DNA from: Oscillospiraceae bacterium
GTDB lineage: Bacteria; Bacillota; Clostridia; Oscillospirales; Oscillospiraceae
NCBI GenBank assembly: GCA_017448455.1
Contig: JAFSLL010000073.1
Span: 1-38,259, forward strand
Direction: 5' to 3'
DNA length: 38,259 nucleotides
Of the stretch, positions 1-38,259 are shown piece by piece; position 1 is the stretch's first letter, and each line of letters opens with the position of its first letter. The translations under genes were made by a program, and so were the position numbers. The notes beneath the pieces are model-generated. The model searched no databases. It was not told the DNA's origin and worked only from the letters and a program-made list of their open reading frames with translations.

Positions 1-34
1 AAAAAGAAATGAGAACTGAATCGAGGGCTGCAAG

Positions 35-463
35 ATGGATGTGAGATGCGGGCAGTTTATCGGAAACGAGAGAGAATACTGTCAGGAATTTCTGGGCATC
101 CGCTACGCTCGCGCCGGCCGTTTTGAATACCCTGTTCCCGTGTGGAGCGAGGAGGAGCAGGACGCGCGGGCCTAAGGCGCTTCCTGCACCCAATCCCGCA
201 TCTGGTACGAACATCTGGAGATCCCGGAGCGGGCGTTCTACCACCGGGAGTTCCGAAACGGCCAGGTCTACCGCTATAGCGAGGATTGTCTGTTTCTCAA
301 TGTATTCAAGCCGAAAACGCAGGGGAAGTATCCCAATGAGGAGGGACTTCCCATTTGGACGAGGGGCGGCATGAAGGAGCTGCGCATCGATGATGGTTTC
401 CATATGTGCTATCCGGATATTGAGACAATACTGAAAAACACGCTGCGCCCTGATCCCGTATAA
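35..463 (+). pseudogene. Carboxylesterase type B remnant with in-frame stop
   Basis: Reading from the ATG at 35 gives the N-terminus of a type B carboxylesterase (alpha/beta hydrolase), with the family-typical FLGIRYA near residues 19-25. An in-frame TAA at 173-175 stops it after 46 residues. The same frame reopens immediately and runs to a TAA at 461-463. It contains YRYSEDCLFLNVFKP, the canonical SEDCLxLN block of carboxylesterases. After that the expected GG-containing oxyanion region, the GESAG nucleophile elbow and the rest of the 450-550 residue fold are missing. The frame instead ends in an unrelated tail of about 35 codons. The nonsense codon plus loss of the catalytic body says this is a dead gene, with an internal deletion likely. 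The upstream edge of the window prevents checking the promoter. Confidence 0.7.
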
Positions 464-466
464 ACG

Positions 467-502
467 AAAAACACCTGTCGGACTTTTCTTGCCTGACAGG
501 TG
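467..502 (-). terminator. Rho-independent terminator of the DUF3237-type gene
   Basis: CACCTGTC at 472-479 pairs with GACAGGTG at 495-502. Read on the minus strand, the stem is followed by five T (complement of 467-471). It lies about 55 bases beyond the stop of the minus-strand gene at 557-1000, so it fits as that gene's terminator. Confidence 0.65.
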
Positions 503-517
503 CTTCCGTGCTATAAT
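489..517 (+). promoter_or_regulatory. Sigma-A-type promoter, antisense to the DUF3237-type gene
   Basis: TTGCCT at 489-494, a 17-base spacer and a perfect TATAAT at 512-517 form a good housekeeping promoter on the plus strand. It overlaps the right arm of the minus-strand terminator. It would fire rightward across the DUF3237-type gene as antisense RNA and might reach glpK some 700 bases on. This is sequence pattern only; a chance match is possible. Confidence 0.45.
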
Positions 518-556
518 GAGGTATATTTGAGTTTCCGTGAAACCCCGGCGTGACTG

Positions 557-1000
557 TTACTGAGCGGAATGATGCTCGTCGATCACATCGTACACCCAGA
601 TCTCCAGTTCGCCGGAACCCAGATGCAGCTCAGAGCGAAAACGCGCCTGACTGAGATAGGGGCCGAGCGTCGCACTGTCGGTCATAAAACGGGGGTAAGC
701 GCATAGTACTTCGCCGGGCTTTTCATAGCCTGTCAGTACGCCGTCATTCTCCACATACAGCAGGCAGGGCAGACCTGCGCTGTCCGTCCCCTCAAAAATA
801 TACCGCGCGTCCAGACGGCGCAGTCCCGCGGGGTTTTCCTCCTGCACATCGACGGCGCCGGGCCGGGTCTCACCGCTGAAGAGCGGCGAGCATACACGCC
901 CGGTAAAGGGAAAGATCGAAATGGCACCGTAAGGGCAGCGCATCTTTGTGATGCCGGCACGGTCCAGTTTGATCTCAAATTACATGATGGGCTCGCTCAT
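557..1000 (-). pseudogene. DUF3237-family protein, interrupted by an early stop codon
   Basis: The minus-strand frame from 943 encodes 128 residues resembling the DUF3237 family (small beta-barrel proteins of unknown role): GRVCSPLFSGETRPGAVD, LRRLDARYIFEG and LLYVENDGVLTG match the family pattern. Family members normally have 10-15 more N-terminal residues. Upstream in the same frame the sequence continues as FEIKLDRAGITK, then a TAA at 980-982, then MSEPIM from an ATG at 998-1000. That ATG has a GGAAAGG ribosome binding site about 11 bases upstream. The natural start therefore appears to be at 1000, with a nonsense codon at position 7. Either the gene is dead, or translation restarts at a weak internal site; the ATG at 943 has no clear ribosome binding site. 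The neighbouring esterase is also decayed. Confidence 0.6.
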
Positions 1001-1109
1001 CTCAGTAACATCCTTTCCAAAGATCAAGATATTATCGCAAAACCTGCATGTTCGGCGGCATGGTCCCCCTGCTGCCTGCCGGGATCGCCCAGCAACAGTA
1101 TACTCTTTC

Positions 1110-1145
1110 TGCATTCGTAATGCAAGATTGCCGCGTCTCGCGGCA
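1110..1145 (+). promoter_or_regulatory. Two adjacent short hairpins in the glpK upstream region
   Basis: The 240-base gap 1001-1240 holds no gene. It contains two back-to-back inverted repeats with 3-base loops: TGCATT-CGT-AATGCA at 1110-1124 and TGCCGCG-TCT-CGCGGCA at 1129-1145. Neither is followed by a T run, so they are not ordinary terminators. They could be a leader structure or operator for glpK. I could not place a convincing promoter here. Confidence 0.25.
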
Positions 1146-1177
1146 TATGTAGGGTAACTGCGCAAATCATACAGTAG

Positions 1178-2743
<1,566 letters not shown>

Positions 2744-2814
2744 AACCGGGATAAACAGGGAGAGCCGCGGCCCGTTCCGAAGCGCTCTCTGAAAAGGAAA
2801 GGAAGAAAAAAACC

Positions 2815-4053
2815 ATGATACTCGACACCTCGAAATATCTGGGGGCCTGCGCCTGCGGGCATGAACATACACTGCGCACCAAGCTGGTCGTATGCGAGCA
2901 CGGGGCGCTGAAAAACTTTGACAAGTATATGGAAGATGCGGGGCTTTCCGGCTTCCGTACGGTCATCTATGACACCAACACATATAACTTGCCATCCATC
3001 ACCCATGTTCAGGCAGATCAGGAGATCGTTCTGGAGGCCAAGGGCCTGCACAGCGAAAAGGGCCTCATTGAGGATTGCATGACCCGCTTCGTGCAGAAGC
3101 CCGACTATGTTGTGGTGGTCGGCGGCGGCACCCTCATGGACTTCGGCCGGTATTCTGCCTGGAAGCTCGGGATTCCGTTTGTCGCCATTCCCACAATTGT
3201 CTCCTCCGACGGCTTCACCGCGGACATCTGCTCCATCATCATCGACGGACAGAAGAAGTCCATCCCCATGCAGGCTGCCGACGCGGTCATCTGCGATATC
3301 GATGTGGTGGCCGGCGCGCCCATGTTCCTGACCATTGCCGGCGTGCAGGACATCATGGCAAAGGTCATTTCCATTGCCGACTGGAAGATCGCCTCTCTGG
3401 TTTCCGGAGAGTACTTCTGCCAGAAGGTCTGCGATATGGCGCAGGAGGCCCTGGACCTGATGACGAAGTGTGCCTATGATCTGAAAGCCGGCAAGGAACC
3501 GGATATCGAAACCATGGCCTATACGCAGATGCTCTCCGGCCTGACCATGCAGATCCTCTCCAACTCCCGCGCCGCATCCGGAGCTGAACACCTGGTGGCT
3601 CACCTGGTGGAGATGAAACCCCGCGGCTTTGAAAACGCCCACGGTCTGCACGGAGAATGCGTCGGCGTCGGCACGCTGCTGGTGGCGGAAGCCTACCACA
3701 AGCTGGCGGAGCGCGAGAGCATCGAGGTCAAGCCCTTTACCCCCATCGACGAGGAGTGGGTGCGCTGGGAGTTCGGCGATTTGGCCGACGGCATTCTCAA
3801 AGAGAATGAAAACGATGTGCTTGCCACTTTCCCGCCGGAGAATATCAAGGAGCATTGGCAGGAGATCCGGGAGATCATCGCCGGGATTCCGAGCTACGAG
3901 GAACTCCGCAGTCTCTATGCCGCCATCGGGGCAAAGCATACGCTGGAGGAGCTGGGGATTGACCCGGCCGTGAAGGACAGCTTCCTTGACATTTCCTCCG
4001 CCATCCGCAACCGTCTGACCCTGGCCCGTATGACCAGACTAATCTGCGACTGA
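2815..4053 (+). CDS. egsA: sn-glycerol-1-phosphate dehydrogenase family protein (EgsA/AraM)
   Basis: 412-residue protein of the iron-containing alcohol dehydrogenase superfamily, closest by motif to the EgsA/AraM branch, which reduces dihydroxyacetone phosphate to sn-glycerol-1-phosphate with NAD(P)H. Visible landmarks are the GGGTLMDFGRYSA cofactor loop (about 103-115), IPTIVSSDGFT (125-135), and the expected metal ligands D179 in AGVQDIMAK, H259 in SGAEHLVAH and H279 in HGLHGE. It starts with ATG after an AAGGAAAGGAAG ribosome binding site. Its pairing with glycerol kinase is odd: GlpK makes the sn-3 enantiomer, whereas this family works on sn-1. Either the pair handles glycerol lipids of both configurations, or this protein has another polyol-phosphate substrate. 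A terminator follows the stop codon. Confidence 0.85.
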   Translation: MILDTSKYLGACACGHEHTLRTKLVVCEHGALKNFDKYMEDAGLSGFRTVIYDTNTYNLPSITHVQADQEIVLEAKGLHSEKGLIEDCMTRFVQKPDYVVVVGGGTLMDFGRYSAWKLGIPFVAIPTIVSSDGFTADICSIIIDGQKKSIPMQAADAVICDIDVVAGAPMFLTIAGVQDIMAKVISIADWKIASLVSGEYFCQKVCDMAQEALDLMTKCAYDLKAGKEPDIETMAYTQMLSGLTMQILSNSRAASGAEHLVAHLVEMKPRGFENAHGLHGECVGVGTLLVAEAYHKLAERESIEVKPFTPIDEEWVRWEFGDLADGILKENENDVLATFPPENIKEHWQEIREIIAGIPSYEELRSLYAAIGAKHTLEELGIDPAVKDSFLDISSAIRNRLTLARMTRLICD

Positions 4054-4106
4054 GGAAACCGCGTGAGATCCTGCGCACGCAGGACTGACGCCTGAAAGAG
4101 AAAACC

Positions 4107-4154
4107 ACGCCGATTTTCCTTCTTTTTCCGGAGAAGAAAAGTCGGCGTAATTTT
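4107..4154 (+). terminator. Rho-independent terminator after the glpK-egsA pair
   Basis: A long hairpin with arms 4107-4123 and 4132-4148 (ACGCCGATTTTCCTTCT against AGAAGAAAAGTCGGCGT, nearly perfect) is followed by AATTTT. It lies 53 bases after the egsA stop and separates that pair from the molybdopterin block. A second small hairpin, TCCTGCG-CA-CGCAGGA, sits just before it at 4069-4084. Confidence 0.75.
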
Positions 4155-4160
4155 GAGATA

Positions 4161-4194
4161 CTGTCCTGCGAGATCCGCTATGACAGGATCCGCT
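4161..4194 (+). other. Possible structured leader upstream of moeA
   Basis: The short leader between the terminator and moeA holds an 8-base direct repeat, GATCCGCT, at 4172-4179 and 4187-4194. It also has two competing pairings: CTGTC 4161-4165 with GACAG 4182-4186, or TCCTG 4164-4168 with CAGGA 4184-4188. It does not visibly match the known molybdenum-cofactor riboswitch and is too short for one. Reported as a weak candidate only. Confidence 0.2.
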
Positions 4195-4216
4195 GAACAG
4201 ATCGGAGGAACAGGCT

Positions 4217-5428
4217 GTGCTGAATGTGAAAACACCGGAGGAGGTTCTCCGACTGATCAAAAGTGAATTCCAGGCTCTTGACACCTGTGAGACCGTACCC
4301 ATTTCAGAGGCGCTCGGACGGGTGCTGACGGAGGATATCACAGCGGACGAGTATGTGCCGGACTTTGATCGGTCTACTGTGGATGGCTACGCGCTCCGGG
4401 CGAGGGATACCTTCGGCTGCTCGGATGCAGCGCCGGCGGTACTGATGTTCGCGGGTGAGGTCATGATGGGCTCAGGTGCGCGCGTGTCGGTTGAGAAGGA
4501 TTCCTGTGCCTATGTGCCCACGGGCGGAGCAATCCCGCAGGGATGCGACTGCGTTGTGATGATTGAGTATACGGAGGACTACGGCGACGGCACTGTCGGC
4601 ATTCTCAAGCCCGGTGCCCCCGGCATGAACCTGATCTTCCGCGGGGACGACGTGTTCCCCGGCAAGACTGTTCTCAAGGCGGGCCGCGTGCTGGCGCCGC
4701 AGGATATCGGCGCGCTGGCTGCCATCGGGAAATGGGAAGTTCCTGTTCGTCCGCGCCTTCGTGTTGGAGTGATCTCCACGGGTGACGAGCTTGTCCCCGC
4801 CAACCAGAAACCCGGCCCCGGGCAGGTAAGGAACGTAAACAGCCCGATGCTTGCGGCCCTGCTGACGGAGCATGGTGCGGAAGCGGTTGACTTCGGTATC
4901 GTCACAGATGATGAGAAGCTGCTGTGGGAAAAGACCAGAGCCGCGACGGAAAGCTGCGATGCGGTGATTCTCTCGGGCGGCAGCAGCGCGGGTGTCAGGG
5001 ATGCGGCCTGCCGGATTATTGACTCGCTTGGTGAGCTGCTGCTGCATGGCATTGCGATGAAACCCGGAAAACCGACGATTCTCGGCAAAGTAGGCAACAA
5101 ACCGCTGATCGGACTGCCCGGACACCCGGTCGCGGCGTTTTTTGCAGCAAAACTCTTTGTGGTTCCCCTGTTGGCGCAGCTGGAGGGGAGGCGGCAGCGA
5201 AGCTACCCGGTTAAGGCAAAGCTGGGAGAAAGCCTCAATGCAAACCACGGGCGGATGCAGATCAGCGCCTGCCGTATGGAATCAGCAGGCGGAGAACTTG
5301 TAGCGTTTCCGGTTCATTCCAAATCCGGTCTCATCACACAGCTGGCCGGGTCTGATGGTTTTATGATGATCGGCAGAGACTGTGAGGGCGCTGCGAAAGG
5401 CTCTGAAACCGACGTATACTGGAGTTAA
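4217..5428 (+). CDS. moeA: Molybdopterin molybdotransferase MoeA (single-domain copy)
   Basis: 403-residue MoeA, which inserts molybdate (or tungstate) into adenylylated molybdopterin in the cytoplasm. The N-terminal MoeA domain runs to about residue 170 and includes DFDRSTVDGYALRA and VPTGGAIPQGCDCVVM. The central molybdopterin-binding (MoaB/MogA-like) domain follows, with GVISTGDELV, RNVNSPML, LSGGSSAG and GLPGHPVAAF. The C-terminal small barrel covers about the last 80 residues. I chose the GTG at 4217 because GGAGG lies at 4204-4208, at correct spacing, and the N-terminus then aligns with the family. It is followed after 12 bases by a second moeA with a fused extra domain, then by a tungstate transporter, so it probably works in tungsten or molybdenum cofactor loading. 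Confidence 0.93.
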   Translation: MLNVKTPEEVLRLIKSEFQALDTCETVPISEALGRVLTEDITADEYVPDFDRSTVDGYALRARDTFGCSDAAPAVLMFAGEVMMGSGARVSVEKDSCAYVPTGGAIPQGCDCVVMIEYTEDYGDGTVGILKPGAPGMNLIFRGDDVFPGKTVLKAGRVLAPQDIGALAAIGKWEVPVRPRLRVGVISTGDELVPANQKPGPGQVRNVNSPMLAALLTEHGAEAVDFGIVTDDEKLLWEKTRAATESCDAVILSGGSSAGVRDAACRIIDSLGELLLHGIAMKPGKPTILGKVGNKPLIGLPGHPVAAFFAAKLFVVPLLAQLEGRRQRSYPVKAKLGESLNANHGRMQISACRMESAGGELVAFPVHSKSGLITQLAGSDGFMMIGRDCEGAAKGSETDVYWS

Positions 5429-5440
5429 GAGGAAACGGGA

Positions 5441-7351
5441 ATGGCTTTTCACTATCTGAGCAATGTGCCGCTGGAACAGGCAAAAAAAGACTATTTCGGG
5501 ACCCTGAAAGGACAGGGGTTTCTGGCGCGTTCAGAATATGTTCGTGTCCCGGAGGCTTTGGGACGTATGACGGCACGGGCAGTATATGCCCACATCAACG
5601 CGCCTCATTATGCCTGCAGTGCCATGGACGGCATTGCGCTTTTTGCCGGGGACAGCTTCGGCGCTACGGAGACGACACCGATTGTGCTGAGCAAAGGGCA
5701 GTTTTCGGTTGTGGACACAGGTGACCCGATTCCCGAAGGAACTGACGCGGTGATTATGGTGGAGGAATTGGTGAAAAATGAAGACGGCAGTGTCACCATT
5801 CATGCCCCTGCCACCCCATGGCAGCATATTCGTCAGATCGGGGAAGACATCTGTGCCGGAGAGATGATTCTCCCGAGCTTTATGGAAGTAACGCCTGCCG
5901 CCATCGGAGCCATGATTGCCGGTGGTGTGCTGGAACTGGAAGTGCTTGCAAAGCCCCTGGTCGGCATCATTCCAACGGGGGATGAGATCGTTCCGCCCTG
6001 TGCGGATCCTGCTCCGGGCGAGATTCTGGAGTTTAACTCCTCCATTTTTTCCGCTATGCTTTCCTCCTGGGGGGCAGCAGCGAAAACCTATCCCATTGTT
6101 CCGGACCGGTACGATGAGATCTGCTCCGCGCTTGCAAAAGCGGTGGAAGAATGTGATATGGTCATTCTCAACGCCGGCTCCTCGGCGGGCAGAGACGATT
6201 ACTCCGTTTCGGCGGTGAAGGGAGTTGGACAGGTGCTGTACCACGGCATTGCCATCAGACCCGGAAAGCCTGCCATTCTCGGCTGCAAGGGAGCGGTGCC
6301 GATTCTGGGGGTTCCGGGATATCCGGTTTCCGGGATCATTGTAATTGAAGAATTGCTTCGGCCCCTGATCGACATCTGGTTCGGCCGGGAGAGCAGAGCT
6401 GAAAACAGCGTCAGCGCATCACTGGCTCGACCTGTAGTATCCGGGCTGAAGTATCGGGAATATGTGCGCGTTCGCGTGGGCAGTGTGGGTGACTCCCTGA
6501 TCGCCTCTCCTTTGCCCAGAGGAAGCGGAGTGGTTTCGTCTTTCATGAAAGCGGACGGCCTGCTTGAGGTTCCGCAGGAAACGGAGGGGTATGCGGCAGG
6601 AGAGGAAGTTCGTGTACGACTCCTGACGGATGAAAAGAGAATTCAGAACACCCTGACTGTGATCGGCAGCCATGACCCGCTGCTGGATGAGCTGGCAGAT
6701 CTCATCCACCGCGAAAACCGACGCCTGTTCCTCTCATCCGCCCATGTGGGCTCGATGGGAGGCATCATGGCCATCCGCCGGGGCGAGGCCCATGCCGCGG
6801 GCATCCACCTCCTCGACACCGCGACGGGCGAATATAACCGTTCGTATATCAAAAAATACTTCCCGCACGGCGGTGTGTATCTTGTCCGCTGTGTAGGCCG
6901 TCAGCAGGGGCTGATGATGCAGAAAAGCAACCCGCTCGGTATTGCTTCTTTTGCCGACATTGTCAAAGACAACGTACGTTATGTAAACCGCCAGAAGGGC
7001 TCCGGCACCCGTGTGCTGACAGATTATCTCTGCGAACGGTACGGCATCGACCGGGAGCGTATTTACGGCTATGAACGCGAAGAAATGACGCACAACGCGG
7101 TTGCCGTTCAGATTGCGTGCGGTTCCGCGGATGCCGGCATGGGCATTTTTTCGGCGGCGAAGATTTACGGCCTGGATTTTCTGCCAATCTGTGAAGAAGA
7201 GTATGATCTGCTGATTCCGGAAAGTGTCTGGAATACCGATCGGATCAGGCAGCTCCTGAAAACGCTGAAAAGCGATGCCTTCCGGGAAAGGCTCGAAGCC
7301 ATGGGAGGCTATACCGTATCCAATCCCGGAGAGATCATCAACATAGGATAG
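5441..7351 (+). CDS. MoeA fused to a periplasmic-binding-protein-like domain
   Basis: 636-residue two-part protein. Residues 1 to about 400 are a full MoeA: YACSAMDGIALFAGDSFG, VDTGDPIPEGTDAVIMVEE, IIPTGDEIVPP, ILNAGSSAGRDDYS and GVPGYPVSG. Residues from about 403 to the end form a PBP-like domain (Pfam PBP_like type) beginning VIGSHDPLLDELADLI, with SSAHVGSMGGIMAIRRGEA, VNRQKGSGTRVLTDYL and ACGSADAGMGI. No signal peptide or membrane segment is present, so the binding-protein fold is cytoplasmic. By known family behaviour such domains bind oxyanions or ligands. Here it may sense or deliver molybdate/tungstate to the MoeA active site, which is inference. It starts with ATG after AAGAGGAAACGG, 12 bases after moeA, and precedes tupA by 54 bases. 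Confidence 0.9.
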   Translation: MAFHYLSNVPLEQAKKDYFGTLKGQGFLARSEYVRVPEALGRMTARAVYAHINAPHYACSAMDGIALFAGDSFGATETTPIVLSKGQFSVVDTGDPIPEGTDAVIMVEELVKNEDGSVTIHAPATPWQHIRQIGEDICAGEMILPSFMEVTPAAIGAMIAGGVLELEVLAKPLVGIIPTGDEIVPPCADPAPGEILEFNSSIFSAMLSSWGAAAKTYPIVPDRYDEICSALAKAVEECDMVILNAGSSAGRDDYSVSAVKGVGQVLYHGIAIRPGKPAILGCKGAVPILGVPGYPVSGIIVIEELLRPLIDIWFGRESRAENSVSASLARPVVSGLKYREYVRVRVGSVGDSLIASPLPRGSGVVSSFMKADGLLEVPQETEGYAAGEEVRVRLLTDEKRIQNTLTVIGSHDPLLDELADLIHRENRRLFLSSAHVGSMGGIMAIRRGEAHAAGIHLLDTATGEYNRSYIKKYFPHGGVYLVRCVGRQQGLMMQKSNPLGIASFADIVKDNVRYVNRQKGSGTRVLTDYLCERYGIDRERIYGYEREEMTHNAVAVQIACGSADAGMGIFSAAKIYGLDFLPICEEEYDLLIPESVWNTDRIRQLLKTLKSDAFRERLEAMGGYTVSNPGEIINIG

Positions 7352-7405
7352 ACTGATCTTTTCAGTTGCTCGAAAGAAAAAAAGCGGTTTGATTTGGAGG
7401 AAGTC

Positions 7406-8476
7406 ATGAAAAAAACGATGTCTTTATTTCTGGCACTTATCATGATCTTCGCACTATGCGCCTGCGGTCAACAGGTCCCCGCACCTGCAAATGAGGCCGC
7501 TCCTTCTGAGGAGCCGGTACCTGCCGCCGAAGAGGCCGCCCCTGCTGAGGAACCTGCTCCTGCCGAAGAACCCGCCCCTGAGGCGGACACACTGGTCGTC
7601 GATACCTGCATTCTCAAGGAAGCGGACGATGCCATGATCAACAACTACAGCCTGCTGGCAGTGAATCCCGATGCCCCGTGGATTGATGCCGACGGCAACC
7701 CTGTCAGTGATGTGTCGATCAATGCGGTCGGTGCCGCCGCGCTGATCAACTGGCTGCTGTCCGAGGAAGGCCAGGAGCTTGCAGCCAACTATGGCTTTGA
7801 GCAGTACGGCGAATATCTGTTCTACCTCAAGGATGACCGTCCTGTCTCCACTGCTGAGATTCTGTCAGCCACTGAGGAGACGAAGCAGATCCGCCTGTCT
7901 ACGACAACCTCTGTCAACGATTCCGGTCTGCTGGGCTATCTGCTGCCGATCTTCGAGGAAAAGTATGGCTATGAGGTCGAGGTCTACTCCGCTGGCACCG
8001 GCAAATCCATTGCAAACGCCAAAATGGGCAATGCCGACCTGATCCTCGTCCACTCCAAGAAGCAGGAAGAGGCTTTCATCGCAGACGGTTTCTCCTATGT
8101 GCTTGACGGCATGGAAGCGGAACGGCTGAACTGGATGTACAACTACTTCGTGCTCTGTGGACCTTCTGCGGATCCTGCCGGCGTCAAAGACGCTGCGGAT
8201 GTCAGTGCCGCCTTCAAAGCCATTGCCGACGGCAAGTTTCCCTTTATCTCCCGCGGCGACGGCTCCGGAACGCATACCAAGGAGATCAGTCTCTGGCCCG
8301 AGGAACTCGGCATCACCGCTGAGGCAGATAGCTTCAAGGACTATACCGACTGGTATATCTCAGCAAACACCGGAATGGGCGCGTGCCTCGTGATGGCTGA
8401 GGAGATGAGCGCTTACATCCTCACCGACAAGGCAACCTTCCTGACCTTCGTTGCCAACGACGGCGTTATGGGTTGA
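7406..8476 (+). CDS. tupA: Tungstate ABC transporter binding lipoprotein TupA, apparently circularly permuted
   Basis: 356-residue lipoprotein. The signal peptide ends in ALCAC with lipidated Cys20, followed by a Glu/Ala/Pro-rich linker (about 21-60). Two TupA ligand motifs are clear: STTTSVNDSGLL (165-176) and SRGDGSGTHTKE (282-293), with LVHSKKQEEAF and MYNYFVLCGP between. In ordinary TupA the chain continues after LTDKATFL with a segment containing NxYxxxAVNP and a final helix with WLxSEEGQ. Here that segment lies before the first ligand motif instead: INNYSLLAVNPDA (78-90), LINWLLSEEGQELAANYGFEQYGE (113-136). The protein ends shortly after LTDKATFLTF. The old C-terminus joins the old N-terminus through a linker at about 141-161. 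I chose ATG 7406 (GGAGG at 7396-7400) over the upstream in-frame TTG. A hairpin follows the stop. Confidence 0.88.
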   Translation: MKKTMSLFLALIMIFALCACGQQVPAPANEAAPSEEPVPAAEEAAPAEEPAPAEEPAPEADTLVVDTCILKEADDAMINNYSLLAVNPDAPWIDADGNPVSDVSINAVGAAALINWLLSEEGQELAANYGFEQYGEYLFYLKDDRPVSTAEILSATEETKQIRLSTTTSVNDSGLLGYLLPIFEEKYGYEVEVYSAGTGKSIANAKMGNADLILVHSKKQEEAFIADGFSYVLDGMEAERLNWMYNYFVLCGPSADPAGVKDAADVSAAFKAIADGKFPFISRGDGSGTHTKEISLWPEELGITAEADSFKDYTDWYISANTGMGACLVMAEEMSAYILTDKATFLTFVANDGVMG

Positions 8477-8501
8477 TTCTTTGCGGACAATCAAGTAAAA
8501 T

Positions 8502-8532
8502 AATAGCCGCGGGGCTCGTCCCCGCGGCTATT
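8502..8532 (+). terminator. 13-bp perfect hairpin between tupA and tupB (attenuator or RNA stabiliser)
   Basis: AATAGCCGCGGGG at 8502-8514 pairs perfectly with 8520-8532 across a 5-base loop. Only a weak TTCTC follows on the plus strand. This suggests partial termination, or 3'-end protection of the tupA message, giving more binding protein than permease. This is a common arrangement in ABC operons. Confidence 0.6.
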
Positions 8533-8552
8533 CTCAAAAGGACTGTGTTTCT

Positions 8553-9239
8553 ATGGGTTCTTCTGTCAGAAAGGCGATGGAGCTGATTCTCTCGGCTGAT
8601 CCGGAGCTTTTGAATATCCTCTCGACTACGGCCAGGGTTTGTCTGACCAGCTCGATTCTTGCGCTGATCATCGGGGTACCGCTCGGGATTCTGCTCGGTG
8701 CTGAGCATTTTCCGGGGCGAAGAGCACTGTTGGTCATAAACCGGACGCTGATCGGCATGCCGCCGGTGGTTTGCGGCCTGCTGTTCTATATGCTGTTTTC
8801 CGGTGTTGGTCCATTCCGCAATCTTCATCTGCTCTTCACGGTCAAGCTGATGATTATCGCGCAGGTCGTCCTGATCACACCTATCATTATCGGGGTGATG
8901 GAGACCTTTGTTGCGGACACCGCGCCCGCATTGCGGGAGACAGCCAAGGGTCTGGGCTTTGGACGGATCAAAGAATACCGGTTGCTGATCAACGAATGCC
9001 TTTATTCCATCTTCTCATCCTACCTGCTGAGCTTTGCCCGTGCGATTGCCGAGGTCGGTGCCGTGGCGATGGTTGGCGGTGCGATCGCATGGAAGACGAA
9101 TGTCATGACCACCGCGATCATGATGTATACCAACCGTGGCAGCTTTACGCTCGGCATCGCACTGGGACTGATCCTGCTGACGCTTTCACTGCTGGTGAAC
9201 ATCATCCTCAGTCTGATGCAGGGGAGGCTGAGCCGATGA
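8553..9239 (+). CDS. tupB: Tungstate ABC transporter permease TupB
   Basis: 228-residue integral membrane permease of the molybdate/tungstate type. Hydrophobic segments begin around residues 28-48 (VCLTSSILALIIGVPLGILL), 70-85, 95-120, 150-170 and 200-222. The coupling-helix region LRETAKGLGFGRIKEYRLL (about 128-146) carries the EAA-type ATPase-contact motif. The short length, N-terminal amphipathic start and RAIAEVGAVAMVGG segment match TupB. It starts at ATG 8553 after AAAGGA with rather long spacing. Its stop codon overlaps the ATPase start by four bases (ATGA), so the two are translationally coupled. It works with TupA and TupC to import tungstate for the adjacent cofactor genes. Confidence 0.9.
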   Translation: MGSSVRKAMELILSADPELLNILSTTARVCLTSSILALIIGVPLGILLGAEHFPGRRALLVINRTLIGMPPVVCGLLFYMLFSGVGPFRNLHLLFTVKLMIIAQVVLITPIIIGVMETFVADTAPALRETAKGLGFGRIKEYRLLINECLYSIFSSYLLSFARAIAEVGAVAMVGGAIAWKTNVMTTAIMMYTNRGSFTLGIALGLILLTLSLLVNIILSLMQGRLSR

Positions 9240-9889
9240 AGACAACAGCCTTTACCAAGACCTACAGCAGGCGTGCAGTGCTCTCTCTGCCTGAGCTGGA
9301 ACTGCTAAAAGGCGAAATCACCGCGATAATCGGCCCAAACGGCAGCGGGAAATCCACCTTTGCGAAGATCCTCGCGGGGATTGAACGTGCGGATCATAAA
9401 AAACCGATTATTTCCGGTGCTACTGTCGGTTATCTCCCGCAGAAAAGCTTCCCGTTCCGCATGAGCACTGAGCGGAATATTATGCAGAACGGGAATGATT
9501 CTGCCCACGCGAAGGAGCTGATGGCAGCGCTGGGGATCGACGCATTGGCTAAACAGAGCGCGAAGAAGCTCTCCGGCGGCGAGACAGCCCGCATGGCTCT
9601 CTGCCGCATCCTGATGCGCCGGTATGATCTGCTGATCCTCGACGAGCCGACAACGGCAATGGACATGGAATCCACGCTCGCGGCGGAGAAGCTTATCCGG
9701 GAGGCCTGTAAAAAACAGGACTGCGCGCTTGTGCTCATCACGCACAGCGTCTCCCAGGCGCGGCGCATCGCGGACCGCGTAATCGTGCTCCATCAGGGTG
9801 TGCTCATCGAGCAGGGACAGACAGATCAGGTTCTCAATACGCCGAATCAGGAGCAGACCAGACAGTTTCTTGAGTTTTACGGGGTATAG
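9236..9889 (+). CDS. tupC: Tungstate ABC transporter ATPase TupC
   Basis: 217-residue ABC ATPase. It has Walker A GPNGSGKST (33-41), Q-loop Gln69, signature LSGGE (112-116), Walker B LLILDE (132-137, catalytic Glu137), D-loop and switch His170 in LITHS. All catalytic residues are intact. I set the start at ATG 9236, which overlaps the tupB stop as ATGA. The same frame is open far upstream to 8771 but that part only shadows tupB. The compact size, with no regulatory C-terminal domain, fits tungstate importers better than ModC, which usually carries a molybdate-binding tail. A short 87-base gap with a promoter separates it from the next gene. Confidence 0.92.
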   Translation: MKTTAFTKTYSRRAVLSLPELELLKGEITAIIGPNGSGKSTFAKILAGIERADHKKPIISGATVGYLPQKSFPFRMSTERNIMQNGNDSAHAKELMAALGIDALAKQSAKKLSGGETARMALCRILMRRYDLLILDEPTTAMDMESTLAAEKLIREACKKQDCALVLITHSVSQARRIADRVIVLHQGVLIEQGQTDQVLNTPNQEQTRQFLEFYGV

Positions 9890-9911
9890 CAGGATACACA
9901 GAAAGAATCTG

Positions 9912-9940
9912 TTGCGTCCCTGATCCGAATACGCTATAAT
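9912..9940 (+). promoter_or_regulatory. Sigma-A-type promoter of the I42 inhibitor gene
   Basis: TTGCGT at 9912-9917, a 17-base spacer and a perfect TATAAT at 9935-9940 lie 36 bases before the ATG at 9977. The inhibitor gene can therefore be expressed independently of the tup genes. Confidence 0.75.
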
Positions 9941-9976
9941 AAAAACAGAATCCAAACAGAAAGACAGGGATGAGAC

Positions 9977-10417
9977 ATGAAAGACAAGATCGTTTATGCG
10001 ATTATGATCCTTCTCGTTGTAGTGCTTGCCCTCGGTGTATCTGCCGGACAGTCCGCTTCAGGCACTTTCATTACAACGACCGACCGTGAGACCGGGAACT
10101 TTTCCCCGAACTGTGTGGATCTGTATTTTCCCTCCAACCCCACAACAGGATATTCCTGGGAGGTCTCCGCTGCCGATGACGGAATTGTCGCCGTCCGCGA
10201 CCAGTATTTTGCCGACAGCGGCGATCTCGGTATGACCGGCGTCGGAGGGACACACTGGTTCCACTTCAGCGGCCTTCGGGAGGGGACGACCTCCGTTACA
10301 TTCCGCTATGTGCGGGCATGGGAACCGGAAACTGCGGTCTATACCTATGTGTATCGGCTCACCGTGGACGAGGCGGGTAATGTCTTGATCTGGGGCGTCG
10401 AGGTCGGGAACTCCTGA
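9977..10417 (+). CDS. Secreted chagasin-like cysteine protease inhibitor (I42 family)
   Basis: 146-residue protein with an N-terminal hydrophobic segment (about 5-23, signal peptide or anchor). The rest is one chagasin-type immunoglobulin-like domain. The three inhibitory loops are recognisable: NPTTGYSW (54-61), GVGGTHWF (88-95) and RAWEP (113-117, in place of the usual RPWE). Known family members block papain-like (C1) cysteine proteases by inserting these loops into the active cleft. The protein acts outside the membrane. It follows tupC by 87 bases, has its own promoter and is closed by a strong terminator. I see no cysteine protease gene in the window, so the target could be a self, host or competitor enzyme. 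The family call is firm; the role is open. Confidence 0.85.
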   Translation: MKDKIVYAIMILLVVVLALGVSAGQSASGTFITTTDRETGNFSPNCVDLYFPSNPTTGYSWEVSAADDGIVAVRDQYFADSGDLGMTGVGGTHWFHFSGLREGTTSVTFRYVRAWEPETAVYTYVYRLTVDEAGNVLIWGVEVGNS

Positions 10418-10525
10418 ATAAAACCGGTCGGCTTCCCGGACGGTCACAGGGAGTCGTTGTGAGCAGCAAAATCAAATACAGCGCCGCTGCGGGTGCTTGA
10501 ATCCTGCCGCGGTCAGACAGCAAAA

Positions 10526-10574
10526 CCTCCCGCATCTATCTGCCGTAATAACAGATAGAAAGCGGGAGGCTTTT
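10526..10574. terminator. Strong bidirectional terminator between the I42 gene and the uxu operon
   Basis: CCTCCCGC-A-TCTATCTG (10526-10542) pairs with CAGATAGA-AA-GCGGGAGG (10552-10569). TTTT follows on the plus side, and on the minus side the flanking AAAA becomes a T run. It serves both converging transcripts, the inhibitor gene and uxaC. The rest of 10418-10609 shows nothing else. Confidence 0.85.
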
Positions 10575-10609
10575 GTTATGCTGGGACAGGATGCTGTCCA
10601 ATGTGTTTC

Positions 10610-11995
10610 TTACAGATCGAAATACGCTTCCGCGTTTCTGACACAGATCCCCTCGACGATCTTCTTGAGCGCTTTTTCATCGTTGGGATACTCGCCGTTC
10701 TCCACCCAGGAACCGATCAGTTCACAGAGGATGCGGCGAAAATACTCATGGCGCGGATAACTCAGGAAACTGCGGGAGTCCGTAAGCATCCCCACGAAGC
10801 CCGCCAAATATCCCTCATTGGCAAGACTGGTCATCTGCTCGGTCATGCCAGTTTTGTGGTCGTTAAACCACCAGGCGCTGCCGTGCTGCAGTTTGCCGAC
10901 TGCTTCGCCGGTCTGGAAAGCGCCCATCACAGTCTCGATCGCGGTGTTGTCATTGGGGTTGAGCGAGTAGAGGATGGTCTTGGGCAGTTCGCCGGTCTCG
11001 TCCAGCGCGTTGAGGAAGTGGGCCAGTTCCTTGACAGAAGCGGTCTCGCCGATGGAATCGATGCCCGCGTCGGGACCGAGACCGCGGAACACGCGCTGGG
11101 AATTGTCACGGATTACGCCGAAATGGAGCTGCATCACGACACCCAGGCGGTGGTATTCGCGTCCGAGGATCAGCAGCAATGCGGTTTTGAACTGCTTCTG
11201 CTCCTGCGCTGTGGGGATCTCGCCGGAGAGACGTTTCCGGAAAATTGCCTCGACCTCCGCTTCGCTGGCCTCGGCATAGGGCACGCTCTCCATGCCATGG
11301 TCGGATACCCGGCATCCGTTCGAGACGAAGAACTGCAGCCGATCAATAAGCACGTCCGCGAGCTGCGCGAAGCTCCCGATCTCGCCAAGACGCCGGAGAT
11401 AATCCAGATAATCCGCCTTTTCGATCCCAAGGGCTTTGTCAGGCCGGTAGCTCGGGAGTACTTTCACGCTGAAGCTCTTATCTTCCGCGATTTTTGTGTG
11501 CCACTCCAGTGTGTCCGCGGGATCGTCGGTCGTGCAGAGGGCTTTGACATGGGAATTGATGATGAGCTTCCGGGCACTCATGTCGGCGCTTTGCAGCTTT
11601 GTGTTGCAGAGCTGCCAGACTTCTTCAGCCGTGTCACCGTTCAGAGTCCCTTCGTAGCCGAAGTAATTTCTGAGCTCCAGATGACTCCAGTGGTAGATCG
11701 GATTGCCGATGGCGAGACCGACGGTCTCGGCGAATTTCTGAAACTTTTCCCGGTCGCTCGCATCGCCGGTGATGTATTTCTCATCCACGCCGGCCGAGCG
11801 CATGAGCCGCCACTTATAGTGGTCGCCGCCCAGCCAGACCTGCGTGATGTTCTCAAACTGACGATCCTCATAGATCTCCTGCGGGTCCAGATGGCAGTGG
11901 TAGTCGATAATCGGCAGCGGCGCGGCATAATCATGATAGAGGTGCTTTGCCGTGTCGGTGGACAACAGGAAATCCCTGTCCATGAATGCTTTCAT
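10610..11995 (-). CDS. uxaC: Glucuronate isomerase
   Basis: 461-residue uronate isomerase of the amidohydrolase superfamily, full length. It converts D-glucuronate to D-fructuronate (and can act on D-galacturonate to tagaturonate) in the cytoplasm. Landmarks are the N-terminal metal-binding IIDYHCHLDP (His33, His35), CTTDDPADTLEWH in the middle, MQLHFGVIRDN and a C-terminal GMLTDSRSF-YPRHEYFRR block, all typical of UxaC. The start at 11995 has AAAGGGCGG just upstream. A second ATG four codons in is also possible. It is the last gene of the uxuA-uxuB-eda-kdgK-uxaC operon, 12 bases after kdgK, and ends just before the bidirectional terminator. It catalyses the first step although it is placed last. 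Confidence 0.95.
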   Translation of the reverse strand: MKAFMDRDFLLSTDTAKHLYHDYAAPLPIIDYHCHLDPQEIYEDRQFENITQVWLGGDHYKWRLMRSAGVDEKYITGDASDREKFQKFAETVGLAIGNPIYHWSHLELRNYFGYEGTLNGDTAEEVWQLCNTKLQSADMSARKLIINSHVKALCTTDDPADTLEWHTKIAEDKSFSVKVLPSYRPDKALGIEKADYLDYLRRLGEIGSFAQLADVLIDRLQFFVSNGCRVSDHGMESVPYAEASEAEVEAIFRKRLSGEIPTAQEQKQFKTALLLILGREYHRLGVVMQLHFGVIRDNSQRVFRGLGPDAGIDSIGETASVKELAHFLNALDETGELPKTILYSLNPNDNTAIETVMGAFQTGEAVGKLQHGSAWWFNDHKTGMTEQMTSLANEGYLAGFVGMLTDSRSFLSYPRHEYFRRILCELIGSWVENGEYPNDEKALKKIVEGICVRNAEAYFDL

Positions 11996-12007
11996 CGTTC
12001 CGCCCTT

Positions 12008-13105
12008 TCAGCGCTTGACGCGCGCGCCGGCGCCGCCCATGATGGCTTCGACTTCGTTCACGCTCGCCATGGAGGTGTCGCCCGGCGTGGTCATCGCGAG
12101 CGCGCCGTGCGCCGCGCCATAGTTGACCGCCCTGAGCGCGTCGCCCGTGGTCATCAGCCCGTACACCAGACCGGAGGCGAAGGAGTCGCCGCCGCCGACG
12201 CGGTCCATGATCTCCAGTCCGTCGTACGCCTTGGACTGGTAAATCTCGCCGTCTGCCCAGCAGATGGCTTTCCAGTCATTGACGGTGGCGGTCTTCACGG
12301 TGCGCAGCGTGGTCGCCACGACCTTGAAGTTCGGATAGGTCTCGGCGGCTTTGCCGATCATCTTCTTGTAGCCCTCGATGTTCAGCTCTTTGAGGTTTTC
12401 ATCGTTGCCTTCGATCTCAAAGCCGAGGCAGGCGGTGAAGTACTCTTCGTTGCCGATCATCACGTCGACGTACTTCGCAACTTCGCGGTTCACTTCACGC
12501 GCTTTTTCCAAACCGCCGATTGCGCTCCACATGGAGGGGCGGTAGTTCAGATCATAGGAAATCACAGTGCCGTACTTCTTCGCAATCTTGCAGGCTACGA
12601 TTACGGTCTCGCAGGCCTGCTCGCTCAGCGCCGCGTAGATTCCGCCGGTGTGCAGCCAGCGCACGCCCAGCTTGCCGAAGATGTACTCGAAGTCGAAGTC
12701 CTCCGGCGTTGCCTGAGAAATGGCGGTGTTCGCGCGGTCGGAGCAGCCCACCGCACCGCGGATGCCGAAGCCGCGCTCGGTGAAGTTGATGCCGTTGCGG
12801 CAGATCCTGCCGATGCCGTCGGTCTTCTTCCAGTAGATGAGGTCGGTGCTCACGCCGCCCTGCTCGATGAAATCCTTCATCAGCCTGCCGACTTCGTTGT
12901 CCGCGAAAGCGGTGATGACAGCGGTGTTCATGCCGAAGCACTTGTGCAGGCCGCGGATGACGTTATACTCGCCGCCGCCTTCCCAGGCGCGGAAGGAGCG
13001 CGCGGTGCGGATCCGCCCCTCGCCGGGATCGAGCCGCAGCATGATTTCGCCCAGGCTTACGGCGTCAAATTTGCATTCTTCTCTCGGACGTAATTTCAGA
13101 TCCAT
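12008..13105 (-). CDS. kdgK: 2-keto-3-deoxygluconate kinase (PfkB family)
   Basis: 365-residue ribokinase/PfkB-fold sugar kinase. It has the N-terminal substrate loop EGGGEYNVIRGL (about 42-53) and the C-terminal GGGDSFASG (304-312), with catalytic base Asp307 in the anion hole. DLNYRPSMW (185-193) is seen in KdgK proteins. It should phosphorylate 2-keto-3-deoxy-D-gluconate to KDPG with ATP. The specificity is inferred from its place between the aldolase gene (16 bases upstream) and uxaC (12 bases downstream) in a complete glucuronate operon. AAAGAAAGGAG precedes the ATG. It is somewhat longer than the ~310-340 residue norm, with about 10 extra residues at the N-terminus. Confidence 0.92.
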   Translation of the reverse strand: MDLKLRPREECKFDAVSLGEIMLRLDPGEGRIRTARSFRAWEGGGEYNVIRGLHKCFGMNTAVITAFADNEVGRLMKDFIEQGGVSTDLIYWKKTDGIGRICRNGINFTERGFGIRGAVGCSDRANTAISQATPEDFDFEYIFGKLGVRWLHTGGIYAALSEQACETVIVACKIAKKYGTVISYDLNYRPSMWSAIGGLEKAREVNREVAKYVDVMIGNEEYFTACLGFEIEGNDENLKELNIEGYKKMIGKAAETYPNFKVVATTLRTVKTATVNDWKAICWADGEIYQSKAYDGLEIMDRVGGGDSFASGLVYGLMTTGDALRAVNYGAAHGALAMTTPGDTSMASVNEVEAIMGGAGARVKR

Positions 13106-13121
13106 GTTTTTGCTCCTTTCT

Positions 13122-13763
13122 TTATCCTCTGGCTTCCCGGACGATCTCCACGGATTTTCTGCAGAGCTCCGTGATCTCGTCCCACTTGTTGTTGTCGATC
13201 AGGTCGGCGGTGACCATGTAGCTGCCGCCGCAGGCCGCGATCACCGGGCTGGAAATGTAGTCCTTCAGATTCTTGAGGGAAACACCGCCGGTGGGCATGA
13301 CCTTGAACATCGGGAAGGGAGCGGAGAGCGCCTTGATCTTGGCGAGGCCGCCCGACTGCTCAGCCGGGAAGAACTTGATGACCTCCAGACCGAACTTCAG
13401 CGCCTGATGATACTCAGAGGCAGTGGTGCAGCCGGGATAGATGGGGATGTTCTTCTCCTGCGCATAGGCAACCAGCTCGGGGTCGAAACCGGGACTGACG
13501 ATGAAGTCTCCGCCCGCCTCGATCACGGCATCGATCTGGGCCGTGTTGGTGACCGTTCCCGCGCCGACCAGCATGTCGGGGCAGGCTTCCTTCATGAGCT
13601 TGATGGCTTTGTCCGCGCCTGCGGCACGGAAGGTGACTTCCGCCACGGGAACGCCGCCCGCACAAAGGGCCTTGCCGAGCGCTGCTGCGTCGCGTTCGGG
13701 GTGGTTGAGCTTGATAACCGGCACCACGCCGATGGCACTGATTCTTTCGTTCATGGCATTCAT
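13122..13763 (-). CDS. eda: KDPG/KHG aldolase
   Basis: 213-residue class I aldolase that splits 2-keto-3-deoxy-6-phosphogluconate into pyruvate and glyceraldehyde-3-phosphate, the last step of glucuronate breakdown. Active-site parts are visible: Glu42 in AEVTFRA, the phosphate-binding VGAGTV, IYPGCTTASE, and the Schiff-base Lys130 in EVIKFFPAE, then MPTGGVS near the C-terminus. The length is normal for the family. The start at 13763 is supported by GGAGGG at proper distance; an in-frame ATG three codons later lacks one. Only 3 bases separate it from the uxuB stop, so the two are coupled. Confidence 0.95.
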   Translation of the reverse strand: MNAMNERISAIGVVPVIKLNHPERDAAALGKALCAGGVPVAEVTFRAAGADKAIKLMKEACPDMLVGAGTVTNTAQIDAVIEAGGDFIVSPGFDPELVAYAQEKNIPIYPGCTTASEYHQALKFGLEVIKFFPAEQSGGLAKIKALSAPFPMFKVMPTGGVSLKNLKDYISSPVIAACGGSYMVTADLIDNNKWDEITELCRKSVEIVREARG

Positions 13764-13766
13764 GTT

Positions 13767-15323
13767 TTATCCCTCCGTTACATATTTGTGCAGGGTTGCC
13801 CGGACAGCGCCGGGACCTGCGGTGAGTTCGGTAAAGTAGGCGCAGACCTTGTCAGCCAGACCCGCTTCGACGAGATCGACGCCGAAGATGGTCCTGTTGC
13901 GCAGCAGCTCCTCGAGTTTCGAGCAGTCGGGCTTTTCGCCGAGCCGGAAGTCCCTGACGTATGCCTGGGCGGTCTCCAGCAGCGGGTCGGGAGAGGGCTC
14001 GAAGGCCTCACCCTGATCGTTCACTGCCATCAGGTAGCGAAGCCATCCGGCATGCACCAGCGGGATGAGCCTGAGGTCCTGCACTTTCAGCTCATCGGAG
14101 GCAAGATAGGCCTTGATCGTCTCGCCGAAGCGGATGGGCAGCTTCTGCGAGGTGTCGGTCGCGATGCGCTGCGGGGTGTCTGGCATGAAGGGATTCGGAA
14201 TCCGGACCTTCACGACCGTGTCGATGAAGTCCTGAGGCTTGATGATGCCGGGATCGGTCACGACGGGCAGCCCTTCCCTGTAGCCGATGGTCTCTACCAG
14301 CCTGAGCAGGTCCGCGTCTCTCATCTCGTCAGAGATTTTCTGGAAGCCCAGCAGACAGCCGTAGATGGCGAGCGCCGTGTGCAGCGGGTTGAGGCAGGTG
14401 CAGACCTTCATGCGTTCCACCTTGTCGACGGTTTCACGCGCGGTGAAGAAGAAGCCGGCCTTTTCAAGCGGCGGGCGCCCGTTCGGGAAGTTGTCCTCAA
14501 GGACGAGATACTCGCTCTCTTCGGCGTTGACATAGGGCGCTTTGACCGTGCCGCGGGCATTGCGCACCGGGGCGAAGCCCTCAAGACCGTCAGCCTCCAG
14601 CATCGCGCCGACAGTGAGATCGGGGCTCGGCGTGATCTTGTCGATCATCGTCCAGGGGAAGGAGACCTTCTCGCCGTTTTCAATATAAGCTTTGAAGCCC
14701 TCGTCACCCCAGGCTTCGGCAAAGGCCGTCATGGCGGCTTTGAGTTTGTCGCCGTTGTGGGAGCAGTTATCGGTGCTCACCATCGCAATCGGGAAAGCGC
14801 CAGCCTGATAACGTGTGAGCAGCAGTCCGGCGACCTTGCCCATGTAGCTCTTTGCGTCCTCCGAAGAGACCGCCAGATCGGCCTTGACGTCGTCGGCAGC
14901 GAGACTGTAGCCCTTCTCGGTGATCGTGAAGGTCACCAGCTGCAGGGAAGGATTGCGGAAGATCTCCTTCAGCCGCTCTTCCCCGCCATAGAGGAAGCAG
15001 GTTTCGGCCATGGCGCCGAGAATGTTTTTCTCGACACTGCCGTCAGCCTTGAGCGTGACAACGACCGCAAGATTGTCAAAGGTCTCGCCGCCGCGGTCCA
15101 TGCGCTCTACGGCAATGATGCCCTTGTCCAGCACGCCCTCATTCAGCAGGCGCTCAGCGGCCATGCCGTGCAGGGCCTTGAAGATGTTGCCCGCGCCGAA
15201 GTGCAGCCAGGTAGGGTTGGCCTTCGTGCGCGCGATCATGGCTTCGCGGTCATATCCGGGCAGGCGGTAGCCCTTTGCCTCCCATTCAGCCCGGTTTTTC
15301 AGAGTTTCGTTGTTCAGTTTCAT
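13767..15323 (-). CDS. uxuB: D-mannonate oxidoreductase (fructuronate reductase)
   Basis: 518-residue member of the long-chain mannitol dehydrogenase family. It reduces D-fructuronate to D-mannonate with NADH. The N-terminal Rossmann start WLHFGAGNIFKA (about 39-50) binds the nucleotide. STDNCSHNGDKLK (183-195) and MIDKITPSPD (226-235) are family blocks. The catalytic triad region KVCTCLNPLHTALA gives Lys306, Asn312 and His315. UxuB rather than mannitol or tagaturonate dehydrogenase is inferred from the directly overlapping uxuA: the two genes overlap by four bases (ATGA). Confidence 0.92.
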   Translation of the reverse strand: MKLNNETLKNRAEWEAKGYRLPGYDREAMIARTKANPTWLHFGAGNIFKALHGMAAERLLNEGVLDKGIIAVERMDRGGETFDNLAVVVTLKADGSVEKNILGAMAETCFLYGGEERLKEIFRNPSLQLVTFTITEKGYSLAADDVKADLAVSSEDAKSYMGKVAGLLLTRYQAGAFPIAMVSTDNCSHNGDKLKAAMTAFAEAWGDEGFKAYIENGEKVSFPWTMIDKITPSPDLTVGAMLEADGLEGFAPVRNARGTVKAPYVNAEESEYLVLEDNFPNGRPPLEKAGFFFTARETVDKVERMKVCTCLNPLHTALAIYGCLLGFQKISDEMRDADLLRLVETIGYREGLPVVTDPGIIKPQDFIDTVVKVRIPNPFMPDTPQRIATDTSQKLPIRFGETIKAYLASDELKVQDLRLIPLVHAGWLRYLMAVNDQGEAFEPSPDPLLETAQAYVRDFRLGEKPDCSKLEELLRNRTIFGVDLVEAGLADKVCAYFTELTAGPGAVRATLHKYVTEG

Positions 15324-16411
15324 TTCGCTTCAGCCTCCTTGTCCATCAGGTCCCAGGCGCCCAGCATGTACATGATGCCGAGAGCGCGGTCATACAGACC
15401 GTAGCCGGGGCGTACATTGCCCGGTTTCTCATCCCAGAGATGCCTGCCGTGATCGGGCCGGATGTAGCCTTCCCAGCCGCTGTCATGATAGGCGCGCAGA
15501 ATGTCCAGTATGCCGGTCTCACCGTCGCAGTCGCGGTGGCTGGCTTCGGAAAAGTCGCCGTTCGGGAAGTGCTTGACGTTGCGGATGTGGGCGAAAGCGA
15601 TGCGGTCTGCGTGCTTGCGTACGATGGCCGCAACGTTATTTTCCGGATTGGCGTTCAGCGAGCCAGAGCAGAGCGTCAGGCAGTTGTAGGGATCATCAAC
15701 CATCTTGAGGAAGCGGTCGATGCTTTCCGCGTCGATGAGCAGTCTCGGCAGTCCGAAGATATCCCAGGGAGGATCGTCCATGTGGACGGCCATCTTGATG
15801 TCACACTCGTGGCAGACAGGCATCAGCTTCTCGAGGAAATACCGGAAATTCTCCCAGAGCTTTTCCTTCGTGACGGGTTTGTATGCCTCAAACAACTCAT
15901 CCAGCCGGGCCATGCGCTCGGGCTCCCAGCCGGGGAAGGTCATGTGGTACTTCTCCGTCAGGCCCATGACGTAGTCGGCCATCTCCTTCGGATCATCCTG
16001 AATCATGTCTTTCTGATAGAAGAGAGCGGTTGATCCGTCGCCGACCGGGTGGAACATGTCGGAGCGTGTCCAGTCAAAGATCGGCATGAAGTTGTAGCAA
16101 ATGACTTTCACGCCGAACGGAGCGAGATTCCGGATGGTCTGAATGTAGTTTTCAATGTACGCGTCTCTGGTCGGAAGGCCGATCTTAATGTCATCATGGA
16201 CATTGACGGATTCCACGACTTCCGCGTTGAAGCCGGCGGCAGTAATCTGATCGACGACTTGCCTGATCTCCTCCGGCTGCCAGATCTCGCCCGGCATTTT
16301 GCTGTGCAGAGCCCAGACGATGGTGCTCACACCCGGGATCTGACGGATGTCGGAAAGCTTGATTTTGTCATTTCCTTCGCCGTACCAGCGAAAACCCATT
16401 TGCATTGGCAT
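15320..16411 (-). CDS. uxuA: Mannonate dehydratase
   Basis: 363-residue UxuA, which dehydrates D-mannonate to 2-keto-3-deoxy-D-gluconate (Fe2+/Mn2+-dependent TIM barrel). Family blocks are MGFRWYGEGND at the N-terminus, YNFMPIFDWTRSD in the middle, MAVHMDDPPWDIFGLPRLL, LCSGSLNANPENN with a metal-ligand Cys, FAHIRNVKH, and GYIRPDHGRHLW near the C-terminus. The length fits the shorter Gram-positive form. The start at 16411 follows an AGGAGGAATCG ribosome binding site, the best in this operon. It is the promoter-proximal gene of the operon and is divergent from an AraC regulator across a 135-base gap. Confidence 0.96.
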   Translation of the reverse strand: MPMQMGFRWYGEGNDKIKLSDIRQIPGVSTIVWALHSKMPGEIWQPEEIRQVVDQITAAGFNAEVVESVNVHDDIKIGLPTRDAYIENYIQTIRNLAPFGVKVICYNFMPIFDWTRSDMFHPVGDGSTALFYQKDMIQDDPKEMADYVMGLTEKYHMTFPGWEPERMARLDELFEAYKPVTKEKLWENFRYFLEKLMPVCHECDIKMAVHMDDPPWDIFGLPRLLIDAESIDRFLKMVDDPYNCLTLCSGSLNANPENNVAAIVRKHADRIAFAHIRNVKHFPNGDFSEASHRDCDGETGILDILRAYHDSGWEGYIRPDHGRHLWDEKPGNVRPGYGLYDRALGIMYMLGAWDLMDKEAEAK

Positions 16412-16452
16412 TTACGATTCCTCCTGTTTATTATTTGTTTTATTATGATTGA

Positions 16453-16481
16453 ATTATAGCATTGACAGCACGAGAAAAGAA
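16453..16481 (-). promoter_or_regulatory. Promoter of the uxu operon (good -10, poor -35)
   Basis: On the minus strand a perfect TATAAT (complement of 16453-16458) has TTCTTT 17 bases upstream (complement of 16476-16481). That is a poor -35, as expected for a promoter that needs an activator. The start of uxuA lies about 40 bases downstream. Confidence 0.55.
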
Positions 16482-16523
16482 TTGCGATTATTGTTGCAAA
16501 GATTACCATTCTTGTGGTATCCT
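16482..16523 (+). promoter_or_regulatory. AraC promoter and candidate direct-repeat operator
   Basis: TTGCAA at 16494-16499 and TATCCT at 16518-16523, 18 bases apart, could drive the araC-type gene. Two adjacent 12-base direct repeats, TTGCGATTATTG (16482-16493) and TTGCAAAGATTA (16494-16505), match at 8 of 12 positions. They lie immediately upstream of the divergent uxu -35 element, the expected place for AraC-type activator half-sites. Confidence 0.35.
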
Positions 16524-16546
16524 TTCGGAGAAGGGAGTGTGCGCGA

Positions 16547-17443
16547 ATGAAGAAAAAGCTGCGCAGCGAATTCAACAGCCGCCAGTACATGCTTTCGAAG
16601 GATTTTGAACTCTTCTATTACAGCGATCTGCACTTCTCCTCGGTCGGAAGACACAGTCACCCTTACACCGAGGTTTATCTCTTCTGCGAAGGCGACGTGG
16701 ACATGGAGATCGTAGGGAAGAAGTATCCGCTCATGGCCGGCAGCGTGCTTGTGCTTCCGCCGGGGACGGAACACCGGGCCATCGTACACAGTGGTGAGGT
16801 GCCCTATCGGCGCTTTGTCTTTTGGCTCAGCGAGGATTTCTGTCGGATGCTCCGCACGGAATCACCGGATTACCTCTATCTTTTTGACCGGGTGCAGGAA
16901 AAGAAAAGTTATGTGATCCCGACGGATCCTCTCGAGTTCAACAGTCTGCGCAGCCGCCTGTTCTCCATGCTGGAGGAAATGCATACCGAGCACTTTGGCC
17001 GGGATACACAGATTGGCCTTCACGTGCGCGGGCTGATGCTGGAGCTGAGCCGCACGGTATGGCAAAGGGACAGGCGGCAGAGAAAGAAGCGGAATTACAG
17101 CAGCTATCAGCTCATTACCGACTACATTCAGGAAAACCTGGGGGGCGATCTCAGTCTCGACGCGCTGAGCAGGGAACTATATCTGAGCAAGTACCATATC
17201 GCCCATCTGTTTCAGGAAAACACCGGTCTGTCAATCCACCAGTATATCACGAAAAAACGTCTTGCTGCCTGCCTGGAGGCGATACAGGGTGGACAGCGCA
17301 TCAACGAGGTTTGCACGCGGCTCGGATTTTTGAACTATTCGAGCTTCTACCGGGCATTTCTGAAGGAATACGGCTGCTCTCCCAGCGTTTATCTCAAGGA
17401 GCGGCTCCCGGCCGCAGAGGTGGAAGCCCGGCACGCCGAGTAG
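16547..17443 (+). CDS. AraC-family regulator with cupin sensor, probable uxu operon regulator
   Basis: 298-residue transcription factor. The N-terminal AraC-type cupin domain (about 15-130) contains the HxH pattern RHSHPYTEVYLF (His36, His38) and GSVLVLPPGTEH. The C-terminal double helix-turn-helix DNA-binding domain (about 190-290) contains LSLDALSRELYLSKYHIAHLF and INEVCTRLGFLNYSSFYRAF. I start it at ATG 16547, which has GAAGGGAG upstream, rather than the in-frame GTG at 16514 that lies inside the promoter. It is divergent from uxuA, so control of glucuronate catabolism in response to a sugar acid is the natural inference. A terminator follows its stop codon. Confidence 0.9.
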   Translation: MKKKLRSEFNSRQYMLSKDFELFYYSDLHFSSVGRHSHPYTEVYLFCEGDVDMEIVGKKYPLMAGSVLVLPPGTEHRAIVHSGEVPYRRFVFWLSEDFCRMLRTESPDYLYLFDRVQEKKSYVIPTDPLEFNSLRSRLFSMLEEMHTEHFGRDTQIGLHVRGLMLELSRTVWQRDRRQRKKRNYSSYQLITDYIQENLGGDLSLDALSRELYLSKYHIAHLFQENTGLSIHQYITKKRLAACLEAIQGGQRINEVCTRLGFLNYSSFYRAFLKEYGCSPSVYLKERLPAAEVEARHAE

Positions 17444-17448
17444 AGGAT

Positions 17449-17482
17449 ACGCCCTTCGGCACAGTCGAAGGGCGTGTTTTTT
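17449..17482 (+). terminator. Rho-independent terminator of the AraC gene
   Basis: ACGCCCTTCG (17449-17458) pairs with CGAAGGGCGT (17466-17475) across a 7-base loop, followed by G and six T (17477-17482). It lies 6 bases past the stop codon. The T run overlaps the end of the convergent small minus-strand ORF. Confidence 0.85.
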
Positions 17483-17663
17483 AAGCGTCCGTGCAGAGAG
17501 CAGGACCGGCGCATATGTCTTCCGCAAGGAAGCGGACAGTCACATCGTCATAGACACGGATTTGTTTGCTGTCGGGATTGGACAGAGATATCATGTTGTC
17601 AGCGTTCAGCGCAGCGGCGCGGCCTCGGAGGGTGGATATGCCGTCGATATCAACCGTGCGCAT
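17481..17663 (-). CDS. Unidentified 60-residue protein at the end of the hydrolase operon
   Basis: Sixty residues, starting MRTVDIDGISTLRGRAA, mixed charge, no signal peptide or membrane segment, with two Cys near the C-terminus. I recognise no family. It is supported as a gene by position: its ATG lies 3 bases after the stop of the HAD gene, with GGGAGA about 7 bases upstream, and nothing else occupies this strand. Its stop codon lies in the tail of the convergent AraC terminator. It could be a real small protein translated by coupling, or the remnant of a longer gene cut by a rearrangement. Confidence 0.45.
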   Translation of the reverse strand: MRTVDIDGISTLRGRAAALNADNMISLSNPDSKQIRVYDDVTVRFLAEDICAGPALCTDA

Positions 17664-17666
17664 CGT

Positions 17667-18503
17667 TTATTCTCCCAGATTTTTCCTGAAGGCTTCGCGG
17701 CGCTCTGCCTGATAAGCCCCGGCATAGCTTCCCTTGAGGAAGGTGTCCAGCGCCTCGTCGAGGAAAAGCTGCCAGCTTTCCCCTTCCAGATTGACCAAAA
17801 TCGGGAAATACAGCACGCTGTTTGTCTCAGCAGCCTTGTCATCACCGGGCGCGTCGCCGCACATGAGAATATTCTCGAGACCGTAACCCTTTTCAACGAG
17901 GCGTGAGATGCAGTATGCCTTGCTGCCCATCTCCTGCGTGCACAGCAGATCAACGTCCTCGATCAGGCCGAAACGCTTCCATTCCTCGCGTACGGCTTCA
18001 GGGTTGGCGCTGGAGACGACGACCACGTCCGCAGCCTGATGTGCCGCGGCCAGCGCCTCGCGCACATGCGCGAAGGGCTTGACCTCCTCCTGCGGCAGAG
18101 CGGTGATGGCCTTGTTGACTGCGATGCTCCAGTCAAGAGCCTTTTGGAAAATGGGATGGCGGCCAAGCTCCTGCCTGATGGCGTCGTTCGAAAGCTCCGG
18201 CGCGTTGTCAGCCCAGTCGATCAGTTCCTCTACGCCGCTGATCGGCGTATACCGGTCGTTGATCTCGCCGAGGGCCATCGCCAGACCTTTGAAGCGGTTG
18301 ATGCCGCGGGTGCCGGAGAAAAGGTTGATGACATTCCAGCGGTCAAGGATGGGCTGACGCCATTTATCCAGCCCCCATTCGTCCACCATGCAGGGGCCAA
18401 AGCAGCGGATATGCTTGATATTCATTGTGTCCATGGCGCAGCCGTCGGAATCCATGCATACACAGAAGTCTTTGCGTCTTTTGAAATCATCCAGTGCTGA
18501 CAT
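17667..18503 (-). CDS. HAD-superfamily hydrolase
   Basis: 278-residue haloacid-dehalogenase-fold protein, probably a cytoplasmic phosphatase. All four motifs are visible: motif I CMDSDGCAMDTM with nucleophile Asp18 and acid/base Asp20; motif II VVSSANPEA (Ser164/165); motif III GSKAYCI (Lys195); and motif IV CGDAPGDDKAAE (Asp217, Asp221/222). A helical cap of roughly 120 residues lies between motifs I and II, beginning NIKHIRCFGPCMVDEWGLDKW. The substrate is not readable; a sugar phosphate would suit the context. The start at 18503 follows AGGAGG. It lies 13 bases after a GH3 gene on the same strand and is followed by a small ORF. Confidence 0.85.
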   Translation of the reverse strand: MSALDDFKRRKDFCVCMDSDGCAMDTMNIKHIRCFGPCMVDEWGLDKWRQPILDRWNVINLFSGTRGINRFKGLAMALGEINDRYTPISGVEELIDWADNAPELSNDAIRQELGRHPIFQKALDWSIAVNKAITALPQEEVKPFAHVREALAAAHQAADVVVVSSANPEAVREEWKRFGLIEDVDLLCTQEMGSKAYCISRLVEKGYGLENILMCGDAPGDDKAAETNSVLYFPILVNLEGESWQLFLDEALDTFLKGSYAGAYQAERREAFRKNLGE

Positions 18504-18516
18504 TTCATTTTCCTCC

Positions 18517-20265
18517 TTACAGTCTCGTGTCCCAGCGGCCGCAGAACACGCTCTCGTCTGCCGTGCCGCGGAAATCGCTCCTGCCTACGATCTTTTCGAC
18601 CGCCGCGCGGATGTTTTCGCGGTTCGGGCCGTAGGCATTGATAAAGGTATGGATGTTCGCAACATCCACAAGGTGATTGGTATAGTTCAGGCTCACGCCC
18701 ACAGTAGGTACTTCCTCGGTGTACCAGAGCATCTCCTTTGAGTGCCCGCTCGACCAGGCGAGGCGCTCAACATTGCGCTGGGCGTAACCCTTGATGTTGA
18801 TAAAGACGAAGACCACGTCGTATTTTTTCCTGAATTCTTCCCGAGGTCCCAGCTGCATCATACGAACAAAGTTCATCGGATGGATGCCATTCTCATTTTC
18901 GAGATCGTAGAAACTGCTGCACTGGCTGACTTCAAAGCCGACACGTGTAAGCTCCTCGGTGATCCTTTCCCGCACACCATCGCCCCTGTCGCTTTTAGAG
19001 TTGGGCGTCGAGCGTACATAGATCAGCAGCGCTCTCTTCTTTTCCTTCACGTTGATGGGCAGCAGGCCGCGCGTATCTTTCACGAGCGTCACGCCACGCT
19101 CGGCGGCATCGGCGGTGTAGCGCCTGAATTCCTCGCAGCCGACCTCATCCAGAAGCTTCGGATCGGGATACCGCACGTTCTCGTCATAGAGCTTCAGGTG
19201 CGCCTTGAGGCCGAGCACGCGGTGCAGCGCATCAGACAGGCGCTCCTCAGTGACGATACCCTGCTCGTAACCGGCGCGCAGATAGCCGAGGTCCTCCTCA
19301 ATGTCGTTGGCGAAGAGGAACATGTCGCAGCCGGCAGCAATGCATTTTGGCACGGCGTCCCTGCGCGCCATGACACCCGCCATGCCGATCATGTGCGAGG
19401 CGTCGGAGATGATAAGGCCGTTGAAGCCGAGTTCTTTTCTGAGCAACCCTTCCAGCAGTTCCGGCGCGAGAGAGGCGGGCATAAGTTCACTGTCTTTCAT
19501 ACCGGGTACAGCAGTCCGGCTCCAGGCCGGAAAGCTGATCTGTCCTGTCATGACGGCCTCCAGTCCCTCATCGATCATGGTTCTGTAGACCTTTCCATAG
19601 CTGGCCATCCACTCTTCCACAGAGGCACCGTTGAAGGCGGGGGAGTTGTGGGGGTCGAGCTCGTCCCAGCCGTCGCCGGGGAAGTGCTTGCAGGTGCAGG
19701 CCATATGGGGATTGGCATCCTTGATGCCGTGGATATAGGCGCGAACACAGTCGGTAACCTTCTCCGGATCGGAGCCGAAGGAACGGGTATTGACGATGGT
19801 GTTGCGCCAGTTTTTATAGACGTCAGCCACGGGGTTGAACATCCAGTTGACGCCGATGGCACTTGCCTCGCGCCCGGCGACATAACCGATGCGATAGGCG
19901 GTCTCGACACCCTCGGAAGCGCCGGCTTCGGCAGCCGTGGCGACAAAAGTGCCCTCCTGCGGCAGCACGCCGTTGCCACCGTCGTCGCAGTTGCCCGCAA
20001 TGAACACGGGAACACGGCTGTATTTTTGGAACAGGGCGTTTTGCAGCGCGACGGTCTGTTTGTCGCCGCCCTGCCAGCGCATACCGCCGGGACGGGCGGA
20101 CTCCATCAAAGCCTTGATCTGCTCCTCGTCAACACCGGGGACACCCTTGAGCAGCACGAAGAGCTGGCTGAGCTTTTCGTCCAGACTCATGGAGGCTATC
20201 ATGCTCTCCACCCATTGAATCTCTTCGTCGTTCAGACGAAATGGTTTTGCGCGTAAATCAACCAT
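18517..20265 (-). CDS. Glycoside hydrolase family 3 protein (copy A)
   Basis: 582-residue cytoplasmic GH3 enzyme. The N-terminal TIM barrel holds KHFPGDG (193-199), a following His206 in DPH as in NagZ-type GH3 proteins, and the nucleophile Asp288 in GLIISDASHM. A C-terminal alpha/beta domain follows (about 400-582). The KHFPG-D-H pattern is that of beta-N-acetylhexosaminidase-like GH3 proteins, but substrate specificity cannot be assigned. There is no signal peptide. I start at ATG 20265 (AAAGGA upstream, N-terminus MVDLRAKPF aligns with copy B at 21614-23368). The frame is open to 20406 but that part only overlaps the MATE gene. Copies A and B flank a MATE transporter. Confidence 0.88.
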   Translation of the reverse strand: MVDLRAKPFRLNDEEIQWVESMIASMSLDEKLSQLFVLLKGVPGVDEEQIKALMESARPGGMRWQGGDKQTVALQNALFQKYSRVPVFIAGNCDDGGNGVLPQEGTFVATAAEAGASEGVETAYRIGYVAGREASAIGVNWMFNPVADVYKNWRNTIVNTRSFGSDPEKVTDCVRAYIHGIKDANPHMACTCKHFPGDGWDELDPHNSPAFNGASVEEWMASYGKVYRTMIDEGLEAVMTGQISFPAWSRTAVPGMKDSELMPASLAPELLEGLLRKELGFNGLIISDASHMIGMAGVMARRDAVPKCIAAGCDMFLFANDIEEDLGYLRAGYEQGIVTEERLSDALHRVLGLKAHLKLYDENVRYPDPKLLDEVGCEEFRRYTADAAERGVTLVKDTRGLLPINVKEKKRALLIYVRSTPNSKSDRGDGVRERITEELTRVGFEVSQCSSFYDLENENGIHPMNFVRMMQLGPREEFRKKYDVVFVFINIKGYAQRNVERLAWSSGHSKEMLWYTEEVPTVGVSLNYTNHLVDVANIHTFINAYGPNRENIRAAVEKIVGRSDFRGTADESVFCGRWDTRL

Positions 20266-20281
20266 AGCGAAACAGTCCTTT

Positions 20282-21610
20282 CTATAATGCTTTTCTGCGA
20301 TAGTGAAGGAAAAGGTAAATGGCGGCAGCGGCAAATGATACCGGCCAGGCGACCCAGACAAAGGCCAGCTTGCCAAAGACCCTTGCGGCGATGGCGATGA
20401 CCGCAACCTTGGCCGCGAGCTGTATGACGCCGCCGCGCATGGAGGCGGCCGTATCGCCGATGCCGCGGAGCAGCTGCTGATAAGTAAACATCAGCCCGGC
20501 CAGTACGCCCGGCACCGCGGTGATCAGCAGATACTGATAGGAGATGCAAAGAAGCTCATCTGTGGTCTCCTCCAGAAAGAGCCTGGTGATGGGCCGGCCA
20601 AACAGGGCCAGCAGCAGACCGAGCGCAGAGGACATCAGCAGCTGCAGCCGCAGCGTGACGCGCTTGCCCTCTTCAATGCGGTCCTTTTTTCTGGCGCCGT
20701 AGTTCTGCCCGGTGTAAATAGACAGGGTATTGCCCAATGTCTCCAGCGGCATCAGCGCAAAGGCGCCGACACGTCCTGCCGCGGTGTAGGCCGCCATGGC
20801 TACGGTTCCGAAGAGGTTGACTGCGCCCTGTGCCACGATGTTGCCGATGTTATTGAAGGCGGACTGGGCGGCAATGGGGACGGACAGCCGCGCGATGCGG
20901 CCGATGAGTCTGCCGTCCGGGCGGAGATCGTCTTTTCCGGGGCGCAGAACGGGATATTTGCGAAAGAGCAGGATGGCCGCAAAGACAGCCGAAATGAGCT
21001 GCGCCAGCGCCGTTGCCCACGCCGAGCCCGCAATCCCCCAGCGGAAGACCGCCACAAAGACGATGTCCAACAGCACATTCATCCCAACCGAGACAATCAG
21101 GCAGTACAGATCTGTCCGGCTGTCGCCCATGCCGCGGAAGGCACAGGAAAAAAGATAGTAAAACATCGGACAGAAAGAGCAGAGGAAGTTGATGCGCAGA
21201 TATTCCGTCGCGCCCAGCAGCGGCCCCTCCGGCGTGCCCAGCAGGCGGAGGAGCGCCCCGGACAGCGGCGTACCGAACAGTGCCAGAAATGCTGAAATTC
21301 CAAGGCCAAGGTAGAGACTGTTAAAGAAGTTGCGGCGCATACGGTCCATATCGTGGGCGCCGAAAGCCTGGGAGAGCGTGATGCCGACACCGATGTTGGT
21401 GCCGATCATCAAAGACGCCAGCAGCAGAATGATCGGTATGGTACAGCCGACTGCGGCCAGCGCCTCGATGCCCAGAATACGCCCGACCACGATGCTGTCG
21501 GTGAGAGAGTAAACCTGATGCAGGAGGTTGCCGATCAGGGCGGGAACGGAGAAGGCCAGCAACGCGCCCAGTACCTCCCCCTGTGTCATATCAAGCGAGG
21601 TTTTCCGCAT
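20282..21610 (-). CDS. MATE-family multidrug/solute exporter
   Basis: 442-residue membrane protein with about 12 hydrophobic segments in two halves. It begins with the typical DMTQGEVLGALLAFSVPALIGNLLHQVYSLTDSIVVGR pattern (the family block near residues 7-45). The repeated half begins near LSVPIAAQSAFNNIGNIVAQ at about 230. MATE proteins export cations, drugs or natural products using a Na+ or H+ gradient. The gene starts 3 bases after the stop of GH3 copy B and has no strong ribosome binding site of its own, so translation is probably coupled. Sitting between two GH3 genes, it may export an aglycone or another product of glycoside cleavage, which is inference. Confidence 0.9.
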   Translation of the reverse strand: MRKTSLDMTQGEVLGALLAFSVPALIGNLLHQVYSLTDSIVVGRILGIEALAAVGCTIPIILLLASLMIGTNIGVGITLSQAFGAHDMDRMRRNFFNSLYLGLGISAFLALFGTPLSGALLRLLGTPEGPLLGATEYLRINFLCSFCPMFYYLFSCAFRGMGDSRTDLYCLIVSVGMNVLLDIVFVAVFRWGIAGSAWATALAQLISAVFAAILLFRKYPVLRPGKDDLRPDGRLIGRIARLSVPIAAQSAFNNIGNIVAQGAVNLFGTVAMAAYTAAGRVGAFALMPLETLGNTLSIYTGQNYGARKKDRIEEGKRVTLRLQLLMSSALGLLLALFGRPITRLFLEETTDELLCISYQYLLITAVPGVLAGLMFTYQQLLRGIGDTAASMRGGVIQLAAKVAVIAIAARVFGKLAFVWVAWPVSFAAAAIYLFLHYRRKAL

Positions 21611-21613
21611 AGC

Positions 21614-23368
21614 TCAGTATTTCAGATAGTCCTTTCCGCAATAGGGGTCAACCGGGCTTACGCCTTTGAATTCACTGCGGCCCATGATTTTCTCCATGAC
21701 CGCCAGACGGTACTGCGGCTCATTGCTGTAGGCGTTGATGAAGGTCTCGACCATCGGGGCATCAAAAAGGTGGTAGGGGTAGCCCGTACAGATCATCATG
21801 ACCGGAATTTCCGCCGTGAGCCATGGCGCGTCGTCGCCGAGGCCGAAGACCACATTCCAGTTCAGACGCAGGGTCGTGTTGTTGGAGGCGTTCTGCATGT
21901 TGCAGACATAGACGTAGAGGTCGTAGTTCTTCTTCATATCTTCAACGCCGCGGTAGAGCTCGGCCATGAGGGCGGCTTTCTCCGGGGCGAGGGTTGGTGT
22001 GTCGAAGTCTGAAGGTTCAATGCTGATGCGCCGGTCACGTACGGTGACTTTGAAGCCCTCCTTTTCGAACAGCGCCTTCCAGGCGAGCACGGTCGGATCC
22101 TCGGGATCGTTGCTCTTCTGGATCACATTCAGGTAGGCCCGACGGAACTTCTGCGGAGATATGGGCAGCAGCTTCTGCCGGTCGTGCACCAGCGTGACGG
22201 CGCGGTCGGCGACCTCGTCGCTCCAGGCGCGGTGTTCCGCTTTGCCAACCTCGGTGAGCGCCTCAGGAGACGGGACGAGAGTGCCCTCTTTCTGCTTTCT
22301 GTGCAGGCCGAGAGAAGCTTTGGTCGCGAGAATGCGCGTCACAGCCTCGTCCAGGCGTTTCATGCTCAGGACACCCTCTTTGATGCCCGTGAGCAGATAG
22401 CCGTAGTCCTCTGCCAGATCCTTGTTGAACAGAATCATGTCGGCGCCGGCTTCAATCGCCGTCGGAACGGCGAGACGGCGCGGCATGGCGGCGGTAAAGC
22501 CGACCATTGCCGAGGAGTCGGTGGAAATGAGACCGTTGAAGCCGAGCTCTCCGCGAAGAAGTCCGGTCAGGAGTTCTTTGCTCAGGCTGGCGGGACAGAG
22601 CATTTCGCGGCGGCTTGCCGCCGGGTTCAGCTTTTTCACCCAGGCGGGCTGGGCGATGTGGCCGACCATGACAGTTTTCGCGCCTTTATCGATCAGTGTC
22701 TTATAAATCCGACCGTAGGTCCTCATATACTCGTCGCAGTCAAGGGAGTTGACGCTGGTGAGGATGTGCTGATCGCGCTCGTCCACACCGTCGCCCGGAA
22801 AATGTTTGATGGAAACGGCCACACCGCACTCGTCGGCGGCGTCGAGATAGCGCGAGGCGCAGGCGATGATCCGGTCGGGGTCGGAGCCGAAGGTGCGGGT
22901 GTTGGTAATCGGGTTGTGGAAATCCATGTCGATGTCCACGATCGGCGCGAAAGACCAGTTGAGGCCCATAGCAGCACCCTCGTGACAGGCCACAAAGCCC
23001 ATGCGATAGGCGTCTTCCGGATCGCCTGTTGCGGCGACAGCCATCGGCGCGCCGAAGCCGGTGCCCTCAAAAGACAGACCGCTGCCGCCGGCCTCGGTAT
23101 TCGCCGCGAGCAGGAGTGGAATTTTCGCCATATTCTGGATTTTACGGTGTGTTTCCTGAATGACTGCCTTGGAACCGGGACGGTACATCATGCCGCCGAC
23201 GCCAATGCCGCAGACCATTCCGCGGAGCATGTCCTCGTTGTCGCCTAAACCAAGTGCGCAGAAGACTTGCCCGGCCTTCTCCTCCAGCGTCATGGTGGAA
23301 ATGGTGTCGTTGACCCATGCGATGCTCTCGTCATCAAGGAAAAAGGGGTTGGCTCTCAGATTGATCAT
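21614..23368 (-). CDS. Glycoside hydrolase family 3 protein (copy B)
   Basis: 584-residue paralogue of the GH3 gene at 18517-20265. Both begin with M-(V/I)-(D/N)-LRA-(K/N)-PF and share layout throughout. It has KHFPGDG (188-194), then His201 in RDQH, and the nucleophile Asp284 in GLISTDSSAM. VNDTISTMTLEEKAGQVF is the classic GH3 N-terminal helix. It has no signal peptide and so acts in the cytoplasm. The start at 23368 has AAAGGAGCGG before it. It lies 13 bases after the GH78 gene. Divergence between the copies is large (many non-identical positions), so the duplication looks old and the two may take different substrates. Confidence 0.9.
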   Translation of the reverse strand: MINLRANPFFLDDESIAWVNDTISTMTLEEKAGQVFCALGLGDNEDMLRGMVCGIGVGGMMYRPGSKAVIQETHRKIQNMAKIPLLLAANTEAGGSGLSFEGTGFGAPMAVAATGDPEDAYRMGFVACHEGAAMGLNWSFAPIVDIDMDFHNPITNTRTFGSDPDRIIACASRYLDAADECGVAVSIKHFPGDGVDERDQHILTSVNSLDCDEYMRTYGRIYKTLIDKGAKTVMVGHIAQPAWVKKLNPAASRREMLCPASLSKELLTGLLRGELGFNGLISTDSSAMVGFTAAMPRRLAVPTAIEAGADMILFNKDLAEDYGYLLTGIKEGVLSMKRLDEAVTRILATKASLGLHRKQKEGTLVPSPEALTEVGKAEHRAWSDEVADRAVTLVHDRQKLLPISPQKFRRAYLNVIQKSNDPEDPTVLAWKALFEKEGFKVTVRDRRISIEPSDFDTPTLAPEKAALMAELYRGVEDMKKNYDLYVYVCNMQNASNNTTLRLNWNVVFGLGDDAPWLTAEIPVMMICTGYPYHLFDAPMVETFINAYSNEPQYRLAVMEKIMGRSEFKGVSPVDPYCGKDYLKY

Positions 23369-23381
23369 TGTGTCCGCTCCT

Positions 23382-26135
23382 TTATGAAAATGATTTCAGT
23401 GTAAAAAGTCTCTGTGTCCCCTGCTGTACCATAGGGGGATTGAAACCGCGGAAGAACAGGAACTGCAGTTCTGCAAGACGCATGGCATTGAATTCCGCGT
23501 CACCGGATTCAAGCAGGGCAATCGCCGGCGGCAGATCCTCACGCAGCAGCGCGATGGCTTCGGGGTCGTCCCTCAACTCATCCAGCCGGGTTTCCATGCT
23601 GTATTTCAGCCGGTAATCCCGTTCCGGGCAGTAGGTCTTCTCAAAGACGCCTGCCTCGAGCTCGACGGTCCCAGCACATCCGGGCAGTACGGCCTGGGCC
23701 GTGCAGCCGAAGGGAACCGTAAAGCGGACGGTCAGCGTCCCGTCAGTATGAATGCGCCAGAAGGAAGCGTACGTGCCGCTGGCAGAGTCATAGCTGACCT
23801 CCAGTTCCTGCACGCGCCAGGTGGGCTGCGGCGCGAAGCGCACGCGCGCATAGCCCGGCGCGAGGCTCTGGATACCGGCGAGGTCGCGGTAAACATACTC
23901 CATCACAGAACCGTAGGAATAATGGTTGAGGGAGTTCATTCCCGTACCGCTGATCGTCCCGTCATCCAGCACGGAATTCCAGCGCTCCCAGATCGTGGTC
24001 GCGCCGAGGTCAACACAGTGCATCCAGCCGGGGAAGTCTTTCTGAAACAGGAAATAGGCAGCCAGATCTTCCATGCCGTTCTCAGCTAGGACACGGCACA
24101 TCATCGTCGCTCCGACGAAGCCGCCTTTTATTTTCCAGCAGTCCTTCTGCAGTCGCCTTTTCAGGCTGTCGACGATGATCTGTTTGTCGCGGTATACGCC
24201 GAAGTTCAAACACAGCAGATAGGCGGTCTGGGTGTCCAGACAGAGTCGGCCGGAAGGGGCGAAGTATTCGTGCAGAATCGCGGCGCGGATCTCACCGGCG
24301 AGTTTCTCGTAACGCTTGGCATCCAAAGTCCTGCCGAGAAGCTGCGCCGCACGGGTGAGCTTGCCGGCTGTGGCGTAATAGTACATGCTCGCTACGAAGA
24401 AGTCGTCGGTGCCGCCCTTCATGCTCTGAGGCGTTACACCATCCTGAGCCAGCCAGTCGCCAAAGTGGAAGCCGAAGTTCCACAGATGTTTTGCTCCGTG
24501 CTCCGCATCCTGGCGGATGATCCACTCCAGCCAGTCACGCATAAGCGGATATTGCTCGTCAAGCGCAAGCCTGTCAGCATAGACGTCAAAGAGCGTCATC
24601 GGCAGGAAAGAGGCCACATCGCCCCAGACACTGGAGCCGTTGGGCATCCCCTCAGCGTAGTTCGGCAGGTAATTCGCCACTACGCCGCCGTGCCTGCGCT
24701 GATCGAGACGCAGATCCTTCAGATACTTGCGGTAGAAGGCGCGGGTGTCCATCTGGAAGCAGGCTGTCGGGGAGAAGACCTGCGCGTCGCCGGTCCAGCC
24801 AAGACGCTCGTCGCGCTGAGGGCAGTCGGTCGGCATGTCGAGGAAGTTGGAGCGCTGGCCCCAGAAGGCGTTAGCAGCCAGACGGTTCAGCTTTTCGTCC
24901 GAGCTATGGAAGGAAATCGCTGTGTCCAGGTCGGAATAGACCACACGGCCGGTAAAATCTCCGGGATTGAGCTCGTCCGGCCAGCCGGTGACACGCACAT
25001 AGCGAAAACCGAAATAGGTGAAGTGTGCGCGAACGGTCTCCTTGTGTCCGGCGGAGACATAGATCATCTGCACCTTGGCGGTGCGGTAGTTGTCGTTGTA
25101 GAAATTGCCGTTCTGCAGGATCTCACCGTGGTCGAGAACGATTTTTGTCCCGACGGGAAAATCGGTCGTGTATTCCACATAGCCTGTGAAATTCTGCCCG
25201 AAGTCGAGTACAGTCTCTCCTGCCGGGGTATGAATGACTTCCCTGACCGGCAGACTGTCCTTGACGATCACAGGCAGGCTGTAGCGATCCGTCGTTTTGC
25301 ACGCTTCCGGCAGTACGACGGGCTTTTCAGGGTTTTCTTTCCCGGCCCAGAGCGTTCGGTCGAGGCATTCACCGTCATAAATGTCAGTGAATGCATAGTC
25401 ACTTCCGCGATAGCGCCAGCTCTCATCGGTGCCGCAGACCTGCTCCGAGCCGTCGGCATAGCGGATATGAAGCTCTGCCAGCGCGGAGAACCGGTTGCCG
25501 TAGACCTCCCGTGCGCCCTCGTAGCCGAGACGGCCCTTGTACCAGCCGTTGCCGCAGAGAATTTCCAGCCGGTTTTCGCCTGTATGCAGCAGAGCTGTCA
25601 CATCATAGGTCTGCACCTGCACGCCCTCATTATAGTCGTTGCAGAAAGGCGCGAGCAGCTCGTTTCCGACCTTTTCACCGTTGAGGCCGGCCTCATAAAG
25701 CCCGAGACCTGTCACATACAGGCGGGCCGAGACCGGGGCAGCTTTAAGAGAAAAGTCGCGGAAAAAGAGGGGATGGAAGCGATCCTCCGGCTGTGTGCCG
25801 ACCCAGCGGGCGATAAAGGGCTCGCCCATCTTGCCGGTCTCAAACCAGCTTTCGGCCAGGGCAGAATCGCCTGCGTCCCCTGTCACCTCAACGCGGACAT
25901 AATAGCGCGTACGCGGCTGCAGCTTGAGATCGAGGGCCTCTCCAACAGCGTTGAGCTGTGCCCCTTTCTTTTTGATCAGGACTTCGGTAAAGGCAGCGTC
26001 CGCCGCCAGCGTGAGCGCAGTCTTGGCCGCGCGCCTGCTCGCTGTGTTGCGCACCTTCCAGGATACGGATACATAGGGCAGCTCAAAGCCCAGCGGCTCA
26101 CGGATGCCGTTGATTTTCAAATCATAAATAATCAT
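23382..26135 (-). CDS. Alpha-L-rhamnosidase, GH78
   Basis: 917-residue GH78 enzyme with the standard architecture. An N-terminal Bac_rhamnosid_N region carries the block YVTGLGLYEAGLNGEKVGNELLAPF (about 140-165, fragment only). A beta-sandwich domain includes VLDFGQNFTGYVE. The (alpha/alpha)6 catalytic barrel carries the hallmark DMPTDCPQRDERLGWTGDAQ at about 433-452, containing the catalytic acid region. Further on are NYLPNYAEGMPNGSSVWGD and TTIWERWNSV, which contains the conserved Glu. It should release terminal L-rhamnose from glycosides or oligosaccharides. No signal peptide is present, so it acts after uptake. No rhamnose isomerase or kinase lies in the window. A bidirectional hairpin terminator precedes it, so its expression depends on read-through or an unseen promoter. 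Confidence 0.93.
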   Translation of the reverse strand: MIIYDLKINGIREPLGFELPYVSVSWKVRNTASRRAAKTALTLAADAAFTEVLIKKKGAQLNAVGEALDLKLQPRTRYYVRVEVTGDAGDSALAESWFETGKMGEPFIARWVGTQPEDRFHPLFFRDFSLKAAPVSARLYVTGLGLYEAGLNGEKVGNELLAPFCNDYNEGVQVQTYDVTALLHTGENRLEILCGNGWYKGRLGYEGAREVYGNRFSALAELHIRYADGSEQVCGTDESWRYRGSDYAFTDIYDGECLDRTLWAGKENPEKPVVLPEACKTTDRYSLPVIVKDSLPVREVIHTPAGETVLDFGQNFTGYVEYTTDFPVGTKIVLDHGEILQNGNFYNDNYRTAKVQMIYVSAGHKETVRAHFTYFGFRYVRVTGWPDELNPGDFTGRVVYSDLDTAISFHSSDEKLNRLAANAFWGQRSNFLDMPTDCPQRDERLGWTGDAQVFSPTACFQMDTRAFYRKYLKDLRLDQRRHGGVVANYLPNYAEGMPNGSSVWGDVASFLPMTLFDVYADRLALDEQYPLMRDWLEWIIRQDAEHGAKHLWNFGFHFGDWLAQDGVTPQSMKGGTDDFFVASMYYYATAGKLTRAAQLLGRTLDAKRYEKLAGEIRAAILHEYFAPSGRLCLDTQTAYLLCLNFGVYRDKQIIVDSLKRRLQKDCWKIKGGFVGATMMCRVLAENGMEDLAAYFLFQKDFPGWMHCVDLGATTIWERWNSVLDDGTISGTGMNSLNHYSYGSVMEYVYRDLAGIQSLAPGYARVRFAPQPTWRVQELEVSYDSASGTYASFWRIHTDGTLTVRFTVPFGCTAQAVLPGCAGTVELEAGVFEKTYCPERDYRLKYSMETRLDELRDDPEAIALLREDLPPAIALLESGDAEFNAMRLAELQFLFFRGFNPPMVQQGTQRLFTLKSFS

Positions 26136-26152
26136 CGTGCTCTCTCCTTACG

Positions 26153-26194
26153 AAAAGGTGGAAGGCGGCTTTCCTGCCGCCTCCCACCTTTTTT
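26153..26194. terminator. Terminator between the ABC transporter genes and the GH78 gene
   Basis: AAAAGGTGG-A-AGGCGG (26153-26168) pairs with CCGCCT-C-CCACCTTTT (26177-26192), and T runs lie at both ends. On the minus strand it follows the second permease (stop near 26219) and precedes the GH78 start (26135) by only 17 bases. It probably reduces expression of the hydrolase genes relative to the transporter. Confidence 0.75.
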
Positions 26195-26218
26195 CGGTAT
26201 GGATTTGTCTGCTGTGAG

Positions 26219-27214
26219 TCAGGCGACGGCTTCTTTTTTGAATACGCGCCGGAAGACTTTTTTGATGTTATCGAGCTGAGCGGAGAAGGTGTAGAAGCAC
26301 ATGACGAACACGCCCATAATGATCTGCTGCCAGCCGCCGCCGCCGAGGTTCATGCAGTTGAGGCCATAGTTGAAGATCGCCATGGCAATAGCTGCGATGG
26401 AGATGCCGATCACGTCATTGGAGGCAAGGCCGATGAACATGCCCATGTAGACCGGAACGATATAGGAGAACATGATGCCGGCGGTGGAAAGGCTCGCCTG
26501 CGGGAGGACATTGTTCTGGGAAACGTAAATCGTGGCGGCAAGGCCGACGATTGCGCCGGTGAACATACCGGTCTGGGAAACATTGGCCTCTTCCCAGATA
26601 CCGATGTTAACGCCGGCAGACTGGTTGTTGGCCAGAATCTTGCCTTTGCGTCCGGTGACCGTGAAATTCGAGTAAAACAGGAAGATGCCCATAGCCAAAG
26701 CGGTAGGCAGCAGGACGCCGGGCAGATGACCGAAAATGGCGAGAGTGTCATTCTGGTAGAACGTGCTGACGCCGCCGCCGCCGAAGATGAGGTAAGTCAG
26801 GGATTCGTACAACAGCGTCACGCCGATGGTGGCGATGACGATGGGCAGACGACCGAGCATATAGATCGCGGCAGTGACAGCACAAAGCACGATACCGCAG
26901 AGCATGGCTACCAGCATGGTCAGCCACGGGCTGCCGGTTCGCAGACCAACGTTGCCGGCGATGATGGCAGTGAGAATCATGGCGGCGCCGTTGGAAAAGT
27001 CAAAGCGACCGTTCTTCAGCTGCATCCAGATGGCCAGGGCCACGCAGATGCTCTGGCAGGCGCTGGTGATGACAAAGCGAACAAGATCCTGACCGAGGAA
27101 TATGTATTTCCCGTTGACGTAGCAGGCGGGATTGCCGGCCGTGATGGCCCACATGGCCAGGAACATCAGCAAGGGGAAGAGCAGGGTCAGACATATTTTT
27201 TTGATTAATTTCAT
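26219..27214 (-). CDS. Sugar ABC transporter permease 2 (RbsC-like)
   Basis: 331-residue integral membrane protein of the branched-chain/ribose-type permease family (BPD_transp_2), with 8-10 hydrophobic segments starting at residues 8-25. Typical spans include LTMLVAMLCGIVLCAVTAAIYM and a C-terminal IIMGVFVMCFYTF. The ATG at 27214 follows AAGGAG. It is the second permease of the system, separated from the first (28543-29568) by the binding-protein gene. This suggests a heterodimeric membrane channel like LsrC/LsrD or YtfT/YjfF. The sequence is clearly different from the first permease, not a recent duplicate. Confidence 0.88.
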   Translation of the reverse strand: MKLIKKICLTLLFPLLMFLAMWAITAGNPACYVNGKYIFLGQDLVRFVITSACQSICVALAIWMQLKNGRFDFSNGAAMILTAIIAGNVGLRTGSPWLTMLVAMLCGIVLCAVTAAIYMLGRLPIVIATIGVTLLYESLTYLIFGGGGVSTFYQNDTLAIFGHLPGVLLPTALAMGIFLFYSNFTVTGRKGKILANNQSAGVNIGIWEEANVSQTGMFTGAIVGLAATIYVSQNNVLPQASLSTAGIMFSYIVPVYMGMFIGLASNDVIGISIAAIAMAIFNYGLNCMNLGGGGWQQIIMGVFVMCFYTFSAQLDNIKKVFRRVFKKEAVA

Positions 27215-27240
27215 AAGTGGCTCCTTCTGACTGTCGGTGT

Positions 27241-27269
27241 CTCCGGGCGCTCAAGCTGGGCGCCCGGAG
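27241..27269 (-). promoter_or_regulatory. 10-bp intercistronic hairpin after the binding-protein gene
   Basis: CTCCGGGCGC (27241-27250) pairs perfectly with GCGCCCGGAG (27260-27269) across a 9-base loop, with no T run. It lies between the lipoprotein gene and the downstream permease. Like the hairpin after tupA, it probably stabilises the upstream message or reduces read-through. Confidence 0.55.
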
Positions 27270-27283
27270 CATTGATTGCCTAC

Positions 27284-28513
27284 TTACTTGATGTCTTCAA
27301 TGGTCATGTGCTCGAGAATCTCGCACAGACCGGCATAGGTGGCGTCGGGGTTGCCGAAGGCAGTGAGGTTCAGGACTTCTTCCGGGGTGAAGAAGGCATC
27401 CTCTGCCTGGAAGGTCAGGTAAATGCTGTGCTCAAACTTGGCGAGGTCTTCATCAGAGTTGATGATCAGCGTGGAGCAGCTCTTGCGCTCGGCCTCTGCG
27501 GGCTGGTCGGCAAATTCTACGCCGTTAATCTTGTTGAGCAGGAGCACCAGCGGATAGGTGATGGACTCGACCGGGCAGACGATCTCCTGCTGATAGGCGC
27601 CCTTGGAACCAAAGACAGCGTTGTCTCCGTCGTTGTAGCCGGCGGCAAAGAGCTTCATGGTACCCGACACGCCTGCGGACACCATTGTGGGATACACGAA
27701 GGAGCCGCCGCACATGGAGATAATGGCGTCAATGCCGGGGTGCTTGTTGAACCAGGAGGAGTCCAACGGGCGGAACATCAGAATATCGGTGTCCTGGTCA
27801 AAGGGGTCGACCTCGATGGCCTTGTCGGGATTGGCTGCGTTGTACTCATCAATCTTCTCGACAAACTGCTGAATGAAGTTCTGCTGATAGGGGAAGGCAA
27901 AGACAGGGAAGGTCGTGCAGGCAACATGGCGGATCGGCGCGTCGGGGTTGCGGTCGTTATACTCAATGACACTGTCGAAAAAGTCATAGCCGCGCTTGAG
28001 CTCATCACCGCAGCCGCCGTCAGCGACGGTTCCGAGGAAGTTCGGGTTTTTGAACACGCCGTCATAGTTGTTGTTGTAGGAGCTGTCGAAGTCGCAGAGG
28101 TAGCCTGCGCAGTACACGCCCGCGTCGCGGCACTCGGCCAGGATGGCGTCCATGCCGGCGTCCATCGTGATGATGATGCCGTCACATCCGGCGGCGATGA
28201 GTTCCTGCACCTTGGTGACGTTGAGCGCCTCGTCGTTGGTGGAGAGGACGGTATAGGCAAACTCTACGTTCAGGGCGCTTTCAAGGCTCTTGAGATAGGC
28301 CTTGACCCCGTCAACGGCAGCGCCGGAGTCCTGATACAGGCCTACGCCGATCTTGGCGTGCTTGGCGGCCTTGGCTGCGGGTGCCGCATCGCTGGCAGCG
28401 GGCGCCGCGTCGCCGGAAGAAGCGGCCGGAGCGGAAGAGCCGCCGCAGGCGGCCAGGGCGAGGATCATCGTCATGGCCAGAAGGAGCGCAAGGATTTTCT
28501 TAAAGCTTTTCAT
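27284..28513 (-). CDS. Sugar-binding lipoprotein of the ABC transporter (periplasmic-binding-protein type 1 fold)
   Basis: 409-residue substrate-binding lipoprotein. The lipoprotein signal ends ILALAAC with lipidated Cys23, followed by a Gly/Ser/Ala/Pro-rich linker to about residue 52. The mature part starts KIGVGLYQDSGAAVDGVKAYL and continues with IAAGCDGIIITMDAGMDAILAECRDAGV, the pattern of Peripla_BP_4-type ribose/galactose binding proteins. GGAGG lies before the ATG at 28513. Together with the two permeases and the tandem ATPase it forms a CUT2-like importer. Its ligand cannot be read directly; the neighbouring hydrolases suggest a glycoside, rhamnose- or uronate-containing compound. Confidence 0.9.
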   Translation of the reverse strand: MKSFKKILALLLAMTMILALAACGGSSAPAASSGDAAPAASDAAPAAKAAKHAKIGVGLYQDSGAAVDGVKAYLKSLESALNVEFAYTVLSTNDEALNVTKVQELIAAGCDGIIITMDAGMDAILAECRDAGVYCAGYLCDFDSSYNNNYDGVFKNPNFLGTVADGGCGDELKRGYDFFDSVIEYNDRNPDAPIRHVACTTFPVFAFPYQQNFIQQFVEKIDEYNAANPDKAIEVDPFDQDTDILMFRPLDSSWFNKHPGIDAIISMCGGSFVYPTMVSAGVSGTMKLFAAGYNDGDNAVFGSKGAYQQEIVCPVESITYPLVLLLNKINGVEFADQPAEAERKSCSTLIINSDEDLAKFEHSIYLTFQAEDAFFTPEEVLNLTAFGNPDATYAGLCEILEHMTIEDIK

Positions 28514-28542
28514 AGTTTTCCTCCGTTTTCATTTTGTATAAA

Positions 28543-29568
28543 TTACCTGGGAAGTACTCCGTTAGGCTTCCGACAGGTCAAAAGGACGATAACAAGGAAG
28601 ATGCAGGCTTTGACAAAGTTGATCCAGTTGAGCGGAACGCCCATCGTCGTCAGAACGTTGGAGAGCAGCGTATAGGTGAAGGCGCCGACGAGCGCACAGG
28701 AAATTTTGGATTTCATGCCGCCTTTCAGGGGCATGCCGCCGAGAATCAGGCAGATCATGATGTCCATGGCATAGCCGGAGCCGGTGCCTTTACCGGCTGA
28801 GCCGGTGCGGGTCAACATGACGAAGCTGGCCACTGCTGCGCAGAAGCCCAGGGCCATGTAGCCCAGCACCTGCCATTTGACAAGGCTGATGCCGCTCTGC
28901 TTGGCGGCAACTTTGTTGGCACCGATGGCGCGGGTGTATTTGCCGAGCTTGGTGTAGTTGAAGAAATAGGTGCCAATGATTGCCAGCAGCGCAATGATGC
29001 CGACGAGCATCAGGCTGTAGGCGTTGCGGTCGGCCGGGCGTAGCGATGAAGCGATATCCAGGTAAATGGTATTCTCGCCTGTGCCTTCCATCAGCAGATA
29101 CTGCGCGCCGGTGAAGAAGAACATCAGAAACAGGCTTGTCACGATGCTCGGCAGGCCGAGGAAAATGGACACAGCACCGTTGATGGCTCCGCAGATCAGC
29201 GCGAGGGCCAACACCAGCAGCACACCGACAATGATGCCGGGTACGCCGCCAATCTTGTTGCCGATGAGGATCATCAGAATGACGTATACACCGATCTGCT
29301 GGCCGAGTGAGACGTCCATGAAGCCCATCGAGTAGATGAACACGGCGCCCAGGGCGAGGATGGCGTAAACTGCCGCGGCCTGAATAACCGAGCCGAAGTT
29401 GTAGGCCAGTCGCGGGCCGTTGTTGAACACAAAGAAGAGGATCAGCATAACCACCAGACCCGCGTAGGCCAGCAGGTCAAGGGCATGGCTCTTTAAAAAA
29501 CCGAAGAAGCTGGTGCGTTCGTCCGTCTGCCGGGAGGCGATTCCGCCTTTTGTTGTATTATCAGGCAT
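28543..29568 (-). CDS. Sugar ABC transporter permease 1 (RbsC-like)
   Basis: 341-residue membrane permease of the BPD_transp_2 family. A hydrophilic N-terminus of about 25 residues is followed by about 9-10 membrane spans. It carries the conserved cytoplasmic ILGGMPLKGGMKSK segment (about 270-283) typical of RbsC-type permeases, for contact with the ATPase. The ATG at 29568 has AAGGAGGAG upstream. It is 13 bases downstream of the ATPase gene and 29 bases upstream of the binding-protein gene in transcriptional order. Confidence 0.9.
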   Translation of the reverse strand: MPDNTTKGGIASRQTDERTSFFGFLKSHALDLLAYAGLVVMLILFFVFNNGPRLAYNFGSVIQAAAVYAILALGAVFIYSMGFMDVSLGQQIGVYVILMILIGNKIGGVPGIIVGVLLVLALALICGAINGAVSIFLGLPSIVTSLFLMFFFTGAQYLLMEGTGENTIYLDIASSLRPADRNAYSLMLVGIIALLAIIGTYFFNYTKLGKYTRAIGANKVAAKQSGISLVKWQVLGYMALGFCAAVASFVMLTRTGSAGKGTGSGYAMDIMICLILGGMPLKGGMKSKISCALVGAFTYTLLSNVLTTMGVPLNWINFVKACIFLVIVLLTCRKPNGVLPR

Positions 29569-29581
29569 TCTCTTCTCCTCC

Positions 29582-31090
29582 TTAGATCATGTATTCGATG
29601 ATGTCAGTCTCGCTGAGCTCGGGGCTGCGCTTGAATTCCTTGGTCAGCTCGAAATCCTTCATGATGAGAATCTTATCCGCCATGCCGATCAGCTCGCCCA
29701 GCTCTTCGCTGATGAGGAGGATGGACTTGCCCTGCTTTTTCATCTCATCGATCACGTGGTACATGAACTGCTTGACACCGATGTCGACGCCGCGGGTGGG
29801 ACAGTCCATGATCAGCACATCGGATTTCTTGGCGGTCCACTTGGAGAAGGAGACCTTCTGCTTGTTTCCGCCGGAGAGGGTATTGACCCACTGTTTGCCG
29901 TTGTTGCACTTGATACGGAAGTTGTCGATCTCATCGTTGGACAGCTTCTTCTCCGCTTTGGGGCTGATGAAGGTGGCCTTCGAGAGCGCGTTGAGCGAGG
30001 GCAGGACGATGTTATCAGCGATGGAGCCCTCAAGAATCAGCGCCTCGGTGTCGCGGTTCTTGGAGATGTAGCCGATGCCGTTTTCAATGGCGTCGAGGCA
30101 GGACTTGATCTCCTTCTCGCCGCAGTATACGTGACCTTCCGTCAGCTTCTCCAGACCGAAGGCTGCACGGCCGATCTCATGCATGCCGCAGCCGCTGAGG
30201 CCGCCAAAGCCGATGATCTCGCCCTTGTGAAGCTCCAGAGAGAAGTTCTTGATCGGACCGAAGCTGATGTTGTCAAGCTTGAGCGCGACTTCGGGAAGAT
30301 GGGAGCTGTCGTAGTCTTCGCGGTAGTAAGCGTCGCCGATCTCACGGCCGACCATCATGAAGCGGATTTTCTTCTCCGCTCCGGGAGCGTCCATCTCCTC
30401 GCGGTTAAGGTGGCCGATGATTTCGCCATCGCGCAGGACCGTCAGGTCGGTGCACTGTTCAAGGATCTCTTCCATGTCGTGGGAAATGAAGATGACGCTC
30501 TTGCCCTCATCCTTGAGCTTGTGGATCAGCTTGTACAAAAGCTGACGGCCTTCCAGAGAGAGCGCGGTGGTGGTCTCGTCGACGACAAAGACATCGGTCT
30601 CGTCAGACACGCAGCGCACGATCTCGATGAGCTTGCGGTCCTCAAAGCCGTACTGGTTGATGCTGTCCGTAGCCTTGATGTGCTCGAGCCCAAAGCTGTC
30701 CAGCAGTTCCTGTGCGGCCCTGTTGACCTTTTTCATGCTCAGGAAGCTGTTGGCGACGGAAAACTCGTTGAATCGGCCGGCAAAGATATTCTCAGCTACG
30801 GTGCAGTTGGGGATGGTGTTTGCCTCCTGCAGCACCATGCTGATGCCGTGGAGCTGGGCGTCAACCATGCTGGCCGGGTTCCAGGGCTCTCCCTTGTAGA
30901 ACATCTCGCCGGAGGTGGCTTTCTGCATGCCGGCGACGATAGACGTGATGGTGGATTTGCCGCTGCCGTTTTCTCCGATGAGACCCCGGATCTCGCCACG
31001 GTAGAAGCTGACGTCCACATCACGAAGCGCGCGGGTTGGCCCAAAGTTTTTGACCATGTGCCGGACTTCAATGATTGGTTCTTTCTCCAT
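29582..31090 (-). CDS. Sugar ABC transporter tandem ATPase (RbsA/MglA-like)
   Basis: 502-residue ATPase with two nucleotide-binding domains. Domain 1 has Walker A GENGSGKST (39-47) and Walker B VFVVDETTTALS. Its signature region, INQYGFEDRKLIEI, lacks LSGGQ. Domain 2 has the degenerate Walker A region GFGGLSGCGMHEIG usual for RbsA proteins, a clean signature LSGGNKQKVSFSKW, and Walker B VLIMDCPTRGVD. The Walker B glutamate in domain 2 is replaced by Cys430 (TGT at 29801-29803). I believe related clostridial sugar ATPases share some of these variants, so this may be a subfamily trait rather than damage. It is the first gene of the operon, with GAGGAGG before ATG 31090 and a promoter at 31156-31184. 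Confidence 0.92.
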   Translation of the reverse strand: MEKEPIIEVRHMVKNFGPTRALRDVDVSFYRGEIRGLIGENGSGKSTITSIVAGMQKATSGEMFYKGEPWNPASMVDAQLHGISMVLQEANTIPNCTVAENIFAGRFNEFSVANSFLSMKKVNRAAQELLDSFGLEHIKATDSINQYGFEDRKLIEIVRCVSDETDVFVVDETTTALSLEGRQLLYKLIHKLKDEGKSVIFISHDMEEILEQCTDLTVLRDGEIIGHLNREEMDAPGAEKKIRFMMVGREIGDAYYREDYDSSHLPEVALKLDNISFGPIKNFSLELHKGEIIGFGGLSGCGMHEIGRAAFGLEKLTEGHVYCGEKEIKSCLDAIENGIGYISKNRDTEALILEGSIADNIVLPSLNALSKATFISPKAEKKLSNDEIDNFRIKCNNGKQWVNTLSGGNKQKVSFSKWTAKKSDVLIMDCPTRGVDIGVKQFMYHVIDEMKKQGKSILLISEELGELIGMADKILIMKDFELTKEFKRSPELSETDIIEYMI

Positions 31091-31155
31091 GCTCTTCCTC
31101 CTCGTATGGTAGGTCTGGATTGGTGTGCCGGGGGATGCCGAAATGCTGTGTTTGT

Positions 31156-31184
31156 ATCATACACTTTCCCTGCCTGCTGTCCAA
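31156..31184 (-). promoter_or_regulatory. Promoter of the sugar ABC transporter operon
   Basis: On the minus strand TTGGAC (complement of 31179-31184), a 17-base spacer and TATGAT (complement of 31156-31161) form a good sigma-A-type promoter, about 65 bases before the ATPase start. It is divergent from the AraC gene at 31328. Confidence 0.7.
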
Positions 31185-31225
31185 TTGACATGCTTCACTT
31201 CTTTTAGCACAATTTTCACATCTTG

Positions 31226-31270
31226 TTGATTTTGGTATTTTTTAATGCTAACATATAGATGAAATTCATC
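31226..31270 (+). promoter_or_regulatory. AraC promoter and 13-bp palindrome
   Basis: TTGGTA at 31232-31237, a 16-base spacer and TATAGA at 31254-31259 are a plausible promoter for the AraC gene. Overlapping the -10 is a perfect palindrome, GATGAA-A-TTCATC (31258-31270), a candidate operator, perhaps autoregulatory. The surrounding 31190-31320 stretch is strongly AT-rich compared with the genes. Confidence 0.35.
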
Positions 31271-31327
31271 ATACTTTGATTTTTAAGCGGATTTTGTACT
31301 GCTTTAATAACAAAGGAGGTCGACAGA

Positions 31328-32551
31328 ATGGTCGTCATGGATGTGCGCGACGTGCTGCGCGATATTCTGGGCTCACTCCGTGTACAGTATTTGCTGCTTG
31401 AGAAGGGCTGCGCTTCACCGGAGGCCTCGGCTTTGGATTTCCAGTTTCGTGCTCAGCTCTTTGAGAATTTTGATTATGCGGCCTATGCCGCTTCCATCAT
31501 GGAGCTTGTGCCCGAAGAGGGCGTGATCGACTATAAGGATGACTTCGGCCTGCACTACCTTGTTTTTCAGGGAAGGGACGCAGAGGCAGGCTCCTGTTTC
31601 TTCTTTGGGCCTTATCTCTACCGTGCTTACGGAGAAGAGGATTATCAACGGCAACTGCAGCAGCATTCACTCTCCGACGACGCGATCGAAGCCATCCGCT
31701 GGTATTTTAAACGCATTCCCGTGGTGTTCGATGTTACGTCCTGGCACCAGCTCTTTTCCACACTGCTCTCGCGTTATCTCGCGAACCCGGATCTGGAAAT
31801 ACGGTTTGTTCGTCATGACCGTCCGCAAATCATAAAGGAAAAACCCTCAGTTGCCCTCTCCGCTATCCCTTACAACCAAATTGAGGCGCGTTATGAGACA
31901 GAGGGAAAAATGCTCGACGCCATCCGTCGGGGCAATATCTCCGAGGCCATCTACCAGCAGAACATGTTCATGGGCTTTGCGCTTGATCAGCGGGTCCCTG
32001 ACTCGCTCCGAAACGCCAAGGACATGGTCATCGCCGCCAGCACAGCCATGCGCAAGGCCGTTCAGCAGGCGGACGTACACCCACTGTATATTGACGGAAT
32101 CAGCGGAGAGATGCTCAAAGAGATAGAGGGGGCGGAAACCGAGGCACAGGTTGAGGCACTTGTACCGCGCATGGTCCGGCGCTACTGCCTGCTGGTGCAG
32201 ACCTACTCGCGTGAACGCTATTCCGGCATCGTGCGCGATGTGCTCAACTATGTGGATTTCCATTACATGGAGCCGCTGAATCTGGAGAGCCTTGCCAACA
32301 GGTACGCGGTCAATAAAAATTATCTCTCCACCCGTTTCCATAAGGAAGCGGGCATGACGGTGACCGACTACATCAATCTCACGCGCGTGCGCCGCTCGCT
32401 GAAGCTGCTCAGCGGGACCGCGCTGAGCATGCCGGAGATCGCCGAGCGCTGCGGCTTCTCGGACGCGAACTACTATTCCCGTATTTTCAAAAAGGTCCAC
32501 GGCACGACGCCGAACGAATATCGCAAGTCTCTGCAAAGCCCCAAAAACTGA
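31328..32551 (+). CDS. AraC-family regulator of the glycoside-uptake locus
   Basis: 407-residue regulator. The C-terminal double helix-turn-helix domain (about 305-400) is clear: MEPLNLESLANRYAVNKNYLS and MPEIAERCGFSDANYYSRIFK, ending GTTPNEYRKS. The N-terminal 290 residues are not a standard AraC cupin. They resemble the long helical/sensor regions of clostridial regulators that sit beside sugar ABC transporters; I see no membrane segments. The ATG at 31328 follows AAAGGAGG at 31312-31319. It is divergent from the transporter operon and is followed after 19 bases by the GH2 gene, so it probably controls both directions. Confidence 0.88.
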   Translation: MVVMDVRDVLRDILGSLRVQYLLLEKGCASPEASALDFQFRAQLFENFDYAAYAASIMELVPEEGVIDYKDDFGLHYLVFQGRDAEAGSCFFFGPYLYRAYGEEDYQRQLQQHSLSDDAIEAIRWYFKRIPVVFDVTSWHQLFSTLLSRYLANPDLEIRFVRHDRPQIIKEKPSVALSAIPYNQIEARYETEGKMLDAIRRGNISEAIYQQNMFMGFALDQRVPDSLRNAKDMVIAASTAMRKAVQQADVHPLYIDGISGEMLKEIEGAETEAQVEALVPRMVRRYCLLVQTYSRERYSGIVRDVLNYVDFHYMEPLNLESLANRYAVNKNYLSTRFHKEAGMTVTDYINLTRVRRSLKLLSGTALSMPEIAERCGFSDANYYSRIFKKVHGTTPNEYRKSLQSPKN

Positions 32552-32570
32552 CATGACAGGCGGTGCAACG

Positions 32571-34772
32571 ATGAAAAAAATCTCTCTCAATGACTCTTGG
32601 CTTTTCCGAAAGCTGCCCGACTACCGGGTGGAAGACGCCCCTGACATCCCCGCGGACGGCATTCCCGCACAGACCGTCGCCCTCCCACACACCTGGTATT
32701 CCGATGAAGAGCAGTACAAAGGGCTCTGCGTCTACGAAAAGACGATCCCCGTCCCGGCGGGCGAGCGGCTCTTCATCTCCTTTGACGCCGCGGATCAGAG
32801 CTGCCGCGTGTATGTCAACGGCGTGTTCTGTGGCGCACACAGGGGCGGCTATGCCCGTTTCCGTCTTCCGATCCCGGAGGCGGCGCTGGCGGACACCCTT
32901 TCTATTCAGGTCTTTGTTGAAAACCCGGTCAACGAGGACATCTGTCCCTCCTTCGGTGATTTTACGGTCTTCGGCGGCCTCTACCGCGGTGCCGAGCTGC
33001 TCGTATGCGGAAAGAACCATTTTGACCGCTGCTTTTTCGGCACAGACGGCCTGATCGTCCGTGCCTCACTGGATAAAGACGGAAACGGCTGTCTTGCGCT
33101 CGAGCCGCATGCCGTCTGCGCCTCTGGGGCAAGGGTCCGGTATACTGTCCGTGATGCGGCCGGCGCAGACATCGCCTTCGGAGAAGGTTTGGCAGATGAG
33201 ACGGTAAGCCTGCAGGTGGAGAAGCCTCACCTCTGGAATGGACGTCATCGTGCATATCTGTACACCGTTACTGCGGAGCTGCTTTCAGATGGCGTTACTG
33301 CGGACACCGTCGAGCTGCGCACGGGTTTCCGAACAGTTGAGCTGACGGGCGATCGCGGGCTGCTTCTCAACGGACGGACGTATCCGATCCGGGGTGTGGC
33401 CAAGCACCAGGATTTCGCAGGTGTATTCTGCGCCGTCGGCGAGGAGCAGATCCGCCGCGACTTTGAACTGATCGACGAGATCGGCGCCACCGGTGTGCGC
33501 CTGTCGCATTATCAGCATCCGCAGAAAGCCTATGACTGCTGCGATGAACTGGGCCTGCTCGCCTGGGCCGAGGTACCGATGCTCAAAATGACCGAGAGCG
33601 CGGCGCTGATGGAGAACACCGAGCAGCAGCTGAGGGAACTGATTCTGCAGAACATTCACCATCCAGCCATCTTCTGCTGGGGCATCCAGAACGAGATTGC
33701 CATGTTCAAGGACGCGCCCTATATGCACGAAAACTGTCGGAAGCTGCACGCCATCGTAAGGGAGCTTGACCCGAACCGTGCCTCCGCGGCGGCAAATCTC
33801 TATCCGCTCAAGGCCTCCAGCAAGCTCAACGAAATCACCGATATCATCGGCTATAACGTCTATTTCGGCTGGTACTACGGCGAGATGCACGACTACGGCG
33901 CGTACCTCGACAAGATGCACCGGGCGCGTCCCACGCTGCCCTTCGGTGTCACCGAATACGGCGTCGACACCAACATCACGCTGCACAGCAGCGACCCGCA
34001 TGTGAAAGACTATTCCGAAGAATACCAGGCGCTGTGGTGTGCGACGGTCTATGAGCAGATCGAGACTCGCCCATGGCTCTGGGGCAGCTTTGTGTGGAAC
34101 ATGTTTGATTTCCACTCTGCCCGCCGTAACGAGGGCGGACAGCGCTTCATCAACGCCAAGGGTCTGGTCACCAACGACCGCGAGACCCGCAAGGATGCTT
34201 TCTATTACTATAAGGCCAGGTGGTCCGACGAGCCCGTCGTCCATATCTGCGGAAAGCGCTATGCCGAGCGTGCGAAGGAAACGACGGCAGTCAGGGTATT
34301 TACCAACCAGCCCGCGGTCACGCTGAGCATAAACGGCGAGAGCTTTTCGTCCACAGTTAGCAATGCCACGGCACTGTTTGAGAATGTTCCGCTGCTCCCG
34401 GGTGAGAACTGCCTGACCGTCTCCGCCGGAGACCTGTCGGACAGTTGCGTGCTTACGCGCGTTGAAACGGAGCCGGATAGTTACCGCCTTCCTGATTCCG
34501 GCGGGGGAGCGGTGCGCAACTGGTTCCTCGCGGAGGATTCCTATAAAAAAGAAGGCTTTTTCTCACTGGAGGATACCGCCAATGACCTGCTGGACAATCC
34601 CCGTACGCGGGAGATCATTCGCAACGCCCTGCCGGAGCTCTATAAGGTTATGACGGAAAAAAACGTGATTCCCCTGGGACTCACGCTGAAGAGCATCCTC
34701 AGCCGCGACGCGGACGGCCTCGATCTGAAAGCAATCAACGCACAGCTGAACGAGGTTCCCAACGAGGATTGA
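32571..34772 (+). CDS. Glycoside hydrolase family 2 enzyme (beta-galactosidase/beta-glucuronidase type)
   Basis: 733-residue GH2 enzyme. The N-terminal sugar-binding jelly roll contains VALPHTWY and VYVNGVFCGAHRGGYARF. An Ig-like domain follows, then a TIM barrel with acid/base Glu375 in WGIQNEIAMF and nucleophile Glu462 in GVTEYGVD. An INAKGLVTNDRETRKDAFY block then leads into an Ig-like tail. The NxKG motif occurs in beta-glucuronidases but similar NDKG blocks occur in GH2 beta-galactosidases, so it does not decide the substrate. The last 70 residues or so (from about 662) form an extra helical tail beginning FFSLEDTANDLLDNP. No signal peptide is present. I prefer ATG 32571, with AGGCGG upstream, to the ATG at 32553. 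Confidence 0.88.
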   Translation: MKKISLNDSWLFRKLPDYRVEDAPDIPADGIPAQTVALPHTWYSDEEQYKGLCVYEKTIPVPAGERLFISFDAADQSCRVYVNGVFCGAHRGGYARFRLPIPEAALADTLSIQVFVENPVNEDICPSFGDFTVFGGLYRGAELLVCGKNHFDRCFFGTDGLIVRASLDKDGNGCLALEPHAVCASGARVRYTVRDAAGADIAFGEGLADETVSLQVEKPHLWNGRHRAYLYTVTAELLSDGVTADTVELRTGFRTVELTGDRGLLLNGRTYPIRGVAKHQDFAGVFCAVGEEQIRRDFELIDEIGATGVRLSHYQHPQKAYDCCDELGLLAWAEVPMLKMTESAALMENTEQQLRELILQNIHHPAIFCWGIQNEIAMFKDAPYMHENCRKLHAIVRELDPNRASAAANLYPLKASSKLNEITDIIGYNVYFGWYYGEMHDYGAYLDKMHRARPTLPFGVTEYGVDTNITLHSSDPHVKDYSEEYQALWCATVYEQIETRPWLWGSFVWNMFDFHSARRNEGGQRFINAKGLVTNDRETRKDAFYYYKARWSDEPVVHICGKRYAERAKETTAVRVFTNQPAVTLSINGESFSSTVSNATALFENVPLLPGENCLTVSAGDLSDSCVLTRVETEPDSYRLPDSGGGAVRNWFLAEDSYKKEGFFSLEDTANDLLDNPRTREIIRNALPELYKVMTEKNVIPLGLTLKSILSRDADGLDLKAINAQLNEVPNED

Positions 34773-34789
34773 GCAAGGAGACCAATCTC

Positions 34790-36403
34790 ATGAAAAAACG
34801 TCCCAATATTATTATCTTCAACCCCGACCAGATGCGCGCGGATTCGCTGGCACATCTGGGAAACCCCGTCTCGCAGACGCCCTTTCTTGACGAGTTTGCC
34901 CGGAATGAGGCGGTCTCCTTCCAAAACGCTTTCTGCCAGAATCCGGTCTGCGTGCCGAGCCGCTGCAGCTTCACGACCGGGCTCTATCCGCACGTCAACG
35001 GCCACCGTACCATGGCCCACCTCCTGCGTCCACATGAGACCAGCATTTTCGAAGAGCTGAAAAACGCGGGCTATTATGTCTGGATGAACGCCCGGAACGA
35101 CCTCGTGGCGGGGCAGGTATCGGGCCTGGTGGAGCGCCATGCGACGGAGATCTACTATGGCGGAGGAGCATCCGTGAAGGCCCGCGGCGGGGATGTGCTT
35201 CGCGGCGCGCCGGGCGAGAAGGACTTCTATTCTCATTTCGGCGGCCGACTGGCTCTTGATGAAAACGGAAGACATTACGGCGCAGATGACGAGGACCTGG
35301 ATGCGGCGATCGCGCGCATCCGGAATATGCCGCAGGATCAGCCGCTCTGCCTCTTCCTGGGCCTCATCAATCCCCACCCGCCGTATCAGGTGGAGGAGCC
35401 GTATTACTCCGCCATCGATCGTGCGAAACTGCCGAAGCGTGTACATCCGGAGGAGGTCTCCGGCAAGGCGGATATCGAGGCCGCTATCCGCGCCCGTCAG
35501 GGCATGGAGCAGTATACGGAGGCTGACTGGGACGAACTGCGCGCCTGCTACCTTGGTATGTGCAGCAAGGTGGACGATATGTTCCGTAAGCTCTGTGAAG
35601 CGCTCAGGGAGGCAGGAGAATATGATGATTCTGCGATTTTCTTTTTCTCCGACCACGGGGATTACACCGGAGATTTCGGGATCACCGAAAAAGCACAGAA
35701 CAGTTTTGAGGACTGTCTGACAAACGTTCCCTTCCTCATTAAGCCCCCGAAGGATTTCGGCGTGGATGCCGGGATCTCCGACAGTCTGGTAGAACTGGTG
35801 GACTTTTACGCGACTGCGATGGATTTTGCCGAGGTTCAGCCCTGCCACACGCATTACGGTCACTCGCTGAAAGGTGTCCTGCTCGACCGCGGAAAGCCGG
35901 TACGCGAGTATGTCACCTGCGAGGGCGGACGCAATCCTGACGAGATCCACTGTGATGAATTCCATGCGGGAGGTCCGAAGGGGACGTCTCCCTTCAGCCC
36001 TTACTGGCCGCGTCACATGGCTCAGACCGACCCGGACGCCCATGCGAAAGGCTTCATGCTGAGAACGAAGGACTGGAAGCTGGTCAGCCGCGTTAATGGG
36101 AAGGACGAGCTGTACGATCTCAGGGCCGACCCAAAGGAGCTTCACAATGTTTACGGGCAGGAGGGCACCGAAGGGATCACTGCTGATCTCAAAGGCAAAC
36201 AGCTTCTCTGGCTGATGCGGACAGCTGACGCTGTGCCATTCGACTACGATGAGCGCTTCTCACAGGAGATGATCTGGGCGAAGGTCAAGGCGCTCGTACC
36301 GTCCGAGTATGAGGCGGAGATCAAGGCGAAGATTGCGGCTGGCGTGAACCTGTTCCTGCTGACGCAGGAGTGCGTACAGCGCTTCGGCACACCAAAGGAC
36401 TGA
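34790..36403 (+). CDS. Sulfatase (cysteine-type, formylglycine-dependent)
   Basis: 537-residue type I sulfatase of the alkaline phosphatase superfamily. It starts NIIIFNPDQMRADSLAHLG with metal-binding acidic residues. The active-site signature CVPSRCSFTTG has Cys54, the residue converted to formylglycine (C-x-P-S-R). The second metal-site region FFFSDHGDYTGDFG lies near residue 285, and a C-terminal YDLRADPKELHNVY block is typical of the family. It should hydrolyse a sulfate ester on a sugar or aglycone. It has no signal peptide, so it is expected in the cytoplasm. An anaerobic sulfatase-maturating enzyme is needed and is not in the window. I start at ATG 34790 (AAGGAG at 34775-34780), not the upstream in-frame TTG. 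It is cotranscribed with the GH2 gene, 17 bases apart. Confidence 0.93.
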   Translation: MKKRPNIIIFNPDQMRADSLAHLGNPVSQTPFLDEFARNEAVSFQNAFCQNPVCVPSRCSFTTGLYPHVNGHRTMAHLLRPHETSIFEELKNAGYYVWMNARNDLVAGQVSGLVERHATEIYYGGGASVKARGGDVLRGAPGEKDFYSHFGGRLALDENGRHYGADDEDLDAAIARIRNMPQDQPLCLFLGLINPHPPYQVEEPYYSAIDRAKLPKRVHPEEVSGKADIEAAIRARQGMEQYTEADWDELRACYLGMCSKVDDMFRKLCEALREAGEYDDSAIFFFSDHGDYTGDFGITEKAQNSFEDCLTNVPFLIKPPKDFGVDAGISDSLVELVDFYATAMDFAEVQPCHTHYGHSLKGVLLDRGKPVREYVTCEGGRNPDEIHCDEFHAGGPKGTSPFSPYWPRHMAQTDPDAHAKGFMLRTKDWKLVSRVNGKDELYDLRADPKELHNVYGQEGTEGITADLKGKQLLWLMRTADAVPFDYDERFSQEMIWAKVKALVPSEYEAEIKAKIAAGVNLFLLTQECVQRFGTPKD

Positions 36404-36410
36404 GCAGTGA

Positions 36411-36563
36411 AACCGCATATGTGTCCGGCTTCCGATCTCAGCCTTTGCTTCAGGAGCAGACTGCAACATCGACAGGGGTGGTTTTATCCAGCAGACACCT
36501 GCCAGCGAGTTCAATGAGGTCTGCTTGGAAATCTGGACAGATCCCCATGTTTTCACTGAGTGA
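36411..36563 (+). pseudogene. Possible 3' gene remnant
   Basis: In the 190-base gap after the sulfatase one frame stays open for 50 codons, up to a TGA at 36561-36563, with no proper start. Its end reads like real protein: GGFIQQTPASEFNEVCLEIW and TDPHVFTE. I do not recognise the family. It may be the tail of a deleted gene, or chance. No convincing promoter was found in this gap. Confidence 0.22.
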
Positions 36564-36593
36564 ATCACAATAGAAAGAAGAGGAGAAGAAAGA

Positions 36594-37904
36594 ATGGCAC
36601 TGCATGTCATGGAGGAGGCCAATCGATGCCTCGGTTGCAAAAAACCACGCTGCCGCGAAGGCTGTCCAATCCAGACGAACATTCCCGAAGTCATCCGACT
36701 GCTGAAGGACGGTAAGCTCAATGAGGCTGGCTGGATGCTGTTTGAAAACAATCCGCTGACTACTGTTTGCTCCATCGTCTGTAACCACGAAAAACAGTGC
36801 GAGGGACACTGCATTCGTGGGATCAAAGACGTGCCGGTACATTTTTCGGTGATTGAAAACTATATTTCCACGACCTATGCCAATCAGATGGTCAAAGGCC
36901 CCAGCACTTCCAACGGACGCAAGGTTGCGATCATCGGCGCAGGCCCGTCCGGCCTCACGATCGCCGTAATCCTGGCCCGCTATGGCTATGAGGTCACCAT
37001 CTTCGACAGCAGAGACAAGATCGGCGGCGTCATGCGCTACGGCATTCCGGATTTCCGTCTGCCCGACGCGGTGTTGGACGACTTTGCCTACCGTCACCTC
37101 GAGTTGAAGGGAATCAAATTTCGCCCCAACACGACGATCGGCGGGGCGATCAGTCTGGATGACTTATTCCGGGACGGCTATCAGAGTATCTTTGTTGGAG
37201 CGGGTCTCTGGCGGCCGAAAACTTTGCACATCAAGGGTGAAACGTTGGGGCACGTCGCCTTTGCCATTAACTATCTGGCCGCGCCGAAGGCTTTCCGTCT
37301 GGGCGAGCGGGTCATCGTTATCGGTTCGGGCAACTCTGCCATGGACTGCGCCCGCACGGCGATCCGCAACGGCGCCCGCTATGTGACGGTCTTTAACCGC
37401 CGCGACCGGATCGCCGCGAGCCAGTATGAGGCGAGCTACGCAAAGCTTGAGGGTGTGGAGTTCGAGATGATGAAGAGTCCCGTGGAAATCTGTGACAATG
37501 GCGTCGTTTTTGCCGACAACGAGTTCGATGGAGACGGTAAACTTTGTGCAATTCCCGGTTCTGAGAAGCTCTATCCCTGCACGGGCGTGATTGTCGCAGT
37601 CAGCCAGGAATTGGGCAGTAACATTCTCAACACAACGAAGGGACTTGAGAAAGAGCATGGCATCCTTACCGTGGATGAGGACGGACACACCTCCCGGCCA
37701 GGCGTCTTCGCGGCTGGCGACGTGGCCCATGGCGCAAGTACGGTCGTTCATGCGGTAGCGAATGGCAAGCGCGTGGCCGAGGCAATGCATGCGTATATGC
37801 AGTCGCTTCCGATGCCGGAACCCTCCGTCTACGCAGATGCCCCTGTTGTCGAGCCGCTCGCTTCTTCGGTGCTGACGGAGCAGGAGCTCTCCACACGTCC
37901 GTGA
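36594..37904 (+). CDS. GltD-like NAD(P)-dependent Fe-S flavoprotein oxidoreductase
   Basis: 436-residue protein of the glutamate synthase small-subunit type. The N-terminal Fe-S domain has eight Cys, in CLGCKKPRCREGC (Cys12, 15, 20, 24) and CSIVC-CEGHC (59, 63, 69, 73), enough for two [4Fe-4S] clusters. An FAD-binding Rossmann motif GAGPSG (115-120) follows, then a second dinucleotide motif VIVIGSGNSAMD for NAD(P)H, and the closing FAD motif GVFAAGDVAHGAS. Such subunits pass electrons between NAD(P)H and ferredoxin or a partner enzyme (GltB, NfnA, or a tungsten aldehyde oxidoreductase). No partner gene is adjacent. The ATG at 36594 follows GAGGAGAAG. A strong hairpin lies after the stop codon. 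Confidence 0.88.
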   Translation: MALHVMEEANRCLGCKKPRCREGCPIQTNIPEVIRLLKDGKLNEAGWMLFENNPLTTVCSIVCNHEKQCEGHCIRGIKDVPVHFSVIENYISTTYANQMVKGPSTSNGRKVAIIGAGPSGLTIAVILARYGYEVTIFDSRDKIGGVMRYGIPDFRLPDAVLDDFAYRHLELKGIKFRPNTTIGGAISLDDLFRDGYQSIFVGAGLWRPKTLHIKGETLGHVAFAINYLAAPKAFRLGERVIVIGSGNSAMDCARTAIRNGARYVTVFNRRDRIAASQYEASYAKLEGVEFEMMKSPVEICDNGVVFADNEFDGDGKLCAIPGSEKLYPCTGVIVAVSQELGSNILNTTKGLEKEHGILTVDEDGHTSRPGVFAAGDVAHGASTVVHAVANGKRVAEAMHAYMQSLPMPEPSVYADAPVVEPLASSVLTEQELSTRP

Positions 37905-37934
37905 GTTCTTCTTTCTCAAACCGCAAAGAATCAA

Positions 37935-37986
37935 CCAGCGGGTCCCCGGTCCTGAACACAATGTTCAAAAACCGGAGACCCGCTGG
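37935..37986. terminator. Long hairpin terminator between convergent genes
   Basis: CCAGCGGGTCCCCGGT (37935-37950) pairs with ACCGGAGACCCGCTGG (37971-37986) with one mismatch. A small inner hairpin, GAACA-CAA-TGTTC (37953-37965), lies in the loop. Weak T-rich sequence follows on both sides. It ends the GltD-like transcript and probably also the minus-strand gene at the right edge. Confidence 0.7.
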
Positions 37987-38075
37987 CTGTTTCATTTTCC
38001 GTGTTGAGACTCACTCCGTGTGTTCCCGCTTGGTTCCTATGGATCTCGACATTTTGTCGCAGGTTCCCCAAACGG

Positions 38076-38259
38076 TCAATCCCGGGCAGCGGGGTATTCG
38101 TTGCAGAGCAGCCGGTAAGGCAGCTCATCTTCCTCAATGGCGGGGAAGCGGCCGACCGGCGGATTGAAGCGGTTGTCATGGCTGTCGTCATTGCATTGGC
38201 TCACTTCACCCAGCAGTACGGGACCGCTTCCCGGCGCAACCTCAAAGTCATGGTACAGA
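38076..38259 (-). CDS. 3' end of an unidentified gene, cut by the window edge
   Basis: A minus-strand frame is open from the window edge to a TGA at 38076-38078 and gives the last 60 residues of a protein, including LYHDFEVAPGSGPVLLGEVS and ELPYRLLCNEYPAARD. Composition and codon use look like real coding sequence, and the convergent terminator fits its end. I do not recognise the family. The bulk of the gene lies outside. Confidence 0.5.
   Translation of the reverse strand, partial: LYHDFEVAPGSGPVLLGEVSQCNDDSHDNRFNPPVGRFPAIEEDELPYRLLCNEYPAARD

What the first reader, a model, noticed from the sequence alone, without database searches (positions are those of the whole stretch)
7406..8476. Tungstate-binding protein TupA looks circularly permuted
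In ordinary TupA the order is TTTS ligand motif, RGDxSGTH ligand motif, LTDxATF, then the NxYxxxAVNP segment and a final helix with WLxSEEGQ. Here the AVNP and SEEGQ pieces (residues about 63-141) come first, directly after the lipoprotein linker. A new linker joins them to the TTTS motif at 165, and the chain stops just after LTDKATFLTF. Nothing is missing from the fold, only the order differs, and all ligand motifs are intact. The new termini would fall at the crossover between lobes. Tandem duplication followed by loss of both ends is the usual route to such a protein. I know of no described permuted TupA.
Basis: partly seen in the sequence, partly recalled or inferred. Interest (0 to 1): 0.82.

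Follow-up and report, generated by a model that had tools for sequence, protein, structure and literature searches.

The report
Circularly permuted tungstate-binding protein
Some gut and rumen clostridia carry a tungsten-scavenging receptor whose chain order is rotated, so that the piece that normally ends the protein now begins it; it looks intact and in use, which gives a clean natural case of how a protein can be rewired.

Summary
The protein at 7406-8476 (356 aa) is a circular permutation of TupA. A profile of 27 ordinary TupAs matches it in two pieces: model 178-242 at residues 65-140, and 2-174 at 161-348. Rotated, it gives one hit of 256 bits; with the moved piece shuffled, at most 218. 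AlphaFold2 predicts one compact fold (pLDDT 93); the moved piece alone loses its strands.

It is no assembly error: 51 of 55 public loci were aligned and share the order (4 dropped as masked, broken or partial); tupB follows in 52 of 55. Permuted proteins form one clade (100/100) beside TupAs of ordinary order from the same taxonomic order. Ligand residues known from TupA are kept. Of 60 genomes, all 18 with it carry a tungsten-oxidoreductase gene, against 2 of 42 without.

One correction: the new ends lie in lobe B, 16-18 residues before the lobe crossover. Binding was not tested and a permutation-aware superposition was not possible. A permuted binding protein of another family (MglB-2) is published; my searches found no permuted TupA.

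The parts
7406..8476 (+). permuted tupA coding sequence, 356 aa, stop included
7406..7462 (+). signal peptide (residues 1-19); lipobox-like LCAC with Cys20 at 7463-7465
   Evidence: sequence; pattern check of homologues; cleavage and lipidation not tested
7466..7591 (+). Pro/Glu/Ala-rich tether, residues 21-62
   Evidence: sequence; length varies among homologues
7598..7825 (+). piece that ends ordinary TupA (residues 65-140; TupA model 178-242), now first
7826..7885 (+). new linker joining old C-terminus to old N-terminus (residues 141-160), well ordered in the model and conserved
7886..8449 (+). piece that begins ordinary TupA (residues 161-348; TupA model 2-174), now last
7901..7912 (+). 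TTTS ligand motif, residues 166-169
8051..8053 (+). His216, counterpart of TupA His59
8252..8275 (+). RGDGSGTH, residues 283-290 (R283, T289 = TupA R118, T124)
8426..8428 (+). Asp341, counterpart of TupA D170
8553..9239 (+). tupB, ABC permease (TupB model 146.8 bits, below its curated cut-off of 320; general permease model over its cut-off)
9236..9889 (+). tupC, ABC ATPase; called tupC by position, the family hits are general ABC ATPases
5441..7351 (+). molybdopterin biosynthesis protein of the MoeA type with extra C-terminal part (NF011068, 726 bits, over cut-off; that this part is PBP-like is recalled)
4217..5428 (+). MoeA-type molybdopterin molybdotransferase (only the domain model TIGR00177 is over its cut-off)

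Best explanation
The gene encodes the working tungstate receptor of a TupABC importer, in a circularly permuted form. Shown: the chain order is rotated once, with the cut at about residue 183-185 of ordinary TupA and a conserved linker of about 20 residues closing the old termini; the family model is covered once, from 2 to 242 of 246 but for 3 positions at the cut; permuted proteins form one clade; the sequence is under strong purifying selection. Inferred: the chain folds to the ordinary two-lobed TupA shape; it is exported and, in this species, probably lipid-anchored; tungstate binds in the cleft between TTTS/His216 of lobe A and Arg283/Thr289/Asp341 of lobe B, the lobes close, and the loaded receptor docks on TupB/TupC, which pass tungstate in for tungsten enzymes such as the aldehyde-oxidoreductase-like protein of the same genome. 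Consequence of the permutation (from residue mapping): lobe A (residues 81-240), discontinuous in ordinary TupA, becomes continuous; lobe B (65-80 plus 254-356) becomes the split one; the N-terminal tether moves from lobe A to lobe B. It most likely arose by in-frame tandem duplication and loss of both outer ends in an ancestor within this taxonomic order of Clostridia.
Confidence: 0.92

Rival explanations
1. Not a permutation but an extra N-terminal domain fused to a truncated TupA that lacks the second half of lobe A.
For: Sequential structure comparison leaves model 1-100 unmatched to TupA; the isolated piece matches nothing in the PDB second look.
Against: The piece is homologous to just the part that the rest lacks, it does not form its strands alone, and in the whole model it is as confident as the rest.
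Confidence: 0.02
2. Assembly or binning artefact that joined two tupA fragments.
For: The window's genome is a fragmented assembly (308 contigs, contamination 7.29).
Against: Same order and a conserved linker in 51 of 55 public loci, the other 4 masked, broken or partial, and permuted hits in 18 of 60 related genomes, the window's included.
Confidence: 0.005
3. A real permuted protein whose ligand has shifted (for example to molybdate or another oxyanion), so that it is no longer mainly a tungstate receptor.
For: It scores 137.7 bits where the curated TupA cut-off is 400; molybdopterin genes are next to it.
Against: The ligand residues proposed for TupA are kept; its presence follows the tungsten-enzyme family (18 of 18 against 2 of 19 in the genus) more closely than ModA does (15 of 18 against 10 of 19, counted). 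No genome of the class sample reaches the cut-off, those with ordinary TupA included (0 of 291).
Confidence: 0.1
4. The permuted order is ancestral and ordinary TupA is the derived form.
For: The trees are midpoint-rooted, so direction is not proved by rooting alone.
Against: In the phylum sample 122 of 123 genomes with a hit show no permuted match (three hits that began early in the profile were read and are of ordinary order); the solved TupA structures are of ordinary order; permuted sequences lie inside the tree, beside relatives of ordinary order.
Confidence: 0.01

Closest known systems
TupA of Desulfovibrio alaskensis G20 (5my5; PMC5517513, passages read)
   Same: Homologous over the whole core; same ligand residues; same kind of transporter operon
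   Different: Order of the two parts of the chain; new linker between the old termini; ends and tether on lobe B; three longer loops than in ordinary relatives (alignments)
TpMglB-2 (Tp0684) of Treponema pallidum, 'Type Ic / Cluster Bc' (PMC4990184, abstract and passages read)
   Same: A naturally circularly permuted binding protein of an ABC importer; the paper reports relatives in Gram-positive bacteria
   Different: Sugar-binding, Type I fold (as the paper says); cut in another place; there a fourth lobe crossover is added, here the number of crossovers stays at two (inferred from the residue mapping)
ModA
   Different: A separate gene in the same genome, matched from position 1 to 216 of the ModA model in one piece

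Membership tests
TupA (tungstate-binding proteins) | Homology over the whole binding core | tested here: met
   Model positions 2-174 and 178-242 of 246 covered
TupA (tungstate-binding proteins) | TTTS motif and the residues His59, Arg118, Thr124, Asp170 proposed for binding | tested here: met
   Residues 166-169, 216, 283, 289, 341
TupA (tungstate-binding proteins) | Operon with TupB and TupC | tested here: met
   Permease and ATPase genes follow; TupB model below its curated cut-off, ATPase not resolved to TupC by the library
TupA (tungstate-binding proteins) | Curated equivalog score of NF041772 (400 bits) | tested here: not met
   137.7 bits; but 0 of 291 class genomes reach it, those with ordinary TupA included, so the cut-off does not separate the two here
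TupA (tungstate-binding proteins) | Usual order of the chain | tested here: not met
   this is the finding, so it is filed as a permuted derivative of the family, not as an ordinary member
TupA (tungstate-binding proteins) | Very tight, selective tungstate binding | not testable with these tools
   Needs calorimetry
Permuted binding proteins of the MglB-2 kind (Type Ic) | Circularly permuted order | tested here: met
Permuted binding proteins of the MglB-2 kind (Type Ic) | Type I sugar-binding fold and homology to MglB | tested here: inconclusive
   No such protein among the 50 rows shown, which are TupA, a phosphate-binding protein, ModA, LysR-type effector domains and the like; absence from that list does not exclude

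The most novel reading that the evidence does not exclude
This is the founding member of a permuted subclass of Type II binding proteins in which the permutation was favoured by selection: it turns lobe A into one continuous domain, splits lobe B, and moves the tether to the other lobe, changing how the receptor is presented to TupB or how it opens and closes. The independent case of MglB-2 would then be a parallel solution.
Probability: 0.3. Interest if true: 0.75.

Novelty: new variant of a known kind. Interest (0 to 1): 0.62.

Why it matters
Natural circular permutations with one apparent origin, close relatives of ordinary order and a likely function are uncommon to my knowledge. Here the window protein and its nearest ordinary relative are 57.5% identical and both sit beside a TupB-like permease where that could be seen, so what chain order does to folding, export, tethering and docking can be tested directly. 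It also means that a standard family model sees little more than the second part of this TupA, which could make surveys of tungsten use in gut and rumen bacteria miss or mis-score it.

Tried and rejected

I looked for faster change in TupB on the branch where TupA was permuted: the TupB stem is long (0.97 against 0.46 for TupA), but another TupB branch is longer still relative to TupA (1.23 against 0.28), so I claim nothing. An AU test of whether the ordinary TupAs of the sister family form one clade did not finish. A first dN/dS run was off by one codon and is replaced. Fused tandem TupA was looked for only by eye in hit lists; neighbouring tupA gene pairs occur (G220), a fused one was not seen. 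Three hits of the phylum sample that began early in the permuted profile were read after all and are of ordinary order; most other hits were judged by the part of the profile that they cover, without reading the gene.

Literature: 'TupA' with 'circular permutation' (3 papers; the only 'tupa' in PMC9557024 and PMC6617141 is part of other words; PMC7953163 judged by title and abstract start). Permuted binding proteins: 8 papers; 4; 5; 843 hold three of the four terms, 12 listed. 'Circularly permuted' with 'tungstate' (6 papers; in PMC3589368 the phrase is in the reference list; the other five judged by title and abstract start). The library holds open-licence papers only.

Full report
What is there. 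The window encodes, on the + strand, moeA (4217-5428), a longer MoeA-type gene (5441-7351), the gene in question (7406-8476), tupB (8553-9239) and tupC (9236-9889). NCBIfam's TupA model matches the protein best at residues 152-351, positions 7-192 of 266, with 2 stretches in all. phmmer against the PDB finds 5 distinct sequences: four TupA-type chains (3lr1, 3muq, 5my5, 3kn3), matched from residue 149 or 160 to 348 or 351, and 3cvg (190-348). In the three alignments shown (3lr1, 3muq, 5my5) a second stretch, not significant by itself, puts residues 66-89, 66-127 or 69-89 on the C-terminal end of the same chain.

Is it a permutation? I built a profile from 27 ordinary TupAs of the class (from 30 loci; three were not picked up by the pattern; model length 246). 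The window protein gives two hits: model 178-242 at residues 65-140 (38 bits) and 2-174 at 161-348 (210 bits). Rotated at the linker it gives one hit, 2-242, 256.2 bits. With the moved piece shuffled, 200 trials give a median of 211.2 and a maximum of 218.2. The piece alone gives 42.5 bits; of 500 shuffles 18 were reported, best 5.0. Three ordinary TupAs, members of the profile, score best in native order, one of them tied with a two-residue rotation. Profile-profile comparison with 34 permuted sequences gives 102-292 = 2-177 and 6-84 = 178-245, abutting without overlap. So the family is present once and the order is rotated.

Where the cut is. PMC5517513 (passages) gives lobe A as 2-76 and 201-251, a central strand 77-89 and lobe B as 91-200. 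From the alignments, window residue 354 corresponds to TupA 183, residue 65 to about 185, Tyr81 to Tyr201 and Arg240 to Arg76. The new ends are therefore inside lobe B, 16-18 residues before the crossover, not at it. Lobe A becomes one stretch (81-240, new linker included) and lobe B the discontinuous one. The number of crossovers stays at two. These are inferences from mapping.

Spread. A scan of public genome contigs gave 55 loci. Four were dropped before alignment (L081 masked, L084 and L089 with stops, L092 a fragment); the other 51 and the window share the order and 101 invariant residues. Titles name uncultured Oscillospiraceae, Ruminococcaceae, Lachnospiraceae, Clostridia and similar, many of them from ruminants; all say MAG or uncultured. 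In even samples with the permuted profile, E 1e-10, the window's genome counted: class, 47 of 391 genomes hit, 4 permuted; order, 7 of 245, 3 permuted; phylum, 123 of 249, only the window's own permuted (three hits that began early in the profile were read and are of ordinary order). In the family of G646, 14 of 150 hit, 1 permuted. Permuted copies thus occur under six family codes (f1, f17, f23, f26, f51, f98).

Origin. With permuted sequences rotated, a tree of 62 rows (24 permuted representatives, 38 ordinary; L151, L157 and a second frame of L140 left out) has the permuted ones as one clade (100/99) with N_L178 next (99/95). A second tree of 69 rows, with three long-branch rows (N_L177, N_L179, N_L187) left out and ten rows added, gives 25 permuted as one clade (100/100; all 200 bootstrap trees), the ordinary-order N_L202 as sister (100/96) and further ordinary sequences of the same family code beside them (95/81). 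Window to N_L202: 57.5% identity over 252 columns. TupB, in a quick tree of 50 rows, gives the same grouping (22 permuted operons one clade, SH-aLRT 100; N_L178 next, 93). Rooting is by midpoint. One origin is the simplest reading; transfers between families were not tested. The step-by-step route is not shown. That fused tandem copies of a receptor of this kind do arise is shown by a 533-aa open frame in a same-genus genome that holds two ModA copies end to end.

Function. The residues named for the metal site of TupA (Thr9-11, Ser12, His59, Arg118, Thr124, Asp170) correspond to 166-168, 169, 216, 283, 289 and 341. They are the same in 52 of 52 sequences, except residue 168, Thr in 50 and Ser in 2. 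dN/dS by Nei-Gojobori against five relatives is 0.033-0.118 overall and 0.060-0.189 in the moved piece (some dS values exceed 1). tupB follows in 52 of 55 loci; of the other three, two stop at a contig end and one is a fragment; tupC in 50 of 55. Among 60 genomes (the window's and 59 relatives) 18 have a TupA hit, and all hits are permuted (one genome, G017, in two pieces); AFOR_C, the C-terminal part of tungsten aldehyde oxidoreductases, is in all 18 and in 2 of the 42 others (Fisher 2e-13; within the genus 18 of 18 against 2 of 19, 1.2e-8; shared descent and unequal completeness are not corrected for). That enzymes of this group appear to use only tungsten, with one possible exception, is stated in PMC11980592 (passages). 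ModA occurs in 15 of 18 and 10 of 19 within the genus (counted). So the permuted protein is most likely the tungstate receptor of these cells.

Known or new. PMC4990184 (abstract and passages) describes T. pallidum MglB-2 as a circularly permuted, glucose-binding protein with relatives in Gram-positive bacteria, and proposes a Type Ic class. That is the precedent for the kind. I found no paper on a permuted TupA (with checks; open-licence library only). I therefore class it as a new variant of a known kind. MglB-2's authors suggest that tethering may have favoured permutation; here 17 of 55 homologue loci have a signal sequence without a lipobox by a simple pattern, which speaks against a lipid tether as the only reason.

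Noticed in passing
L194 (G015:C6:9500-12800, minus strand): A same-genus genome has a 533-aa open frame with two ModA copies fused in frame, the second without a signal peptide: the kind of duplication from which a permuted protein could arise.
   Followed up: partly
L043, L044, L046, L050, L051, L053-L055, L062, L064, L066, L067, L069, L070, L073, L080, L083: These 17 permuted homologues have a signal sequence but no lipobox by a simple pattern, though 32 others have one; how such a receptor is kept at the cell is unclear.
   Followed up: partly
G006 (L042 and L074) and G033 (L041 and L054): Two permuted tupABC copies in one genome, 72-86% identical to the window protein in the best segment.
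   Followed up: no
G525:C285 (L179): A distant TupA-like protein of ordinary order behind what looks like a LysM domain (by eye), in a genome that also has a permuted TupA.
   Followed up: no
window 9977-10417 +: Chagasin-type peptidase inhibitor (Inhibitor_I42) directly after tupC.
   Followed up: no
window 10610-16411 -: Genes that look like uronate degradation in a row (glucuronate isomerase, a sugar kinase, KDPG aldolase, fructuronate reductase-like, mannonate dehydratase).
   Followed up: no
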